A stretch of DNA of 64,000 nucleotides from assembly GCF_031127815.1 (NCBI RefSeq), contig NZ_JARXHY010000016.1, forward strand, positions 1-64,000. Direction: 5' to 3'. This document shows, piece after piece, positions 1 through 64,000 of this stretch. Made by a program: the position numbers and the translations under genes. The notes beneath the pieces were generated by a model that was not told the origin of the DNA, did not search any database, and saw only the letters and a program-made list of their open reading frames with translations. Positions within the stretch are counted from its first letter, which is position 1; each line of letters begins with the position of its first letter. The DNA comes from Pelagicoccus sp. SDUM812003 (GTDB lineage Bacteria > Verrucomicrobiota > Verrucomicrobiia > Opitutales > Opitutaceae).

Positions 1-156
1 GCCTACACCTTCGACGGCACCGACTACCTCGTCTATCACGCCTACGACGCCTCCCACGAGCGCGCCATAGCGAAGCTCCGCATCAACAAGATCGCCTGGA
101 CCGACGACGGCTGGCCAACCGTCGGCGAGCTGGTGACGCCTGAAGAAGGACGATAA
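1..156 (+). CDS. GH43-like glycosidase, C-terminal end only
   Basis: Frame 1 is open from the first base to a TAA at 154-156 and encodes the last 51 residues of a larger protein whose start lies outside the window. The visible part contains YLVYHAYDA followed by AKLRINKIAW and DGWPTVGEL, which is the typical last blade of a GH43 arabinanase-type five-bladed propeller (the 'HYYDA...L.I..L.WDDGWP' pattern). GH43 enzymes act on arabinan or xylan. It is convergent with the TonB receptor gene downstream. Family call rests on this short tail only. Confidence 0.6.
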   Translation, partial: AYTFDGTDYLVYHAYDASHERAIAKLRINKIAWTDDGWPTVGELVTPEEGR

Positions 157-235
157 ACCCGTCCGGCATCAAGCACCCGTATTCGTGAGCTTTATACAAG
201 TGAAGCAAGCGAACGCTATCCATCCGAACGACCAA

Positions 236-332
236 GGTAGGGCGGTCTGGCCCAGACCGCCGCGCTGCAGGATTCGAAAAACCCTACCGCTCCATCGGCG
301 CCCAGCGGCGGACTGGGCCAGTCCGCCCTACC
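236..332. repeat. Intergenic inverted repeat (REP-like, family 1)
   Basis: Two self-complementary arms face each other. The left arm (236-262) begins GGTAGGGCGGTCTGGCCC and is itself palindromic around TCTGGCCCAGA. The right arm (307-332) is GGCGGACTGGGCC followed by AGTCCGCCCTACC. The arms are near reverse complements of each other, separated by about 44 bases. It lies between convergent genes, a usual place for REP/BIME elements. No coding potential is evident. Confidence 0.7.
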
Positions 333-353
333 CGCTCTTCCTCCTAGAACGAA

Positions 354-381
354 AAAGGCGACCGATACAGCGGTCGCCTTT
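354..381 (-). terminator. Rho-independent terminator of the first TonB receptor gene
   Basis: A perfect 11-bp stem, AAAGGCGACCG at 354-364 and CGGTCGCCTTT at 371-381, encloses a 6-base loop. Read on the minus strand the stem is followed by a run of five T (complement of 352-356), directly downstream of the receptor stop codon at 405. Confidence 0.85.
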
Positions 382-404
382 GCGTATAAATAAACTGGGT
401 ACCG

Positions 405-3026
405 TTAGAAACGGAAACGGAAGCCTAGCTCAACCGTTCTATCGTACATTCGAGCGTCTCTCGGGTACGGCGAACCAACGGCGTCGAAGTAGTCTTGACG
501 ACCTTCCTTGAAGAGGTTCGTCACGTCCAAGGATAGCGTCATGTTCTCGTTGAACGCGTAGCTCGCTGAAAAGTCGAAGCGATCCGTGGCATCTACGACA
601 ACCGTTCCCCCGGGTCCTCCCGGCGCGTCAACGTTATTGAAATCCTCGATGTATGCGTCGCGCCAGTTATAGGCCAATCGGGTCGAGAATTTGTTGCGCT
701 CGAAGACGAGGATCAAGTTGTACGAGTTTTCGGATACGTTGGCGAGATCCAATGTTTCATCAGCAACCGGATCGTATGTCTCCCCGTCGATGATGGTATA
801 GTTCGCTTGTATGCCGAGCCCATCTACGGCTTCGAAGAAGTGCTGCACGCCGAATTCGACGCCGGATAAGCTGCCGCTACCGGTGTTGCGGGGTCGAGTC
901 ACGGCGTATTGCTCCCCGTCGACGGTCTCGACCTCCGTATCCGTAAACACGTAACCGGAGATCTCGCGATGGAAACCTGCAATCGAGAAGAAGCTGTTAT
1001 CTGAGTAGTAGCGTTCCAAGCTCAAATCGTAGTTGTCGGACTCCACGTTTCCGAGGTTAGGGTTGCCACCGCTACCAGTGCCGGTACCCCCGCCGGTAGT
1101 CGTCGGGCCGCTGAGATTCACTACTGGATTGAGATCCGAAAACTCCGGACGGGTGATCGAGCGACCAAACGAGCCGCGCAGATAGGTCGTAGGCGTGAGC
1201 TGTAGCTTGCCGTTGAGCACCGGCAGCACCTCAGTTTCGTCTGAGGAACTGTCAATCGGCACGCCATCGTCGTAGCCGCGAAGACTGAGCTCGGTCTTCA
1301 CTACGCGAACGCCAATCTGACCATCGAGCGGCATTTCACCCAAATCCATACCGTATCCGGCTTGCACATACGCTGCGTAGGTCGTTTCCGTATCGTCGAA
1401 TGCGACCGCTGGATTGAACGGAGCTAGGCCCGGAGGCAGGCCAAAGAGGCTGCGAACTTGGTCGGCGTTATTGTACAGGAAGTCCGCGCTCGGCGTATAC
1501 CAGTTTTCGAGAGAAATATCGAGGCCAGAGCTATTGTCTGGCGACGTCGCTCCGAGGCCGTCGATGGAAGACACCGCTGTCACACCGCGACCGTCCGCTG
1601 GCGCCACGTCCGCACGATCCGACTGGCGAGAGCCCACCTCACGCTCGCTCCAACGCACCCCTGCGGAAAGCTTGTTGAAGAACTGAGTGCCGAACAAGCG
1701 CGTCACATCCGCTCGCCAGACCGTCGATTCCCCTTCCGCGAAGCCGTTGTTGTCGAACAAGCCCCAGAGACCGTAGCCAGCTGGATCCGAAATGTCGGAG
1801 CCCGGGTAGCTTGCGTCGAAGTTCGGGTGAAACGTCATCCGTACCTCCGGAATACCGCCCTTGGCGATATCCATGATGAGATTCTGATTGGTGAACTTGT
1901 TGTAGTTGTAGATGAACTCACTCGAGAAGGTAGTATCGCCATTGGTAGTACGCACGCCGAAAACGCCGTTGTAGCCATCGGTCTTGTCGTCGTAGGCCTG
2001 GGTGCTGGTAATCAGGAAGTGATTGCTGGTCTCCAGCACGGCAGGCACGTCATCCGTTCCTGGATACGGCTCGAAGGAATCGACCGCTCCCGTGAATGGC
2101 AGACCCACGAAAAAGTAGTTTTGATACTGGTTTCGGTAGCCGGTGTAGAGCCAGTTGGTGTAAAACTCCACATTCTCCTTCGGAGCGTATTGGATATTCA
2201 GATTAAACGCGTTTCGCTGCCGGTCGCCACGGTGCACGATGGGCCCGGAGTTGAAGGGATAGACTAACGGATCGCCGTCACTGTTCGTGGCCGGGCGGTT
2301 GCCCCACTCGAAATTGTAGATCGTCTGGTCCTGATACTTGATGTCCTGACGTGAAGCTGCGACCAGCACGCCGAGCTGGCCTCCGCCGTCGAGTTCCCAG
2401 CGGTTGCTGTTCATCAAGCTTCCCACCCAGCTGGTGTCCCCGGAGTCTTCGCCGTGGATCAAGCGAAGCGTGCCGGCGGTCTTGCTGCCGTCGAAATCGA
2501 ACGGGTTGCGCAAGCGTACGTCGATCAATCCGGCGATACCGCCTTCCACCTGATCGGCCGTGCGCGATTTGTAAACATTGACCGAGGAAATCAAGTCGGC
2601 CGGCAGGTCGCTCAAAGTCACGCCGCGACCCGTTCCGGTGAAGATCTCCTCTCCGTTCAGGGTCGTTGCAAGATTCGGCAAACCACGGATCAAGACACTC
2701 GTGACCTCGCCGGAGCCGCGAGTCACCTGAATGCCGGGCACGCGCTGCAAAGCGTCGGCTACGGTGTTGTCCGGCAGTTTGCCGATATCTTGGGCGACGA
2801 TAGCGTCGACGAAGGGCGCGGCGGATTTTTTAACCTCCTGCGCCTCGACCAAGCTGGCCTGAACGGGCCGGACGATGAATTCGTCCAGCTCGAAAATATC
2901 ATCGTCGCTGGAATCCTCCTGAGCGAACGTTAGGGGTGAAAACAAAGACGCGAAGGCAATCACTGCGGGCGTGAAACGCCGACAAGGCTTCGCGGATAAC
3001 GATGGATCGTCCGAGAATACAGTCAT
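405..3026 (-). CDS. TonB-dependent receptor (TonB_Xanth-Caul type)
   Basis: Outer-membrane active transporter of 873 residues. After a signal peptide ending near FAQ (about residue 36) comes an acidic stretch and then a plug domain: DIGKLPDNTVADALQRVPGI, TSVLIRGLPN, LNGEEIFTGTGRGV and a KSRTADQVEGGIAGLIDVRL segment, which is the signature of the TIGR01782 group known from Xanthomonas/Caulobacter carbohydrate uptake. The remainder is beta-barrel, with a Gly/Thr-rich extracellular loop near residues 640-660 and an aromatic C-terminus (GFRFRF) as required for BAM-mediated insertion. Start is the ATG at 3026. No SusD partner gene is near; instead a GH43 and a CRTAC1-like propeller protein follow upstream on the same strand. 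Substrate is inferred to be an oligosaccharide released by neighbouring enzymes. Confidence 0.9.
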   Translation of the reverse strand: MTVFSDDPSLSAKPCRRFTPAVIAFASLFSPLTFAQEDSSDDDIFELDEFIVRPVQASLVEAQEVKKSAAPFVDAIVAQDIGKLPDNTVADALQRVPGIQVTRGSGEVTSVLIRGLPNLATTLNGEEIFTGTGRGVTLSDLPADLISSVNVYKSRTADQVEGGIAGLIDVRLRNPFDFDGSKTAGTLRLIHGEDSGDTSWVGSLMNSNRWELDGGGQLGVLVAASRQDIKYQDQTIYNFEWGNRPATNSDGDPLVYPFNSGPIVHRGDRQRNAFNLNIQYAPKENVEFYTNWLYTGYRNQYQNYFFVGLPFTGAVDSFEPYPGTDDVPAVLETSNHFLITSTQAYDDKTDGYNGVFGVRTTNGDTTFSSEFIYNYNKFTNQNLIMDIAKGGIPEVRMTFHPNFDASYPGSDISDPAGYGLWGLFDNNGFAEGESTVWRADVTRLFGTQFFNKLSAGVRWSEREVGSRQSDRADVAPADGRGVTAVSSIDGLGATSPDNSSGLDISLENWYTPSADFLYNNADQVRSLFGLPPGLAPFNPAVAFDDTETTYAAYVQAGYGMDLGEMPLDGQIGVRVVKTELSLRGYDDGVPIDSSSDETEVLPVLNGKLQLTPTTYLRGSFGRSITRPEFSDLNPVVNLSGPTTTGGGTGTGSGGNPNLGNVESDNYDLSLERYYSDNSFFSIAGFHREISGYVFTDTEVETVDGEQYAVTRPRNTGSGSLSGVEFGVQHFFEAVDGLGIQANYTIIDGETYDPVADETLDLANVSENSYNLILVFERNKFSTRLAYNWRDAYIEDFNNVDAPGGPGGTVVVDATDRFDFSASYAFNENMTLSLDVTNLFKEGRQDYFDAVGSPYPRDARMYDRTVELGFRFRF

Positions 3027-3297
3027 GTGGTATTAGGCTTTGAGGTAGTAAGTTGGAGCGACGACCCTTGGGATAAAGCAACGTCGACGCGTTCCTAATT
3101 CCAATGCGCCGAAGTATCGAAAAAACCACCATCTACGATAAAAAAACCGAGAAAAATCATCTATCCACGGTAGGCTTCCCTAGGTATGTCGCGTTCGAAA
3201 GCTCAGCGCTGGTTCGCCTCGGCTTCGAATCAGCAAAGAGCCTCCTTGGAAACACGCCCTGAGGCGCGTTGGGAGGATGGCCAACTCGATCAGCTAC

Positions 3298-4371
3298 CTA
3301 CTCCTCCAAGCCCAGGGCCCTCTGCAAATTTTCGTATTCCGGATCGCCGTCTAAGTCGACGCGTTGGCGGAGGATTTCCAAGTGGTCGCCCCGGTCGGCC
3401 ATGTCGAAGAGCTTGCCGCGGGCGTTGTAGAAGGGACGGTGCACCACCATCATCAAATCGCCTTCAAAGGTGTGAAACAACATGCCGTGCCCCGAGTCGC
3501 GCTTGACCAGCGGATCGAGCTGCTCCCACGGCCCCATCAAGGTGCCGGACTCCGAGCGAGCGATGGTCTGCACGTACTTGCCTGACTCGTAGCTCGACCA
3601 AAGCATCAGCAGCACGTCGTCCTTGGTGCGATAGAACTGCGGCCCATCCGTCACATAGGAAAGTCCCGCGTCGGAGACTTCGATCGACTGATTGAGCCAC
3701 GGCGCGTCCGAGGCCTTGAAAAGGTGGATAGGATCGTCAATCGCCCGCGAAAGATCGTCTGACACCTTCACCGCTTCGATGGTGCCGTCGATACGCTGCA
3801 GCCACTCGTGAGCGTAGACCATCCAAGGCTGCTCCTCCTGGTCGACGTACAATGTGCCGTCGAGGGTCATCAGTTCCTTTGGCGCCACCGGGCCGTCCTT
3901 GTTGAGCATTTCGAAGGGTCCGTCCGGCGTATCCGAAACTGCGGTGATGGTGCCGCGCACGTAAGTATCGCGCCAGGCCTCCGGTGGACGCTTCAGGTAG
4001 GCGTCGCTGTCGTGCAGCGTCACGAAGAGATAGAATTTTCCTTTGTATTCATGCACCTCCGGAGCCCAGTTTCCTTCTTGGGCAAAAGATTCCTCCGGCA
4101 CCGTGAATACCACTTTCGGCGAGTACCAGTTTTTCAGATCCTTCGAAGTATAGGCCATGGTGCCGAGCTTATCCACGCCAGTGAGCTGAGGCTCGTTGCG
4201 GGTGTAGAGGTAGTAGGTCTGCGTCGGCTCGTAGGCCACGATGAAGGGATCATGCAAGGGCATGTCCGGCATATGCATCACTTTCGCTGCGTCGCCGTTT
4301 TGCTGCGCTACAGCAAACGGCAGCGCCAGCAAACAGGTAAGTCCAAACAAAGAGTGTATCCAATTTTTCAT
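3298..4371 (-). CDS. GH43 family glycosidase, secreted
   Basis: A 357-residue protein with a signal peptide (MKNWIHSLFGLTCLLALPFAVAQ). The five-bladed propeller hallmarks of GH43 are visible: HDPFI with the likely catalytic base Asp41, NWAPEVHEYKGKFYLF in blade 2, and LDGTLYVDQEEQPWMVY with the transition-state Asp171. Where the general acid Glu is expected, the sequence reads YVTDGPQFYRT, so position 242 is Asp. I have the impression that related uncharacterised GH43-like proteins share this TDGP form, but could not check. It lies 118 bases downstream of the CRTAC1-like gene and upstream of the TonB receptor, suggesting co-expression. Likely substrates are alpha-arabinofuranosides, beta-xylosides or beta-1,3-galactan; the subfamily cannot be fixed by eye. 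Confidence 0.8.
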   Translation of the reverse strand: MKNWIHSLFGLTCLLALPFAVAQQNGDAAKVMHMPDMPLHDPFIVAYEPTQTYYLYTRNEPQLTGVDKLGTMAYTSKDLKNWYSPKVVFTVPEESFAQEGNWAPEVHEYKGKFYLFVTLHDSDAYLKRPPEAWRDTYVRGTITAVSDTPDGPFEMLNKDGPVAPKELMTLDGTLYVDQEEQPWMVYAHEWLQRIDGTIEAVKVSDDLSRAIDDPIHLFKASDAPWLNQSIEVSDAGLSYVTDGPQFYRTKDDVLLMLWSSYESGKYVQTIARSESGTLMGPWEQLDPLVKRDSGHGMLFHTFEGDLMMVVHRPFYNARGKLFDMADRGDHLEILRQRVDLDGDPEYENLQRALGLEE

Positions 4372-4489
4372 GTTATATATGTGAAGTATGAAGTTGTGGG
4401 TTCGAGTTTCGGTTCTAGGAATGGTCGCGAATCAGCCGTTCACAGGTTGGAGGATGACTTCAATGATACAAAAGAATCATGGAGTTTCC

Positions 4490-7400
4490 CTAGCGGGCGG
4501 ACAGCGAGATGATTCCGCCTAGAGGCGGGTTGTCGATAGAACGGACTTCGCCAGAGGGCCAGCGCACGATGATTCGTTTCGGAGGATTGTCAGACGAACT
4601 AGCGAAATAGCAGGCGCCCGATCCCTGACTCATGTATCCACCGCCAGCATGTACCTCGCGAAACGAGCGTTCTCCGTTTTGCAGCTCGAGAATGACGATC
4701 GCCCCGACCGCGGTGGGATTTCCGGGTGGTCCCTTGAGAGTGACACACATGGGAACGCGCCCTTGTACTCCGGTATTTCCGAAGAGCAGCGAAGCGTCTT
4801 GGTGTCGCGTTGCGAACAGCTCTGGCCAACCGTCCCGATCCAGATCAATCGGAGCGAGAGCTCGGGCGTCGCCCGGCACCACGTATCCGCTTTTCTTGTA
4901 CGGTGCCGCATCGAAGCCACCTTTGCCGTCGCCATACAGCAAGGCGCCCAGCCCACCGGAAAAGCGACCGTTTTCCGGGATCGGGGCATACGTATTCTGC
5001 GTCAGGCAGATATCGTCGCGTCCATCGGCATTGAAATCCCCGACTATCAATCCATGGACCGGAGCCAGCTGGGCAAGCGTAGGCAGCGGATGAAATTCGA
5101 ATAGACCGGCGTCGCCACTGAGAAAGACTCCGCTTCGCAGCTCGACTGCTTGCAAACGCCTGGCTTGCTCCAGAGCGTCCTCCGGCAAGAGCTCGTCCAA
5201 CGCCGCCTCAGCGTAGGCTTTGAAAGTATCGGTTTTATCAAAAATCCACGGCATAGCCATGGACATGATGATCCGGTTTCGTCGCGGATACAGTTCGCCA
5301 TCGTCCCACACCGCCTCGATGAAATGCTGCTCACCCGTATCGTCGAAAACGCCCGAAAACGCCACTAGAGGCTCTTCAGGACTGGCTTGATAAGGCGTAT
5401 TCAATCCGAGGTTACCAACCGCGTAATCGAGTCGTCCGTCGCTATTGAAGTCGCCCGCGGCGATCGAAGTCCACCAGCCCGTCCTCTTATCGAAGCCCAG
5501 CTCAGCCGTGACTTCCTCGAACCGCAGACCGGCAAGGTTTCGCCAGCATCGCACGGTGCCCCAGGTGGTTGCCACCAGCAAGTCAATCCATCCGTCGCCG
5601 TCTACGTCGCTCCACAAGGCGCCCTGAACCAAGCCGGCGCGTTCCAATCCGGGCGCGATAGCGTTCGCGCGGTCCACGAAGCGTCCTCTTTTGTTTTCCC
5701 ACAAGGCGCTGCGCGGAATCTTTGGATACGCACCCGGCACCACCCGACCGCCAATGAACACGTCGAGCAAACCATCGCGATTGTAGTCCGCCGCCACGAC
5801 GGGTCCCGCGCTTTCTGGATACACAGGCGCCCAGCCATCCACGGCCCGTCTGAACGAGCCTTTGCCGGCGGAGTTGAGCCAGAGCTCCGGTTGATAGGCG
5901 TTGGAGCCGGCCGGTTCCGCCACACCGCCTTTTGCCAGCATCAAGTCCAGATCGCCATCGCCATCCGCATCCAGCAGCAGCGGCGCTGCATCTGCTACCG
6001 CGGCCCGGGAATGAATCGATCGCAGCGGAGTTTCCACGTAACGTCCGCCCGACTGCGAGAGCAGTACAGTCGCGCCTTCGGTCGAGGTTCCTCCAATGAC
6101 CAAGTCATCGATTCTATCGCCATTGAGATCACCGATCGCCATGCCAGGACCGAGCGAATTCTGCCGCATCGACAACAGCCTCTGAGTCGCGAGCTCGTCA
6201 ATGTCTTGCTCCTGCTGCGAAACATCCAGCTTCAAGGCCTGGCTCACTTCGACGAACTGGGTTCGAGGCGGTTGAGCTTTCCACGGCGGCACCGGACGAG
6301 ATGCCCCCTCCGGCTCCTCGATGGTATAGCGTTGGTTAGGAGCCAGATTTTCGAATACCTGAGATTGTCCACTCGGCCAGTCGATCTGCAATCGAGCGAT
6401 GAGCTCGTCTGCTCCCAAACCGAAATGAGCTGCCGTTTCGCCGGAGGAAGCGTAACCCCGCGCCGATGCGATTTGGCGAACCTGCGTCCCCTTAGAAGAC
6501 TCGAGCCGGATCGTCGCGCCGACTCCAAATCGATTCGAAGCGGAGCCTTTTAGGTCGATAATCACTCGATTGCCTTCGGTCCCGTTGTTGCGATAGACGG
6601 ACGGGTTGCCTTCGAAGTTGCTGTGCACGAGGTCGAGATCGCCATCGCCATCGAGATCCCCGAACGCGGCCCCGAAACTAGCGTCCTTTCGATCCAATCC
6701 CCAAGCCGCGCCGGTCTCTTCGAAGCGCAGATCGCCAACGTTGCGAAAGGCGAGATTGCGCTCCTTCTGCACCGGCGACGCCATCAAACGCCGTCTGACG
6801 ATCATGGCGCCATCCACCCGGCTGGCGCGTCGCATGTCGAAGTCCCAAAAGGTTCGTATGGTGCCGTTGGTTACATGCAGATCGAGCAGACCGTCTTCGT
6901 CGAGATCCTCGAAAAGCGCCGACCATGTCCAATCCGTAGCCGCCAGGCCCGACAACCAAGCAGCGTCCAAGAAGCGGCCGGTGTCCGTATTGATGAACAA
7001 GGTGTTGCGCATGTACTGAGGGGCCACGTTGGGATCGACCGGATCCACCATGCGGGAACGCGGGGCGATCAGAGTGCGTTGATCCCATTCGCGGTCGCGT
7101 GGCATCATGTCGGCGACGAGAAAATCGAGCAGCCCATCGTTGTTCACGTCACCCAAGTCAGCTCCCATGGAATACCATGGAATGTGCGGCATGACTTCGC
7201 TCAATACATCTCGAAAGGTCCCGTCTCCCTGATTGCGCCAGAGCTGGTCCGGCCAGCCGTAGTCGTTCGTCACATACAAATCCGGCCAACCATCGTTGTC
7301 ATGATCCCACCAAACGGCAGCATGCCCCGCGGCTTTTCCGCTCATGCCAGCTATTTCCGTAACCTCTTCAAACGTTCCGTCTCCGCGATTGCGATACAGG

Positions 7401-8083
7401 TAGTCAGGCTGACCATCGGGCTCGCTGGCGACGTCTACCAAGTTGGTGACGATATAAACATCAAGCCAACCATCGCGGTCATAGTCGGCAAACGCAGCCA
7501 TGCCGCTCGCATCAACCAGGCCGAGGCCCGCCCCTTTCGCGTCTTCCACAAACCGCCCGTCTCCTTGATTTAGATACAAGAGGTTCGGCGCTGCAACGCG
7601 ACAGACATAGAGGTCGAGCCAGCCATCGTTGTTCACATCCACGAAGCAGACGCCAGTCTTCCAGGCATCCCCGGGCCCGGCCACGCCAGCTTCATCGGTG
7701 ACGTCTTCGAATCGCCAGTCTCCGAGATTGCGAAACAGGCGGTTCGGCCCGGTTTTGCATACGATAAAAACGTCCAACAATCCGTCGGCATCGTAGTCGC
7801 CCAGCGCCACACCCGTACCGAGCGGTCCCTGAGTAAACTCCTTGTAGCGAGAACGCCACATCTCCGGATCGTCGTAGGCATTCGGGGCGACGATACCGGT
7901 TTGCTCGGGCGACAGTTCAGAAAACAAGGTTTTCGACTCCACCGAATCGCTTCGTGCGTCGAAGGGAACTGCTACGAATCCATCCGTTTCCAAAGCTAGT
8001 CCAGCCGTCGTTATTCCTAGGCAACCCCCGGCTAAACAACCTTGGCGCCAAAGACCAGGAAAGAGACGAGCCCAATCACACAT
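4490..8083 (-). CDS. CRTAC1-like protein: two tandem FG-GAP propeller + ASPIC/UnbV halves
   Basis: A secreted protein of 1,197 residues built as two similar halves. Each half has many FG-GAP/VCBS calcium-binding repeats (GDYDADGLLDVFIV, VDVNNDGWLDLYVC, ADYNRDGLLDVFIG, GDFNADGRDDICL) followed by an ASPIC/UnbV domain. The first ASPIC block is about residues 504-588 (FGVGATIRLES, ASARGYASSGETAAHFGLG, WPSGQSQVFENLAPN); the second is about 1108-1194 (AVGAIVILELQ, HAGGGYMSQGS, RWPSGEVRSIDN). The reading frame extends upstream to a TTG at 8116, but the ATG at 8083 has a purine-rich GAGGGAAGGGG upstream and is preferred. The family is linked to cell-surface or extracellular binding; no enzymatic function is established. 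Position beside GH43 and a TonB receptor suggests glycan binding at the surface (inference). Confidence 0.85.
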   Translation of the reverse strand: MCDWARLFPGLWRQGCLAGGCLGITTAGLALETDGFVAVPFDARSDSVESKTLFSELSPEQTGIVAPNAYDDPEMWRSRYKEFTQGPLGTGVALGDYDADGLLDVFIVCKTGPNRLFRNLGDWRFEDVTDEAGVAGPGDAWKTGVCFVDVNNDGWLDLYVCRVAAPNLLYLNQGDGRFVEDAKGAGLGLVDASGMAAFADYDRDGWLDVYIVTNLVDVASEPDGQPDYLYRNRGDGTFEEVTEIAGMSGKAAGHAAVWWDHDNDGWPDLYVTNDYGWPDQLWRNQGDGTFRDVLSEVMPHIPWYSMGADLGDVNNDGLLDFLVADMMPRDREWDQRTLIAPRSRMVDPVDPNVAPQYMRNTLFINTDTGRFLDAAWLSGLAATDWTWSALFEDLDEDGLLDLHVTNGTIRTFWDFDMRRASRVDGAMIVRRRLMASPVQKERNLAFRNVGDLRFEETGAAWGLDRKDASFGAAFGDLDGDGDLDLVHSNFEGNPSVYRNNGTEGNRVIIDLKGSASNRFGVGATIRLESSKGTQVRQIASARGYASSGETAAHFGLGADELIARLQIDWPSGQSQVFENLAPNQRYTIEEPEGASRPVPPWKAQPPRTQFVEVSQALKLDVSQQEQDIDELATQRLLSMRQNSLGPGMAIGDLNGDRIDDLVIGGTSTEGATVLLSQSGGRYVETPLRSIHSRAAVADAAPLLLDADGDGDLDLMLAKGGVAEPAGSNAYQPELWLNSAGKGSFRRAVDGWAPVYPESAGPVVAADYNRDGLLDVFIGGRVVPGAYPKIPRSALWENKRGRFVDRANAIAPGLERAGLVQGALWSDVDGDGWIDLLVATTWGTVRCWRNLAGLRFEEVTAELGFDKRTGWWTSIAAGDFNSDGRLDYAVGNLGLNTPYQASPEEPLVAFSGVFDDTGEQHFIEAVWDDGELYPRRNRIIMSMAMPWIFDKTDTFKAYAEAALDELLPEDALEQARRLQAVELRSGVFLSGDAGLFEFHPLPTLAQLAPVHGLIVGDFNADGRDDICLTQNTYAPIPENGRFSGGLGALLYGDGKGGFDAAPYKKSGYVVPGDARALAPIDLDRDGWPELFATRHQDASLLFGNTGVQGRVPMCVTLKGPPGNPTAVGAIVILELQNGERSFREVHAGGGYMSQGSGACYFASSSDNPPKRIIVRWPSGEVRSIDNPPLGGIISLSAR

Positions 8084-8462
8084 CCTTGCCCCTTCCCTCG
8101 CTCGCCAGCTGATCAAAACTGTGTTTCATTCTATAAAACTGTTTAAACAAGGTAGACCGAGCAAAATCGCTTCCTTCGTTCCGGGCAAGATGAATCAGGC
8201 GCACCCCCCTCTGAAGGTGGAGCGGGACCTCCGGGCACGCTCATGAATGCGCTTGAACACCATAAAGGAGGGCTCGTCCAGTGCCTGTCAGGTCGCAGGG
8301 ATCGAGGACGGAAGAAGGACTGGGCAGCTGACCTATCGGCAGAGCTACTGAAGCTGTTCCTCACCAAACAGCGCGGGCCCGGAGGTCCCGCTTCACTACA
8401 CGTCTTAAAACGTGTTTCGAACACGAGTAAAAAGCGCGGCGGCCCCAAAGGATCGTTCGTTG
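8084..8462. other. Intergenic region between CRTAC1-like gene and GH35
   Basis: 379 bases without a convincing gene. It holds the 180-base inverted-repeat element at 8217-8396. Beside it are two mutually exclusive small hairpins: ACACGT/ACGTGT at 8398-8415 and CGTGTT/AACACG at 8411-8425. The CRTAC1-like gene's promoter should lie at its low-coordinate end. AAACTGTTT occurs there at about 8137-8145, the reverse complement of the core of the palindrome at 62237. Short ORFs here are repeat-derived. Confidence 0.6.
8217..8396. repeat. REP/MITE-like element, family 2 (180 bp, inverted ends)
   Basis: The left end GTGGAGCGGGACCTCCGGGC and the right end GCCCGGAGGTCCCGCTTCAC are near-perfect inverted repeats with one mismatch over 20 bases. 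Each end is also internally palindromic (GGACCTCCGGGC / GCCCGGAGGTCC). A second copy of the same ends, 91 bases overall, lies at 20956-21046. There is no transposase inside, so this is a non-autonomous REP doublet or MITE-like element. Confidence 0.7.
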
Positions 8463-10892
8463 CTACTGACTGAAGGTCAAGCGGGTGCGGTACTCGGTTT
8501 GGGCAGTCGGGTTCTCGATTCGCAGCAAGGGCTTGCTACGCTCCGCGAGTTCCGCCTGCACCGCTTCCGGCAAATCCTGCAGGTAGGTCACGTCGGGATG
8601 AACTGGGTGGAACACGAAAATCATTTCTTCACCAGACAGACGGTCCGCAAACTTGCGCAGCCCGATGTCCCACGGCTGGCCGAAGTAGAAGTGGTCCGCC
8701 ACCAACTCGCCTCCGATGAAAGCCGCCACGCGGTCGCCGACATATGGGATCCGTAACCATACGTCGTCCGTCTGTAACCCCTCTTCGGATACGGAAAGCG
8801 CCAAGCGGCGTTCGCCGATGCGGCGCACTTTGATGGGTGGTTCTATCGCTTCGAAGTTCACTTGCCAGGCGGCAAAGCCGCTTTTCTGAGCGGACTGGGC
8901 TTCCACCGTTCCCCGGCTCGACCGTAGCTGCGAGACAGCAGTCGTCGGGTAGACCTGAACGCGTATCGACGTTTTCCCTACCGTGCGAAGCTCCAGTCCC
9001 TCCGGAGCTGGGAATCCATCCGCGTCGGCAAAGACCAGCTTGCTCTCGTCGGCGTGCGCCAGTGTGAGCGCCAGTTCCCGCGGTATCACCAGAAAATGCT
9101 GTTTGCCTGACCGGAAGTGAAACGGCTCGCTGTCTCCCCCGGTCACCACGGTCACACCATCGCGTTTTCGCGCTTTGCTGCCATGCTCGGTTTGGACAGC
9201 CTGATCGCCTTCGAACACTAGCTCGGGCTGCATGCCTTCGACGGTCATGAATACCGAATGCGTCTCGTCGCCATTTTGCAAAACGGTCAGCGGCTGCACA
9301 GTGGCAGTGCGCAGCTTCAGCTCGTCAAGCCCGAGGTTGAAAGGCAGTACGCCGCTCGCGTCTTTGCTCAGAGTGAACGTTCCCTCATGCGGGAACGAAA
9401 TTACTTCATCGTCACCTCCTTCCAGCTCTAAACGCAGGCCGGTTAGATCATGATTTTCCACATGATCCTGGAAATTGTGCAAGAATACGAAACCGCTTTT
9501 CCCATCCGTGCGGGCCGCCCAACGCAGCGTATCCACATCGCTCGGTTCGATATCCGCATTCGTTTCCGGAAGAATCGACGGCATCGGCGCCAGCTGGTCG
9601 CCCCAGTTGTCCAGAAGCAGGTGGAGCAGCTTCAGCTCCCGATGGTGCAGGCGCATCTCGCCGTATTCACCGATGGGGGCTTGATAGTCGTAGTTGATGC
9701 GTGGCAGTCCGCCGGACTGCTCGTTGAAGAAGTGCCCGTCGATCACCGGGTTCGAACCGCCATGGTACATGTAGTAGCCGATTCCGTTAGCTCCGCTGCC
9801 TAGAGTCCGCACAATCAACGGCGCCAAGCTTGATGGCAGCACCGTAGTCCGGCGCTTGTAGGTCAGCGAGATCCCCGCTCCCAATTCGGCAGGGATCGAT
9901 GGATACAAATCCGCATCGTAGCTGATCGGAGGGTAATCGGGGTTCAAGCGAATGTCTTTGAACAAGTAAAAGTCAGATGGCTCGGGCGGCGCCCAAAAGG
10001 GATAGGCATAGCCGGCCGTCACTGGGATGCTTCCCTCTTCCACGATCGCCGCGTTGCCCCATCCCGTCGCGGTATAGATCGGCACGTCGATGCCATGCGA
10101 ACGAGCGATTTTCTTGAGCGTCGCCATATGATCGCGTCCTGCGTCGGCAAACTTGTTCTCAGGCCCTCCCGCGGTGATTTGATAATGCGTCACATCGACA
10201 TCGCGGTCCGCCACCGTAAACTCTCTGGGAGCGCCAGGATAGGTCCATTCCCACGGAGCGGCGCTGTGCTGGTATTCGTTTTCCAACTGCACACCAACAA
10301 CTGGGCCGCCGTCCTTGAACAGCAGTCCGTCCAATTGCTGAGCGATTTGACCATAAAGACGATCCGCGTAGAAAAGATAGCCGGGATCGTTCGAACGTAT
10401 TTCCACCGGGCGTCCGTAGATCCAGTCCGGGATGCCGCCATTGCGTACCTCGCCGTGGCAGAAGGGCCCCATGCGAACGATGGCTCGCACGTCATTCGCT
10501 TCGCAAAGCTCTAGAAACCGACGCAGGTTGCGGTCGCCCTCCCAGTCGAACTCGCCCTCCACCCGCTCGTGCATATTCCAGAAAACGTAGGTCGCGATCA
10601 GGTTGATGCCGCCAGCCTTCATCTTGCGGATGGCTTCGCTCCAGTATTCCGCCGGATAGCGGGCGAAGTGGATCTCGCCAACTACCGGAATCCAGGGTTC
10701 TCCGTTAAGCTCGATGTATTGATTATTCACCGACACGCGCTCTCCCGTTACGCTTTCCCCTCCCAGATCGAGGTGTCCACGCCGCACGGGCGGCAGCGGC
10801 TGGTCAAGGTCGAGCGAATACGTGCGTTGAGCGTTCAATTCAGGTGAAGCCATGAAAAGGGTTAGCGAGGCGAGACAGATTAGTTTTTTCAT
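8463..10892 (-). CDS. GH35 beta-galactosidase, secreted
   Basis: Exo-acting beta-galactosidase candidate of 809 residues. The frame is open further upstream, but the ATG at 10892 is chosen because MKKLICLASLTLFMASPELNAQ is a clear signal peptide and because this ATG overlaps the symporter's TGA (ATGA at 10889-10892), giving translational coupling. GH35 marks: LNGEPWIPVVGEIHFARYP near the start of the barrel, YVFWNMHERVEGEFDWEG, RMGPFCHGEVRNGGIPDW, and GVQLENEY with the predicted acid/base Glu206. The usual nucleophile segment is not of the plant/animal 'WTGWF' form; ELGAGISLTYKRR (after PSIPA) is the best candidate for it. Last gene of the DUF5107 > GH2 > SSS > GH35 operon, so it likely releases galactose for the co-encoded symporter. 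Confidence 0.88.
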   Translation of the reverse strand: MKKLICLASLTLFMASPELNAQRTYSLDLDQPLPPVRRGHLDLGGESVTGERVSVNNQYIELNGEPWIPVVGEIHFARYPAEYWSEAIRKMKAGGINLIATYVFWNMHERVEGEFDWEGDRNLRRFLELCEANDVRAIVRMGPFCHGEVRNGGIPDWIYGRPVEIRSNDPGYLFYADRLYGQIAQQLDGLLFKDGGPVVGVQLENEYQHSAAPWEWTYPGAPREFTVADRDVDVTHYQITAGGPENKFADAGRDHMATLKKIARSHGIDVPIYTATGWGNAAIVEEGSIPVTAGYAYPFWAPPEPSDFYLFKDIRLNPDYPPISYDADLYPSIPAELGAGISLTYKRRTTVLPSSLAPLIVRTLGSGANGIGYYMYHGGSNPVIDGHFFNEQSGGLPRINYDYQAPIGEYGEMRLHHRELKLLHLLLDNWGDQLAPMPSILPETNADIEPSDVDTLRWAARTDGKSGFVFLHNFQDHVENHDLTGLRLELEGGDDEVISFPHEGTFTLSKDASGVLPFNLGLDELKLRTATVQPLTVLQNGDETHSVFMTVEGMQPELVFEGDQAVQTEHGSKARKRDGVTVVTGGDSEPFHFRSGKQHFLVIPRELALTLAHADESKLVFADADGFPAPEGLELRTVGKTSIRVQVYPTTAVSQLRSSRGTVEAQSAQKSGFAAWQVNFEAIEPPIKVRRIGERRLALSVSEEGLQTDDVWLRIPYVGDRVAAFIGGELVADHFYFGQPWDIGLRKFADRLSGEEMIFVFHPVHPDVTYLQDLPEAVQAELAERSKPLLRIENPTAQTEYRTRLTFSQ

Positions 10893-12421
10893 CGAAATAT
10901 CCATATTATCAGTACAGTTGCAACGACTACCGCACCGCCCGCGAGCTTGAGTTTGGGCGAGCTCGTCACATCGAGATCCTCCCGCACGGGTAGCGCGCGC
11001 GGTTTTTCCAGTGGCCAAACGAAGGTGATGAAGCCCATGGCAAACACTACGAGTTGAAAGGTCAGAGCGACCTGAAGCAGGAAATGAATATCCGGGGCGA
11101 AGGCCTGAAACAGCCCGTACAATGCCGGGCCGGCCAACAGAGCGAACACCCCCGCCGCAGGCGGCGCCGTGGGCACCAGCAAGCCAAAAGCGAAAGCTGC
11201 CACCACTCCGGGCCAGATATAGCCTTGGAATTGTTGGATAAACTGAAAAACACCGCCGAAGCGCGGATCCGCCAATTGCGGCGCCAAAAAGCAGGCCAAG
11301 GCTACGCTAGCCGCCGTCACCAAACGCCCGACCAGCACCAGGCTCGTTTGGCTGGCGTTGGGTCGAAACAGGCGACGGTAGATATCCATGGTGAAGATCG
11401 TGGACGCGGAATTCAGCATCGAGCCCAGCGAACTCACGATAGCCCCCGCAATCGCCGCCAGCACAAAGCCACGCAAGCCTGCAGGGATGAGATTCGTCAC
11501 CATGTACGGAAACGCCCGGTCCGGCGTCTCTTCGACCTCCGGAAAGAGCTGCGAGGCCATGGTTCCTGGCAATACGATGGCAAACGGTACCAGCAGCCAG
11601 AGCGCCCCAGCGAAGATCACCCCCGCTTGCCCATCCCTCAACGTACGGGCGGCCAAGGTGCGTTGCACGATGAACTGGTTGAGCCCGCAGTAGTAGAGCA
11701 AAACGATCCACATGCCAGCGAACGCTCCCGTCCAGGGCAACACCGGATGATCGGAAGGCAGAATCATGTGCAGCCGTTCCTCGTTGGCCTCCGCAAACGA
11801 CTCCCAGCCACCGACCGCGTGTAGTCCTAAACCAAATACAAGTAGACCGCCCAACAACAAGGCAAGTCCCTGGAACAAATCCGCCCAGGCCACCGCCTTC
11901 AAGCCGCCCCAAACCGTGTACAAGGCCGCCACCACACCGAGCACCCAGACGCCTTGCGTCAACGGGACGCCCAACACCGTTTGCATCGTCAAGCCGCCCG
12001 AGTAGAGCACCGCGGTGAGCAGCACCCCGATGTAGATGATCACGGTGATCAACGCCATGATGGCTCGGGCCAAGCTGTTGTAGCGATACTCCAGAAACTC
12101 GGGGATCGTGTAGATGCCAGACTTCAACAATCGCGGAAGTAGTGTAAACGCAAATACAACTACGCCAATCGAGCCGGCCAACTGCCAAAGGCTCACCGCG
12201 ATGCCCACATCGCCGGCGCCCTGCCCGGCCATGCCCACCATTTGTTCGGTGGAGATGTTGGCAGCCACGATCGAGATGCCAATCAGCCACCATGGCAAAC
12301 TGCGTCCTCCGAGGAAATAGTCGCTGCTATCGCTGCCACCGCGGCTCTTCCACACGGAAAAGCCGATGACGACGACGAAAAACGCCGCGAAGAAAACCAA
12401 ATCGAATACGCTAAGGGTCAT
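10889..12421 (-). CDS. Sodium:solute symporter (SSS/SLC5 family), sugar type
   Basis: An inner-membrane Na+-coupled symporter of 510 residues with about 13-14 hydrophobic helices. Recognisable SSS features are SSDYFLGGRSLPWWLIGISIVAANISTEQ and GLNQFIVQRTLAARTLRDGQAG (the SSS signature with the Q-R-x-L-A-A motif of SGLT-type sugar carriers). Family members of this subgroup move glucose, galactose or related sugars. It starts 2 bases after the stop of the GH2 gene and its TGA overlaps the GH35 ATG, so the three are translated as one unit. Galactose or a galactoside is the plausible substrate from context. Confidence 0.88.
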   Translation of the reverse strand: MTLSVFDLVFFAAFFVVVIGFSVWKSRGGSDSSDYFLGGRSLPWWLIGISIVAANISTEQMVGMAGQGAGDVGIAVSLWQLAGSIGVVVFAFTLLPRLLKSGIYTIPEFLEYRYNSLARAIMALITVIIYIGVLLTAVLYSGGLTMQTVLGVPLTQGVWVLGVVAALYTVWGGLKAVAWADLFQGLALLLGGLLVFGLGLHAVGGWESFAEANEERLHMILPSDHPVLPWTGAFAGMWIVLLYYCGLNQFIVQRTLAARTLRDGQAGVIFAGALWLLVPFAIVLPGTMASQLFPEVEETPDRAFPYMVTNLIPAGLRGFVLAAIAGAIVSSLGSMLNSASTIFTMDIYRRLFRPNASQTSLVLVGRLVTAASVALACFLAPQLADPRFGGVFQFIQQFQGYIWPGVVAAFAFGLLVPTAPPAAGVFALLAGPALYGLFQAFAPDIHFLLQVALTFQLVVFAMGFITFVWPLEKPRALPVREDLDVTSSPKLKLAGGAVVVATVLIIWIFR

Positions 12422-12423
12422 GC

Positions 12424-15285
12424 CTAGGGGGCTTTCGTTTCTGACGCGATCAAAGCTCGTACCGCTTCGGGCGTAACAGTGTGCTGGGGCGAGAACGCGT
12501 CACTCTGCGCGTAGTTGAGTAAACTTGCCACCAACTGTCGACGCACCGGATCGAGCTCACCTGAAAAGTCGATGCTTGTCACTAACAGCCGCCCTGTTCC
12601 AACGCGGGCTTCCCAAACCAAAGCGAGTTTGCGGTTGGTCACCCAGTCGTCGACCACCTGCACGATCGGCTGAATCGGCAGCGGCAAATCGTCGAGAATC
12701 ATGGGAGCAGCTTTGCTCACCGCATACCACCATTGCCAATCGCTGTGGGAATCCGTCGGGAAATCAGCGAAGGCCGGATGATCCGGGTCGCACAAGATGC
12801 CCAAGGTGTGCGGCGCCTGCCCATTAGTCCAAGCCGTGTTCCAGAAGATGCTGGAGAACCCCAGAGCGATGGGCCCATTCTCGGGATCGGGAGCCACGTG
12901 ATCAGGCGGCAGGGTCAGCACCACGACGCCGCCGGCCTCGAGGCGTTCCTTTGCTGCGGCATCTAAAGCGTCAACTATCAGCACACCCTTCGGAGCTTCG
13001 ACAGAAACGTCTTTTTCGCTTGGATACACCCAAATCCCCCAGTCGTTCACTGCCCTGCCCTCGCTCGTTGGCACGCTGACTTCAAATCGGTAACGGGCAG
13101 GAGCGACCATGTCTCCCAAAGGCAATTCGACTCGACCCAAGGCATTCCCGTGGCCAACGGCAATGTCAGTCGGAGCGAACGCCCCCTCCTCCGCAACGCC
13201 ATCCTGTTCATCGATCAGGCGCCAGGTCGCTTCCGCGGCGTTCAATGGCTGGGGCCCGAAATGGGCTACCTCAACCTCGGCGATCAAAGTTTCGTCCGCA
13301 GTGAAGACACGTCGATCGAAGCGAGCCAGCGGAACCGTTGGGGCGCAGAAACGTCGGAACTCCGCAGGGGAAACATAGCCTTTTTCCTCCCAGAAGGCGT
13401 CCAGCACGCCAACCAGAGCGGTACCCTGCCCGGAAAAGTCGCTCAGACCCAGAAGCTGAAAACCTCCCATTTCCGGTGTCCGCAAGGCCGATTCGATGTC
13501 TTCCTTGTAGCAGAGCGTCTGCAGTTTTCCGGAGGCGATCAGGAAATCGTGAGCTTGCTCGGCCATGCCAGCCTCCGCTAGCGTTTCCTGAAAGATCTCG
13601 AAATTCTTCGGCTTCAAGTAACCGGTGTACTTATCCATCTCCCCAAAGTTCGGATACACGCACCATTGGCCGATTTCATGACTCACCACCGGCACCGTGC
13701 GCTCTCCGATGATATCGCGATAGTCGGTGCGGGTTTCCGGAGGCTTGGCGTTGATGCGCGATTTCAGGCCCTCTTCCCACTGCTGGATACGCGGTTCGGA
13801 GCGGATATGAAAATCGTTTTGCGGTACCTCTGGCCAAGCCGCCGTGCAGGTATAGAGTCGGCGTGGGTCCGCCGTCTTACGACGTTTCACCCAGTCGTCT
13901 AACCATGCGTCGCTATTGTCTCCGGCTGGTTCATTGCCGGCCGCCATCAGCACGAAGGAAGGATGGTTGCCGTAGGCCTGCAGGATGCGCTGCGTCTCCG
14001 CTTCGATCCATGCGTCAGCTGGCTTGCCGTCGCCGACGGTCGCTCCTTGATTAGGCCAGGTTGCCGCTTCGACCTGCAGGTAGACCCCCAGCTCGTCCGC
14101 AGCAGTGAAGGCGGCTCTGGGCGGGCACCAGGAATGAAAGCGCACATGGTTGAGCCCATGCGACTGGATAATCCTATAAACCCTCCGCCAAGAATCCACA
14201 TCGAGCGGCGGGTGCCCAGTACGCGGATACACGGCGCAGTCCAGCGTGCCGCGTAGGAAAAGCTTGCGACCGTTTATCGTCAGTTGACGTCCAATAGCAT
14301 CGATCTTCCGCAAACCAAAAGAAATCGTCTGCTCCGCGACCGTAGTCTCCGTAGCGACCGCCACCTTCAACTGATGCACCACTGGATTGAATTCATCCCA
14401 GGTTTGCACATCTGGCCCGAGTGAGAACATCGTTTCGAATGCTTGAGCGTCGCCATCGAAGTGAAAAGAAACGGCATCCCTACCGTCGTTTCTCTCATTC
14501 ACGGCCAGCTCCACCGAACCGGCGACTGGTTTTCCCGTCACGTTTCGCAGCACGCCGCTCACCGAAAGGTTTCCAGCTGACACATCCGGAAACACCTGTA
14601 CGTTTTCCACCCATACCGGAGAGCTTGCTTGTAAGGTCAGCTCACCTACAATCCCGTTCCAGTTGCCTTGGGTATGATCGGAGATGGAGTGCGAGTTCTC
14701 GCCGATCTCAAATTGCACCGAGTTGTCCACGCGAATGGTGAGTACATGCCGTCCCGGAGACACGGACGCTCCCAGCTCGTAAACATGGGCGACTGAGAGC
14801 GCGTCATTGGAACCGAGCAAAACGTCATCCAGCCAAACGGTGGTCTTCCAGTGAGGACGCTCAAGGCTCAGCGTCACTCGTTTGCCTCGCCAGTCCGAAG
14901 GGATCTCCACTTCTCGCTGATACCAAGCAACTCCGGAATAGTAGGTTTCCGGCTGCAGCCAAAACGGCACCTTTAGGTTGTCCGGCTCGCGATACGGAGC
15001 GTATTTGTCCTCTGTATACCACGACGGATCGAAAACGCTGCCTACCCAGGGCGTCTCAACCGTAATGGGATCGCCAATACCCTGCCCCGGCAGAGACCCT
15101 GGCAGCTCGATTTTTTCAGAGAGCTTTTGGGCAAACCAGCGTTGTTCGACGCCCGCGTTGTCGCGGTCGAGTTGCAGGCGCCAGGAACCGGCGAGCGAGA
15201 TGGAATCGGCAGAACCGAGAGCGGTGGACATCATAGATAAACAAGTCAGAACGATGGGAGCGGCTAGAAACCGCATTTTAGTCAT
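12424..15285 (-). CDS. GH2 family glycosidase, secreted
   Basis: A 953-residue protein. The ATG at 15285 is chosen, since MTKMRFLAAPIVLTCLSMMSTALGSA is a signal peptide; the upstream extension of the frame overlaps the DUF5107 gene and is Arg/Ser-rich nonsense. Domain order: jelly-roll sugar-binding domain (GVAWYQREVEIPSDWRGKRV), Ig-like domain, then the TIM barrel beginning about residue 360 (LFLRGTLDCAVYPRTGHPP). The acid/base is Glu452 in AAGNEPAGD and the likely nucleophile Glu537 in VVSHEIGQW. The long C-terminal part (about 650-953) has Ig-like and Rossmann-like character. Galactosidase, glucuronidase or mannosidase specificity cannot be decided by eye. It lies 28 bases after the DUF5107 gene and 2 bases before the symporter. 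Confidence 0.85.
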   Translation of the reverse strand: MTKMRFLAAPIVLTCLSMMSTALGSADSISLAGSWRLQLDRDNAGVEQRWFAQKLSEKIELPGSLPGQGIGDPITVETPWVGSVFDPSWYTEDKYAPYREPDNLKVPFWLQPETYYSGVAWYQREVEIPSDWRGKRVTLSLERPHWKTTVWLDDVLLGSNDALSVAHVYELGASVSPGRHVLTIRVDNSVQFEIGENSHSISDHTQGNWNGIVGELTLQASSPVWVENVQVFPDVSAGNLSVSGVLRNVTGKPVAGSVELAVNERNDGRDAVSFHFDGDAQAFETMFSLGPDVQTWDEFNPVVHQLKVAVATETTVAEQTISFGLRKIDAIGRQLTINGRKLFLRGTLDCAVYPRTGHPPLDVDSWRRVYRIIQSHGLNHVRFHSWCPPRAAFTAADELGVYLQVEAATWPNQGATVGDGKPADAWIEAETQRILQAYGNHPSFVLMAAGNEPAGDNSDAWLDDWVKRRKTADPRRLYTCTAAWPEVPQNDFHIRSEPRIQQWEEGLKSRINAKPPETRTDYRDIIGERTVPVVSHEIGQWCVYPNFGEMDKYTGYLKPKNFEIFQETLAEAGMAEQAHDFLIASGKLQTLCYKEDIESALRTPEMGGFQLLGLSDFSGQGTALVGVLDAFWEEKGYVSPAEFRRFCAPTVPLARFDRRVFTADETLIAEVEVAHFGPQPLNAAEATWRLIDEQDGVAEEGAFAPTDIAVGHGNALGRVELPLGDMVAPARYRFEVSVPTSEGRAVNDWGIWVYPSEKDVSVEAPKGVLIVDALDAAAKERLEAGGVVVLTLPPDHVAPDPENGPIALGFSSIFWNTAWTNGQAPHTLGILCDPDHPAFADFPTDSHSDWQWWYAVSKAAPMILDDLPLPIQPIVQVVDDWVTNRKLALVWEARVGTGRLLVTSIDFSGELDPVRRQLVASLLNYAQSDAFSPQHTVTPEAVRALIASETKAP

Positions 15286-15313
15286 GAGCTCAGTTTTGGA
15301 GTTGAGAGACGGT

Positions 15314-18300
15314 TTAAACCTGATCAATGGAAGCTTTGAGATCAGCGGCCGCAGCGGAGCTGGGGTTTTCTTCCAAAAGCGTATCCAGCAACTCGGCCGC
15401 TTCTTTCTTCTGACCAAGACCGAACCGAGCCTGGGCCTCCAGAAGTCGAGCGGTGAAGCGCTGGCTCTGGTCAAGGTCCTCGTCGAATAGCAGCATCGTC
15501 GGCAGAGAGGTGGCGAAATAGTCGATCGAGGCCGGCGTTTCAGCGAGCTCCTGAGCGTACTCCAGCAGCGAATTGAGCAACTCGCGCGCCTCCTCGGTCT
15601 GGCCAAGGCGTTCCTTGGCTCGAGCGGTGAAGTATGTAGTCTCGGAGTAACGACGCACGCTCATGCCTTGGAAGTCGCCTTTGAAACCTGCAGCGGCCTG
15701 CCAATGGGTTCTGGCCGCTGCGTCGTCCCCAAGTTTGGCATGGGCTTCGCCCAGCCACCAGTGGGCCTCGCTAGGATTGACCAGAAGATGTCGGGCCTCG
15801 CCAAGGTTCCTCGGAATCTCCAAGGCTGCAGCGAAATGCTCTTTGGCCGCGAGAGCGTCGCCGCGCTTCAAATTTTTCCTTCCGAGAAGAATGCGAGCTC
15901 GCATGTATTCGCGAGAAACGAGCCCTTCGCCCCCTTCCCACGGCTGGAACACTCGCGATTGAAGCAGTTCCAGCGCTTCCTCGGGGAGTCCCGTCTGGTT
16001 GAGTAAAGCGGCCACCTCCACGACGAGGTCATCCCGTTGGCCAACGCATTCCTTCACCTTGTTCAAAGCCTGGAGACGTTTTTCCGGACTGTGTCCGAGC
16101 CGCTTCCACAACTGGTCGCGCTCGTAATGGAGCCGTGCGTCTGACGGTGCGCATTGGATTGCCTGATCGTAAGCCCGTTGAGCTTCGTCGGGCTGTTTGC
16201 GGATATTGAAGTAAGCGATCCCCAAGCATCGCCAAACGACTGCATCCTCTTTATGGATACTCACCGATGCTTCCCAATGCTCGATCGCCTCCTCATGTCG
16301 GCGTCGGTCGTAAAGCCAGAACCCGAGCAGCGCATGGGCTCGATTGTCCTTGTTGTCGGCCTCGATCGCAGCTCGCAGCACGGTTTGCTCTTCCAAGCGC
16401 GCGGGGAAACACCTTTCGGCGCTCGCCTCTCGGGCCGCCTTGCGGCAGCGAGTCGCCTCTGCGGATCGGCCCAACTTCTCATTCAGCCAGGCCCGCGTGT
16501 ATTCAACAATCGGTACGGAGCCGCCTTCTGGATCAGGAGTAGCTGTTTCCAGCGCCTCTAACGCTTCCAGCCAAAGGCTTGCTCGAGCGAAGTCGTGCGC
16601 CACGTCGAGTCGCAGCTGATTGTCGTCCGGAATCTCTTCATCCCGCAACCAAGCCGCCCAGACGTCTTGCAGATCGGTTTCGAGAATCTCCTCCAAGGTC
16701 GACGCCGACCAGTTCTCAAGACCGCAGCGGGCGTAAACGATCGCCTGCAGGTTGCGGACGCGAAGATTGTCTTCATCGAGGCGACGGGCACGGGTGAGGT
16801 TGACGTCCGCTTCCGCCCAGCGTGCTCGACCGATTTCGATCTCGGCCATCGCCAGTTGGGACGCGCCCTCCCAGGCTTGATTCCAGGACGCCTTGGCGAA
16901 CGCGGCATAGGCCTCCTCATCGCGATCGAGAAACCGCAAGCAGCGTCCGAGCTGGTAGTAGGCTTCGCCGTCTGCGGGATTCGGATTGCGCGAAACGAGC
17001 CGAGCCAAGCTGGCCCGAAAGTGGTCTTCAGCGAGGGCGAACTCTCCTCTGCGCAGTCGCCAACGTCCCAATGCAAGATTGCAGCGGCTGTCTCCTGGAT
17101 CGCGACGCAGCGCCTCCCGCCAGTACAGCGTCGGACAACGTGTAGCATGGCGGTATTGCTCCAAGTGGAGGCCAATCAAGTACAGCTCGTCCGAGCTTGC
17201 CACCTGCTCCGGCGCTGGCGGAGCCTCAGCCGGGGCGGGCGGTTCCTCGCGAACCGTTTTCTGCGGCCGGTAGCGGATAATCTCCGCTCCATCGCCATCT
17301 CGCACCACAAGCTGCAAATCCGTCAAATCGCAACCCTTGGCAAGGTTAAGCTGCACGATTCCCGCATGGCACGGAAGCAGCTCGACCGTTTCCTCTGCCA
17401 ACAGACGACCATCCGCTGCCACGATTTGCACCAGAGCGGAGGGCAAAGAACGTGTCACGGAAATCCGAGCCTCCGCGCGGCGGCCTTTCTCGGGCAGGCG
17501 CAAATCGACCGCCGCCTCTTCGTTGGCCTGACGCGGCACGCCAATGTCATAGATCGGATACCAGAACTGGCTCCACTTCTTAGTCTCGCCCGGCTGGAGG
17601 AAGGAAAAATCCGGCTGGTTGTCGGTGAACACGCCCGCCATCAGTTCGATGTAAGGCGGGTGACTCCCGTCGTCGCGAGCGTCCGTGAGATTGCGGTCCC
17701 AGGCGTATCCAAATTCTTGATTTCCCCAGGTCCACTGCTTCTTGCCAGGGGCGATGTGGTGGTCCGCGATGTGTACGATGCCGATACCGGCGCGATGGTC
17801 GTAGCCGCCACAAAAATCGCCTGTCGACCCCATGCACATGTAGGAGGTCGGCACCGGAATATTGGCATACCAGGAAAGGTCGTTGGGAGCGGGCGTATTT
17901 CCTTCGCTGTCCTTGGGAGGGAAATACTTGCGAGGCGTTTCGTGAGCGGGCACACCGTTTTTAGCGCGTTCCGCATAGTCGACGCCATAATACGAGCCGT
18001 CACACAAAGGAAAGGTGCTCATAGCCCGCTTTGCATGGTCGGCCACATAGCTCACGTCAGGAGGGAAAAATGACTGATATTGCTCATGAGCCTCCAGCCC
18101 GGCATTGGCCCACCAAAGAAAGGTCTGCACATCGTCCGTGCGGTTATAGGCACGCGCTCGCAGTTCCACCCGAGCAATGCCCGGCTGCAGCCGAACTCCA
18201 TGCATGCCCTTCATCCGAGCCATGGGATCGTGCTCCGAAAGCCAAACCGTCGCCGAGCCATCCTCTTCTTCTTCGATATCTACAAAGGTCGGCAAAGTGG

Positions 18301-18706
18301 TCGAGGGACGGTGGTGCTGCGGCCAGTTGAATTCGATGCCGCCGCTTACCCAAGGTCCAGCTAGGCCGACGAGCGCTGGTTTAATCATGGGCTGATAGTA
18401 GATCAGGTCATGCTCGCGAATCTTGTCCCAGATTCGGTGGATACGACCACCCAGCTCGGGCAGGATCGTCACCTTCAAGTATTCGTTTTCTATATACACT
18501 ACCTCCCATGATTTCGGCTGAACCTCCGACTCGATGGCATCGCAAACCGGCAGCGGATACACGCGCCCGCTCGAGCCTTGGTAAACGCGCTTTTCCAGAA
18601 ACTGCGGATGGCGGTCCGGCGTCTTCGGCAGATAGGTCGGAAACTCTGCCGTTTCTTGGCTTACGGATACGGATTGAGACGTCGGTGAACGATAGTCGCA
18701 GGGCAT
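15314..18706 (-). CDS. DUF5107 domain protein with TPR repeats, cytoplasmic
   Basis: A protein of 1,130 residues without signal peptide. Residues about 25-400 match DUF5107: ENEYLKVTILPELGGRIHRI and GGIEFNWPQHHRPST belong to a galactose-mutarotase-like supersandwich fold. Residues about 500-1130 are TPR repeats (LYWREALRRDPGDSRCNLALGRWRL, EAYYQLGRCLRFLDRDEEAYAAF, HALLGFWLYDRRRHEEAIEHWEASV). The start ATG at 18706 is preceded by AGGAG nine bases away. It leads the operon with GH2, SSS symporter and GH35, and is divergent from an AraC-type regulator. The fold suggests sugar binding or catalysis on a glycoside; biochemical function is not known to me. Confidence 0.85.
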   Translation of the reverse strand: MPCDYRSPTSQSVSVSQETAEFPTYLPKTPDRHPQFLEKRVYQGSSGRVYPLPVCDAIESEVQPKSWEVVYIENEYLKVTILPELGGRIHRIWDKIREHDLIYYQPMIKPALVGLAGPWVSGGIEFNWPQHHRPSTTLPTFVDIEEEEDGSATVWLSEHDPMARMKGMHGVRLQPGIARVELRARAYNRTDDVQTFLWWANAGLEAHEQYQSFFPPDVSYVADHAKRAMSTFPLCDGSYYGVDYAERAKNGVPAHETPRKYFPPKDSEGNTPAPNDLSWYANIPVPTSYMCMGSTGDFCGGYDHRAGIGIVHIADHHIAPGKKQWTWGNQEFGYAWDRNLTDARDDGSHPPYIELMAGVFTDNQPDFSFLQPGETKKWSQFWYPIYDIGVPRQANEEAAVDLRLPEKGRRAEARISVTRSLPSALVQIVAADGRLLAEETVELLPCHAGIVQLNLAKGCDLTDLQLVVRDGDGAEIIRYRPQKTVREEPPAPAEAPPAPEQVASSDELYLIGLHLEQYRHATRCPTLYWREALRRDPGDSRCNLALGRWRLRRGEFALAEDHFRASLARLVSRNPNPADGEAYYQLGRCLRFLDRDEEAYAAFAKASWNQAWEGASQLAMAEIEIGRARWAEADVNLTRARRLDEDNLRVRNLQAIVYARCGLENWSASTLEEILETDLQDVWAAWLRDEEIPDDNQLRLDVAHDFARASLWLEALEALETATPDPEGGSVPIVEYTRAWLNEKLGRSAEATRCRKAAREASAERCFPARLEEQTVLRAAIEADNKDNRAHALLGFWLYDRRRHEEAIEHWEASVSIHKEDAVVWRCLGIAYFNIRKQPDEAQRAYDQAIQCAPSDARLHYERDQLWKRLGHSPEKRLQALNKVKECVGQRDDLVVEVAALLNQTGLPEEALELLQSRVFQPWEGGEGLVSREYMRARILLGRKNLKRGDALAAKEHFAAALEIPRNLGEARHLLVNPSEAHWWLGEAHAKLGDDAAARTHWQAAAGFKGDFQGMSVRRYSETTYFTARAKERLGQTEEARELLNSLLEYAQELAETPASIDYFATSLPTMLLFDEDLDQSQRFTARLLEAQARFGLGQKKEAAELLDTLLEENPSSAAAADLKASIDQV

Positions 18707-18827
18707 GGGCGGTTACTCCTTAGAGATTTATCGGGGTACGGTGAAGCGGGGAACAGCGACGATATTACCCGAACTTCGGAAGATTGACAATGGACGGAAT
18801 TCTGGAAAACCTGCACGATCTTACACT
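18707..18827. promoter_or_regulatory. Divergent promoter region, DUF5107 operon / AraC regulator
   Basis: These 121 bases separate the start codons of the minus-strand operon and the plus-strand regulator, so both promoters must lie here or overlap the gene ends. A consensus-like TTGACA occurs at 18784-18789 on the plus strand, but no good -10 hexamer is seen at 16-18 bases. This is where the AraC protein would be expected to bind (inference). Confidence 0.45.
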
Positions 18828-19748
18828 ATGACTGAGATCGCGCGGCGACAGGACGGATTCTCGGGCCAGGTCCATCTGATGGTTCCGGAAGCCCAACAGC
18901 AGCGCATGGCCACGCACCCGCTGCTGGCGGGACTGCACGTGACGCACGCGGGCTTCTTTCCTCGGGCGGAAGGACATTTCATCAGTCGTCCCGAGGGCTG
19001 CTCAGACCATGTTCTGATCGTCTGCCTGCGAGGCTCAGGCTGGGCGGAAGCTGGCGGGCGACGCCAGCAACTCGCCCGCGGCGATATCGTGGGACTGCGA
19101 GCAAAGCACGAGCATCTCTACGGCGCCACCCAAAATGACCCTTGGTCGATCGCCTGGGTGCACTTCACTGGGAAGGAGGCGGACGCCTGGCTGGAACACG
19201 CCACCGGCCGACGAACCCCATTAGCGAGTTGCCATACGTCCGCCGATCGGCTGGATTCCCTTGGTTTGGATCGAATTCACTCTTCGCTTGCTGCTGGCTA
19301 CGGCTTGCCCGAACTGCTCGACGCGGCGGCAGCCTTGAGGACTTGTCTGACCTCCATATCCCGTCGTCGCGCTCAGAGCAGCACCGCCCTTTCCGCTCAA
19401 GAGCGTGTGAGCGCCTCGATCGAGCTTGTCCGCAAACACTGGATGCAGTCGCACAACCTTGCCGAGCTTGCGGCGAGCGCCGGTGTATCCGTAACGCATT
19501 ACACAGCGATCTTTCGTCGCCTGACGGGATTTCCCCCGATCGATTTCCTGATCCGTCAGCGTATCCAACATGCCGCGGACCTGCTGGCGACCACGTCGAA
19601 CCCGATCTCTGATATCGCCAGCGAATGCGGCTTCAACGATCCCTACTACTTCAGCCGCAGCTTCTCGCGAATCATGGGATCGTCGCCTCGAGGCTACCGC
19701 CAAACCCATCGATCCGCTAGCGGCGAGCCATTCAGCAAGCCCGCCTAA
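18828..19748 (+). CDS. AraC family transcriptional regulator
   Basis: A 306-residue activator. The frame is open from 18705, but that part overlaps the divergent gene; MTEIARRQDGF at 18828 is the first sensible start. The N-terminal cupin-like sensing domain contains DHVLIVCLRGSGW and QQLARGDIVGLRAKHEHLYGA. The C-terminal part has two helix-turn-helix units: LAELAASAGVSVTHYTAIFRRLTGFPP and the family signature ISDIASECGFNDPYYFSRSFSRIMGSSPRGYR. Such proteins sense a sugar and activate a neighbouring operon; here the divergent DUF5107-GH2-SSS-GH35 operon is the evident target. Confidence 0.88.
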   Translation: MTEIARRQDGFSGQVHLMVPEAQQQRMATHPLLAGLHVTHAGFFPRAEGHFISRPEGCSDHVLIVCLRGSGWAEAGGRRQQLARGDIVGLRAKHEHLYGATQNDPWSIAWVHFTGKEADAWLEHATGRRTPLASCHTSADRLDSLGLDRIHSSLAAGYGLPELLDAAAALRTCLTSISRRRAQSSTALSAQERVSASIELVRKHWMQSHNLAELAASAGVSVTHYTAIFRRLTGFPPIDFLIRQRIQHAADLLATTSNPISDIASECGFNDPYYFSRSFSRIMGSSPRGYRQTHRSASGEPFSKPA

Positions 19749-19812
19749 TCGTCTAACCCGGGCTATCCTAAAACCGTTTCTCTGCTCCTAGTTTACTGAC
19801 TACTCGAAACCT

Positions 19813-20952
19813 ATGCCGATCAAACTCAACAACGCCTCGAAACGGAAACGTGTCCTCCTCGCGATGTACTGGTGGGAGGAGCGGGTTTTCGATGGCGTGG
19901 CGAGGTTTGCGACAGAAAACAATTGGATCTTGGATAGTCGTATGCGTTGGACCCATACAGACCAATTCATCACGCCGTGGCGAGGCGACGGCATCATCGC
20001 AAACCCCGGGTTCACCCGCCCTCTTAAAAACCTCGTCTCCCTCATTCACGATTCGGGCTTACCATGCGTTGGATTGCAGAAATTTGGCGACTACGGTAGC
20101 GGCGCAAGAGTAGTCAACGACCACCGCAAAGTAGGCGAAGAAGGCGCTCGCCATCTTATCTCGCGTGAGTTTCGAAATCTCGCGTATGTGAAATGCGCTG
20201 ACAACGCCTTGGAGCGCGAACGACTCGAAGGCTTCAAAAAGATCGTCCTCGAGTCGGACCTACGCTTTTACGAAGTCTCCTGCTCCGAGCTAAAGAATCA
20301 ACTAAGCCAGCTGCCGAAACCGATCGGGCTGATGGCGGCAAACGATTTCAATGCCCACGACGCCATGACGGTCTGCATCGAAGCAGGTTACACGATTCCC
20401 CACGAAATCGCCATCGTTGGTGCGGACGATTCCAAAGCCTTCTGCGAGCACACCGAGATCCCGCTTTCCAGCGTACGCTGCAGATTCGAAGAGCAAGGCT
20501 ACCAAGCCGCGGTGATCCTCGATCGACTCATGCGCGGAGAAGCGCCTCCAGAAACAGAATACGCCATCGGAACGGATGGCGTCACCGAACGCAAATCCAC
20601 CGACACTATAGCCGTCGAAGATGAGCTAACCCGCAGGACGCTAGCGATCATCCGAGAACGCTACCGGGAACGCCTCAAGGTGAAGGACATCGCCGAGATG
20701 GTGGGCATCTCCCCAAGAAGCCTTCAGATCTCATTCCGAGATCGGCTCGGCTTCACCATGTCTTCAGAGATCGCCCGCCTGCGAACGGACTTCGCCAAGC
20801 ACTTGCTGTTAAACACCGACCAAAAAGTCGACACGGTCGCCTACGAATGCGGCTTCTCCGGTAGACACCACTTCATTCGCTCCTTCACGCGCGAAGTTGG
20901 CATGACGCCTACCGAGTTCCGCAAGAGCGCGAATCAAAGCGAGAATTCGTAA
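19813..20952 (+). CDS. XylR-like regulator: LacI-type sugar sensor with AraC-type DNA-binding domain
   Basis: A 379-residue protein. Residues about 12-280 resemble a LacI/periplasmic-binding sugar-sensing domain (FDGVARFATENNWIL, GIIANPG, IGLMAANDFNAHDAMTVCIEAG, EIAIVGADDSKAFCEHTEIPLSSV), with no N-terminal LacI helix-turn-helix. Residues about 285-370 are an AraC DNA-binding domain (LKVKDIAEMVGISPRSLQISFRDRLGF, VDTVAYECGFSGRHHFIRSFTREVGMTP). This is the domain order of E. coli XylR, widely used by Planctomycetota and Verrucomicrobiota to control glycan genes. It follows the AraC gene by 64 bases and converges on the GH2 at 21057, so its targets may be on either side. Confidence 0.88.
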   Translation: MPIKLNNASKRKRVLLAMYWWEERVFDGVARFATENNWILDSRMRWTHTDQFITPWRGDGIIANPGFTRPLKNLVSLIHDSGLPCVGLQKFGDYGSGARVVNDHRKVGEEGARHLISREFRNLAYVKCADNALERERLEGFKKIVLESDLRFYEVSCSELKNQLSQLPKPIGLMAANDFNAHDAMTVCIEAGYTIPHEIAIVGADDSKAFCEHTEIPLSSVRCRFEEQGYQAAVILDRLMRGEAPPETEYAIGTDGVTERKSTDTIAVEDELTRRTLAIIRERYRERLKVKDIAEMVGISPRSLQISFRDRLGFTMSSEIARLRTDFAKHLLLNTDQKVDTVAYECGFSGRHHFIRSFTREVGMTPTEFRKSANQSENS

Positions 20953-20955
20953 AAG

Positions 20956-21046
20956 GTGGCGCGGGACCCCCGGGCACGCGCTTCGCAAAGCCGAGCGACT
21001 CACCGCCATGCCCGAGCGAGAACGCGCCCGGAGGTCGCGTTCCACC
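20956..21046. repeat. REP-like element, family 2, second copy
   Basis: The left end GTGGCGCGGGACCCCCGGGC (20957-20976) and right end GCGCCCGGAGGTCGCGTTCCAC (21024-21045) resemble the ends of the 8217-8396 element and are inverted relative to each other. The element fills the gap between convergent genes and may serve as a bidirectional structured 3' end. Confidence 0.65.
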
Positions 21047-21056
21047 CGTATTTCGT

Positions 21057-24011
21057 CTACCGCAGCTCCTCGTAAAACTCGATCTCCACGATGGACAGCT
21101 CGCTCTCGCCTACGTCTTCCTCGCCGGTCCGGGCGTTGCCCTGATCGACTAGCTCGGTGAGCTCGCCAAACGCGTCCATCGCCTCGCCTCCTTCGAGCGG
21201 CACGATAGTCACGTAGCGACCAGTCGTTTCCTTCAATCGAAGCGTTATGTATCCAAGACTTCGCGACGTCGCCCCGAAAAAGACTTCCTTCTCGCCGACC
21301 AGAATTCGGATCGGATAGCTGCGGGCTCGGAAGCCTCCCACCTTCATGGTGATCTCGTTCAAGGTCGCTTCTCTCGCGAGCTCGAAAGTGATGGGCTTCT
21401 TGCCGATCCATGCGGTCGCTTCGTTGTCGTCATAGGCAAGCTTCGGATCGAGATCGCTATTCGACTCGGCAGTTGAAACCGCTACCGGACGACGCGTCCA
21501 CGTGATCGACGAACCATGTGGTGTCGGCCCGCGAGCAAGATCGCCCTTCAGGGCTTCTCCCGGAAACGCACGGCTCCACCCGTCGTTCGTGGGGAACGCA
21601 TGCGACTTCACCTCGAGTGTCGCCGACTTCAAGCCTTCCGATCGTGCGGTGAGCGTGATGGTACCTGCCTCCGTGGCGCTGCGAACCAGCACGCGATTCA
21701 CGCCTCCCTCGACGGGGAGCGTTTTAGATAAGATATAGTTGTCCGGCCCCTGGGCGATGCCACCTCGCCATTCCGCTGGCCCTTCCAACTCGAACTCGAC
21801 CTCGTTTAGGGCGATGGGGTTGCGGCGGCCGTCACGATCGACGACTTCTACTTGAGCGAGAAATACATCCGCTCCGTCCGCACGGAGCTCGCCGTCCGGC
21901 CCGATCAGCGTTAGCTGCAAGGCCGCAGGCTCGCCCACGGTCTGGTGGCTGGCGCTGCAAACCGTCTCGCCAACAGCATTCCTGCCCACCGCTTCGATGG
22001 TTCCGTGCTCCCAAGCAACGTCCCTGAAAGTAAAGAGAAACCGGTGACTTTGCTCGCCCATGCCGAGCGATTTGCCGTTCACGAGCAGCTCCACCGCATC
22101 GGTATTGGAGACGACGTAGACATCCTTCACCGTGCCTTCCTGATAGTTCCAATGCCCGAGGATATAGGCGTCGGGCTTGGCCGGATCAACCCACCCGCTC
22201 CACATGACCTGGTGGGCGAAGAAACCATCCTTGGGAATGCGCATAGGATCGACTTCGCCACTGCGGCGATAGTTTTCCGCCCCGCGGTAGTGCGTGTTCG
22301 TATCCGAAAATATGATATTCAATCCGCCCGCGTTCACACGACGTCCCGTGCCCGGACGTTCCCTCCAAAACTCATGCCAACGCACCACGTTCTCGATGGC
22401 ATGGGAATCCTGGTTGCGATTGTACGAACGGGCTGGGCGACCTCGATAGTCAGGCCCGTCACCATCTTTATGATACGGCGGGGAATACTCATCCCAGTAC
22501 TTTCTCAAGCCTTCGTCACGCGAGTACTCGTTTTGCCAAAGCGGAATATCGGCGCTCTTGTTGATGTAAAGCATCTCGCCTCCGTACTCCGCCTCCTTCG
22601 AACCAAGCATCTCGCGGCTGCCCATGGCCCGCATGCCATGCGGGTCGAACTGGTCGCGAATCGCCTTGAGCTCGCGCATATGCTCCTCGCTGATTCCTTT
22701 GTTGCCGCCTTCGTAGACTGCTACACTTGGGTTGTTTCGATTGTAGACTACGGCGTCTCGCATGAGCTCGACGCGTTGTAGCCACTTTCTACCGACAGCA
22801 TCCCGTTCGGAGTCGCCCGCTGGCAGCATCTGCAGAAGTCCGACCCGATCGCAGGATTCGACGTCTTGCTTCCAAGGAGTGACGTGCATCCACCGCACCA
22901 TGTTGGCGCCGTTGTCGACCATAAGGCCATTGGAATAGTCGCTCAACCAAGGAGGCACGGACAAGCCGAGAGCTGGCCACTCGTTGGAAGTGCGCTGGGC
23001 GTAGCCCTTAATATGAAGAGCCCGTCCGTTGAGCCAAACGATTCCATCTCGAAACTCCAGCTTGCGGAAACCGGTAGTGGTGCTCACTTCATCCACGACG
23101 ACATCGTCCACCTTCAGACGAGTGATCACCTCGTACAAATAACCATAACCCCAGCTCCAGAACTCGAGGCCTTCGACTTCCTTGCATGCTTTGGCGACGA
23201 TGCGTCCGCGCTGCGGAGCCACGAATTCGCCTCCCGAGAAGAGGGAGATGGTTTTACCTTCGCGATCTCGAATTTCGATTTCAAATTCGAATGGCTGGTC
23301 GCGTCGCGGCTCGAAAACGACTTCGGACTCCACGTTCACCATCGCCGTTTTGTTTTCTAGGTCGATGTCGCTTGGATAGACATACACGCCCGTATACCCA
23401 AGACTTGAATACAGAGGCAAGGTCTGGTGCAGGATTCCCGTCAGGTGCAGCTTCACGTTCTTAACCAATCCACCATAGTTGGCGTTGAAATTCTGGTCGG
23501 CCCACTGAAAGCCTTGACCGGAAACAAACTCCTTGTAGTCCCAAGCGTTGTCGGTACGGACCGCGATGACGTTCTTTTCTGGAGCGGGTCGCACGAAACG
23601 GGTTAGATCAAAACCGAACGCCATCACTCCATTCTCATTGGCTCCGACACGCTCTCCATTGACCCAGACCTCCGCCAATTGCCGGGCGCCTTCGAACTCG
23701 ATGTACACCTTGCCCTCCTTCATCCGCTCGGGCAGCACGAAGTCCTTGCGATACCAGGCCACACCTGTCCTGTGATTATGGATATCGAGGTGAAAGGCGT
23801 CGTCTTCATTCCACGCTCGCGGCAAGGTCACGGCCTCGAATTGCGAGTCGTCGAAGTCCACCTGTTCCGCCCCTTGGTGTTCGCCCACGCCCATTCGCCA
23901 GTCGGCGTTGAAGTTGAGAGCGAGCCTCTGGTCGGCGCCCTCGAGAGCTCCAACACAAAGGAAGACAAAGAGACAGAGAGAGGCACGACAAAGGTAGTGG
24001 CCGTTACCCAT
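21057..24011 (-). CDS. GH2 family glycosidase with C-terminal F5/8C-like module, secreted
   Basis: 984 residues from the ATG at 24011, chosen because MGNGHYLCRASLCLFVFLCVGALEGA is a signal peptide; the frame is open to 24128, with another ATG at 24089, but that leader is not signal-like. Domain order: sugar-binding jelly roll (GVAWYRKDFVLPERMKEGKVYIEF), Ig domain, TIM barrel with LNGRALHIKGYAQRTSNEWP, then Ig-like domains. A discoidin (F5/8C) module follows at about 843-984 (DPKLAYDDNEATAWIGKKPITFEL). The usual NE acid/base dipeptide is replaced by VAVYEGGNKGISEEHM, so the acid may be the Glu of YEGGN; the likely nucleophile is in IPLWQNEYSRDEG. It lies 166 bases after the GH3 gene and has an unusual structured leader. 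Specificity unclear; beta-galactosidase-like by architecture. Confidence 0.8.
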   Translation of the reverse strand: MGNGHYLCRASLCLFVFLCVGALEGADQRLALNFNADWRMGVGEHQGAEQVDFDDSQFEAVTLPRAWNEDDAFHLDIHNHRTGVAWYRKDFVLPERMKEGKVYIEFEGARQLAEVWVNGERVGANENGVMAFGFDLTRFVRPAPEKNVIAVRTDNAWDYKEFVSGQGFQWADQNFNANYGGLVKNVKLHLTGILHQTLPLYSSLGYTGVYVYPSDIDLENKTAMVNVESEVVFEPRRDQPFEFEIEIRDREGKTISLFSGGEFVAPQRGRIVAKACKEVEGLEFWSWGYGYLYEVITRLKVDDVVVDEVSTTTGFRKLEFRDGIVWLNGRALHIKGYAQRTSNEWPALGLSVPPWLSDYSNGLMVDNGANMVRWMHVTPWKQDVESCDRVGLLQMLPAGDSERDAVGRKWLQRVELMRDAVVYNRNNPSVAVYEGGNKGISEEHMRELKAIRDQFDPHGMRAMGSREMLGSKEAEYGGEMLYINKSADIPLWQNEYSRDEGLRKYWDEYSPPYHKDGDGPDYRGRPARSYNRNQDSHAIENVVRWHEFWRERPGTGRRVNAGGLNIIFSDTNTHYRGAENYRRSGEVDPMRIPKDGFFAHQVMWSGWVDPAKPDAYILGHWNYQEGTVKDVYVVSNTDAVELLVNGKSLGMGEQSHRFLFTFRDVAWEHGTIEAVGRNAVGETVCSASHQTVGEPAALQLTLIGPDGELRADGADVFLAQVEVVDRDGRRNPIALNEVEFELEGPAEWRGGIAQGPDNYILSKTLPVEGGVNRVLVRSATEAGTITLTARSEGLKSATLEVKSHAFPTNDGWSRAFPGEALKGDLARGPTPHGSSITWTRRPVAVSTAESNSDLDPKLAYDDNEATAWIGKKPITFELAREATLNEITMKVGGFRARSYPIRILVGEKEVFFGATSRSLGYITLRLKETTGRYVTIVPLEGGEAMDAFGELTELVDQGNARTGEEDVGESELSIVEIEFYEELR

Positions 24012-24049
24012 ACGACCACTACCCCGATCAAAACGTCCCCAGGGACGTT
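23993..24049 (-). promoter_or_regulatory. Structured leader of the GH2 gene: start codon inside an inverted repeat plus an adjacent hairpin
   Basis: AACGTCCC (24032-24039) and GGGACGTT (24042-24049) form a perfect 8-bp palindrome with a 2-base centre, followed on the minus strand by TTTT. Next, GGTAGTGG at 23993-24000 and CCACTACC at 24016-24023 form an 8-bp inverted repeat that encloses the proposed start codon at 24009-24011. It could be an operator, an attenuator or a translation-controlling hairpin; the sequence alone does not say which. Confidence 0.45.
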
Positions 24050-24177
24050 CTTTCGTACTTATACCAAACACACAAAAAAGACTCTTCATTAGCGTAGCCT
24101 GCCGGCTTTCAGCGTTTCCGAATTCCATAACCTAGAGGGCGATCGACTCAGGAAAAATGTTCAGCGAGGAACTGACT

Positions 24178-26649
24178 TTAGATAGGGTCTACCCAGTTCT
24201 CCTTGATCTCGCCTTCCTCGGGAACGGTCCCTTCCTCGTCCACAATCGAGAAGCGCTCTCTTAGACGTAGGTCTCCCGAAGAAGCTCCCGCGTATAGCGT
24301 GAAGCCCCCCGGCTCCACGACCCAACCTTTGCCAGTGATATAAAACTCGAGGTGTTCCCTAGAGAGGGTGAACGAAACGCGAACGCTTTGGCCTTTCTTG
24401 ATATGCACGCGCTTGAAGCCCACCAGTCGTCGCTCGTAGGTGGTTGCGCTGCTGTAGTCGTCTCTCAGATACAGCTGAGCCACTTCGTCGCCGTCGCGAT
24501 CACCCGTGTTGCGAATCGTCAGCTCGACTTCGATGTCGTCTCCGACCGCCGCCTCGACATTGCTCAACGACAAGTCGCGATACTCGAAGTCGGTATAGCT
24601 CAAGCCATGTCCAAAGGGGAACAGCGAACCGCTAATCTGCCCATAGTCCACGTCCTGAGCACCCGGCTTGGTGGGGAAGTTGTAAGGCAACTGCCCCACG
24701 GATTGGGCGACGGTGACCGGCAAACGTCCGGCGGGGTTGTATTCGCCAAACAATACATCCGCCAACGCATCGCCGCCATCCTCGCCAGGAAACCACATCT
24801 CCACGATCGCTGGGAAATTGCGCACTGCGTACTGCGCGCTGAGTGGTCGGCCGTTCGAGAAGACCAGCACCACGGGCTTGCCGGTCTCCTTGAGGGCCTG
24901 CAGGAGCTCGTTCTGGTAGCCAGGCAAATCGAGGCTAATGCGACTCTGCGATTCCCGACACTGAGCGTCCGTTTCGCCAACGCAGGCGATGATCAAGTCC
25001 ACATCCCGGGCGGCAGCCACCGCTTCCTCGATTCCGGCAAGTACCTCTTCCGAAGCCGGCTCCTTGTAGACATCGCTCAGCGGCCAATTTTCATCCGCCG
25101 CCTCGACGCCTTTGACGTGGATGACCTCGCTCTTGCCATCCAGATAGTTTCGAAGTCCCTCGAGCGGCGTCACATAGTCGATCCGTTGCGAACCGTAACG
25201 ACTCCACCAAGCTCGTTGGTCGTCCGCCATAGGGCCGGTTACCAGGACTTTGTCGTAGTCGCCCTCCAGCGGCAGCAGGTCGCCCTCGTTTTTCAGAAGG
25301 ATGATGGATTCGCGCGACGCCTGATGGGCGACCTTCATATTCTCCTCCGATCGAACGACCGCGTCGGTGTCGATATCCTCAGTTCGATACGGATCGTCGA
25401 AGAGGCCCAGCCGAAACTTCACTCGCAAGATGTCGGCCACTCGCGAATCGATGGTATCCATAGATATCCTACCGCTTTCGACCAGCTCCAGCAGCGGGTT
25501 CGCATAGTCTTCCGGCTGAGTGAAGTGCGTTCGAATATTCAGGCCCGCTTCCACCGACATGCGTATGGCCTCCTTCGGCGTCGGGGCGACGCGGTGCTTT
25601 TCGTACAAAAACTCCACTGCCCCGCTATCGGAAACGACGTAACCTTCGAAGCCCCATTCCTCCCTCAGGATATCCTGCAAAAACAGCTTGCTCGCCTGCA
25701 CGGGAACGCCGTCGTAGTCGTTGTACGACGACATCACGCCAATCGCCCCTCCCTGTACGATGGCCTTTTTGAAGGGAGCGAGATAGATGTTGTTCACCTC
25801 GCTCCAGGTCACATGCGGATCCGTGCGAGCATGTCCGTCTCGCCCGCCCTTCGGTACGCCGTAGACCGCGAAGTGCTTCAAAGTCGAGGCCACTCCCTGT
25901 TCTTGGATTCCCAATACTTGCTGCAAGCCGAGCTCGCCCACGAGAAAAGGATCTTCGCCATAGCTTTCGATGATGCGTCCCCAGCGCGGATCGCGCGAGA
26001 CGTCCAAGACTGGTGAATACACGTTCGTATAGCCGAGCGCCTTCGCTTCGCGGCCCGTCACGCGACCGATCTCGCGCACCAAGTTCGTGTTCCAGGTGCT
26101 GGCCACGCCCAGCTCGGCCGGGAAGCTGGTGGTCTTGGAGTGCATCACCCCGCGTATGCCTTCGTTGGTGAAATCTACCGGAATGCCCAAGCGAGTGTTT
26201 TCGATAAACCAGCGCTGGATCTCGCGCAACGCCGCGGCATGTCGCGACCAGGGCAGATCGTTTTCCGGATCCGGAAGGTTTTGGGTCCAGCCCTCGTTTC
26301 CATTGATCTGCTCGTCGATGTTTCCTATCCCGTCGATCCACATGCGGTCCATCCATTTCTCGGTCGGCACCTCGTCCTTAAGGATTCGCGAGAAGCCATA
26401 GAGCGTGGTCATCTGGGCGACCTTTTCGCGCAAATTCATGCGTGAGATCAGGTCGTCGATGCGGGCTTCTTCAGGACGCGAGGAATCCTCGTACACCTCC
26501 ATCTGCCCATTCTTGTTGAAATCGATATACGCGCCGCCTCCCGAACGCTCCGCTCCATGGGCGCTTGCGGCGATCGCAGTCGCGACGCTCAAGTAGGTTC
26601 CCCAACGGCCCAGGCGGGTGACGAGACGATTTCTAACTTTTCTGTTCAT
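24178..26649 (-). CDS. GH3 family beta-glycosidase, secreted
   Basis: An 823-residue three-domain GH3 enzyme. After a basic N-terminus and hydrophobic segment (residues about 17-33), residues 43-54 form an EF-hand-like calcium loop (DFNKNGQMEVYE). The (beta/alpha)8 domain follows (ARIDDLISRMNLREKVAQM, SRDPRWGRIIESYGEDP, LKHFAVYG), with the catalytic nucleophile Asp341 in EGYVVSDSGAVEF. Next come the alpha/beta sandwich (ACVGETDAQCRESQSRISLDLPG) and a fibronectin-III-like C-terminus (GDDIEVELTIRNTGDRDGDEVAQLYLRD). The family cleaves terminal beta-glucosyl, beta-xylosyl or alpha-arabinosyl residues. It precedes the GH2 at 21057 on the same strand and is divergent from the MFS gene. Confidence 0.9.
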   Translation of the reverse strand: MNRKVRNRLVTRLGRWGTYLSVATAIAASAHGAERSGGGAYIDFNKNGQMEVYEDSSRPEEARIDDLISRMNLREKVAQMTTLYGFSRILKDEVPTEKWMDRMWIDGIGNIDEQINGNEGWTQNLPDPENDLPWSRHAAALREIQRWFIENTRLGIPVDFTNEGIRGVMHSKTTSFPAELGVASTWNTNLVREIGRVTGREAKALGYTNVYSPVLDVSRDPRWGRIIESYGEDPFLVGELGLQQVLGIQEQGVASTLKHFAVYGVPKGGRDGHARTDPHVTWSEVNNIYLAPFKKAIVQGGAIGVMSSYNDYDGVPVQASKLFLQDILREEWGFEGYVVSDSGAVEFLYEKHRVAPTPKEAIRMSVEAGLNIRTHFTQPEDYANPLLELVESGRISMDTIDSRVADILRVKFRLGLFDDPYRTEDIDTDAVVRSEENMKVAHQASRESIILLKNEGDLLPLEGDYDKVLVTGPMADDQRAWWSRYGSQRIDYVTPLEGLRNYLDGKSEVIHVKGVEAADENWPLSDVYKEPASEEVLAGIEEAVAAARDVDLIIACVGETDAQCRESQSRISLDLPGYQNELLQALKETGKPVVLVFSNGRPLSAQYAVRNFPAIVEMWFPGEDGGDALADVLFGEYNPAGRLPVTVAQSVGQLPYNFPTKPGAQDVDYGQISGSLFPFGHGLSYTDFEYRDLSLSNVEAAVGDDIEVELTIRNTGDRDGDEVAQLYLRDDYSSATTYERRLVGFKRVHIKKGQSVRVSFTLSREHLEFYITGKGWVVEPGGFTLYAGASSGDLRLRERFSIVDEEGTVPEEGEIKENWVDPI

Positions 26650-27005
26650 TATAACTTAAAGGAAACGATTGATCACTCGGCGGTCTAGACCCCTAGGAGT
26701 TGACGAGCTGACTGAGCACGGCGGGCACTCGGCTACCGAGCGCTTACGGGGGGATTTCTCAGGTAATAGCCCGGTAATGTTACACATTGCGAAGAAAGGG
26801 GTCAGTTGGCCGAACGAGAGGAGATAGATAGAGAAACGGGTTAAAAACTCTATGGAGAATCCCTCGCCGGTTAAGATCGATCCCAAACGCGTGTCTTTTT
26901 GCGAATGCCAATTGAGCTTTGGCGAAATTCGAGCCGTTGCAGCAAAGCGAAGCTTGAGCGTCGGTCCGCTTCCCACAAACTGCGCCCTTCCCAAGCCTAA
27001 TTCGA
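26650..27005. other. Intergenic region between divergent GH3 and MFS genes
   Basis: 356 bases. A 10-bp palindrome GGTCTAGACC lies at 26682-26691, close to the GH3 start, and CTCGG/CCGAG at about 26728-26740 can pair. Promoters for both genes are expected here. I see no supported gene in it; the minus-strand frame across it has no recognisable protein features. Confidence 0.5.
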
Positions 27006-28289
27006 GTGCTTTCAGAAACGCCACCCTCACGAGCCCGCCGGTGGGAAGCGATCTTCCTGATCTCTCTGGTCTACCCGCTTGCCTCGATCCAGATAAGCGT
27101 CGCGACGATTCTCTTTCCCATGCTCAAGCAGGAGTTCGACCTGTCGCACCAGCAACTGGGAACCTTCGCGACGATCTATCTGCTGTCGCGGGCAGCGTTC
27201 GGCCCTCTATGGGGAATGCTCGCCGACCGCTTCGGCCATAAGCGCATGCTGATCGCATCCCTGGCGATAAACGGCGTTCTCGTATTCAGCACCGGATTCG
27301 TCGCCAGTTTCGATCAGCTTCTGATTCTGTACAGTCTCAGCATACTCTGCACCGTGGCTGCGGAACCCATAACCTACACCATCGCGTCCACGGTGTTTCC
27401 CTCCAGCGACAGAGGCAAGGCGTTCGGCTCCATGCGAGCGGTACGGGGATTGCTTGGAGGGGGCTTCATCCTGGCGGTTGGATGGTTTGGCAGTTTCGAA
27501 GAAGGCTGGCGCTACGCCTTGATGGCTTTCGGAACCGTAAAGATCGCCATTACCCTAGCGCTGGGCAAACGGCTCCGATCGAGAGTAGAAAGTTCCAATC
27601 GAGATTGCAACGAACCGAAATTCGAATGGAACGCATTCAAATCCGTCACCAAGAAGCCAGTATTCATTCTTTTCACACTGATTCACATATTAGCCACCGG
27701 CATGTTGATGCCTGTATTCATGCCGACCTTCCTCGTTGAGCTACGGGGCCAGACCTTGGCCTCAGCGAGCGCCCTTGTGGGAGCGATGAAGATTTGCATG
27801 TTCTTCGGGGCCCTGCTGGGAGGCGTATTGGGCGACCTACTCGAACGTGTCAGCCCAAGCAAGGGACGAATCGTTCTCCTGCAGGCTTACGCCGCGATCT
27901 TCGCCAGTCTCAACGTGATCCTGTTTCTTCCCGACTGGCAGCATACCAGCGTCCTTTGGACGCTATCGCTTCTGGTCAGCACGGTTTTTCCCGTCGGCTT
28001 CACGGGATGCGTTCTACCGATGCTGGCCAACGTAGTGCCTTTTCACCTACGAAGCGCAAGTTTCGCCATTATGGCGTCTTTATGCCAAGGCCTGAGCCTA
28101 GCCGGCATTTCGACAGCAATCGGCTCCTTATCCGAGCATCGCGGACTGGACAACGCTCTCTTTCTCGCGTTCTCGATCCCCTACGCCATCATCGCCATGG
28201 TGTGCATAGCCTTGTATCGCTACTATCCATCCGAACTGGCTGCGAGAACAGAGTCTGCAAATGGTCCAGCCGTGTCGCCTCATATATAG
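27006..28289 (+). CDS. MFS transporter
   Basis: A 427-residue inner-membrane carrier with about 12 hydrophobic segments. The loop between helices 2 and 3 has the family motif GMLADRFGHKRML, and the second half repeats it weakly as GGVLGDLLERVSPSKGR. A GTG at 27006 gives the N-terminus MLSETPPSRARRWEAIFLISLVYP; the next in-frame Met is inside helix 1 or later, supporting this start. It is the only carrier on the plus strand, divergent from GH3 and convergent with a cytoplasmic GH2. Uptake of a sugar or sugar acid is likely from context, but efflux cannot be excluded. Confidence 0.82.
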   Translation: MLSETPPSRARRWEAIFLISLVYPLASIQISVATILFPMLKQEFDLSHQQLGTFATIYLLSRAAFGPLWGMLADRFGHKRMLIASLAINGVLVFSTGFVASFDQLLILYSLSILCTVAAEPITYTIASTVFPSSDRGKAFGSMRAVRGLLGGGFILAVGWFGSFEEGWRYALMAFGTVKIAITLALGKRLRSRVESSNRDCNEPKFEWNAFKSVTKKPVFILFTLIHILATGMLMPVFMPTFLVELRGQTLASASALVGAMKICMFFGALLGGVLGDLLERVSPSKGRIVLLQAYAAIFASLNVILFLPDWQHTSVLWTLSLLVSTVFPVGFTGCVLPMLANVVPFHLRSASFAIMASLCQGLSLAGISTAIGSLSEHRGLDNALFLAFSIPYAIIAMVCIALYRYYPSELAARTESANGPAVSPHI

Positions 28290-28332
28290 CGAACCTAAGC
28301 TTCGAGCGTCAGCTAGTCGTACCCAATTTCCG

Positions 28333-30669
28333 CTACCGGAGCGGGCTCTCCTTCCTAGACCTAGCTGCGAAATCACTGGAGATCATTGATTGCCCAAGCG
28401 GAATAACCGATTCGCTCTCTGGGTAAACAGACTTCGCCCCTGCGAGCCCCACGCTGCTAACGGATAGGGAGAACGACTTGCATCCCGGATGGCGAACGAG
28501 CACTACCGATGCCACGCCGGATTCGCAGGGCACGTCCTTCGGCCCGACGATCTCGACTCCCGACCCGCATTCGAATGCGACCGTATCCATCGCCGTCTTA
28601 CAGATGTTTCCGTCTTCATCGACTACGCGAGCGTGAGCGAAAAGCACATCCGTTTCGCTCTCTTCGCCCTGGATTCCCTCGTCGGCGATCTGCAGCGTCA
28701 ATCGCGAAGGCGCCCCTGGAGTCGCCAGTTGATGATTGGCGACCTCAACGCCTCCGATGAAACCAACCGCTTCCAGAGCGCCTCTTTCGAATTTCTCGAG
28801 TTGAAAGAGAAAAGGTGGAAACGGAAGTCGCTGGTTGTTTGAGGTACGCGAAGGTTCAAGAGGACCAAACTCTTCATCGTTGAGCTTCAACGCGACCTCC
28901 TCGCAATTGCTGAACACAAGCACGTCGAGGATCGAATTTTCCACCCAACGCGACGCGATGTACACCATAGGTCCACCGCTCCACCTCTCGCTTCCTTCGC
29001 TGGGAGCGCGCTGGCTTTTAAAGAAGAAATACGAGTATTTCGGCAATCGGTGAATGTCCATGACCCCGCACGCGGCCCGAGTGGGACTGTATCCACGCGG
29101 GTAGTCGAACATCGACCAAAGGCCGTCGGTGACCGCGGGGGAAGACAGGGTGTCGTTCAACGCGACGATGTGGTTATGGGCCTGCCGGCGCAGGCGGCGC
29201 TCGCCTTCGCGACGAAAGGCTCGGCTGTTGCTCCAATCCGCCAATAGCCCAGCTCCAGTTTTCTGATCGAAACCTTCGTTCGAAGCGTAGAACTCCCAAT
29301 CGCCATACTCGGCGATAACGAGGGCCTTGTCCTCGTTCTTCCACGTATGAATTTTCCCATGCTGTCGGGAGTGGATGAATACATCGAATCGATCAATCCA
29401 ACCGCAAACAAGCATCTGGTCCCCGGGGTACTCCTCGTGGCCAATGCGCATCATCTCAGTCATGAACGCCTCATCCATTTCTGTCTCGTTCAACGAAAGC
29501 TCCCAGAAAATGACGCACGGATGATTTCGATCCCGGCGCACCAGCTCTCTGGCGTTTTGGTAACACGCCTCTCGGAAAGCGTCTCCTCCAATAAACTGCC
29601 AGCCTGGAATGCAGTTCATCACCAAGATCCCCAACTCGTCGCAAGCATCCAAAAACGCCGGCGACTGCGGGTAGTGGGAAAGCCGAACATAGTCGAAGCC
29701 TGCCTCCTTGATTCGTTTCGCGTCGCGATACTGGGCCGCGTCCGAAAGAGCGTATCCGATCCTTGGATAGTCCTGATGACGGTTCGTACCCCGAGGACGA
29801 ATACGTTTCCCGTTCAGCTGCAGACCTCCGCTGCGAGATACCGCGATATGACGAATGCCAAAACGCTCTTGCACCCGGTGGATAAGACTACCGTTAGGCG
29901 ATACTAGCTCCACTGCGATAGTGTATAAATGCGGTGACGCGAGATCCCAAACGACAGGATCGGAGACCTTGGCGGAAAAGGAATACTCCTGGTCCTTCCC
30001 CGCGGGTACCTCTCCTGATTCTATTTCTCCGGAAACGACAAGTTCTCGCTGCTCATTTTCTATGGCGTAGCGCAAGACGAACGCTCTATCCGAATTCGAA
30101 TCGTTCACCACGTGGGCGGAGATTAATAAGGTCGCCTCTTTCGCATCCAAATTTCCAGTACGAACGAACACCCCTCCGCTTCCGACGACTCCTGCTGAAA
30201 TCGGGTCCGAAATGTGAAGCGACGGATAAGCTCGCAATTCGACATGGCGGTACAATCCGCCATAGAAGCAGAAGTCGAGCTCGTCGACGGGCTTTCCTGG
30301 AGGCACATCTCCATCGTCGCGATTGTCGAGCACAGCTGTCAATATGTGCTCGCGACCGTCGGCCAGCCAGCGTGTCACGTCGATCTCGAATGGCAGGTAT
30401 CCACCTGAATGAGACCCAGCGCATTCACCATCGATGGCAATCTCAGCCGTATGCATCGCCGCGCCAAAGTAGAGCACGTACCGCGTGTCCGGCTCAACGA
30501 TCCCGACCTTCAACGTTCTCGTATATTCGCAAAGCCCCTGCCAATGCCCACAGCCATCCAAGTCTGCTACAAAAGGACTGTGCGGCAAAAAGACAGGAAA
30601 CGGCCCGTCCTCTTGGTCCAAGATTCGAAACGACCACCCGTCGACTAAGCGCTCTCTGAAATATGCCAT
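28333..30669 (-). CDS. GH2 family glycosidase, cytoplasmic (beta-glucuronidase/galactosidase type)
   Basis: 778 residues from the ATG at 30669 (MAYFRERLVDGWSF); a TTG at 30702 behind AGGGCGGG is an alternative. There is no signal peptide, unlike the other four GH2 here. Domains: sugar-binding jelly roll (FGAAMHTAEIAIDGECAGSHSGGYLPFEIDV), Ig domain, and TIM barrel with LNGKRIRPRGTNRHQDYPRIG. FWELSLNETEM carries the acid/base Glu and LVIAEYGDW the likely nucleophile. C-terminal Ig-like domains follow (KLNDEEFGPL). It lies behind a GPH symporter and a LacI regulator, the arrangement of E. coli uidA/uidB, so an imported uronide or galactoside is the probable substrate (inference). Confidence 0.85.
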   Translation of the reverse strand: MAYFRERLVDGWSFRILDQEDGPFPVFLPHSPFVADLDGCGHWQGLCEYTRTLKVGIVEPDTRYVLYFGAAMHTAEIAIDGECAGSHSGGYLPFEIDVTRWLADGREHILTAVLDNRDDGDVPPGKPVDELDFCFYGGLYRHVELRAYPSLHISDPISAGVVGSGGVFVRTGNLDAKEATLLISAHVVNDSNSDRAFVLRYAIENEQRELVVSGEIESGEVPAGKDQEYSFSAKVSDPVVWDLASPHLYTIAVELVSPNGSLIHRVQERFGIRHIAVSRSGGLQLNGKRIRPRGTNRHQDYPRIGYALSDAAQYRDAKRIKEAGFDYVRLSHYPQSPAFLDACDELGILVMNCIPGWQFIGGDAFREACYQNARELVRRDRNHPCVIFWELSLNETEMDEAFMTEMMRIGHEEYPGDQMLVCGWIDRFDVFIHSRQHGKIHTWKNEDKALVIAEYGDWEFYASNEGFDQKTGAGLLADWSNSRAFRREGERRLRRQAHNHIVALNDTLSSPAVTDGLWSMFDYPRGYSPTRAACGVMDIHRLPKYSYFFFKSQRAPSEGSERWSGGPMVYIASRWVENSILDVLVFSNCEEVALKLNDEEFGPLEPSRTSNNQRLPFPPFLFQLEKFERGALEAVGFIGGVEVANHQLATPGAPSRLTLQIADEGIQGEESETDVLFAHARVVDEDGNICKTAMDTVAFECGSGVEIVGPKDVPCESGVASVVLVRHPGCKSFSLSVSSVGLAGAKSVYPESESVIPLGQSMISSDFAARSRKESPLR

Positions 30670-30713
30670 CCTTTTCGGTCTGCGACTTGATTGGTAAGCC
30701 AATGCTACCCGCC

Positions 30714-31706
30714 CTATACGGAATTTCTCTCGATCAACCGCACTGGCATCTTGACCGCTCGCTGGCTGACCTTCTTTCCCGAAGTTAGATTATCCAGCAT
30801 CTCAGCCGCCGTTTCCGCCATTTCCCCCAAAGGCTCCTCTATCGCCGTCAACGGCGGATTGATGAGCTCTGAAATCCCTTCGTTCTCGCCGCCAATGACC
30901 GCTATGTCCTCAGGCACGCGAAGCCCCATCACGTAAGTGAGCAGATGGATGCACTCCATCGCCTGCAGACTTGTACCCGGAACGTAAATACAATCCGCGC
31001 CACCTCTGACGATACGAGTCACCGCTGCCGAATCCCGGCCCGAGCTTGCGGACGCCATCATGCGATTCTCGTATTCTAGCCCCGCCTCCTCTATCGCCTT
31101 GCGGTATCCCAGGAGTCGCTGTTCGAATCCAGGCCCTTCTCCTCCGAAGCAGGCCAGCTTTTTCTTTCCATGCTCGATGAAATACTTCGCTGCCAGATAG
31201 CCGGAGTTGTAGTGATCGGAAAAGATGCAGTACTGCCGTTCCGACACCTCGAACTTGTCCATATATACGATGGGTATCCGTTTTTCGAATTCCTTTAGAA
31301 ACTCGAGCAGCTTCGTATCATAGGTGACGACGACGATGCCATCCAGGAACAGCCCAGGTAGCTCTTCAAATGGATCGGTAGGCAGCACGATACCCATTTT
31401 CTTTCGCGACAAAGCAAAGGACAGGTGAGCGGACAAGGTTGCCGCGTAGCCTTCCACCCGGTCGGAAAACCGAGGATCCGTCAGGATCGCGATCTGCCGC
31501 GAACGAACCGATGCCTGAGGCTTTAGATCCAGCTCCTTGGCCGCCTTCAGAATCGTTTCACGCGTCTCGCTCTTGACGCGGTCTCGGTTGTTCAGCACCC
31601 GACTCACAGTACCGGGTGAAAACCCAGTGTACTTCGCCAAATCGTAGATCGTTATTTTCTTCGCCGTACCGCTATCGTTCGTTTTCACTGTTTTTGCTTT
31701 TTTCAT
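30714..31706 (-). CDS. LacI family transcriptional regulator
   Basis: 330 residues from the ATG at 31706, 7 bases after the symporter stop; the frame runs on to 31739 but would overlap the symporter. The N-terminal helix-turn-helix is KKITIYDLAKYTGFSPGTVSRVLNN with the hinge ETILKAAKELDLKP. The effector domain has the periplasmic-binding fold: QIAILTDPRFSD, LDGIVVVTYD, IPIVYMDKFEV, GYLAAKYFIEHGKKKLACFGG, RVPEDIAVIGGENE and PLTAIEEPLGEM. LacI proteins bind palindromic operators and release them on sugar binding. It sits between symporter and GH2 in one operon, so autoregulation is probable. Confidence 0.9.
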   Translation of the reverse strand: MKKAKTVKTNDSGTAKKITIYDLAKYTGFSPGTVSRVLNNRDRVKSETRETILKAAKELDLKPQASVRSRQIAILTDPRFSDRVEGYAATLSAHLSFALSRKKMGIVLPTDPFEELPGLFLDGIVVVTYDTKLLEFLKEFEKRIPIVYMDKFEVSERQYCIFSDHYNSGYLAAKYFIEHGKKKLACFGGEGPGFEQRLLGYRKAIEEAGLEYENRMMASASSGRDSAAVTRIVRGGADCIYVPGTSLQAMECIHLLTYVMGLRVPEDIAVIGGENEGISELINPPLTAIEEPLGEMAETAAEMLDNLTSGKKVSQRAVKMPVRLIERNSV

Positions 31707-31713
31707 TACGGTG

Positions 31714-33174
31714 CTAAACTGTTCCCCTACGCTCCTCAAGAGCGTCCCTTGTCTCGTATGCTCGCTGGCGTGTTATGGGATAGAAAATAAGAATGACGAT
31801 GGCAAGGATTGCCCACAAGGCAGTGGAAACCGCGAGGAATAGTCGCAAGGTGAGAATGCTCTCGGAGGATTGGTCCCCCCCGAGCTCCGCATCGAAGCCC
31901 GAAACCTGCAAGGCGATCGTCATGCCAAAGATGGAGAGCGAGTAGCCAACTTTCTGTATCCAAAGGAACACCGAGCCAAACATGCCCTCGCGTCGCTGTC
32001 CGTGCTTCAACTCGTCGTCATCGCAGATATCAGCTACCATGGAAGGAAGCAGCACTGCGATGGCTGTCCAAATAGGTCCGCACAACAAAGGGTCGATCAA
32101 AATCTTCCAAGGATTGCCTGGCGTATACAGCACCCACTTCCCGATCGACCCGAGCAAGACCATGGCAAAGATCACGTTCAGCGCGGTCTTCTTGCCATAG
32201 CGATTCGAAAGCCAGTTTATCGGATAAATGGATACGATTCCCACGATCGCGTATCCAGTCGAAAGCACCGCTTTCCAGTGCGACCCTTCCGCGATGTCGC
32301 CGTCGAACATGTAATACACGATCAAGTAGTAGTCCGTGCTCGATGCGAACATGCCGGCCACGATCTGGCAGATGGTCAAAGCGACCAACACCGCAAAGGC
32401 CTTGTTCCTGAGCGACTCCGCAGCGCTCGACCAGAACTTCACCTTCTTCTGCTTCTTAGAGACTTTGTAATAGCGCTCCTTGACGAAGATGCCCGGCAAG
32501 ATCCCGACCAAGCCCAACAGCAGAATCGCCACCGCCCAGCCCACGAATCGAACGCCATACATGACGCTCCCGAAAACCGACAACGTCGCCAGAGGGAACA
32601 GCCACGAATAGCCGAGTTCGCCGATCTTATGGAAGAACCCGCAAAAGGAGGTCACTCGTGTGCGCTCCTTGTAGTCAGGCGTCATTTCAAAGGTCAAGCT
32701 GGTCAACGGCACCCCAAAAATGGTGTAGCAGGTATAGAAGAACAGCAGCGATCCAAGGAGATACCCAGCCATCGCCTTCTCGCCCCAATCCATCGGCACC
32801 ATCCAAATCATGCCAAAAGCGATCGCTTGCAGGATCGCCCCGAGCACGATGAGCGGGCGGCGTCGGCCCCAACGCGTGTGCAAGTTGTCGGAGATGTATC
32901 CAACCGCTGGATCCGTGATGGCATCCCAAAGCCTTGGAATCGACAGCGCCGTGCCCAGGAGGATCGGACTCACATGCAGCGTCATATTGTAGACCGGCAT
33001 GGCGAGGCTGTTCACAGCCATGTTTCCAAAAAACAATGACAAATAGCCCGACCCCAAAGCGGTTTTCTCGCCCAGGCTGACCTTGTCCTCCTCCTTTGTG
33101 GCCCGGTCTTCGCCCTCGCCTCGTGGCATTGGGCCTTTGGGACCCGTATTCGAAGGTGTGTCGGATTCTAGCAT
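31714..33174 (-). CDS. GPH family sugar:cation symporter (MelB/UidB-like)
   Basis: A 486-residue inner-membrane protein with 12 predicted helices and a hydrophilic N-terminal extension of about 35 residues. Family marks: ALSIPRLWDAITDPAVGYISDN in helix 2 and loop, RWGRRRPLIVLGA after it, TSLTFEMTPDYKERTRVTSF in the middle loop, and ADICDDDELKHGQRREGMF in the later cytoplasmic loop. GPH carriers import galactosides, xylosides or glucuronides with Na+ or H+. First gene of the operon with LacI and cytoplasmic GH2. The region upstream contains the palindrome ATTGTT/AACAAT at 33278-33291. Confidence 0.88.
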   Translation of the reverse strand: MLESDTPSNTGPKGPMPRGEGEDRATKEEDKVSLGEKTALGSGYLSLFFGNMAVNSLAMPVYNMTLHVSPILLGTALSIPRLWDAITDPAVGYISDNLHTRWGRRRPLIVLGAILQAIAFGMIWMVPMDWGEKAMAGYLLGSLLFFYTCYTIFGVPLTSLTFEMTPDYKERTRVTSFCGFFHKIGELGYSWLFPLATLSVFGSVMYGVRFVGWAVAILLLGLVGILPGIFVKERYYKVSKKQKKVKFWSSAAESLRNKAFAVLVALTICQIVAGMFASSTDYYLIVYYMFDGDIAEGSHWKAVLSTGYAIVGIVSIYPINWLSNRYGKKTALNVIFAMVLLGSIGKWVLYTPGNPWKILIDPLLCGPIWTAIAVLLPSMVADICDDDELKHGQRREGMFGSVFLWIQKVGYSLSIFGMTIALQVSGFDAELGGDQSSESILTLRLFLAVSTALWAILAIVILIFYPITRQRAYETRDALEERRGTV

Positions 33175-33306
33175 GGAGATCAGAGGTATTGGGATGTTCG
33201 GGTCAAATATGGAAAAGCTGAGAGGAATCCGGCTGCAGCATGTTCGAATGTTTCGTAGGCGATTGAACTATTTCACCATTGTTAAAACAATACTTTATTC
33301 GCTTTG

Positions 33307-36300
33307 CTACCATTTCACTTCTTCGATTTCGAGGCGAGCGACGTCGGCTGCTCCTTCGCCCGTGACTTCGACGCGATAGTTGCCGGGACCGATCGGAGTG
33401 ACGAGGGCTGCGGTAAACTCCGCCGCCTCGCTCGGGCTCATTCCATCTCGCAACGCCAACACTTCTACGATCGAGTCGACATCGCCCTGAATTCTCGAGC
33501 TGTTCGAGGCCAGCAACGTCTCCGATTCCGACCCTGACTGCCAAAGAGAGATGGTCGATGTCGACACCGAGTCCTCGCTCGACCATGCCCGAATCGCGAT
33601 CAAACGATTCTCTCCGCCTTCGACTTCAAAGCGCACGGACACGCCTTCGCTCCGACCAACCGGCCCAGAGATGAGTATATCCGTAAGCCCGTCCGCGCGA
33701 GCGAGGATTTGGTAGGAATCCGTCCCTTCTCCTGAACCGCTGTCGTTGAAAATGAAATACAGCCCTTCTCGATCTTCAGCTTCCGCCGAGGCAACACTCT
33801 TAGCTCTCGCAATAGGCCTCGAGATTCCGTCTACGAATTCCAGAGCGACGAAACGTCCATCCGTTCCCGCGACTGTGGACATGCCGATCAGCGAGCGAGC
33901 CAAGGCGCCCGTTTCGCTTCCACCTGTCCGCAAAGAATGCGCTTTCAAAAACGCTTCCACTCCAATTCGAGCGCCCAAGGTTCGCCCGATGAAATCATCG
34001 GCTCGAACGTGAATGCCACCGTACAAGCGAGAAAGCCCGGCTTGATCCGCCGCGTCGAAATAGGTGGCCCACTGCAAGACGACATCCTCGCTGGGGCCGT
34101 ACTCGAATTCGAGAAAATCGCCTTTGGGAAAAGTGTACTGCCCTATGCCGCCAGGGAAAAATGGCGACCCCGTCAATAGCGACATGACCTCCGCGCCAGC
34201 CCGACTAAAGGTGCTATGACCGGAAACGTAAGCTGCGAACGCCGGCGTAACAAACGTGCTACGCTGATACGGCATCCAGTTTTCCGCGAGGATCCAATCG
34301 ACCCCGCCTACCTGCGAGTGGTGGTCCGCGGGTTCTCCCGCCCAGGCTCGTATTGCAATTTTACCTACCTCCGCCGCCAAGTGTTCGTGACGTTCTCCCT
34401 GCGCCGAGCTCTCCTGTGTAACCACTTCGATTAAATCGTCTATCAGCGGCAATCCGTCTGGATGGTAGCTCGGTCCGTCAGGGTCGCTCGACTGACCGAA
34501 ACCTGCCAAACAACGGATCATCGAGATGGGCCGCGAATAGTCGTACTGCCGCTTGAGGGTCCAAGCCGCCACCGCGGCGTCGTGCATCGCTCCGTTCAAA
34601 GCGAGGTAGGATTGGATGTTCCATTCGAGCTCGTCCATCTCCTCTCCGAGCCCCATGTAATTTCGCTCGAATGAGGGGTGTTCGCTCACTTCGTTCAAAA
34701 GCGTGTTCCAGTGGCCGGGCGGCGTTTCCGAGGCCGGTCCATCGGCCCAGAACTCCGCCAGGATCCGACCATAGTCGGCGTGCCTGACCAGATTTGGCTC
34801 GTACGGCCGGCCCGTAACCGGATTTACACTACGCCCCTCGCCGTCATTCGTTCCCAAAGGATTGTTCAAAAGCCCTCCAGGCGAGATATCGATCATCTCG
34901 CTGGAAGCGGGATCCAGCAGGGAGGAATAGCGAATAACCTCCACCGCCGCATCGACAAACGCGTCATGCGTTTCCGTGCCAAACAACGGCGGAGGGCCTG
35001 GATCCCAAGCGATGGTAATGCCGCTATCCTTCTCGATCGCGAAGGTGTCCACCTCTCGCCAGTTGACCCCCACGAAGCTCTGGACCTTCTCTTCGCTAGG
35101 GATGCCATTTTGCGTGACCCGGAAATCGAAGGCCAACGGCTGCCAGCGGTTCGGATCGTCGATATTTGCGCCGGGCAATTTGAATACCATCGGCTCGTTT
35201 GCCTCAGCGTAGCCGCTCGTATCCGCGTAACCATTCGCTTCATTCGAGCCGTCGTCTAGCGTCTGCTGGAGGATGGAATCCGCAATCCGGTTTCCCACCG
35301 CCGCAGGAGCGTTTCCTACCGTCGTCTCAATGGACGGGTCGTATCCGAAGCGCTCCATCAGCCAGTCGATGTTGTACCGTATCCGTTCGCTACTCACGCT
35401 GTTCTGGTACCGTCTTTTCAATACACGGTAGCACGCGTAACTAATCGCCTCGCGCTGGGCGGCGATTCGATCGCCGAACCAGTCCGCTTCGGAAAGCGCC
35501 TCTTGATGAAAGACAGCTTGCGCACGTTCCCAGCCGTCCTCTTCGTATGCCCAATAGACATCCCACATGGTAGCGGATAGGTGATACAAATTACGCCCAT
35601 GGATGGTGGGGGCGGGAAAGTCCTTACGAATCGCGTCCAACAGGAACTCGTTCCACCAACGAGCGACGGAGTGATCCTGCAGATCGACCGTCACTTCGAC
35701 TATCACTTCCTTGGTCAGGGTTTCTCCCGCCGCGTTTTTGACCCGAGCCCGATAGACACCGGCATCGTAAGGCTGCAAGCGCTTTATCTCAAAATCTTGG
35801 CGATCGGCCCCGAAGATAGATTCGCCATCCTTCTCCCAACTTACCGTCACGCCAGTCCCGCCCAAAACCTCTAGCGAAAGCTCCAAGCGCTCACCCACCT
35901 CGAAGGTCCCGCCAATGGGCTGTGTTTCGATGATGGGAGCAAGCAGCTCGACATCCGGCTCCACAATCACGTGAACTTCGTTCGTATTCAGGTTCTCAAT
36001 ATCCTGTCTAATGCCGCTCGGCCAAACCACCTGGATCGAATCTACCGACTCGCCGGCATCGCCAAGTCCGAAATGCAATACGCCTTCGCGTTGCCCCATG
36101 TAGGCGTTGCTCGGATTGTAGAGACCCGTCTGCGTTCTTTCTCCATCGGTCACTCGCACTACCGCCCCGATTCCGTCGCGATTCGACTGATCGCCCTGAA
36201 AGCGGAAGCGTATCCACTTCTTTCCGTTTTCGGATGCATTGCTGCGATAGATGATCGGTTTGCCGAAGGTTTGGGTGACGATCACGTCCTCGTCACCGTC

Positions 36301-37593
36301 ATTGTCATAGTCGAGCACCACCACGGCTTTGCCATATCCCCTGTCCCCGACTCCCGACGCGGCGGTGATATCGTTAAACCGTCCCGCGCCGTCGTTTTGA
36401 AAGACAGTGGTGGGATCGACGAGAGCGTCCTGATAAAAGAAGACCTCCCATTCCGCCGAATCCATGCCGTTTGTGACGAACAGATCCGGATCTCCATCGT
36501 TGTCATATTCGAAAAATGCAGCCCCCCACGACCATCCGACGCGATCCACTCCGGCGGCCTTCGCGACTTCGAAAAAGCGTCTAGATCCAGAATTCTGATA
36601 CAACTTGTTTCCGGTATTGGTTCCGGTTTCCCCGTAGAGCTTCTGGTCGAAGATCGACGTGGCGTAGTAGTCCAAGTCGCCATCCAGGTCGTAGTCCGCG
36701 ATCGCGATCCCCATGCCGAACTCGTCCAAGCCAACTCCAGCCGTGTCGGTGCCCTCAGCGAAGCTTCCATCCCCGCGGTTCCAGTAGAAGCGGCTCCCTC
36801 CGAAATCCGCCATCAAAGCCAAGTCCGGCCAGCCATCCTCGTCAAAGTCGGCCCAACCAGTGGAAAAACCATGCTGACGCTCCACGCCTGATTCCGGTTG
36901 CACCAGTCCGGCGGCAACGGTCACGTTCTCGAAATGTCCTGGATTTTCCGCCCCCTCGTTTCTCAACAATACGGAGTGCAGCTCCGGCTCCACTCCTGCA
37001 TCCGGTCCCCACTCGCTCACGTAAACGTCCAAGTATCCATCCAAATCGAAATCGACCAAACCGACGCTGTGCCCTTCGTGCGGAAGCTCGCTCGTCGGAA
37101 CTGCTGCGCCCCGCTGCGTGGCTTCCTCGGTGAAAAAGCCCGCCCCATCGTTGATGAAAAGATAGTAGCGCTCGCCCCGGTGCGGCACCACGAACAGATC
37201 CGTATCTCCATCTCCATCGAAGTCCCCCGCGGCGAAGGCGCCGCTGTCCAGCGCCACCGACAGACCTCGTGCGGATCCTTCTTCGGCAAAGGTTCCATCC
37301 CGCTGGTTCATGAACAACACTGGGGGCTTGTTGTATCGCCCCGCCACGAAGTCCGTCCACCCATCGCCGTCGGCGTCGAACGCGGCAGCGCCAGCATGGT
37401 TTGAAACCGGCGTGTGGGTCACTCGATCAAGACCCAACTCCTGGTTGCTCGGCACTTCCTCCTTAGCTGCGTGCAGATAGTCGATTCCCACGCTATCGCT
37501 CACGTTGGTAAACCGGGCGAATCCATCCAACGAATACACCAACATTCCGACGCCAAGAAACGTCCGAATCAAAGTTGAAAGGCTCGCCTTCAT
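33307..37593 (-). CDS. FG-GAP/UnbV propeller fused to Ig domain and vanadium haloperoxidase/PAP2 domain
   Basis: A 1,428-residue secreted fusion. Residues about 30-450 are FG-GAP/VCBS repeats (FDADGDGWTDFVAG, GDFDGDGDTDLFVV, ADYDLDGDLDYY). About 457-547 is ASPIC/UnbV (GIGAVVRVTDGERTQTG, WPSGIRQDIENLN), and about 551-634 an Ig-like domain. About 638-1221 is a vanadium-dependent haloperoxidase/type 2 phosphatase domain with the complete KX6RP...SGH...SRX5HX3D pattern: Lys1014, Arg1021-Pro1022, Ser1124-Gly1125-His1126, Arg1189, His1195 and Asp1199. A roughly 200-residue beta-rich tail follows. Its ATG abuts the TPR gene's TAA (TAAATG), so translation is coupled. Haloperoxidases use vanadate, peroxide and halide; an acid phosphatase activity is the alternative. 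Confidence 0.85.
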   Translation of the reverse strand: MKASLSTLIRTFLGVGMLVYSLDGFARFTNVSDSVGIDYLHAAKEEVPSNQELGLDRVTHTPVSNHAGAAAFDADGDGWTDFVAGRYNKPPVLFMNQRDGTFAEEGSARGLSVALDSGAFAAGDFDGDGDTDLFVVPHRGERYYLFINDGAGFFTEEATQRGAAVPTSELPHEGHSVGLVDFDLDGYLDVYVSEWGPDAGVEPELHSVLLRNEGAENPGHFENVTVAAGLVQPESGVERQHGFSTGWADFDEDGWPDLALMADFGGSRFYWNRGDGSFAEGTDTAGVGLDEFGMGIAIADYDLDGDLDYYATSIFDQKLYGETGTNTGNKLYQNSGSRRFFEVAKAAGVDRVGWSWGAAFFEYDNDGDPDLFVTNGMDSAEWEVFFYQDALVDPTTVFQNDGAGRFNDITAASGVGDRGYGKAVVVLDYDNDGDEDVIVTQTFGKPIIYRSNASENGKKWIRFRFQGDQSNRDGIGAVVRVTDGERTQTGLYNPSNAYMGQREGVLHFGLGDAGESVDSIQVVWPSGIRQDIENLNTNEVHVIVEPDVELLAPIIETQPIGGTFEVGERLELSLEVLGGTGVTVSWEKDGESIFGADRQDFEIKRLQPYDAGVYRARVKNAAGETLTKEVIVEVTVDLQDHSVARWWNEFLLDAIRKDFPAPTIHGRNLYHLSATMWDVYWAYEEDGWERAQAVFHQEALSEADWFGDRIAAQREAISYACYRVLKRRYQNSVSSERIRYNIDWLMERFGYDPSIETTVGNAPAAVGNRIADSILQQTLDDGSNEANGYADTSGYAEANEPMVFKLPGANIDDPNRWQPLAFDFRVTQNGIPSEEKVQSFVGVNWREVDTFAIEKDSGITIAWDPGPPPLFGTETHDAFVDAAVEVIRYSSLLDPASSEMIDISPGGLLNNPLGTNDGEGRSVNPVTGRPYEPNLVRHADYGRILAEFWADGPASETPPGHWNTLLNEVSEHPSFERNYMGLGEEMDELEWNIQSYLALNGAMHDAAVAAWTLKRQYDYSRPISMIRCLAGFGQSSDPDGPSYHPDGLPLIDDLIEVVTQESSAQGERHEHLAAEVGKIAIRAWAGEPADHHSQVGGVDWILAENWMPYQRSTFVTPAFAAYVSGHSTFSRAGAEVMSLLTGSPFFPGGIGQYTFPKGDFLEFEYGPSEDVVLQWATYFDAADQAGLSRLYGGIHVRADDFIGRTLGARIGVEAFLKAHSLRTGGSETGALARSLIGMSTVAGTDGRFVALEFVDGISRPIARAKSVASAEAEDREGLYFIFNDSGSGEGTDSYQILARADGLTDILISGPVGRSEGVSVRFEVEGGENRLIAIRAWSSEDSVSTSTISLWQSGSESETLLASNSSRIQGDVDSIVEVLALRDGMSPSEAAEFTAALVTPIGPGNYRVEVTGEGAADVARLEIEEVKW

Positions 37594-39342
37594 TTAGCCG
37601 TTTTCTCTGAGCCTCTGTTCGATAACCCTGAGCAATTCGCGGTTCCCCTCGCTACGTTGCAAAGCCTCTTTCCAGCTAGCCCTCGCGCCTTCCAAATCTC
37701 CGGAGGCCATTCTCACGTCCCCAAGGCTTACATACAAAACCGGGTCGTTAGGTCGCCGCTCGATCAGGTTCGATACAGTGGCTTCCGCCAGATCGTAACG
37801 CTCGAGTTTCAGGCAAAGCTGAACCTTATTCAGGTAAGCTTCCTCGCCATCTGCCGATACATCGATAGCTCGATCGTAGAATCGGATGGCAGCTTCGAAG
37901 GCGCCCGCGCGAGCTTGCTCGTTTCCTGAACGCAAGTAAGCCAAAGCGAGCAAGGCGCTGGCATCCTGATTCTCCGGGTCGATTTCCACCGCCTCCTGCA
38001 GCGGATCGATGGCATCCTTCGGTTGATTGACCTCGAGAGCATATCGGCCGATCATGACTCGCGAAGCAAGGTCTTGCGGCAGCAGTTGACGCAGCTGCTC
38101 AAGGGCCTGAATCGATTCCTTTCGCTTTCCCAAACTCCAATAGAGCCGGGAAACCTGGCGATTTCCTTCAATGTGATAGGGATCCTTCGCCAAGGCTTTC
38201 TCTAGCCAGCCGATTTGTTCACCGCTGTCCCTTCTTTCGGCGAGAGACGCCATCAAGACTAGGAGGTCTGCATCTCCTCCAGTCCGCGCGATTTCTTCGC
38301 TCACCACAGACTCCGCACGCCCGTTCAATCCCCCTCTCGCAAGGGCATCAGCGAGAAAATAGCGAACGGTGGAAGGATCTCCACCAAACGCTAGGGCTTG
38401 CTCGTAAGCGTCTGCCGCATCCTCGTAGCGGCCCACCTGGTAGAACGCGTATCCTCTTTGTTGGTACGCTTGAGGGTCGTTCGGGCGGATCGCTTCCATG
38501 CGGTCCACCAATTCTAAAGCGCGATCGAGATCGCCGGCCTTGAGGTGGTTCTCGAACACGAAACTGAGCCGCTGGCTGTCGTAGCAATCGTCCATCAGCG
38601 AATCGAGCCACGGATCCGCTAGAGGCGACGGTTTTCGACGAGGAGCGTTTTCGCGGATTTCCGCAGCGAGCTGATCTTGCCCCGCTCTATCCAGAGCCTG
38701 GCTAAGCAGCGAGAACCCGTCCGAAAAGTCAGGATTCGCTAACACCAGTTTCTTCAAAGTAACAATCGATTCGTGGATACGGTTTTCTCGCAACTGGTCC
38801 CGAGCGATAGCCAGCAAAGCATGCGGCTGCGTTTCGTGCGTATCGAGAATGCTACGATATCGGTCCAAGGCCTGATCGGCGTCTCCCGACTTGTATTCAA
38901 GTTCAGCCAATCTGAGTCGGGCCGGCAGATAGTAAGGCGACTTCTCCAAACACTGCTGCAAGGACGTCCGCGCCAGACCGAGGTTGCCCATCTGACTCGC
39001 CAGATCCGACCGACGATAAAGCAGGAGATCCTCTTCGACCTCTTCAAAACTCAAGGCGAGCTCGTAGCACCTCAACGCTTCCTCGTTGAATCCATTTATA
39101 TGATACAGGCCCGACAGCTCGAGCACCGACTGAGCGTGGTCGTTCCACGGCCAGATGAGTCGACTCTCGACCCGGTCCAAGCGCTGATCCAATGCCGCCG
39201 GAAAGCCCTCGGTGTCCGGACGCTCCGGTAGCGCCGAACGAATTGACCTGCCATCGGCATCGCCCCAAAATAGACCAACCGCCAGCGCGACAGCGATCGC
39301 GAGGGAAACGAAAAGGAGTGGTTTAGATTTTGAATGCAGCAT
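37594..39342 (-). CDS. TPR repeat protein with N-terminal membrane anchor
   Basis: 582 residues from the ATG at 39342; the frame reaches a TTG at 39363, but MLHSKSKPLLFVSLAIAVALAVGLFWG gives a short basic lead and one transmembrane helix, so the rest faces the periplasm. From about residue 70 to the end it is made of TPR motifs (SVLELSGLYHINGFNEEALRCYELAL, AYQQRGYAFYQVGRYEDAADAYEQAL, ASALLALAYLRSGNEQARAGAFEAAIRFYDRAI). TPRs make protein-protein contacts; a scaffold or chaperone role for the co-encoded haloperoxidase-like fusion is suggested by the zero-base gap between the genes. Confidence 0.88.
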   Translation of the reverse strand: MLHSKSKPLLFVSLAIAVALAVGLFWGDADGRSIRSALPERPDTEGFPAALDQRLDRVESRLIWPWNDHAQSVLELSGLYHINGFNEEALRCYELALSFEEVEEDLLLYRRSDLASQMGNLGLARTSLQQCLEKSPYYLPARLRLAELEYKSGDADQALDRYRSILDTHETQPHALLAIARDQLRENRIHESIVTLKKLVLANPDFSDGFSLLSQALDRAGQDQLAAEIRENAPRRKPSPLADPWLDSLMDDCYDSQRLSFVFENHLKAGDLDRALELVDRMEAIRPNDPQAYQQRGYAFYQVGRYEDAADAYEQALAFGGDPSTVRYFLADALARGGLNGRAESVVSEEIARTGGDADLLVLMASLAERRDSGEQIGWLEKALAKDPYHIEGNRQVSRLYWSLGKRKESIQALEQLRQLLPQDLASRVMIGRYALEVNQPKDAIDPLQEAVEIDPENQDASALLALAYLRSGNEQARAGAFEAAIRFYDRAIDVSADGEEAYLNKVQLCLKLERYDLAEATVSNLIERRPNDPVLYVSLGDVRMASGDLEGARASWKEALQRSEGNRELLRVIEQRLRENG

Positions 39343-39448
39343 CGGGGATTCGCAGGCTATCAAAACGTCATGTGTGAAAAAAGGCGAAGGACTACAAATT
39401 AGCTAACCTCGCCTCTCGCGAGGAGACCCTCGTTTTGCGAAAAGACAA

Positions 39449-39480
39449 AGGCTGCCCAAGCCCCTATGCCTGGGCAGCCT
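39449..39480 (-). terminator. Rho-independent terminator of the second TonB receptor gene
   Basis: AGGCTGCCCA (39449-39458) and TGGGCAGCCT (39471-39480) form a perfect 10-bp stem with a 12-base loop. On the minus strand it is followed by TTTGTCTTTT and lies 20 bases after the receptor stop, separating that gene from the TPR gene. Confidence 0.85.
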
Positions 39481-39500
39481 ACCGCAAAGATAAAACAGAG

Positions 39501-42482
39501 TTAGAAGCTGAACGTCGTTTGCATGGTCCAGGTGGGACCAAACTCGATACGGAAGCCAGTCTCCTCGCCGTCCGAGTTAGCGTTGATCGCCTGGAACCCT
39601 TCGTTGCGAGTGAGGTTGCGCACGTTCAACTGAATGTTCATGTCCACACGGTCGCCCATGATCTTCTTGTCGAATCCGATCCAGAAATCGACGTCGAGAG
39701 TGGCTTCGTCCATATAGGGACTGTCGAGCTCCAACCCGATCACGTCACCCGCTTCATTGTTGATGGTCGGGAAACCGATCGCCGCATCGTCCTGCCAACG
39801 CAGCGCTCCGCCAACGTTCCAGCCCTTCATAGCGCCATCGGTGAAGGTGTAGTTAGTGATGGCGTTGGCGCGCCATTCACGAAGCTGGGGATTGGTGGTA
39901 CCCTCCGCTGCCCGGTAGGTCGCAGCAGAGAAGGCTGGGAAAGCGTCGTAGAACTCTGACGGATTGCCCTCGAAGCCCCATGTCGAGTAGGTGAATTCGC
40001 TGTTCCAGACGGAACCGCCGTCGAGGTTTTGCCAATACGGAAGAGCCTCTTCGAGGAACCGCGTAACGGCCGGAGCGATAGCGGAGGAAACGGCATCCTG
40101 CTGAGAAACGTTGGCCATGAAGCGCCAGTTTTCTGTCGGGTTGTAGATCATCTCGATCTCCATGCCTTCGGAAGTCATTTCGGACGTGGATACGATATTG
40201 ATGTCACCCACTTCGAGAGGCGAAACCGGCGTATAAGGCACACCCTCAAGCGCGGCCACGTCAGGCATCACGACGCGGTCGATGAAGAGCAGCTCCCACT
40301 GGGCGAGGCGCATCTGAGGCCCCCAAGGCAGACGATTGTTGCTCTGCTCGACCTCGTACCAGTTGACGCGCAGGTTCATCTTGCCCTCGAGCAGGTTGAG
40401 CCCGAAGCCGAAGTCCACGCCCTCGCCTGTCGGAGGCGGCACGGATTCGCCGAACATGTTGACCTGAGTGGCAGCGGGACGGAAGTTTTCCGACTCGTTG
40501 TAGTGCAGACTCAACCAATCCAGCGGGTGAACGACGACCCCCATGGTAGTGGTAGAACCGCCAGATTCAGCCGGCTCTCCCGCGGAGTCGCCGAGAATCA
40601 GCAATCCGTCATCACCGAGCGCCGTGTAGGAATTCGTAGCCTTCTCCTGAGTGTCGTCGCGCCAGCCTGCAGTGCCGACTACTCTCCCGTCGAGCCAGTA
40701 GCTCTGCCAGATGAAACCAGTCGAATCGACGGTTTCAGCCTGAACATCGCGACGCTTTGGCGTGAACATCGAGCTGTAGCTATCCGTCGCCCAGGCGCCA
40801 GCGTCCGCATCCCAATAGAGATTGGGCACGCCTGATGGCGTCAGGTCCGGAACGCCCGGAGCGATGGTGGCTTGAGAGTCAGCAGTGCCGCCGAGGTAGC
40901 GGATGCGGGTCATCTGCCACAAGTCCTCGTTTACCCGGTTATTCGTGGGAAGGTAGTCTACCAGCTCGGAACGGATTTCGTTGAAAACCGTATTGGTGTT
41001 TCCCGTCTCCTGGCGCTCCGCCAACGCCGTGAAGTTGTGGCGACCGAGCCACTTGTTGCGATCCCGGAAGTCCAGCTCGTAGGTCAGCGTGCCGCGCAGC
41101 ATCTCGTTGTCGGCGTTGCGGATCGATTTGCTGTCGAGCGTTCTCTGAGGAACGTAGGTCTCGCCGAAGTGCGGATTCGGAGTGCCGTCCATGAAGTGCG
41201 AATTGTTATCCACCCAGATCTGGAAGCCCCAAGTGAAGCGCTGGGTGTCCTCCTCGTAGTCCTCGCTGAGGTATCCGATATTCAGATACAGGTTTTCCGC
41301 GAGCTTCTGGTCCCAGCTGAGCGACAGGGCCTCGAAGTCGTGGTTGCGCAAGCTTGGGTTGAGGTTCATGTCGTGGAAGGGAGCGATCTTGTTGTCGGAG
41401 AACGCCACCGAGGTGTAGTTGTCCGCGTCGCCTCGCTGCTGCACGACTCCGGTGAACCAGCGGTCATTGCCTCCTGTGAGGAACTGAACCGTGTTTCCAT
41501 CGTAGTCGGTGATCGCTACGGCGCCCACGTTCTGCGGGCGGGTGAGATACTCGGGAGCCTCGCTGTACAGCTGCTCCGCCGCGTTCCAAGCCGGCCTTCC
41601 CTGCTCGACCCACTCCGACACGTAGTCGATCGGCGTGATGGAGTTCGGATTGTTCTGCTCTTGACGCACCACTTCGTAGTTCAGCTTGAAGGTGGCGTTC
41701 TCGAAAGGCTTGTAAGTGGTCGCCAGGTTCAGCCGATTGTCGTGGTAGTAGGCAGGCTGCTGCTGATAGCCGCGATCGGCCCAGAGTCCAAGGACGCGCA
41801 CCGCCAACTTGTCCTCGATCAGCACCCGATTGAAGTCCGCGGTGGACCGGAAATCCGAATTCGATCCGACTCGGAGCGACAGCTCGCTGCTGTCTTCAGC
41901 TACCACTGCGCTCTTGGTCATGTAGTTCACGACACCAGCTGGGTCAGCCATACCATAGAGGATGGAGTTCGGGCCGCGATTGACGGTCACACGCTCGAGA
42001 TTGTAGGCGTCGATGCCGACGCTGCCGCCGATCGAGCGGAAGAAATCGCGCGTCAATTCGGCGTTCCCCAATCCACGCACACGGTTCTGGATGTTCGGAT
42101 TGTCAGATACGAAGTCCTGCGTCCCGTTTCCGCCCGCGTTGGTGTAGTTAAGCGTGCTTTCCGTGTTCGAAGTATAAACGAGAATGTCGTTCAAGTCGGC
42201 AGCGCCAACGTCCTCGATGAAGTCCTCCGTCACTACGCTGATCGAAGCGGCGACGTCCTTCAGCTGGGTGTTGATACGGCTGCCTGCCAGAGTGCTGTTA
42301 GCACGGTAGCCTTGGTCCTCGTCCGCGCTCACCTCGAAAGGAGACAGCGTGAAGATTTCCTCTTCCTCGTCATCGGTTTGCGTCCAACCTGTTGAGAGTG
42401 GCACGACCGATACGAGGGCAGCGATAGCCGCCCTTCGGGCAAGCGATCGCGATATGTGGGGGTGTTTATCAATCAGTTTCAT
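39501..42482 (-). CDS. TonB-dependent receptor (FecA-like plug, Opitutae type)
   Basis: An outer-membrane receptor of 993 residues. A signal peptide ends near STGWTQ, followed by EEEIFTLSPFEVSADEDQGYRAN, the N-terminal pattern I associate with Opitutae receptors. The plug has NTQLKDVAASISVVTEDFIEDVGA, RVRGLGNAELTRDFFRSIGG, VTVNRGPNSILYGMADPAGVVNYMTK; the rest is barrel, ending in aromatic TWTMQTTFSF. It is preceded by the FG-GAP lipoprotein gene, 321 bases upstream, and followed by a terminator. Oligosaccharide uptake is likely from neighbours; siderophore uptake is typical for similar plugs elsewhere and cannot be ruled out by sequence alone. Confidence 0.9.
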   Translation of the reverse strand: MKLIDKHPHISRSLARRAAIAALVSVVPLSTGWTQTDDEEEEIFTLSPFEVSADEDQGYRANSTLAGSRINTQLKDVAASISVVTEDFIEDVGAADLNDILVYTSNTESTLNYTNAGGNGTQDFVSDNPNIQNRVRGLGNAELTRDFFRSIGGSVGIDAYNLERVTVNRGPNSILYGMADPAGVVNYMTKSAVVAEDSSELSLRVGSNSDFRSTADFNRVLIEDKLAVRVLGLWADRGYQQQPAYYHDNRLNLATTYKPFENATFKLNYEVVRQEQNNPNSITPIDYVSEWVEQGRPAWNAAEQLYSEAPEYLTRPQNVGAVAITDYDGNTVQFLTGGNDRWFTGVVQQRGDADNYTSVAFSDNKIAPFHDMNLNPSLRNHDFEALSLSWDQKLAENLYLNIGYLSEDYEEDTQRFTWGFQIWVDNNSHFMDGTPNPHFGETYVPQRTLDSKSIRNADNEMLRGTLTYELDFRDRNKWLGRHNFTALAERQETGNTNTVFNEIRSELVDYLPTNNRVNEDLWQMTRIRYLGGTADSQATIAPGVPDLTPSGVPNLYWDADAGAWATDSYSSMFTPKRRDVQAETVDSTGFIWQSYWLDGRVVGTAGWRDDTQEKATNSYTALGDDGLLILGDSAGEPAESGGSTTTMGVVVHPLDWLSLHYNESENFRPAATQVNMFGESVPPPTGEGVDFGFGLNLLEGKMNLRVNWYEVEQSNNRLPWGPQMRLAQWELLFIDRVVMPDVAALEGVPYTPVSPLEVGDINIVSTSEMTSEGMEIEMIYNPTENWRFMANVSQQDAVSSAIAPAVTRFLEEALPYWQNLDGGSVWNSEFTYSTWGFEGNPSEFYDAFPAFSAATYRAAEGTTNPQLREWRANAITNYTFTDGAMKGWNVGGALRWQDDAAIGFPTINNEAGDVIGLELDSPYMDEATLDVDFWIGFDKKIMGDRVDMNIQLNVRNLTRNEGFQAINANSDGEETGFRIEFGPTWTMQTTFSF

Positions 42483-42803
42483 ATCTAGTTAGATTGTTTA
42501 ATAACAGGCGTCAACGAGCGCCTTGCGAGGATATCGAAATCCAGACAGCGTTCGTCGCCTTGGGGGTGATTAGGGTAGTTTTCTTATGCTGGGGCGCTCT
42601 GCGAGCGGTTAGGTTCGATCGGCTCGGAGAAGAAAGACACTGGTGCGAAAGTCGAACGCGCATCAGTGATCTGTTAGATTTTTAGTAAAACTATTTTACT
42701 TTCACGAAATCAAGCAAATTCAGAAAACGTTCAATACCCCTCTCGATTTCCGTGAAGAACAACCAAAAGCGCCGTCAAATGAGAGACAGCCTAGAGGGAC
42801 TTT
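42483..42803. other. Intergenic region upstream of the second TonB receptor
   Basis: 321 bases with no gene. It contains a palindrome AGTAAAA (42684-42690), CTA, TTTTACT (42694-42700), an operator candidate about 200 bases before the receptor start. On the minus strand, TTGACG lies about 25-30 bases ahead of the start codon, but without a convincing -10 element in register. Confidence 0.5.
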
Positions 42804-44117
42804 CTAGTCCCGATCCCAAACGCTCACTCGGCTGACGTGCTCCATAGGAGGGTAAAAATAGAATCCTCCGCTCACCAGCTCGTCGCGACCGTCTCCATCG
42901 AGGTCGCCTGCTTCCAAGGTGATCAAATGGGTCGGAGCGTGGGCCAAGATGCGCTTTTCGAAGCGACCTGAACCGAGGTTCTCGTAACAGGCCAACGAAA
43001 CTGCGGAGGAGTCCGACCAATCGTTGAAAGCGCTCGTAGCGAGGAAGTCCAAATCTCCGTCCCCGTCGATATCCGTCACTGACGGGGCATAGGCTCCGGA
43101 CAGATCGCCTATACGATGAAAGGTGAAGTCTCCTGCGCCATCATTCTCCAGCCATTGGACACCATGCCAGCGCCTCGCCCCAGGAGTGGCGTAGTCAAAT
43201 CCGTCCCCGTTCGTGTACGCGATATCCACGTCACCATCCTGGTCCATATCCACTAACTGAATACCGCTACTTCCGTAATCCTTGTTGGTTGACCCATGCA
43301 GCACTCTCGCCTGAAAGCTGCCATCGCCTCGGTTCTCGAACAAGTAGATCTCCTCCCAGTCCTGGGAAACCAGGGCGATGATGTCTAGATCACCATCGGC
43401 ATCCACATCCGCCACCGGCGTATGAATGGCTCCCGACAGACTCAAAAGATTGTGGCTTTCGAACTCCCAGTTTCCCGAGTTTTCCATCCAGAAGACCTCT
43501 CCCTCGAAATAGCCAAACGCTCCGACCGAGAGATCGAGATCGCCATCTCCATCGAGATCCCCCGCTTGCACATCGGTGACTCGATCGATTCCCTCGACCA
43601 GAACGCGCTCGCTGAAGCTTTGGTTGCCGTCGTTTTCCAGCACGATCACCGAGCCGATCTTCTGGTCGTTGGGCGTCACGATGCCCATGCTCGCAACCAG
43701 AAGGTCCAAATCTCCGTCCCGATCCAGATCGCAAGCCTCCACGTGAGCGGCTCCCGCGATTCCTTCCGCTATGACGAACTCCGCGAAAACTCCCGGCGTC
43801 ACCTGGCGAATCCAAGCAACCTTGTTCAACCGCCCCTCCGTGAAAACGACATCGACAAGACCGTCGCTATCCAAATCAACGATCGCAATATCCGTCACCC
43901 ACGGAAACCCTTCCACTGGATCGCCGATGGTTCTCCAATTCAGGTATCCAAGTCCCAATACGGAATCGGCAACACGCTCCGACTCCCCAGAGCTCTCTCC
44001 TGCGTCGCCGCATCCACTCAAGAGGACCGCCGCCACGCTCAGCGCAAGCGCAGCTGAAAGTCGATACAGCGTCTTATCGACTGGATACAGCAAACGAGAC
44101 TTCAGGGAACGAGCCAT
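42804..44117 (-). CDS. FG-GAP/VCBS repeat lipoprotein
   Basis: 437 residues from the ATG at 44117; the frame is open to 44186, but MARSLKSRLLYPVDKTLYRL leads directly into a hydrophobic segment and the lipobox LLSGC with Cys36, so it is a lipoprotein. The mature part is a beta-propeller of FG-GAP repeats with repeated calcium loops (VDLDSDGLVDVVF, CDLDRDGDLDLLVA, GDLDGDGDLDLSVG, ADVDADGDLDIIAL, TDIDGDGDLDFLAT, GDLDGDGRDELVSG). There is no ASPIC/UnbV domain. It lies directly upstream of the TonB receptor, a position where Bacteroidetes would have a glycan-binding lipoprotein; a similar role here is my inference. Confidence 0.83.
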   Translation of the reverse strand: MARSLKSRLLYPVDKTLYRLSAALALSVAAVLLSGCGDAGESSGESERVADSVLGLGYLNWRTIGDPVEGFPWVTDIAIVDLDSDGLVDVVFTEGRLNKVAWIRQVTPGVFAEFVIAEGIAGAAHVEACDLDRDGDLDLLVASMGIVTPNDQKIGSVIVLENDGNQSFSERVLVEGIDRVTDVQAGDLDGDGDLDLSVGAFGYFEGEVFWMENSGNWEFESHNLLSLSGAIHTPVADVDADGDLDIIALVSQDWEEIYLFENRGDGSFQARVLHGSTNKDYGSSGIQLVDMDQDGDVDIAYTNGDGFDYATPGARRWHGVQWLENDGAGDFTFHRIGDLSGAYAPSVTDIDGDGDLDFLATSAFNDWSDSSAVSLACYENLGSGRFEKRILAHAPTHLITLEAGDLDGDGRDELVSGGFYFYPPMEHVSRVSVWDRD

Positions 44118-44318
44118 ATACGCGTATCTCAAAATCACATTCGGAAAAGCCCTCGAATGAGAGCCGAGCGATCGACCCCATCCCACTCCCGGCTCCTTCT
44201 GTCAAACCGTTTATGATCTTCGCATTCCAGACCTACTCGCTGCCAGATCTTCGCGAGACGAAAAGTTGACGAATTTCGCCTACGACGCCGACTTTTGTTT
44301 GTCGAACAAATCGATAAA

Positions 44319-45449
44319 TCAATCACCGCCTTCGGTATCTTGCGGCACCTTTCCACGTGACCACTTAATGAATACGTCCATCACCGGCAATGCGTTTCCT
44401 TCGTCGTCGAACATGCCACGGCTGCCGATGCCGCCGGTACTGCCTGGGCGGATGTGGACCATGGGCTCCCACCAGAAAATGCCGGTTCCAAGTCCATTGG
44501 GCACATCGAGCAGAATCTCGTGCACGGTCTCGAGGTACTCGCGTTGGCCTTCTGGCGTTTCGGGAAACGGTCCGGGATGCTCCTTATATTCGGTCGGACG
44601 CCAGCAATAGGCCGCTTCGACCACCATGACTTCCTTGCCGTACTCGAGAGCCATGAAGTTGAGCGTCTCGCGCAGGTCGAGCGGTGATCCGTGCCACCAA
44701 GGATAGTACGATTGGCCGAGCACGTCGCAGTCAACCCCACGCGCGAAAAGGGCGTCGAAGAAACGCTTGGTCTTCGCCTTGTTGCCACTCGACTCGACTT
44801 GCACCATAATCTTCGGACGAGGCAAGTTCCCCCGGCCCGCATCAACGCCGTTTATTCCTGCCTGGACGAGCTCCGCGAAATTGTCCTCGTTTTCCGGCAA
44901 CTTGCCATGTGGCCAGAGCATGCCATTGGTGATTTCATTTCCGTTCTGCACCATGTCGGGCATTACGCCCGCTTCGCGGAAGGCAACGATCGTATCACGC
45001 GTGTAGGCGAACACCGCTTCGACTAACTCTTCGTGCGTGAGGTTCTCCCATGCCTTTGGCAGAAACTGCTTCGAAGGATCCGCCCACGTGTCCGAGTAAT
45101 GGAAGTCCAGCAGGAACTTGAACCCGAGATCGTGGGCCTTTTTCGCGAGCTCGATGGTGTATTCAAGATCGTTGGGCAACGGGAAGCGTTCGGAGTTGGA
45201 CGGAGTGTGAAACAGCCGCAGGCGTATCCAGTTGTAGCCGTTGTCCTTCAGAATCTCAAGGCCCGGCTTGGCGACTCCATCATCCTTGAAAACCGTTCCT
45301 CTCTCTTCCGCCGACGCAAGAAACGACACGTCGGCGCCGATCGCGTAGTCGGAAGCGCCGGCACCAAGAAGGCTGGAAGGCGCGGCCAGCAAGGCCGCCA
45401 TAGAAATGCGGGATAAAAACGTTCGCAGTGATTGTAGGGTGTGGTTCAT
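44319..45449 (-). CDS. GH53 endo-beta-1,4-galactanase, secreted
   Basis: A 376-residue arabinogalactan endo-beta-1,4-galactanase. Signal peptide to about residue 32, then DYAIGADVSFLASAEERG, the usual GH53 start. GYNWIRLRLFHTP, FKFLLDFHYSDTWADPSKQFLPKAW and DMVQNGNEITNGMLWP (acid/base Glu172) follow, then DVLGQSYYPWWHG and KEVMVVEAAYCWRP with nucleophile Glu278. FPETPEGQREYL and GIFWWEPMV complete the family pattern. It cuts the beta-1,4-galactan backbone of type I arabinogalactan in pectin, and is the most specific substrate clue in the window. Last gene of a run with CocE-type hydrolase, DUF3237 and carboxylesterase genes (gaps 34, 28 and 19 bases). Confidence 0.93.
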   Translation of the reverse strand: MNHTLQSLRTFLSRISMAALLAAPSSLLGAGASDYAIGADVSFLASAEERGTVFKDDGVAKPGLEILKDNGYNWIRLRLFHTPSNSERFPLPNDLEYTIELAKKAHDLGFKFLLDFHYSDTWADPSKQFLPKAWENLTHEELVEAVFAYTRDTIVAFREAGVMPDMVQNGNEITNGMLWPHGKLPENEDNFAELVQAGINGVDAGRGNLPRPKIMVQVESSGNKAKTKRFFDALFARGVDCDVLGQSYYPWWHGSPLDLRETLNFMALEYGKEVMVVEAAYCWRPTEYKEHPGPFPETPEGQREYLETVHEILLDVPNGLGTGIFWWEPMVHIRPGSTGGIGSRGMFDDEGNALPVMDVFIKWSRGKVPQDTEGGD

Positions 45450-45483
45450 GATGACAGTTTTCCGTATCGGCTTGGCAATGACA

Positions 45484-47259
45484 CTATTCGACGATTGGCA
45501 GCGTCAAATAAGAGGGGTGATTTGAATCGCGATAGAGAGTGACGACGGGCGCGGGGTCGAGTTCAGGGGTGCCTCGGGTCACGAAGCTGACCACAAGCTG
45601 GATTTTGTGGCCCTCTTTGAAAGTTATCGAGATAGGCAAGATGTCGAACGAAAGTTCAACCGGTTCGCCTGGAATCAATGGCTGAACGTCTGATTCGAAG
45701 GAACGGTGATACGGCAATCCCAGCCGATCATAGGGCGGCTCCGCCAGCTTGCGCATCGATGCTCGCAGTTGGCCCATCGTGTTGTAGGACGTTACGGAAC
45801 CGTCCGGAGCGACGTCTCGCAGCGTAGCCACGAAATCCCCATCCGTCGCCGTCGATGACACCCACAGATTCACCGTTGGGTGTCCGGTCACCTGCACGGC
45901 TTCCTGCAAAGACTCGGTTTCGTAGATCAAGGAACCCAGCGGAATCTCTCCGCGACTGTATTCATAAATCACTACCGTTTCGTCCTTACCTTCGCCCTCC
46001 GTTTTCTGCGAGCGGCTGAGCGAGCCCTCCCCGAGATAGAAATCGACGCGCTTTTCATTCGGCAACGGCCACGCCTTGGCCGATTGCCACTCCTCCCCTT
46101 CCGGAGCGTTATATGTGAAATAGTATACGGGATCTTCGTCCATGATGCCGTTATCGATCCCCTTCAGCCAATAGTCGAAGAAACGGAGCTCCTCGGTCAG
46201 TATATCGAGCCCTGTCATCTCTTTCGCCGGACACCAATCGCAATGGACTCCAGGGCCTACAATGAACTTGGAGGGAACCTTGAAATTGTTGATCGCGAAA
46301 AACGGTCCCGGCTTGGTGTAGCCTTCGTCCCAGTTGACGGCCATGTACATGGCGATCCCGGAATCGTTGATCTCGTCCAAGTAGTTTGCGGGACTGCTCT
46401 TGATCCACCACTGCTTGGCGCTGTCGTCCGTGAGGTTTGGCGAATAGCCGTCGCGGAAGGGAATGTGTCCGACGGTTTCGATCGTGCCCTCGTGCTCGGC
46501 CTTGGCAGCCTCGAGAAGCGAACCGTCGACGTCCTCGTCCACCGGAGCCGCCAATCTGTCGCGAACCTCATGCGGCGGAGGATCTCCCGGCTTCGGCGTC
46601 CAACGGCTCGGAGCCACGATACCGCCCGCGCCTCGAAAGTCGTAGACATCGAACTCGAAACTCATGGGAAACATGGCCTTCAAACTCGGCGGCGCAGTGG
46701 TCGCAGCCTGCATCTGGCTGCCGCCTGTGGCGGAGCAGCCCCACATGCCGATGTTCCCGTTGCTCCATGGCTGGTCAGCGAGCCATTCCGTAATGTCGTA
46801 GGCGTCGTAGCGGGCGGGACCCACCCACTCGCCGCGGTTGTAGCCTTCGTTGTGCCCAAAGGAAGCATGCAGCCCCCGAAAGTCAGCCGTAGCCACTACG
46901 TATCCATATTTTACTAGCTCGATAGCGCTGCCCGCGTAGTCTTCGACGGTCAGCTTGTCCTTGCTCCCATTGTATCTGCGATTGTAAGGCGTGTGCATCC
47001 AGACGACCGGCAAGGGCGTTTCTACGACCTCGCCCGTCTCCTTATCTTTGGGACGATAGATATCGATGGCTATCTTTACGCCATCCCTCATCTCGATGTA
47101 GCGCGAGCTGAGATCAAAATCGTCCGCATAGATCGCCTCGCTGTAGCCTTGGTAAACGCCGGGCTTGGAAATCTTCGTTTCGGCAAACAACGAACGCTGC
47201 ATGCCGCAACATACGAGCGTTCCTGCTAGGAGACTGAGAAAGGCTTTGGGGTAGTTCAT
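45484..47259 (-). CDS. CocE/NonD-type (S15-like) alpha/beta hydrolase, secreted
   Basis: 591 residues with a signal peptide (MNYPKAFLSLLAGTLVCCGM..LFAE). The N-terminal part is the X-Pro dipeptidyl-peptidase S15/CocE fold: SSRYIEMRDGVKIAIDIYRP, VVATADFRGLHASFG, and nucleophile Ser176 in GMWGCSATGG. The C-terminal jelly roll has HPTVNLWVSSTATDGDFVATLRDVAPDG and DVQPLIPGEPVELSFDILPISITFKEGH. Characterised relatives are cocaine esterase, glutaryl-acylases and dipeptidases. In an operon with GH53 and a carboxylesterase, an acyl-ester activity on a polysaccharide is plausible but unproven. Confidence 0.85.
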   Translation of the reverse strand: MNYPKAFLSLLAGTLVCCGMQRSLFAETKISKPGVYQGYSEAIYADDFDLSSRYIEMRDGVKIAIDIYRPKDKETGEVVETPLPVVWMHTPYNRRYNGSKDKLTVEDYAGSAIELVKYGYVVATADFRGLHASFGHNEGYNRGEWVGPARYDAYDITEWLADQPWSNGNIGMWGCSATGGSQMQAATTAPPSLKAMFPMSFEFDVYDFRGAGGIVAPSRWTPKPGDPPPHEVRDRLAAPVDEDVDGSLLEAAKAEHEGTIETVGHIPFRDGYSPNLTDDSAKQWWIKSSPANYLDEINDSGIAMYMAVNWDEGYTKPGPFFAINNFKVPSKFIVGPGVHCDWCPAKEMTGLDILTEELRFFDYWLKGIDNGIMDEDPVYYFTYNAPEGEEWQSAKAWPLPNEKRVDFYLGEGSLSRSQKTEGEGKDETVVIYEYSRGEIPLGSLIYETESLQEAVQVTGHPTVNLWVSSTATDGDFVATLRDVAPDGSVTSYNTMGQLRASMRKLAEPPYDRLGLPYHRSFESDVQPLIPGEPVELSFDILPISITFKEGHKIQLVVSFVTRGTPELDPAPVVTLYRDSNHPSYLTLPIVE

Positions 47260-47287
47260 GTGAGATTTTCGCTTGTCTGAACGAGGT

Positions 47288-47788
47288 TTATTTTACGCGA
47301 TACACACGAATCACCACTGTATCCGGTTCTTCGCTACCGCTTACGGTTCCAAAATACAAAAAGTCGTCGAGCCAGTCGTGCGGTCCGTCGGGGACGGTAA
47401 ACGTCGGGGTGGTCTTCAGATACGATCCACCTGGCGAGATGATCCCTTGATTTCGAACAATGATCACCGTTCCATCGTCGCAACGCATCGAATACAAGGC
47501 ATCCAGTTCGATCCCCCCATCTGTCCGCTCCGTCTGCCAATCCGCGCCGCCGGGAAGGACCGTCCCCTTCAGTCGCGGTCCCTCGAAGCGGCCTCCTGTT
47601 ATCGGGATGTAACGACGGATGCTTTTGGACGTCTCGCCCACCTCCACGATCTCGCCGATCGTGACATGCGCCTCGTAGACGAATTCCGTTTCAAAGTCCC
47701 CTCCTCTATCCCGATCATCCTCAGCTCGCAAGTTGTCGCTCACGGCGACGAAGGAAACGAGTAAGCAAAAAAAGAAGATTCGAATCAT
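47288..47788 (-). CDS. DUF3237 family protein, secreted
   Basis: A 166-residue protein with a signal peptide (MIRIFFFCLLVSFVAVSDNLRA). The mature part matches DUF3237: FVYEAHVTIGEIVEVG, IPITGGRFEGPRLKGTVLPGGADWQ, ELDALYSMRCDDGTVIIVRNQG and PDWLDDFLYFGTVSG-like C-terminal segments ending in VVIRVYRVK. The family forms a lipocalin-like beta-barrel, and its biochemical role is not established to my knowledge. It lies between the carboxylesterase and the CocE-type hydrolase with 19- and 28-base gaps, so it is co-transcribed and may bind a hydrophobic or acyl product. Members known to me are mostly without signal peptide; this one appears exported. Confidence 0.85.
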   Translation of the reverse strand: MIRIFFFCLLVSFVAVSDNLRAEDDRDRGGDFETEFVYEAHVTIGEIVEVGETSKSIRRYIPITGGRFEGPRLKGTVLPGGADWQTERTDGGIELDALYSMRCDDGTVIIVRNQGIISPGGSYLKTTPTFTVPDGPHDWLDDFLYFGTVSGSEEPDTVVIRVYRVK

Positions 47789-47807
47789 ACGCGTCTATTC
47801 CGCCTTT

Positions 47808-49373
47808 CTACTTGGCCCACGATTTGCCTTCCTCAGTGCGACGCCATTCGAAATAGTCGTCCAACACCTCGAGGGCATCGGCATCGGGCACCGGACCAAC
47901 CTGTAACGACTCTTTCAATACCATGACCTTCTCCTGCTCTTCAGTGAACTGCGGCCACTGGGGCACCGCTGAGCCATTGGGATCGCCGCGCTTGGCGAAA
48001 TTCGTCCAGTAGGTCGCCATCGTATCCGACAGCTCCCAATCGTCTTCGGTGAGGCTTTCGTCTTCGCGGTTCAAGGTTTGGAAAACGTAAGGCACATCCA
48101 GACCGTGAGGAGCTCCATGATCGGCTTCCGGCGACTCTCCATCTCGCGGCGGATGTTGGTCGAAATAGTAGAAATAGACCGGAGCCTCGCCAGTCTCGGC
48201 CTGCAGTTTCGCCCAGCTCCAGGTTTGCCAACCGAACGCAGCATCGCGCATCAGGCCGCGGGCCGCGTGCCCGATTCTGTCACCATCGATCGGGTACGCT
48301 TCCAGCAATCGATCCGCGAACGGTCCATAGCGTTTCTCCACGTTGGCGATATGCTCCTCCGCCGTCCTACCCGACGGGAAGCTTAGCCCTTCGTCGGAAT
48401 TGTAGCCAACAAGCACCGGGACATCGTTGTATTCTCCATTCTCATACAGTACATGCTGATCATCCGGAATGACCCAGCCATCGACGATCGGCCAGGCCGC
48501 CCCGCTTCCGAAACCGGGAGGCATGGCACTGGGATCGAGCTCGCGCAGCTCGGCCAACGATTCCGCACCCGCTCGTTTCATGAAGGCAACACCCGCCGTT
48601 TCCGCTTGGGCCAAGGTCTTCATGTTTTCTCCCGGATACGTTGTGGGCCGGGTCGGCCCGAAGGAGCCGCCGCTTTGCGAGATCGCCCCGTGAAACAGTC
48701 CTTTCGCTTCCGGCGACGCGCAGAGCATGCTCACCGCAATGCCGCCCGCGGACTCGCCGAAAATCGTCACTTGGTCAGGATCGCCACCGAAAGCCGAAAT
48801 ATTTTCCTGTATCCACTGCAAGCCGGCAATTTGGTCCAGCAAGCCATAGTTTCCCGAAACGTCACGCGGCGACTCCGCGCTTAGCTCCGGATGGGCCAGG
48901 AAGCCCAGCGGTCCTACGCGGTAGTTGATGCTGACCAACACCACACCCTTGCGAGCGAGGTGTTCGCCGTTGTGCACCGGGATGGACGTGGAGCCAAAAG
49001 AGAAACCGCCCCCGTAAATCCAAACCAGCACTGGAACCTTTTCCTCTGCGGTTTCGGCAGGTGTCCAGATATTCAAATACAAACAGTCTTCGCCCACATT
49101 ACCCGATCCGTCGCCTTGATACGGATCGTTGGCGAACTCCTTAGCCGGCCGCACACCTTCCCACGGTTCGAGGGGTTGCGGGGCCTTCCAACGAAGCTCG
49201 CCTACCGGTGGAGCGGCAAAGGGAACGCCGCGAAAGACGCGAAGGTCATCTTCCTGCACACCTTCGACCAGTCCAGCCGCAGTTTGCACCACGAGATCGC
49301 CCTGGGCAGATAGAGAAGCACCACAAGCGCAAGCGAGCAGCAGGCAGAAATGGGGAATTCGGTTAAGGAGCAT
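47808..49373 (-). CDS. Type B carboxylesterase, secreted
   Basis: A 521-residue esterase. Signal peptide MLLNRIPHFCLLLACACGASLSAQ. Family signatures are DLRVFRGVPFAAPPVGELRWKAPQP, EDCLYLNIW (type B motif 2, residues 95-103), VLVWIYGGGFSFGS (oxyanion hole) and TIFGESAGG with nucleophile Ser208. A His in ADHGAPHGLDVPYVF is the likely triad base. Such enzymes hydrolyse acyl esters, including feruloyl or acetyl esters in cell-wall glycans. First gene of the run carboxylesterase > DUF3237 > CocE-like > GH53; an inverted repeat separates it from GH51. Confidence 0.9.
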   Translation of the reverse strand: MLLNRIPHFCLLLACACGASLSAQGDLVVQTAAGLVEGVQEDDLRVFRGVPFAAPPVGELRWKAPQPLEPWEGVRPAKEFANDPYQGDGSGNVGEDCLYLNIWTPAETAEEKVPVLVWIYGGGFSFGSTSIPVHNGEHLARKGVVLVSINYRVGPLGFLAHPELSAESPRDVSGNYGLLDQIAGLQWIQENISAFGGDPDQVTIFGESAGGIAVSMLCASPEAKGLFHGAISQSGGSFGPTRPTTYPGENMKTLAQAETAGVAFMKRAGAESLAELRELDPSAMPPGFGSGAAWPIVDGWVIPDDQHVLYENGEYNDVPVLVGYNSDEGLSFPSGRTAEEHIANVEKRYGPFADRLLEAYPIDGDRIGHAARGLMRDAAFGWQTWSWAKLQAETGEAPVYFYYFDQHPPRDGESPEADHGAPHGLDVPYVFQTLNREDESLTEDDWELSDTMATYWTNFAKRGDPNGSAVPQWPQFTEEQEKVMVLKESLQVGPVPDADALEVLDDYFEWRRTEEGKSWAK

Positions 49374-49407
49374 AAGTCAACAGGGGTTGAGGTCGGAGAT
49401 TTTTATA

Positions 49408-49483
49408 AACCGCAGAGTTCGCGGAGAACGCAGAGAATTGAACCCAATATAGAATCTCAGCGATCTCCGCGTCCTCAGCGGTT
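49408..49483. repeat. Intergenic inverted repeat, family 3 (CGCAGAG type)
   Basis: A left arm at 49408-49436 starting AACCGCAGAGTTCGCGGAGA and a right arm at 49455-49483 ending CCGCGTCCTCAGCGGTT are reverse complements over 29 bases with about five mismatches, separated by 18 bases. Each arm repeats GCAGAG/GCGGAG units. It fills the gap between the GH51 stop and the carboxylesterase start. Confidence 0.65.
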
Positions 49484-49497
49484 GAATACATTTCCTT

Positions 49498-51030
49498 TTA
49501 ATCAATAGCGATCGTCACGAGGGACTTCGCCGGCAGTGAAACAACAAGCTTGCCGTTGGAAACCTTGGCGCCGTCGAACACGACAGGAACCAAGGCGTCG
49601 GGAGCGTCGAAGGTGTTGTGGGCATTCATTTCCTCTGCGGTCAGGATGCGAGCCGACTTGACTGACATGCCATCGAGTTCGCTGAAACTCAGCTCAACCG
49701 TTCGGGCTTCGTTCGGATCGATGTTTGTCAGGCTCACGTGGATACGGTCAGCATCGTTTCGGGAAACCGTGGCGCTGATCGCTGGAATGGATTCGCCGTC
49801 CCGCTCGTACTCGCCGCGGTCCAGCTCGAATGCCAGCGCGGTCGCTTCGCGGTGCGGCTTGTAGAGATCGAATACGTGGTACGTCGGCGTCTTGAGCATT
49901 CGCTCCCCATCGGTGAGGATCATGGCCTGCAGCACGTTTATGGTCTGGGCGATGTTGGCCATCTTCACGCGATCCAGATGCTGGTGGAAGATGTCGAGGA
50001 TAGTCGAGGCGATCAAGGCGTCGCGCAGCGAGTTCTGCTGATACAGGAACCCGGGAGTCGAGCCTTCCTCCTGTTCGTGCCAGGTGCCCCACTCGCCCAC
50101 GATCAACCAAACGCGTTTTTCCGGATCGTATTCGTCCATGATCGCGGAATGGTTGGTAATAAGTTCGTCCATATCCATGGCCCGCTTCATCATGCGAAAC
50201 CAGCCGCTCTCGTCGAAATCGATCGCTTCGCCCTTCTTGGCCCAAGTGCCGTCGAGCGTGTAGTTGTGCAGGTCGAGACCGTCGATGCGGTCGCCCGCGA
50301 GCTCCATGACAACCTCCGTCCAGTGGTAGTCGTTTCCGGAAGGTCCGGTGGCGATGCGGAACGGCTTCACGTCTCCGTAGCCGTGCAAGAAGGTGGAGAA
50401 ACGGCGATACAAGTCCGCGTAGTACTCGGGACGCATGTGTCCGCCGCAGCCCCAGCTTTCGTTACCCACGCCCCAGAAGCTGACGTTCCATGGCTCTTCG
50501 CGACCGTTCTCCCGGCGCAGCTTGGCCATGGGACTCTCGCCGGGGTGATTGATGTATTGCCACCAATTGGCCATGTCCTCGACGGTGCCGCTGCCCACGT
50601 TGCCCACCACGATCGGATCGGCTTCCAACTCTTCGCAGAGCGCCAGAAACTCGTGAGTGCCCACGGAGTTGTCCTCCGTCACGCCGCCCCAGAGGTTGTT
50701 GACCACTGTGGGACGATCCTCCTTCGGACCGATGCCGTGCTGCCAGAAGTAGTAGTCGGCGAAGCAGCCGCCCGGCCAGCGTAGGTTCGGCACGCCCAGC
50801 TCCTTCATGGCTGCCACCACGTCGTCGCGCACAATGTAGTCGCCGTTGTCATCCTTCTTCCAAAATCCGTCGTAGATGCCCCGGCCGAGATGCTCGGCGA
50901 AGTGTCCGTAGATATGGCGGCTGATGTGGCCGTTCGACGCGCCGGTATCGACGGTCATTTCATGGACTGGCTCCGCTGCGGCGAGGGATGCCAGCATAAG
51001 TCCGGGTGCGATTAAGTAGGTTAGTTTCAT
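49498..51030 (-). CDS. GH51 alpha-L-arabinofuranosidase, secreted
   Basis: A 510-residue enzyme with signal peptide MKLTYLIAPGLMLASLAAAEP. GH51 marks: ISRHIYGHFAEHLGRGIYDGFW, VPNLRWPGGCFADYYFWQHGIGP, NVSFWGVGNESWGCGGHM with acid/base Glu191, and VWLIVGEWGTWHEQEEGS with nucleophile Glu313, followed by the C-terminal beta-sandwich (VSLTNIDPNEARTVELSFSELDG). It removes terminal alpha-L-arabinofuranosyl residues from arabinan, arabinogalactan or arabinoxylan, complementing GH53. Its start lies 9 bases after the stop of the alpha/beta hydrolase gene, so they share a transcript. Confidence 0.93.
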   Translation of the reverse strand: MKLTYLIAPGLMLASLAAAEPVHEMTVDTGASNGHISRHIYGHFAEHLGRGIYDGFWKKDDNGDYIVRDDVVAAMKELGVPNLRWPGGCFADYYFWQHGIGPKEDRPTVVNNLWGGVTEDNSVGTHEFLALCEELEADPIVVGNVGSGTVEDMANWWQYINHPGESPMAKLRRENGREEPWNVSFWGVGNESWGCGGHMRPEYYADLYRRFSTFLHGYGDVKPFRIATGPSGNDYHWTEVVMELAGDRIDGLDLHNYTLDGTWAKKGEAIDFDESGWFRMMKRAMDMDELITNHSAIMDEYDPEKRVWLIVGEWGTWHEQEEGSTPGFLYQQNSLRDALIASTILDIFHQHLDRVKMANIAQTINVLQAMILTDGERMLKTPTYHVFDLYKPHREATALAFELDRGEYERDGESIPAISATVSRNDADRIHVSLTNIDPNEARTVELSFSELDGMSVKSARILTAEEMNAHNTFDAPDALVPVVFDGAKVSNGKLVVSLPAKSLVTIAID

Positions 51031-51039
51031 AGTCTACAA

Positions 51040-51999
51040 TTAGTCCTTCAGCTCGGAGAAAAAGTCCACCATCACCTCCGTGGTTTTCGCGAGCTGGTCG
51101 TGATGCAGGTTGTGACCCGAGTCGTCGATGTGCACGAGCTTCCCGTTCTGCATCACCTTAGCAGCCTCTTGGTGCGCCTGGCGCTGTTCAGGGGACGCAT
51201 CGGCCTTCAAGATCAGGGTCGGAACTGGGATCGCAGCCAAGGCGTCTTCGGTCCGCATGCTTCCGGACATCGCCTGCCACGCCTGATCGCTGTAGGCGCC
51301 GTGGTACTGCTTTTTAGAGAGCGCCCAATACTGACAATCCGCTAGATTCCAGCGCGGATTGTCGCGGCGGGCCTTCGCCACGAGGGCGTCGTAGCTGTAG
51401 TTGTTCTGGGCAACGAGATACTCCGGCGAGTTGTGCATGCTGAACGACAAGGTCTCCGGATTCGGCTCGCGAGCCGGCGGGCCAGGACGACGGGCCGGGG
51501 CCTCGCCATCTTCATCGCGGCTTCCCGGAGGCGGTCCCCGACGACCCACAAACGGGTCGAGCATGACCACTGCCCGAGCCAGATCCGGGTACTCGGCCCC
51601 AATGCGCATCACCGTGGCCGCTCCCATGGAATGCCCCATGAGAATCGGCTTTTCGATGTCCATTACCCGCACGAACTCCACCACGTCCTTGATCAAGGTG
51701 TCGCCGTCGTCGCTGGGCGTGAAAGGATCCGAAAGGCCGTGCCCGCGCGTATCCAACATGTAGATATCGTAATCCTCCTGCAGCTTCCACGTGAGCGTCG
51801 ACCAGCACACGCCATTGTCCGTCACCCCGTGCACCATGACGATGACCGGCTTTTCCGTTTCCGGCACTGCCCGGTAGTAGTGGATACGAATTCCGTTCGC
51901 GTAAGCGTAGCCGCTCGTCCAATCCCCCGGGATCGGCGGGGCTCCCGCCTTCAGGATAGTGGAGGCGAAAAGCAAAAGTCCTATGATGAGGTAGCGCAT
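51040..51999 (-). CDS. Alpha/beta hydrolase, secreted
   Basis: A 319-residue serine hydrolase with signal peptide MRYLIIGLLLFASTILKAGA. Core fold marks: VIVMVHGVTDNGVCWSTL (oxyanion hole), YMLDTRGHGLSDPF, ILMGHSMGAATVM with nucleophile Ser124, PTLILKADASPEQ (acid region) and IDDSGHNLHHDQ (His base). A Pro/Arg-rich insertion at about residues 152-182 (GRRGPPPGSRDEDGEAPARRPGPP) lies in the cap region and looks disordered. It lies 40 bases after the serine hydrolase fusion gene and 9 before GH51. An esterase role is likely; the substrate is unknown. Confidence 0.85.
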   Translation of the reverse strand: MRYLIIGLLLFASTILKAGAPPIPGDWTSGYAYANGIRIHYYRAVPETEKPVIVMVHGVTDNGVCWSTLTWKLQEDYDIYMLDTRGHGLSDPFTPSDDGDTLIKDVVEFVRVMDIEKPILMGHSMGAATVMRIGAEYPDLARAVVMLDPFVGRRGPPPGSRDEDGEAPARRPGPPAREPNPETLSFSMHNSPEYLVAQNNYSYDALVAKARRDNPRWNLADCQYWALSKKQYHGAYSDQAWQAMSGSMRTEDALAAIPVPTLILKADASPEQRQAHQEAAKVMQNGKLVHIDDSGHNLHHDQLAKTTEVMVDFFSELKD

Positions 52000-52039
52000 G
52001 GGGTGGTTCCTGTACTTGGGGTTCAGATACGAAAAGAGT

Positions 52040-54226
52040 CTAATCGAAATTCTTCACTTCGACGCTCCAGTCAGGGTCGCGAGCCAGCTGGCTGTTCTTT
52101 CCGAGAAACATTTTAGACGCGGCCTTCTCGCCCTTGAGCTGCCAATCGAGCCAAGCAAGCGCCACAGGTGAATACTCGCCTCCGTGGGGCTGGGCGTAGG
52201 TGCCGCCGTGGCCGACGTCCAAGTTGGTCATGACAATCGGTACGTGCTGCACACGGGCGAAATCGTCCATGGCGTTGTTGTAGGCGATGTCGCTCGGACC
52301 GCCCATCAGGTAGAGAACCGGACCGTGAAAGCTCTCCAAGGCGTCCTTCTTCAGATCAGGCATTCCGCGCATGGGAGATGGATCCTTCAGCACGCCACTG
52401 TTGCAAACCACCGTAGTCCGGATACGCGGATCGCCGGAAATTTCGATCGCCTGCAAGCCGCCGCAGGACATGCCCATGGACGCCACCAGCTCCGGATCGA
52501 CTTTGCCGTAAAACACACTGCCTTGGGTTTCGTTTTCTTCGAGAATCCAATCAAGGGCCTCGAGGAGCTGGCTCGATTGCGTCTTCTGGTTGGCGAGATC
52601 GTCGCGCAGATCCAGCCGGTCCAGCAAGCCAATCCCCAGTACAAGGTACCCGTGCGAAGCGATCTCGTTAAGAAAGAGCTTATGCTCCTGCGTCGTGTTC
52701 ACGCAGGCCCCATTTCCCCAAAGCAGGATGGGAAGCCTTTCGGAATCTCCGAAAGCCGACAAGTCCTTCGGCCGGTAGATCGTCATCCCCGGCAAGGACG
52801 CGTCCTCCGTAACGATCGCAGGATGCGGGCCACGTCCGCCCTCCTCCAGCACAACCTCTGCAACCGTTTCTCCGGATTCCGACACTCCCGCTAGCTCGTA
52901 GGCTTGGGCAATGAATTTTGGATACAGCGGCTCAAGACCGAACATGTTGGTATAAAACAACGTCACCATATCGTTCTCCGGATCGATGGTGTAAGCCGTG
53001 CCCAGCATGCCGCCCCAGGCGAATGCGGAGTCCGAAACGGCAGGAGCAGGCTTTTTCTCCTCGTGTATCTCGAACCCAAGTCCGAATTGAAAGCCTTCCT
53101 CCGCGCCGCTATTCTCCGGCAAACGATCGATCATGGTCATCAGCTCCACCGTCTCCGGTTTCAGGATACGGTTTCCGTTGAAGATCCCCTTGTTGAGCAA
53201 CATCTGGCAGAATTTCGCATAGTCCTCGATGGGACCATTCAAGCCAATCGCTCCCTCCGCATAGGTCTGCTGTTCGCTAACCGTGCCTTCGCTGTACATA
53301 TTGGTGCCGGGCTCCAGCTTTCCGTCCACGGAGCGGTAGGCTTTCACAAAACGATCCAAGGCCTCCGGCTCGTAGTACCAATCCGTATCGTCCATGCCCA
53401 AGGGCTCGAGGATTGTCTCCCTCACGTACTCCTGTAGCGATTTTCCGGATATGCGTTCCACAAGGTAGCCCAGCATATTCGAACTCACGTGGTAGTTCCA
53501 CTTCGAGCCCGGATCGAACCCGAGCGGGTACTTGGCCAGGGCGATCATTTCTTCTTCGAGATACTTCGCTTCCGGATTGCCTCCCCCGCTGTGCTGGCCG
53601 CTAGGCACCTTGTCAGGCATCCTACCACCAAAGCCAGCCGGAGCATCGTCGCCCTTGCGTTCTGCCATGCGAATATCTCGCACCTTGCCCGCGCCCAAGC
53701 CCGAGGTGTGCGTCATCAGATGCACGAAGGTCATGGGCGTTTTCACTGGCCGCGTCTCGTAGGTCCCATCCTCATGAACCTCCGTCACCACCTCGTCCGG
53801 GATCTCGGGAAAGAATTTCGACACGGGATCGTGGATCGAGACAAGCCCTTGCTCCACCAAGGTCATAAACGCCACCGTCGTGACCGCCTTGGTCTGCGAC
53901 ATGAGAACGTAGTAGTCGTCCTCTTCAGCAGGAACCTTGTTTTCCACATCCTTCAAGCCGAAGGCCTTCTTATAAAGCACGTCGCCATCCTTCGCCACGA
54001 AGCCCACTACGCTGTTGAGCTTCTGGTCGTCGACAAAGGACTGCAGCAGCGCGTCCGTTTGCTCGATCTCCGCAGCGCTCACACCGAGGGCGGCGAGATC
54101 GGGATCGTGGTTAAACTCTTGGGGCGAGCCCGCAAAGGCACTCGCCACGGTTGCGGCAAATACAGCCGAAGCCGTAATGACGGACCTAACGCTTGGATAG
54201 CTGCGAATCATCGTTCTCATTTGCAT
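52040..54226 (-). CDS. Fusion: beta-lactamase-family serine hydrolase + alpha/beta hydrolase, secreted
   Basis: 728 residues with a signal peptide ending near VASAFA. Residues about 50-440 are a class C beta-lactamase/esterase domain: Ser110-Gln-Thr-Lys113 (SxxK), MTFVHLMTHTSGLGAG, KWNYHVSSNMLGYLVERISGKSL with Tyr245, and AWGGMLGTAYTIDPENDMVTLFYTN. Residues about 480-728 are a separate alpha/beta hydrolase of the dienelactone/chlorophyllase kind: LPILLWGNGACVNTTQEHKLF, VASMGMSCGGLQAIEI with Ser587, and a His in DVGHGGTYAQPHGG. Both active sites look intact. First of the hydrolase/GH51 run, 32 bases after a GH2 gene. Dual esterase action on acylated glycans is an inference. Confidence 0.87.
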   Translation of the reverse strand: MQMRTMIRSYPSVRSVITASAVFAATVASAFAGSPQEFNHDPDLAALGVSAAEIEQTDALLQSFVDDQKLNSVVGFVAKDGDVLYKKAFGLKDVENKVPAEEDDYYVLMSQTKAVTTVAFMTLVEQGLVSIHDPVSKFFPEIPDEVVTEVHEDGTYETRPVKTPMTFVHLMTHTSGLGAGKVRDIRMAERKGDDAPAGFGGRMPDKVPSGQHSGGGNPEAKYLEEEMIALAKYPLGFDPGSKWNYHVSSNMLGYLVERISGKSLQEYVRETILEPLGMDDTDWYYEPEALDRFVKAYRSVDGKLEPGTNMYSEGTVSEQQTYAEGAIGLNGPIEDYAKFCQMLLNKGIFNGNRILKPETVELMTMIDRLPENSGAEEGFQFGLGFEIHEEKKPAPAVSDSAFAWGGMLGTAYTIDPENDMVTLFYTNMFGLEPLYPKFIAQAYELAGVSESGETVAEVVLEEGGRGPHPAIVTEDASLPGMTIYRPKDLSAFGDSERLPILLWGNGACVNTTQEHKLFLNEIASHGYLVLGIGLLDRLDLRDDLANQKTQSSQLLEALDWILEENETQGSVFYGKVDPELVASMGMSCGGLQAIEISGDPRIRTTVVCNSGVLKDPSPMRGMPDLKKDALESFHGPVLYLMGGPSDIAYNNAMDDFARVQHVPIVMTNLDVGHGGTYAQPHGGEYSPVALAWLDWQLKGEKAASKMFLGKNSQLARDPDWSVEVKNFD

Positions 54227-54258
54227 GTAGTCTGTTTTTAGATACTTAAAAGTTTAGG

Positions 54259-56808
54259 TTAGTCGCCGATTGCTAGGCTGACCGATGCATCCGGCAGGCC
54301 GGGACTGCTCACCACGAGTCGCGCTTCGCCGGGTTCGAGCGTGGATTGCAACAAGGCAAGGGCCATTCCATAGTAGAGGGGTCGCTTGTTGCTCTGATAG
54401 TTGTCGTGATTCGCGAGATCGCCATTGTCTACGCCAATCAGTTTCGCCGAGCCGGATAGCTCGAAGGTCAGCTGATTGTCGGCAAGCGGAACGAAGACGC
54501 CGTTCGCGTCGAGGGCCCGTACAGTGACGTGGGCAACGTCTCGGGCGTCGGCGGCTATCGACGCGCGGTCGATGGTCACCTCCAGTTTGACCGGGTCGCC
54601 AGCCGTCCGCACGAATTCCGTCACAACCACGTTTCCGTCGCGGTCGTAGCCGACGGCCTTCAATTCGCCGGGTTCGTAGGGCACGTCCCAAACGAGCTTC
54701 ATGTCGCCCGTGGTGGGGCGAATCACGGTCTTGGCATAGCTGGCCCAGCCGCCTTCAGTCCCTTGGGCGGGAAACTCGTGCGACTTCGGGCCAAGGCTCC
54801 GTCCATTGAGAAACAGTTCAACCACCGCGCAATTCGTGTAGGCCACGACCGGTACGATCTCGCCAACGCGATCCGGCCAATTCCAGTGCGGCAACAGATG
54901 CACCATGGGATCGCTGGTCCAGATGCTCTGATAGAAATAGAACTGGTCCTTCTTGAAGCCGCAAGTATCGAGCGGTCCCGGGCTGGCCCCTTTTCGTGGC
55001 CAGCGTGCCTCGCCCAGGTAGTCGATTCCCGTCCAGCCGAAGTCGCCGATCACGTAGTCGTTGAGCGAAACGAATCTCCAGATCCGTTCGGCCTGCACCG
55101 TATCGTCGAGGTAGAGCGCGGCCTCCGGTCCCTTGCCCGGCAGCACCCGTCTTTCCGCGAACGAAAACCCTCCGCCCAGCAGCGGACCAAAGGTGTATTC
55201 GCCGCGAGTGCCGCGAGCGGTCGTACTCTCGGTATGGACGAATTTGCGTTCCGGAAAATCGCGGCGGTCATCGGAATGCAAAAGCTCGCGGCGGTCCCCC
55301 CAACGATCGGGGTAGTTGTATCCAACCACGTCGAGCAATTCGGTGAATGCCTCCGGAGCCCGGCCATCACCATTGAAGACATTGTCCAAGCCCGCCGTGA
55401 CGGGACGCGTAGGATCCTCGCGATGGAAGATTTCTATGAGCTTTCCGAGTACCTCGATTCCGACCTCGGAGCGTTGCTCGCCGATCTCGTTGCCGGCGCT
55501 CCACATCACGATGGACGGGTGGTTGCGGTCGCGTCGGACAAAATCAACTACATCGCGTTCGAACCATTCCTCGAAGATGTCGGAGTAGCCAAACTTGATT
55601 TGCGGCTTCCGCACCGTCCATTCGTCGAACACTTCGTCCATCACAAGCATCCCTAGCCGGTCGCAAAGTTCGTAGAACTCGGGAGCCATGGGATTGTGAC
55701 TCGCCCGCACCGCGTTGCAGCCCATCTCCATCAGCAGTCGCAAACGACGCTCGAGTACCGCTTCGGGTACCGCTGTGCCAACTGCCCCTCCATCCTCGTG
55801 CAGGCACATGCCGCGGAGCTTGGCCTGCTCGCCGTTGATCAGCAGGCCGCGATCCACGTCGTAGACGAGCTCACGGATGCCAAAGGTCGTTTCCACCGAA
55901 TCGACCACCACGTCATCGACCCGCAGCTCAGTCCTCGCCCGATAAAGCTCCGGCGTATCCGGAGACCAAAGACGCGGCGTAGGAACGTGCAAAGTCGCGG
56001 CCAGTTCAAGCTCCCCTCCCGCAGCGATCTCGGAAGGAGCGGATACCTCCTCCACGTTCTGGGCGAGCGCCTCGCCACGCGAATCCAGAAGCGAAGTATG
56101 CAACGTGAAGCGCGTCCCCTCAGGGCGTTCGTTGCGTACGCTCGCCTGCACGTGAACGGTTGCCGCCTCGGCGGAAACCTCAGGAGTAGTCACGTAAACA
56201 CCGAATGGGGCGACCGCCAGCGGGTCGGTGATGGTCAGCCAAGTATGACGGTAGATGCCAGACCCCGAGTACCAGCGACTATTCGGCTGATCGGAGTTGT
56301 CCACCCGGACGGCGATGACATTGGGCGTGGAACCGTAGTTGAGGTGCGGCGTGAGGTCGTAATGAAAGGTCGCGTAGCCGAAGGGCCGCGTGCCGAGCTC
56401 GTGCCCATTGATCCAAACCGTGCTGTTCTGGTAGACGCCGTCGAATTGGATGCGGGCCTGCTTTCCGCGAGCCTCTTCCGGCAAGGTAAAGGTCTTGCGA
56501 TACCAGCCGATGCCCGTGGGAAGATAGCCGCCCGAACCGCCGCTCGGCGCGTCTTTGTCGTACGGACCTTCGATGCTCCAATCGTGCGGCAGGTCCAGAA
56601 AACGCCAGCTTTCGTCGTCAAAACCAGGGCTACTGGCCTTCGGCTCGTCGCCGAGGGAGAACCGCCAGCCAAAGTCGAAGGTCTGCCGTTCGCGGGCAGC
56701 CGTGGAATCGAGGCTGATTTGGTTAGGGTTAAGCGCAGCTTCGCTGGCGCCAAACGCCGTCGAAGCAAGAACGACACAGCACAGGATAGGCAGGCTCTTC
56801 TTCATCAT
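54259..56808 (-). CDS. GH2 beta-galactosidase-like enzyme (DUF4982 type), secreted
   Basis: 849 residues from the first ATG of an ATGATG pair at 56808; MMKKSLPILCCVVLASTAFGASEA is a signal peptide and the upstream part of the frame (to 56910) overlaps the promoter region. Domains: jelly roll (GIGWYRKTFTLPEEARGKQARIQFDGVYQNSTVWINGHELG), Ig domain, TIM barrel (KLRGMCLHEDGGAVGTAVPEAVLERRL, NAVRASHNPMAPEFYELCDRLG) with acid/base Glu441 in MWSAGNEIGE and likely nucleophile Glu527 in VHTESTTARGTRG. A DUF4982 module (AVVELFLNGRSLGPKSHEF, DVPYEPGELKAVGYDRDG) and a C-terminal Ig-like domain follow. Relatives include exo-beta-galactosidases. It lies upstream of the serine hydrolase fusion and downstream of the sigma/anti-sigma pair. 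Confidence 0.88.
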   Translation of the reverse strand: MMKKSLPILCCVVLASTAFGASEAALNPNQISLDSTAARERQTFDFGWRFSLGDEPKASSPGFDDESWRFLDLPHDWSIEGPYDKDAPSGGSGGYLPTGIGWYRKTFTLPEEARGKQARIQFDGVYQNSTVWINGHELGTRPFGYATFHYDLTPHLNYGSTPNVIAVRVDNSDQPNSRWYSGSGIYRHTWLTITDPLAVAPFGVYVTTPEVSAEAATVHVQASVRNERPEGTRFTLHTSLLDSRGEALAQNVEEVSAPSEIAAGGELELAATLHVPTPRLWSPDTPELYRARTELRVDDVVVDSVETTFGIRELVYDVDRGLLINGEQAKLRGMCLHEDGGAVGTAVPEAVLERRLRLLMEMGCNAVRASHNPMAPEFYELCDRLGMLVMDEVFDEWTVRKPQIKFGYSDIFEEWFERDVVDFVRRDRNHPSIVMWSAGNEIGEQRSEVGIEVLGKLIEIFHREDPTRPVTAGLDNVFNGDGRAPEAFTELLDVVGYNYPDRWGDRRELLHSDDRRDFPERKFVHTESTTARGTRGEYTFGPLLGGGFSFAERRVLPGKGPEAALYLDDTVQAERIWRFVSLNDYVIGDFGWTGIDYLGEARWPRKGASPGPLDTCGFKKDQFYFYQSIWTSDPMVHLLPHWNWPDRVGEIVPVVAYTNCAVVELFLNGRSLGPKSHEFPAQGTEGGWASYAKTVIRPTTGDMKLVWDVPYEPGELKAVGYDRDGNVVVTEFVRTAGDPVKLEVTIDRASIAADARDVAHVTVRALDANGVFVPLADNQLTFELSGSAKLIGVDNGDLANHDNYQSNKRPLYYGMALALLQSTLEPGEARLVVSSPGLPDASVSLAIGD

Positions 56809-56916
56809 ATGGGGTACTTTTCGAGGTTTAGGAAACGTAGTGGGGTATGTTGGCGGGAGTTGAAATTTAGGGGTTGAGGGAAGCTCGCACGCGCCCGAGA
56901 GGGAGGCCAAGAGCTG

Positions 56917-58566
56917 TCACCTTCGAAAGGCCAAAAGGTCCAAGTCCGGTCGGCCTTCCTGGTAAAGTTTCTCGATTTCCTCCGGAGCGAGCGCTCGGCT
57001 GAAAAGGCAAAATTCGTCCATCGAACCGCTGAAGTTGCGAATCATAAACGGGTCGTCCTCGGGAAACCCGCGAGCCGACCAATTGCCCAGCTCCGAGGGA
57101 CCGACGCGGTACGGCGGCTCGATCATCAAAGCTTCGCGATCGACCTCCTGCCCATTCACGAAATGTGAAACACGACGGGAGCGACCATCAATGACAACTG
57201 CGAGATGTATCCATCTTCCAATGTCATTTAGTTCGACCACCGGAGGGCTGGCAACGATCTGGTAGTCTCCCGGCTGGTCCCCGACCACGGTCATCCCCAG
57301 CACACCGTCGTCGCGAAGCAACCAGTGGATCGACTCTTCCACGAAGCCGTCGCTCATGAAAAGGGAATTCAATTCGCGATCCAATCCCTGCACCCGCACC
57401 CAAGCCGAAAGGGTCAGAGAATCGTATTCGCCCGGCACGTCCAGCCGCACCCGATCGTTCACGTTTTGAAACTCGATGGCTTGCTTTCCGGGCCAGCGTC
57501 CCCTGCCCCACTGGCACCCAATCACTGACGCCTTTTCCGCCACCGAACTTGACTGGGACAGGTTGGGCAATTCCCAACGCGACGGGCTCGCTTGCTCGAA
57601 ATCCAGCCGTACCAGCAGCGACTCCTCTTGATTCAGCCGCTCGCCCATCACCTCCCAGTTGTCCCGGCGCAGCGCCAGAGCCGCGGAGGATTCCGCGTGA
57701 AAATCATAGAGAGACGCGAACGCGGAGCCGTCGGGCTGTATCCGTTGAACATCCCCTGTCTCCGTCACCAAAATTCCGATACCGCTTTCGACAGATTCCT
57801 CGGCAGAAGCGTTCCCTGGACGCACCGCGGCCTGGCCGGAGAACACGTGAACTGCTGTCCCGCTGCCCTCCGCCTCAAAGCCAACGTTTGCCACAGCGGC
57901 GTCGACGCTGGCATGCGGTCCATCGATGCGAAATCCGCTCGACTGCGATGGTATGTCAGCAGTGATCTTACCCTTTCGTACGGAAACGTGGTTCGGGGCG
58001 AGGAGGTTGATCTCCGCGGGCCCTTCCACGATCAAACGGGCCCCTTTGTAAAAAACGATCTGAGCAAGGCCCGACTCGAGCGTCAGCCACCCCGGCTCCA
58101 GAGGATCGCCCGCCACAGGATGCTTTTCTGCATCCGCCCATCGAGCGCGAACCGTACGGTCCAGCATCGCTACCGCTTGGCTGCCGACTTGCGAAACAGG
58201 CGCTTGCTCGCGAATCCCGCTTTGCCAGACGCCCAAAGCGGCAAGCGCCAGCAAGGCCGCCACAACTCCCCAAGCCCACCATAGCTGACGCTTCGGCGAC
58301 GCGTCGGAATCGAGGTCTCCCCTCTCGCGAAACCTTAGCTCCTCGCTTTCGGTCTCCTCTGACGCGAGCTGGTTCGCGGGGACGAACAAGTCCTCATCGG
58401 ACCCCAGCCGCGAATGCAGTTCGGTCCGCAAGATGTATTCATCGAGCGCTGACGCATCGTTTCGCAACAGCTCATTCAGGGCCCGGCACAGAGCCTCGTC
58501 GGCCTCGCCGTGGCAAACCGACGCCACCGCGTCATCAAATTCTGGAGACGGAAATGCGAGCTTCAT
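56917..58566 (-). CDS. Membrane anti-sigma-like protein: FecR-like domain plus LamG
   Basis: 549 residues from the ATG at 58566, which overlaps the sigma gene's TGA (ATGA at 58563-58566). The cytoplasmic N-terminus (residues 1-90, ALCRALNELLRNDASALDEYILRTELHSRL) resembles an anti-sigma helical domain. One transmembrane helix follows (WWAWGVVAALLALAALGVW, about 95-113), then a FecR-like domain (GDPLEPGWLTLESGLAQIVFYKGARLIVEGPAEINLL, SVRKGKITADIP). A LamG/concanavalin-like domain lies at about 330-540 (IEFQNVNDRVRLDVPGEYDSLTLSAWVRV, HLAVVIDGRSRRVSHFVNGQEVDREAL, SGSMDEFCLFSRALAPEEIEKLY). LamG could bind a glycan outside and signal inward (inference). Confidence 0.85.
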   Translation of the reverse strand: MKLAFPSPEFDDAVASVCHGEADEALCRALNELLRNDASALDEYILRTELHSRLGSDEDLFVPANQLASEETESEELRFRERGDLDSDASPKRQLWWAWGVVAALLALAALGVWQSGIREQAPVSQVGSQAVAMLDRTVRARWADAEKHPVAGDPLEPGWLTLESGLAQIVFYKGARLIVEGPAEINLLAPNHVSVRKGKITADIPSQSSGFRIDGPHASVDAAVANVGFEAEGSGTAVHVFSGQAAVRPGNASAEESVESGIGILVTETGDVQRIQPDGSAFASLYDFHAESSAALALRRDNWEVMGERLNQEESLLVRLDFEQASPSRWELPNLSQSSSVAEKASVIGCQWGRGRWPGKQAIEFQNVNDRVRLDVPGEYDSLTLSAWVRVQGLDRELNSLFMSDGFVEESIHWLLRDDGVLGMTVVGDQPGDYQIVASPPVVELNDIGRWIHLAVVIDGRSRRVSHFVNGQEVDREALMIEPPYRVGPSELGNWSARGFPEDDPFMIRNFSGSMDEFCLFSRALAPEEIEKLYQEGRPDLDLLAFRR

Positions 58567-59111
58567 GTCGCCCCCTCCGTCCGATTCGCGCCCTCGATGC
58601 ACATTTGCAACGACTGGCGTACGCGCTGCAAGGCCTTATAAGTCGCTTCCACTGTCCGCCCCGACGCTTCCGCCAAGGCCTCGATAGTTTGGCGCTTGTA
58701 GTAATAGCCTTCCACCAAGGACCGCTTGTCCTCGGGAAGCTTTTCCAAACAGCCCTCCAACCGGCTCAAGCGACGCTCCAACTGCGGCTTCAGCTCCTCA
58801 CGTCGGGCCACGATTTCCTCGGCCAGGCCATTCTCTAGCAACGCCTGCCAGCGCTTGCGTCGCTCCGTCCACTGACGGGCTTTATTGAGGGCGAAACGAC
58901 AGGCCCACGGGGTGAACGGTCGGGTCGAGTCGTAGGAATCGAACTTCTCCCAAAGGGCGATGGCCGTCTGCTGGACGATATCCTCCGCGTCGGAAGCATT
59001 GGGCACTAGGGCCGCCACGTAGCGGAAGATTTCCCTCTCGCTTCGCAGAAAAAGCGAAAGGAATCGCTGCCGCTCCAACGCGTCGTCGCCCTGCTTTCCA
59101 GATTCAACCAT
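58563..59111 (-). CDS. ECF sigma factor (Rhodopirellula/Verrucomicrobium type)
   Basis: A 182-residue sigma-70 family protein. Region 2 is FLSLFLRSEREIFRYVAALVPNASDAEDIVQQTAIALWEKFDSYDSTRPFTPWACRFALNKAR in pattern (the DAEDIVQQT core and WACRFALNKAR end are clear). Region 4 follows near residues 120-170 (LEKLPEDKRSLVEGYYYKRQTIEALAEASGRTVEATYKALQRVRQSL). It directs RNA polymerase to selected promoters and is presumably held by the membrane protein encoded next with a 4-base overlap. It lies between two GH2 genes, 80 bases downstream of the GH2 at 59192 on the same strand. Confidence 0.92.
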   Translation of the reverse strand: MVESGKQGDDALERQRFLSLFLRSEREIFRYVAALVPNASDAEDIVQQTAIALWEKFDSYDSTRPFTPWACRFALNKARQWTERRKRWQALLENGLAEEIVARREELKPQLERRLSRLEGCLEKLPEDKRSLVEGYYYKRQTIEALAEASGRTVEATYKALQRVRQSLQMCIEGANRTEGAT

Positions 59112-59191
59112 TCATATCTACTTCCGACCGCTCCCAGTTTTTGGACAAGTTTTCTTCAAAAAAAAGCGTTCGCCCCGGAATGGAGCATCGT

Positions 59192-62104
59192 TCATTCGGC
59201 GAAAAGCAGCTCGGCCTTCGCCTCTGGATAGCCTTCCGCTTTCACCGTGAGCGTCGCTCGTCCGGCCTCACCGGGTTTGCTCCGCAGCACCGCGACCGCT
59301 TGTCCGTAGAACAAGGGATGGGTCTCGTCCGTGAGGGCGTCGAAGCCGATCGAGTTTCCGTTGGCGACCCCCATGAAGGTGGCAGCCCCTTCGGTCTCGA
59401 AACTAAGCTCGTCCATGGCCCAAGGACACAGGCGGCCCTCGTCGTCGAGCAGCTTGATCGCCACGTAGCAGAGATCCATACCATCCGCCTTCATGACCCT
59501 TCGGTCGGGCGTGAGCTCCAGCGTTGCCGGGGGCCCTGCCGTCTGGACCACGTCCTCGCCAATCCGCTGTCCGTCACGATAGGCCACGACCTTCAGTTCG
59601 CCAGGCTCGTAGGGAATATCGAAAAAGCGGATACGATAGGCGTCGACAACGTCGTAGTAGGGATTTCGGTTGGCCGTCTCCTTATCCAAAACCTCAAGCT
59701 CCCGCACGCTCGCCCAGCGGTTTCCTTCGATCTCGTTCACCTCCAGCTTCACGAAGCGGGCGTCAACCCAATCGAACTCGATAGTAGTGAGCTCGCCGAT
59801 ACGGCTCTCCTCGCCGCCCACTGGGGTCCAGTTTTCATCATCGCTCGAGATCAAGACCGCGTAGTCGTAGATCTCCGCTGCGCTCTCCCACTGGATACGG
59901 ATCTGCTTAAAGGAACGCTCTTCTCCCAGGTCTACCTTCAGAAACTGCGGCGTGGTCCCATCCGCAGCGGCCCAGCGCGTGTTCGGATTTCCGTCGAAGG
60001 CCTTGTCGGTGGTATTGTCCGTCAACACGTTTCCACCTTGGTCCTGCACCACCTGCGAGCTGCTAGCGTAACTGGTTTTCTGATACGCGATATTCGCGGT
60101 CTGCATCTGATCGGGGTCGACCTTCGACTTCCGCCCGATGCTTCGGCCATTGAGAAACAGCTCCGCCTCGTCGCCATCGGTATAGATGATGGCCGGCACC
60201 TGATCGCCCTCCGACCAGTTCCAGTGCGGGGAAAGGCGCACCGTGCGTTCCGCCTTGTTCCACTGGCTGCGGTAGAGGTAGAAAGTGTCCTTCGGCAGTC
60301 CCGCCAGATCGACGATGCCAAAATAGCTGCTGCGAGCCTCGAGTTTCAGCTCTGGCGGCGAATTCACGCCACGAGCGGGCGTCGGTTCGCCGAGGTAGTC
60401 GAACCCGGTCCAAACGAAGTCGCCATTGAGAAAACGGTGCTTGCGCATGCGCTCGAATTCATGCTCCGGGATGTCTCCCCAAGGAGCAGCGGTCAGGATG
60501 AAGCCGTTCTGAAATCCGTCGTCGCCGAAATCGATCTTCGACTCGGGCAGATCCAGCTCGTAGTGGCCGCGGGTGCCGAAGGCCGATGCGGTTTCGCTGT
60601 AGATGATCGGCTTCTCGGGGTAGTTCTTGCGGAAGTTCATGTAGCGCTGGGAGTAGTTCCAACCAGAGCTGTCGAGCGCCTCGAAGATTCCCCACTCGCG
60701 TCGGGCTCCGCTCGCCACGTGACAGCCCATGGTGGTGGGACGGGTGTTGTCGTACTTTTCGAAATACGAGACCATCTTGGCCACGTGCTCCGCCGACTTC
60801 CCATCGCGGTTGGTCAGCACTGCGCCATCCTCGTTGGCCACCGACCAAAGCATCACCGACGGATGGTTGCGATCGCGTCGCACGAAGTTGCGCACCTCGC
60901 GTTCCGCGTACTCGTTGACGAAGGTCGCCGTATCCACATCCACCCCGCCGGTACGATCCCACTTGTCGTAGAGCTCGTTGAAGACGACGATTCCCAAACG
61001 GTCGCACAGCTCCAAAACTTCCGGCGCTTCCGGATTGTGCGAAGTGCGCAGGGCGTTGACGCCCATGTCCCGCAGGATCTCGAACTTGCGCTCCACCGCT
61101 CGCGGAAAAAACGCCGCTCCCAGCATGCCATGCGTGTGGTGCTCGTTCACCCCCTGCAAGTCCACGCGTCGCCCGTTAAGGTGAAACCCGTCGTCGGCCG
61201 TCCATTCGTAAGTGCGGATGCCAAAATTCGTATCCAAGTTGTCTGACATTCCTGCATCGGCGAGTATAGCGGTCTTCGCCGTGTAAAGGTACGGGTGCTC
61301 CACGTCCCAGCGCTTGACCGCATCGAGCTCGAATTGGAGAGTTGCTTTGATTCCAGCGACCGGCACCTCTACCGCTCGGGTTTCCGCTCGCACTACCTCG
61401 CCCAGCGGGTCCAAGATTTCCACCACGACCTCAGCGGATTGAGCCTTTCCGGTTTCGTTCGCCAACTCCACGTCAACCTGCACCGACGCTTCATCGCCCT
61501 CGACTCGGGGCGTCGTGACCGCGACTCCCCAGTAGGGAATGTGCACCGGATCGACCAGACGCATCGAGACCTTGCGATAGATGCCTGCCCCCGGATACCA
61601 GCGCGAGTGGTGAGCTTGGGTATCCACATGCACCGCCAGCACGTTTTCGCCGCCGAAGTTCGCCGCATCGGTCGCATCGATATGGAAGGAGTTGTATCCA
61701 TAGATCCATGATCCGACTGCCTCGCCATTGAGGTAGACCGTCGGGTTGGCCATCACGCCGTCGAAGAGAAACTGCAACCGCTTCCCGCGGGCGTCGGCGG
61801 GCAGCTTGAAAGTCTTGCGGTACCAGCCCTCGCCCTTCCATTCCAGCTTTGCGGTATTCGGATCGCCCTCCGGATCGAAATTCTTGTGGATCGCCCAATC
61901 GTGCGGCAAGTCGACCGCTTCCCAGGTCGAATCGTCGAAGCCCGGCTGCATCGCCTTGGCGTTTTCCCCTTCCGCGAAGCGCCACCCGAAATTGATGGGA
62001 TCCGGCTCGGCGGAGGGAAACGCGGCTCTCGACAGCGTTGCCAGGATTGAAACGAAACAGCCAGCTAAGCTGGCGCGAAAGAGGGATCGACGCGTCTTTG
62101 TCAT
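59192..62104 (-). CDS. GH2 beta-galactosidase-like enzyme with internal F5/8C module, secreted
   Basis: 970 residues. The signal region MTKTRRSLFRASLAGCFVSILATLSRAA has a twin-arginine-like RRSLF, so Tat or Sec export is possible. Domains: jelly roll (GEGWYRKTFKLPADARGKRLQFLFDGVMANPTVYLNGEAVG), Ig domain, TIM barrel (LQGVNEHHTHGMLGAAFFPRAVERKF) with acid/base Glu425 in LWSVANEDGA and likely nucleophile Glu504 in IIYSETASAFGTRG. A DUF4982 module is split: DEAELFLNGRSIGRKSK ends near 667 and DIPYEPGELKVVAYRDGQ resumes after 815. Between lies an F5/8C module, about 672-805 (DKAFDGNPNTRWAAADGTTPQFLKVDLG). A final Ig-like domain ends the protein. It is divergent from the GH105 fusion gene. Confidence 0.87.
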   Translation of the reverse strand: MTKTRRSLFRASLAGCFVSILATLSRAAFPSAEPDPINFGWRFAEGENAKAMQPGFDDSTWEAVDLPHDWAIHKNFDPEGDPNTAKLEWKGEGWYRKTFKLPADARGKRLQFLFDGVMANPTVYLNGEAVGSWIYGYNSFHIDATDAANFGGENVLAVHVDTQAHHSRWYPGAGIYRKVSMRLVDPVHIPYWGVAVTTPRVEGDEASVQVDVELANETGKAQSAEVVVEILDPLGEVVRAETRAVEVPVAGIKATLQFELDAVKRWDVEHPYLYTAKTAILADAGMSDNLDTNFGIRTYEWTADDGFHLNGRRVDLQGVNEHHTHGMLGAAFFPRAVERKFEILRDMGVNALRTSHNPEAPEVLELCDRLGIVVFNELYDKWDRTGGVDVDTATFVNEYAEREVRNFVRRDRNHPSVMLWSVANEDGAVLTNRDGKSAEHVAKMVSYFEKYDNTRPTTMGCHVASGARREWGIFEALDSSGWNYSQRYMNFRKNYPEKPIIYSETASAFGTRGHYELDLPESKIDFGDDGFQNGFILTAAPWGDIPEHEFERMRKHRFLNGDFVWTGFDYLGEPTPARGVNSPPELKLEARSSYFGIVDLAGLPKDTFYLYRSQWNKAERTVRLSPHWNWSEGDQVPAIIYTDGDEAELFLNGRSIGRKSKVDPDQMQTANIAYQKTSYASSSQVVQDQGGNVLTDNTTDKAFDGNPNTRWAAADGTTPQFLKVDLGEERSFKQIRIQWESAAEIYDYAVLISSDDENWTPVGGEESRIGELTTIEFDWVDARFVKLEVNEIEGNRWASVRELEVLDKETANRNPYYDVVDAYRIRFFDIPYEPGELKVVAYRDGQRIGEDVVQTAGPPATLELTPDRRVMKADGMDLCYVAIKLLDDEGRLCPWAMDELSFETEGAATFMGVANGNSIGFDALTDETHPLFYGQAVAVLRSKPGEAGRATLTVKAEGYPEAKAELLFAE

Positions 62105-62222
62105 TTTCAGAAAAAATTCTTGATAGGGTTTGGATCACTGGCACAGCCCTGTCGGCACACTGGCCTGCCGTTGACTGGGCAGGGCAGCAAGATGGCAATT
62201 AGGGACGGATCGCATCAAGCTG

Positions 62223-62257
62223 TTACGGTTCCGTAATTAATCAAACAGTTTGATTAA
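62223..62257. promoter_or_regulatory. Two abutting palindromes in the divergent GH2/GH105 promoter region (operator candidates)
   Basis: TTACGG-TT-CCGTAA (62223-62236) is a perfect 14-base palindrome with a 2-base centre. Immediately after it, TTAATCAAAC (62237-62246), a central A, and GTTTGATTAA (62248-62257) form a perfect 21-base palindrome. They lie about 120 bases from the GH2 start and about 92 bases from the GH105 start, an ideal place for a regulator controlling both. The regulator is not identifiable from the site. Confidence 0.6.
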
Positions 62258-62348
62258 CTTCCAAAATTTTGCTGACTCCCTTTCCTTCAGGTTCATCGTA
62301 ACTGTAGCTCATCGAGCCCACCCCGGTCACATCACCCTTTTAAACCCT

Positions 62349-64000
62349 ATGCGAAGTTCACTGTTGTTCACACTCACCCTCGGCCTCGCCGCCTTCGGTT
62401 CCGCCGAGCCTATCAATACCGCTCAGCAAATCCTCACCCGTCCCGACTCGGTCAAGGAGATCATGCTCCGCGTCGCCGACTACCAGGAGCGCGACTTCGG
62501 CGGTCAAATTCGCACCGACTGGAAAGCGGGCACCTACTACTCCGGCCTCTACGCCGCGTATCAGGCCACGGGTGACGAAGACTTTCGCCGCCAAGCCATC
62601 GCCTGGTGCGAAAACGCGGACTGGGAGCTCTCGGAAAACCACTTCTTCGCCGACGACATCTGCGCTGCCCAAACTTTCCTCGACGTCTACCTCGACGAGA
62701 AGGATCCCGAAATGATCGCCGACACCGTGGCGGCGCTCGAGCCCTACTTCACCCAGGAGACCATTCGCCGCGAGCAGCTCGGCCACGCTGTCTGGCGCGA
62801 CGAAAGCCGCCCCTTCACCGGTCGAAACGTCTGGTGGTGGTGCGACTCCCTCTACATGGCCCCGCCAGTGCTCACCCGTCTGTATTCAGCGACCGGAGAC
62901 CAGCGCTACCTCGACCTGCTGAACGATTTCTATTGGGATACGGTCGACTTCCTCTACAAGGAAGACGACGGCCTCTTCGCTCGCGACGAAACCTACTTCG
63001 ATAAGAAGACGCCCAACGGCAATCCCGTCTACTGGTCCCGCGGAAACGGTTGGGTCTACGCGGGCTTGATCCGCCTTCTCGACCACTTGCCCGAAGACGA
63101 TCCCCACCGCCAGGACTACATCGACCTCTTCGTCGAAATGACCCGCGCCCTCGTCGACCTGCAGCAGGAAGACGGCCTCTGGCGCCCTGCCCTCAACGAT
63201 CCGGACTGGAAACCGTCGAAGGAAAGCAGCGGCACCTCCTTCTTCACCTACGGCCTGCTCGGCGGCATCAACCGCGGCTTCCTCGACAAGCAAGCCTACC
63301 TGCCCGTAGCGCTCAAAGCCTGGGAAGGCCTCGTCGGTTGCATCAACACCGACGGCCGCCTCGGCTACGCCCAGCTCGTCGCCGGGGGCCCTGCCCACGT
63401 TCGCCCCAGCGATTCCATCGACTACGCCCACGGCGCCTTCCTGCTGGCCGCTAGCGAACTCTACAAGATGGACCTGGACAACCAAGACTTCGCGGCGCTG
63501 GAAGATCCCTACGAAATCAAGACGCTCGCCCGCGACGGCGTCTGGACCTGGTTCAACGACGAACGCGTGCTCTACGACGGAGCCGGCCTCTACATCGGTT
63601 CCATCGACTCGGAAGGCGTCAGCCGAATCGACTACTACAGCACCATTCTCACCCAAAGCCCCTTCGCCTACCAGCCCATGCCCCTGAGTAGCTGGAAGAG
63701 CAAGGACGACCACAACAACCCCGCCATCATCGAGCTCGAAACCGGCGACCTGCTCGCCGCCTACTCCAAGCACCACCTCGAGCCCGTGTGGTACACCCGC
63801 CACGGCAAAAAGAAAGGGCCCGACAATTGGCGCACCGTGGAATGGTCCGAGGAACAAGCCATCGAAGCCCCCGCCTACACGACCTACAACAACCTCGTGC
63901 AGCTCTCGGAAGAGAACGGACGCGTCTTCAACTTCATGCGGGTAATCGGCTGGAACCCGACCCTAGTGCTTTCCGAAGACAACGGAAAAACGTGGAGCGA
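62349..64000 (+). CDS. GH105/GH88-type unsaturated glycuronyl hydrolase fused to BNR_4 propeller (3' end outside window)
   Basis: Open from ATG 62349 to the window end: 550 residues visible, no stop reached. Signal peptide MRSSLLFTLTLGLAAFGSA. Residues about 30-375 are an (alpha/alpha)6 barrel of GH105: GQIRTDWKAGTYYSGLYAAY, HFFADDICAAQTFLDVY, RNVWWWCDSLYMAPPVL with Asp166, WSRGNGWVYAGL and ESSGTSFFTYGLLGGINRGFL. From about 395 a second domain starts with DGVWTWFNDERVLYDGAGLYIGSID, the BNR_4 pattern, and includes the Asp-box-like SEDNGKTWS. GH105 removes unsaturated uronic acid from lyase products (rhamnogalacturonan, ulvan); BNR_4 occurs in ulvan/rhamnose-uronate lyase families (PL24/PL25-like). 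A hydrolase-lyase fusion is possible. Confidence 0.85.
   Translation, partial: MRSSLLFTLTLGLAAFGSAEPINTAQQILTRPDSVKEIMLRVADYQERDFGGQIRTDWKAGTYYSGLYAAYQATGDEDFRRQAIAWCENADWELSENHFFADDICAAQTFLDVYLDEKDPEMIADTVAALEPYFTQETIRREQLGHAVWRDESRPFTGRNVWWWCDSLYMAPPVLTRLYSATGDQRYLDLLNDFYWDTVDFLYKEDDGLFARDETYFDKKTPNGNPVYWSRGNGWVYAGLIRLLDHLPEDDPHRQDYIDLFVEMTRALVDLQQEDGLWRPALNDPDWKPSKESSGTSFFTYGLLGGINRGFLDKQAYLPVALKAWEGLVGCINTDGRLGYAQLVAGGPAHVRPSDSIDYAHGAFLLAASELYKMDLDNQDFAALEDPYEIKTLARDGVWTWFNDERVLYDGAGLYIGSIDSEGVSRIDYYSTILTQSPFAYQPMPLSSWKSKDDHNNPAIIELETGDLLAAYSKHHLEPVWYTRHGKKKGPDNWRTVEWSEEQAIEAPAYTTYNNLVQLSEENGRVFNFMRVIGWNPTLVLSEDNGKTWS

Follow-up and report, generated by a model that had tools for sequence, protein, structure and literature searches.

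Vanadium haloperoxidases (VHPOs) make bleach-like oxidants, which are diffusible. We know of no role assigned to the bacterial UnbV/CRTAC1 proteins and, to our knowledge, mammalian CRTAC1 is not found fused to an enzyme of this kind. The literature searched yielded no report of a propeller, CRTAC1, UnbV or FG-GAP protein paired with a haloperoxidase. The 64,000-nucleotide stretch of Pelagicoccus sp. SDUM812003 DNA analyzed here, referred to as the window, includes a gene in which a CRTAC1-like propeller and a VHPO domain are joined in a single polypeptide.

The fusion gene (33307..37593, minus strand) is an ORF that, read from its ATG, encodes 1428 amino acids and begins with what by eye resembles a signal peptide. 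The CRTAC1-like front end, an FG-GAP propeller plus UnbV/ASPIC, was delimited by Pfam and the structural model to residues 27-545 (35959..37515, minus strand); it includes five FG-GAP_3 stretches (E 1.1e-38) and a UnbV domain (35974-36174, minus strand; Pfam UnbV_ASPIC at residues 474-540, E 2.2e-16). It is followed by an Ig domain at residues 555-626 (35716..35931, minus strand; Pfam I-set, E 2.4e-6) and by the 585-residue VHPO domain, residues 638-1222 (33928..35682, minus strand), which was recognized by Pfam, alignment, profile, model and PDB fold matches. The remaining residues, about 1223-1428 (33310..33927, minus strand), form a beta domain in the AlphaFold model and matched no Pfam family. 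The ORF calls and Pfam thus agree with the preliminary description, made from the sequence alone, of a 1,428-residue protein with a propeller/UnbV/Ig front and a haloperoxidase domain. Elsewhere in the genome there is a near full-length paralogue of the fusion, with 42% identity over residues 70-1415.

The Pfam matches in the VHPO domain are DUF6851 at residues 711-819 (37.5 bits, cut-off 27) and VCPO_2nd (27.9 bits, cut-off 27), the latter best at residues 995-1032 with no single stretch significant. As a genome-wide probe VCPO_2nd is weak, giving no match above cut-off in the organism's own genome. Profile comparison showed the domain to be homologous to solved VHPOs (E 1e-27), which excludes a chance match. 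The vanadate-site motifs span nucleotides 34009..34554 (minus strand) and, in the alignment, consist of K1014-x6-R1021-P1022, F1119, S1124-G1125-H1126 and S1188-R1189-x5-H1195, with W1011 just ahead of them. All five residues named beforehand for the pattern KX6RP...SGH...SRX5HX3D (Lys1014, Arg1021, His1126, Arg1189 and His1195) are present, as are S1124, G1125 and D1199; these eight are invariant in 83/83 aligned domain sequences, and S1188 is conserved in 82 of them. In profile alignments the K-x6-RP segment coincides with that motif in each of five solved VHPOs; SGH and SRx5H align with the segments of 4cit, an iodoperoxidase. W1011 and F1119, taken here from their numbering as the equivalents of W350 and F397 of the Curvularia enzyme, are likewise invariant in the 83 rows. 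A passage of PMC10427571 names F397 of that enzyme as a suspected halide acceptor.

The AlphaFold model of the domain (pLDDT 89.7, pTM 0.92) was compared with solved structures, a check proposed beforehand to tell haloperoxidases from phosphatases. All 25 PDB matches with E <= 1e-3 were VHPOs, the top one being NapH1 (3w35, E 2.7e-21, TMt 0.81), and no acid phosphatase was among them. Taken with Pfam, the profile and the alignment, these matches uphold the assignment to the VHPO superfamily of a domain whose vanadate site appears intact. A convergence of the ligand residues in space would fit the confident fold match and the sequence alignment.

Two other activities have to be weighed for this fold. 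The protein could be an exported phosphatase or other ester hydrolase of VHPO fold whose vanadate pocket binds phosphate; kept on the polymer by its propeller, the enzyme would cleave phosphate from glycans or from organic phosphates. Passages of PMC4859513 hold acid phosphatases to resemble VHPOs in structure and cofactor binding and report that V-CPO can show phosphatase activity, which counts against an oxidase, and a PhoD-like phosphatase gene adjoins the fusion paralogue. The same passages, however, give the acid phosphatase one helix bundle and the VHPOs two; PAP2 stayed below cut-off (17.9 vs 27.2 bits), the fold search returned VHPOs exclusively at E <= 1e-3, and W1011 and F1119, chloroperoxidase positions by their numbering, do not vary in the 83 rows. 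Pfam and the fold search thus disfavor a phosphatase, which we regard as unlikely. To about the same degree we doubt that the fusion is a substrate-specific oxidase or rearrangement enzyme of the NapH kind, acting on a defined phenolic or terpenoid product without release of free hypohalous acid, the propeller binding that substrate or a carrier. Among solved structures the fold comes closest to NapH1, to the halogenase XhnO11 and to NapH3, the last of which performs rearrangement chemistry according to the title of 8cxl, a point against the oxidase, and esterase-like genes are found within the window locus that could free phenolic acids. On the other hand, the family of the fusion keeps SGH where the aligned segments of XhnO11 and NapH3 read SGS and SGF, and general inspection of the listed neighbors brought no natural-product cluster to notice.

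The front end was also modeled (residues 24-636, pLDDT 89.2), and its best PDB match was murine CRTAC1 (9etn, E 1.7e-30, TMq 0.66). FG-GAP repeats followed by UnbV_ASPIC, as found by Pfam, are the layout of CRTAC1/ASPIC-UnbV proteins. UnbV matches are numerous in the window's group, from 14 to 29 per genome in each of three genomes.

The linkage between propeller and VHPO genes was analyzed in the best 80 of 116 relatives; many of the records used are MAGs. Removal of four near copies and eight fused loci left 68 loci for the positional control, the LVIVD-fused L064 being kept among them. A gene matching a propeller HMM, which was built from the fetched loci, lies within 700 bp of the VHPO gene in 14 of these 68 non-fused loci, while beyond 700 bp only two such genes were found in 6.6 times more sequence (binomial p 4e-11, kin loci counted as separate; the 14 include kin such as L030 with L031 and L060 with L061, and the independent cases are fewer). 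Pfam backs all 14 near neighbors, 13 by UnbV_ASPIC above cut-off and the one in L066 by FG-GAP repeats without UnbV. The ORFs were called mechanically, with approximate starts, and the neighbor checks were repeated in all frames because a longer wrong-frame ORF was sometimes chosen in GC-rich loci. Position matching in the 12 genomes with an adjacent UnbV showed that in eight the neighbor of the VHPO gene carries the sole UnbV domain found. In L040 and L057 the propeller and VHPO genes overlap, by ATGA and GTGA, in opposite gene orders. Clustering of neighbors without prior choice of family, after removal of six near copies and of seven loci whose VHPO ORF had lost to an overlapping longer ORF, ranked the propeller family first, with nine loci; most other clusters reflect clade-level synteny. 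On the VHPO tree, from which nine of 95 rows (near copies or second copies) had been removed beforehand, UnbV fusions occupy four places, a count that leaves out the label change of L022/L038 inside the window's clade (L038 ends at a contig edge). A second, shorter VHPO lineage has an adjacent same-strand propeller-HMM gene in 4/10 loci in the all-frame check. The window genome itself has a separate shorter VHPO (L014:9844-11124), distant from that of the fusion.

Pairing, fused or adjacent, therefore exceeds chance in unrelated lineages. Since neighboring genes in several unrelated bacteria encode the same two proteins, their arrangement suggests that the CRTAC1-type propeller and the VHPO work as a pair. 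The link is optional, not obligatory: obligatory pairing is rejected by the 54 of the 68 non-fused loci (from the best 80 of 116 relatives) in which the 700 bp around the VHPO gene hold no match to the propeller HMM, and by the complete absence of UnbV from seven of 23 VHPO genomes sampled from this set of 54. The samples at order and phylum level contain 17 non-fused rows, representing 15 distinct genes, and none gave a propeller-HMM match within flanks of up to about 1.1-1.5 kb per side. The VHPO domain is itself patchy, occurring in 12/132 and 14/387 genomes. Known haloperoxidases had been described as mostly free-standing, which holds for this family insofar as 59 of 81 VHPO ORFs have 850 amino acids or fewer, but one in five loci without a fusion adjoins a propeller gene. 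The many loci lacking the neighbor and the patchy distribution would fit an adjacency that is a by-product of secreted-protein genes sharing variable regions, without joint function. We consider this quite improbable in view of the genomes whose only UnbV domain found is the VHPO neighbor, the overlapping coding ends in both gene orders and the fusions at four places on the tree.

Pfam on the window proteins confirmed the glycan-locus setting proposed for the fusion: the locus holds TonB receptors, GH2/3/35/43/53, an arabinofuranosidase, sugar transporters and LacI. Upstream of the fusion on the same minus strand are the genes for a 582-amino acid TPR protein with a hydrophobic N-terminus by eye (37594..39342; ORF from ATG, Pfam), a 993-amino acid TonB-dependent receptor with a Plug domain (39501..42482, Pfam) and FG460, a 460-amino acid FG-GAP protein with a lipobox-like N-terminus by eye (42804..44186, Pfam). 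Downstream, also on the minus strand, Pfam identified a GPH-type sugar transporter (MFS_2, 31714..33174), a LacI-type regulator (30714..31739) and a GH2 glycosidase (28333..30702), and L017 and L179 have relatives of all three at the corresponding positions; the whole group from FG460 to GH2 is found together in the window and these two loci. No enzyme making H2O2 was found by Pfam among the 28 window proteins scanned, a point against the oxidase. The TPR gene does abut the fusion, its stop TAA being followed by the fusion ATG with no gap. That the two form a system in which the TPR protein anchors the peroxidase to the membrane is nevertheless very improbable, for although the order recurs in L017 and L179, the all-frame recheck placed TPR directly upstream in only these three of 16 fused loci, whereas 13 of 15 FG460-family genes are directly adjoined by an ORF for a TPR relative. 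These counts reject TPR as the VHPO partner, and with it the two-gene system of the preliminary description. The TPR protein is instead probably part of the FG460 module and a co-traveler of the fusion. From the gene neighborhoods, the propeller is better supported as the partner that recurs with the VHPO, in one polypeptide here and in separate adjoining genes in other loci.

We lean, by a modest degree, toward the fusion being an exported vanadate-dependent oxidase of the VHPO superfamily, joined covalently to a CRTAC1-type propeller that would serve as a subunit for targeting or as a scaffold. Sequence and model ground this reading in the two folds, VHPO and CRTAC1, in a vanadate site with all its residues, and in a linkage that recurs by fusion, overlap and adjacency. 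By analogy with the chemistry of known VHPOs, vanadate would be held on H1195 by K1014, R1021, S1124 and R1189, H1126 would act in acid-base catalysis, H2O2 would convert the site to peroxovanadate, and halide would be oxidized to hypohalous acid outside the cytoplasm. The propeller would bind a surface or polymer, where the short-lived oxidant would be released. In the window's group the fusion keeps company with the TonB receptor, FG460-TPR, GPH, LacI and GH2, so a galactan-like polymer, or the phenolic groups that decorate it, is probably what the oxidant acts on or helps to take up. More tentatively, and at somewhat less than even chance, CRTAC1-type propellers and VHPOs could constitute a recurrent two-part exported oxidant system, repeatedly assembled as fusions or operons in several bacterial phyla, with the propeller directing or controlling where hypohalous acid is set free, on one particular surface or polymer. 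On this view, propellers of other types (LVIVD, NHL, FG-GAP without UnbV) seem to have been taken up for the same task. A recurring propeller partner would be a concrete answer to how bacteria direct VHPO oxidants. The pairing also offers a handle on CRTAC1/UnbV proteins, giving the bacterial ones, if true, a functional context, and in the window's group the fusion would link halogen chemistry to polysaccharide loci.

Among known systems, the VHPO domain of the fusion shares its fold most closely with NapH1 and NapH3 of Streptomyces and the halogenase XhnO11 (E 2.7e-21 to 1.1e-19). Their K-x6-RP and SR...H segments align with those of the fusion, although identity is 18-20%, the PDB chains cover only the VHPO domain, and where SGH aligns, XhnO11 and NapH3 lack its histidine. 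The Curvularia vanadium chloroperoxidase and the Zobellia iodoperoxidase have superfamily and fold in common with the fusion but match more weakly (E about 1e-12 to 1e-11); 4cit and the fusion are alike in having SGH with F seven residues ahead of H. The CRTAC1/ASPIC-UnbV proteins have the same FG-GAP repeats and UnbV as the front end, the model of which matches the murine protein, but in the fusion this part is joined to an enzyme domain, which is not known for mammalian CRTAC1. With polysaccharide utilization loci the window locus has in common TonB receptors, glycosidases, sugar transporters and LacI, to which it adds FG460-TPR and the CRTAC1-VHPO fusion.

The gene at 33307-37593 on the minus strand encodes a 1428-amino acid protein, and its open reading frame and translation confirmed the coordinates and residues assigned to it in the preliminary description, as well as the abutment of the stop codon of a 582-amino acid TPR gene (37594-39342) directly before its ATG. 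The N-terminus resembles a signal peptide by eye. Pfam analysis identified FG-GAP repeats, UnbV_ASPIC (PF07593, here UnbV; residues 474-540), an I-set domain (residues 555-626), DUF6851, and VCPO_2nd, which barely exceeded its cut-off; PAP2 was under its cut-off in this protein. The C-terminal segment (residues 1223-1428), modeled with beta strands, has no Pfam family. A model of residues 24-636 (pLDDT 89.2) had murine CRTAC1 as its best PDB match (9etn, E 1.7e-30, TMq 0.66), and almost all further matches listed were Ig-domain proteins. These matches identify the front end of the fusion as a predicted CRTAC1-type protein; an Ig domain follows it, and the vanadium haloperoxidase (VHPO) domain comes next.

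The TPR gene and the fusion had been proposed to form a two-gene system. Sixteen fused loci were viewed with their flanks: the window, its genome's paralogue L015, L017-L021, L023, L179-L181, L183-L185, and the more distant L049 and L093. A neighbor check in all frames found a TPR relative immediately upstream in only three, the window, Verrucomicrobiae bacterium DG1235 (L017), and a same-family genome (L179). In L018 a pair composed of TPR and FG460, the FG-GAP family of the 460-amino acid window gene at 42804-44186, adjoins the fusion on the opposite strand, and no TPR relative was found in the flanks of the other 12. On the other hand, a TPR relative is the next ORF for 13 of 15 FG460 relatives, which occur in 7 of 52 genomes; the window is one of the two exceptions, a TonB gene intervening between FG460 and TPR. 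In DG1235 FG460 is immediately ahead of TonB-TPR-fusion, while L179 has the order TonB-TPR-fusion-FG460, and in both, relatives of GPH, LacI, and GH2 come next, ordered as in the window; all seven genes are grouped in these three genomes. Therefore the TPR gene belongs with FG460, and the proposed two-gene system is not supported. FG460-TPR, with or without TonB, is a conserved module (FG460 loci L139-L153); in the window genome three of six FG460 genes also adjoin a TonB receptor. The GPH transporter relative of DG1235 (L017:9510-11005) was matched in two overlapping frames and may be frameshifted.

The partner that recurs beside the VHPO domain is the propeller. A scan of 84,980 species, one genome per species, yielded 116 loci with the VHPO domain, of which the best 80 were taken (43-79% identity over the best segment). 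Among these best 80, 59 of 81 VHPO ORFs, with mechanical starts, were 850 amino acids or shorter, and FG-GAP front ends were found in L017-L021, L023, L049 (labeled Actinobacteria), and L093 (labeled Bacteroidia, without UnbV). In L064 (3617-9106) the VHPO domain lies behind LVIVD repeats, together with Big_7 and TSP3 repeats. Seven of ten further long front ends, all from a Myxococcota-type clade, touched a Pfam propeller family below cut-off (E 0.00027 to 0.22); Tectonin and PSII_BNR, families touched by long front ends, we take to be propellers. Those of L063, L081, and L033 had no Pfam propeller-family match. In the same clade, the loci L051, L054, L081, and L094 each have a neighbor protein whose NHL-type repeats were verified with Pfam. 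These neighbors and the LVIVD repeats hint that recruitment to VHPO extends beyond UnbV to propellers more generally.

As a positional control, 68 non-fused, deduplicated loci from the best 80 of 116 were examined with a propeller profile built from the loci themselves (propeller-HMM). A matching gene was located 700 bp or less from the VHPO ORF in 14 loci and farther off in two, the flanks comprising 87,659 near versus 582,524 far bases (binomial p 4e-11 for the near excess, ignoring kinship of loci). Eleven of the 14 were on the VHPO strand and three on the opposite one (L034, L066, L070). UnbV was above cut-off in 13; the L066 neighbor had no UnbV by Pfam and carries 12 FG-GAP stretches and a dockerin. 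The L025 propeller is divided between two ORFs, the UnbV-bearing one beginning 695 bp from VHPO. The propeller gene comes first in L040, with an ATGA overlap at the VHPO ATG, and second in L057, with a GTGA overlap. Record titles, almost all of metagenome-assembled genomes, place the 14 loci in Chloroflexi, Actinomycetota classes, Gammaproteobacteria, Planctomycetota, Myxococcales, and an unplaced bacterium.

For 12 of these loci (all except L066 and L060), whole-genome counts of PF07593 were 1, 1, 1, 2, 1, 1, 1, 3, 5, 1, 1, and 12. Coordinate conversion showed that the matches of every genome include the VHPO neighbor, which in eight genomes is therefore the sole UnbV found. As for the 54 loci lacking a near neighbor, 23 of their genomes were scanned for PF07593, which was present elsewhere in 16 and absent from seven. 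The VHPO domain occurred in 12 of 132 genomes of an order sample and 14 of 387 of a phylum sample, and no propeller-HMM match was found in the examined flanks, about 1.1-1.5 kb a side at most, of their 17 non-fused rows, which represent 15 distinct genes (L127 and L176 being one gene and L175 and L178 one tandem ORF). Therefore the pairing is recurrent, and specific where present, yet optional. The L175/L178 ORF has two tandem VHPO domains in one 1403-amino acid open frame. A single TAA lies within the matched frame of L117; it is probably an ordinary stop, since ORF and domain terminate together, as they do in the near-identical L021.

A second VHPO of the window genome (427 amino acids, L014:9844-11124) is distant from the window domain (E 1.7e-13). 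It immediately precedes a 1173-amino acid FG-GAP/CRTAC1 gene (L014:6207-9725), an arrangement that recurs in other genomes. Ten L014-type genes were found in 7 of 194 genomes; four (L186, the window genome's own copy, L187, L188, and L194) have an adjacent same-strand propeller-HMM gene, L189 has one roughly 0.7-1 kb away, and the examined flanks of the other five contained none.

On a tree of 86 VHPO domains, built by a quick method and telling no direction, UnbV fusions occupy four positions: the window's clade, L049, L121, and L120 with L132. The label changes five times, the same count being obtained from starred branches alone; the fifth change is L022/L038 within the window's clade, where L038 is cut by a contig end. 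Pooling fused and same-strand adjacent genes gave nine changes. L120 and L132 have front ends close to the window type (phmmer 414 and 392 bits), and a single fusion shared with the window, followed by transfer or loss, may account for them. The L049 front end is by far closest to the separate 588-amino acid propeller beside the L040 VHPO (606 bits; next protein compared, 142 bits), which suggests at least one independent fusion.

Pfam identified GH43, GH35, several GH2, GH3, GH53, and an arabinofuranosidase in the window locus, which also includes esterase-like genes, SSF, MFS, and GPH transporters, and regulators; this gene content makes an arabinogalactan-like substrate likely. The surroundings of the paralogue (L015:7830-12077) are those of an agar-like locus and include GH16, GH42/35-like genes, an agarase-CBM protein, a PhoD-like gene, and a TonB receptor. 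Seven of the 16 fused loci (window, L017, L018, L020, L179, L184, L185) have a TonB gene no more than two genes from the fusion; in L184, which has its TonB receptor alongside, several ORFs near the fusion appear sulfatase-like by eye. Our best reading is that the propeller would tether the predicted oxidant-producing VHPO domain to a surface or polymer, and the oxidant might target the glycan or its phenolic decorations, or serve against competitors or host defenses. The Zobellia iodoperoxidase vIPO3 is reported to be upregulated with a brown alga relative to alginate (PMC9296495), a behavior that would fit, without proving, an involvement with algal or plant matter.

The domain assignment itself was upheld by structure prediction: for the AlphaFold2 model of residues 632-1428 (pLDDT 89.7, pTM 0.92), all 25 Foldseek PDB matches with E ≤ 1e-3 were VHPOs, NapH1 being the top one. 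A profile of 42 VHPO-domain sequences matched the solved VHPOs 9ptr (E 1e-27), 9l8x (3e-27), NapH3 (1e-23), NapH1 (5e-18), 4cit, a bacterial iodoperoxidase by its Foldseek name (4e-13), and the Curvularia chloroperoxidase (8e-8). All 83 rows of the site alignment (the window and 82 segments from 81 loci) keep K1014, R1021, P1022, S1124, G1125, H1126, R1189, H1195, and D1199, as well as W1011 and F1119. In profile alignments the family reads SGH where XhnO11 has SGS and NapH3 has SGF, and therefore retains the histidine of 4cit and of the Curvularia enzyme.
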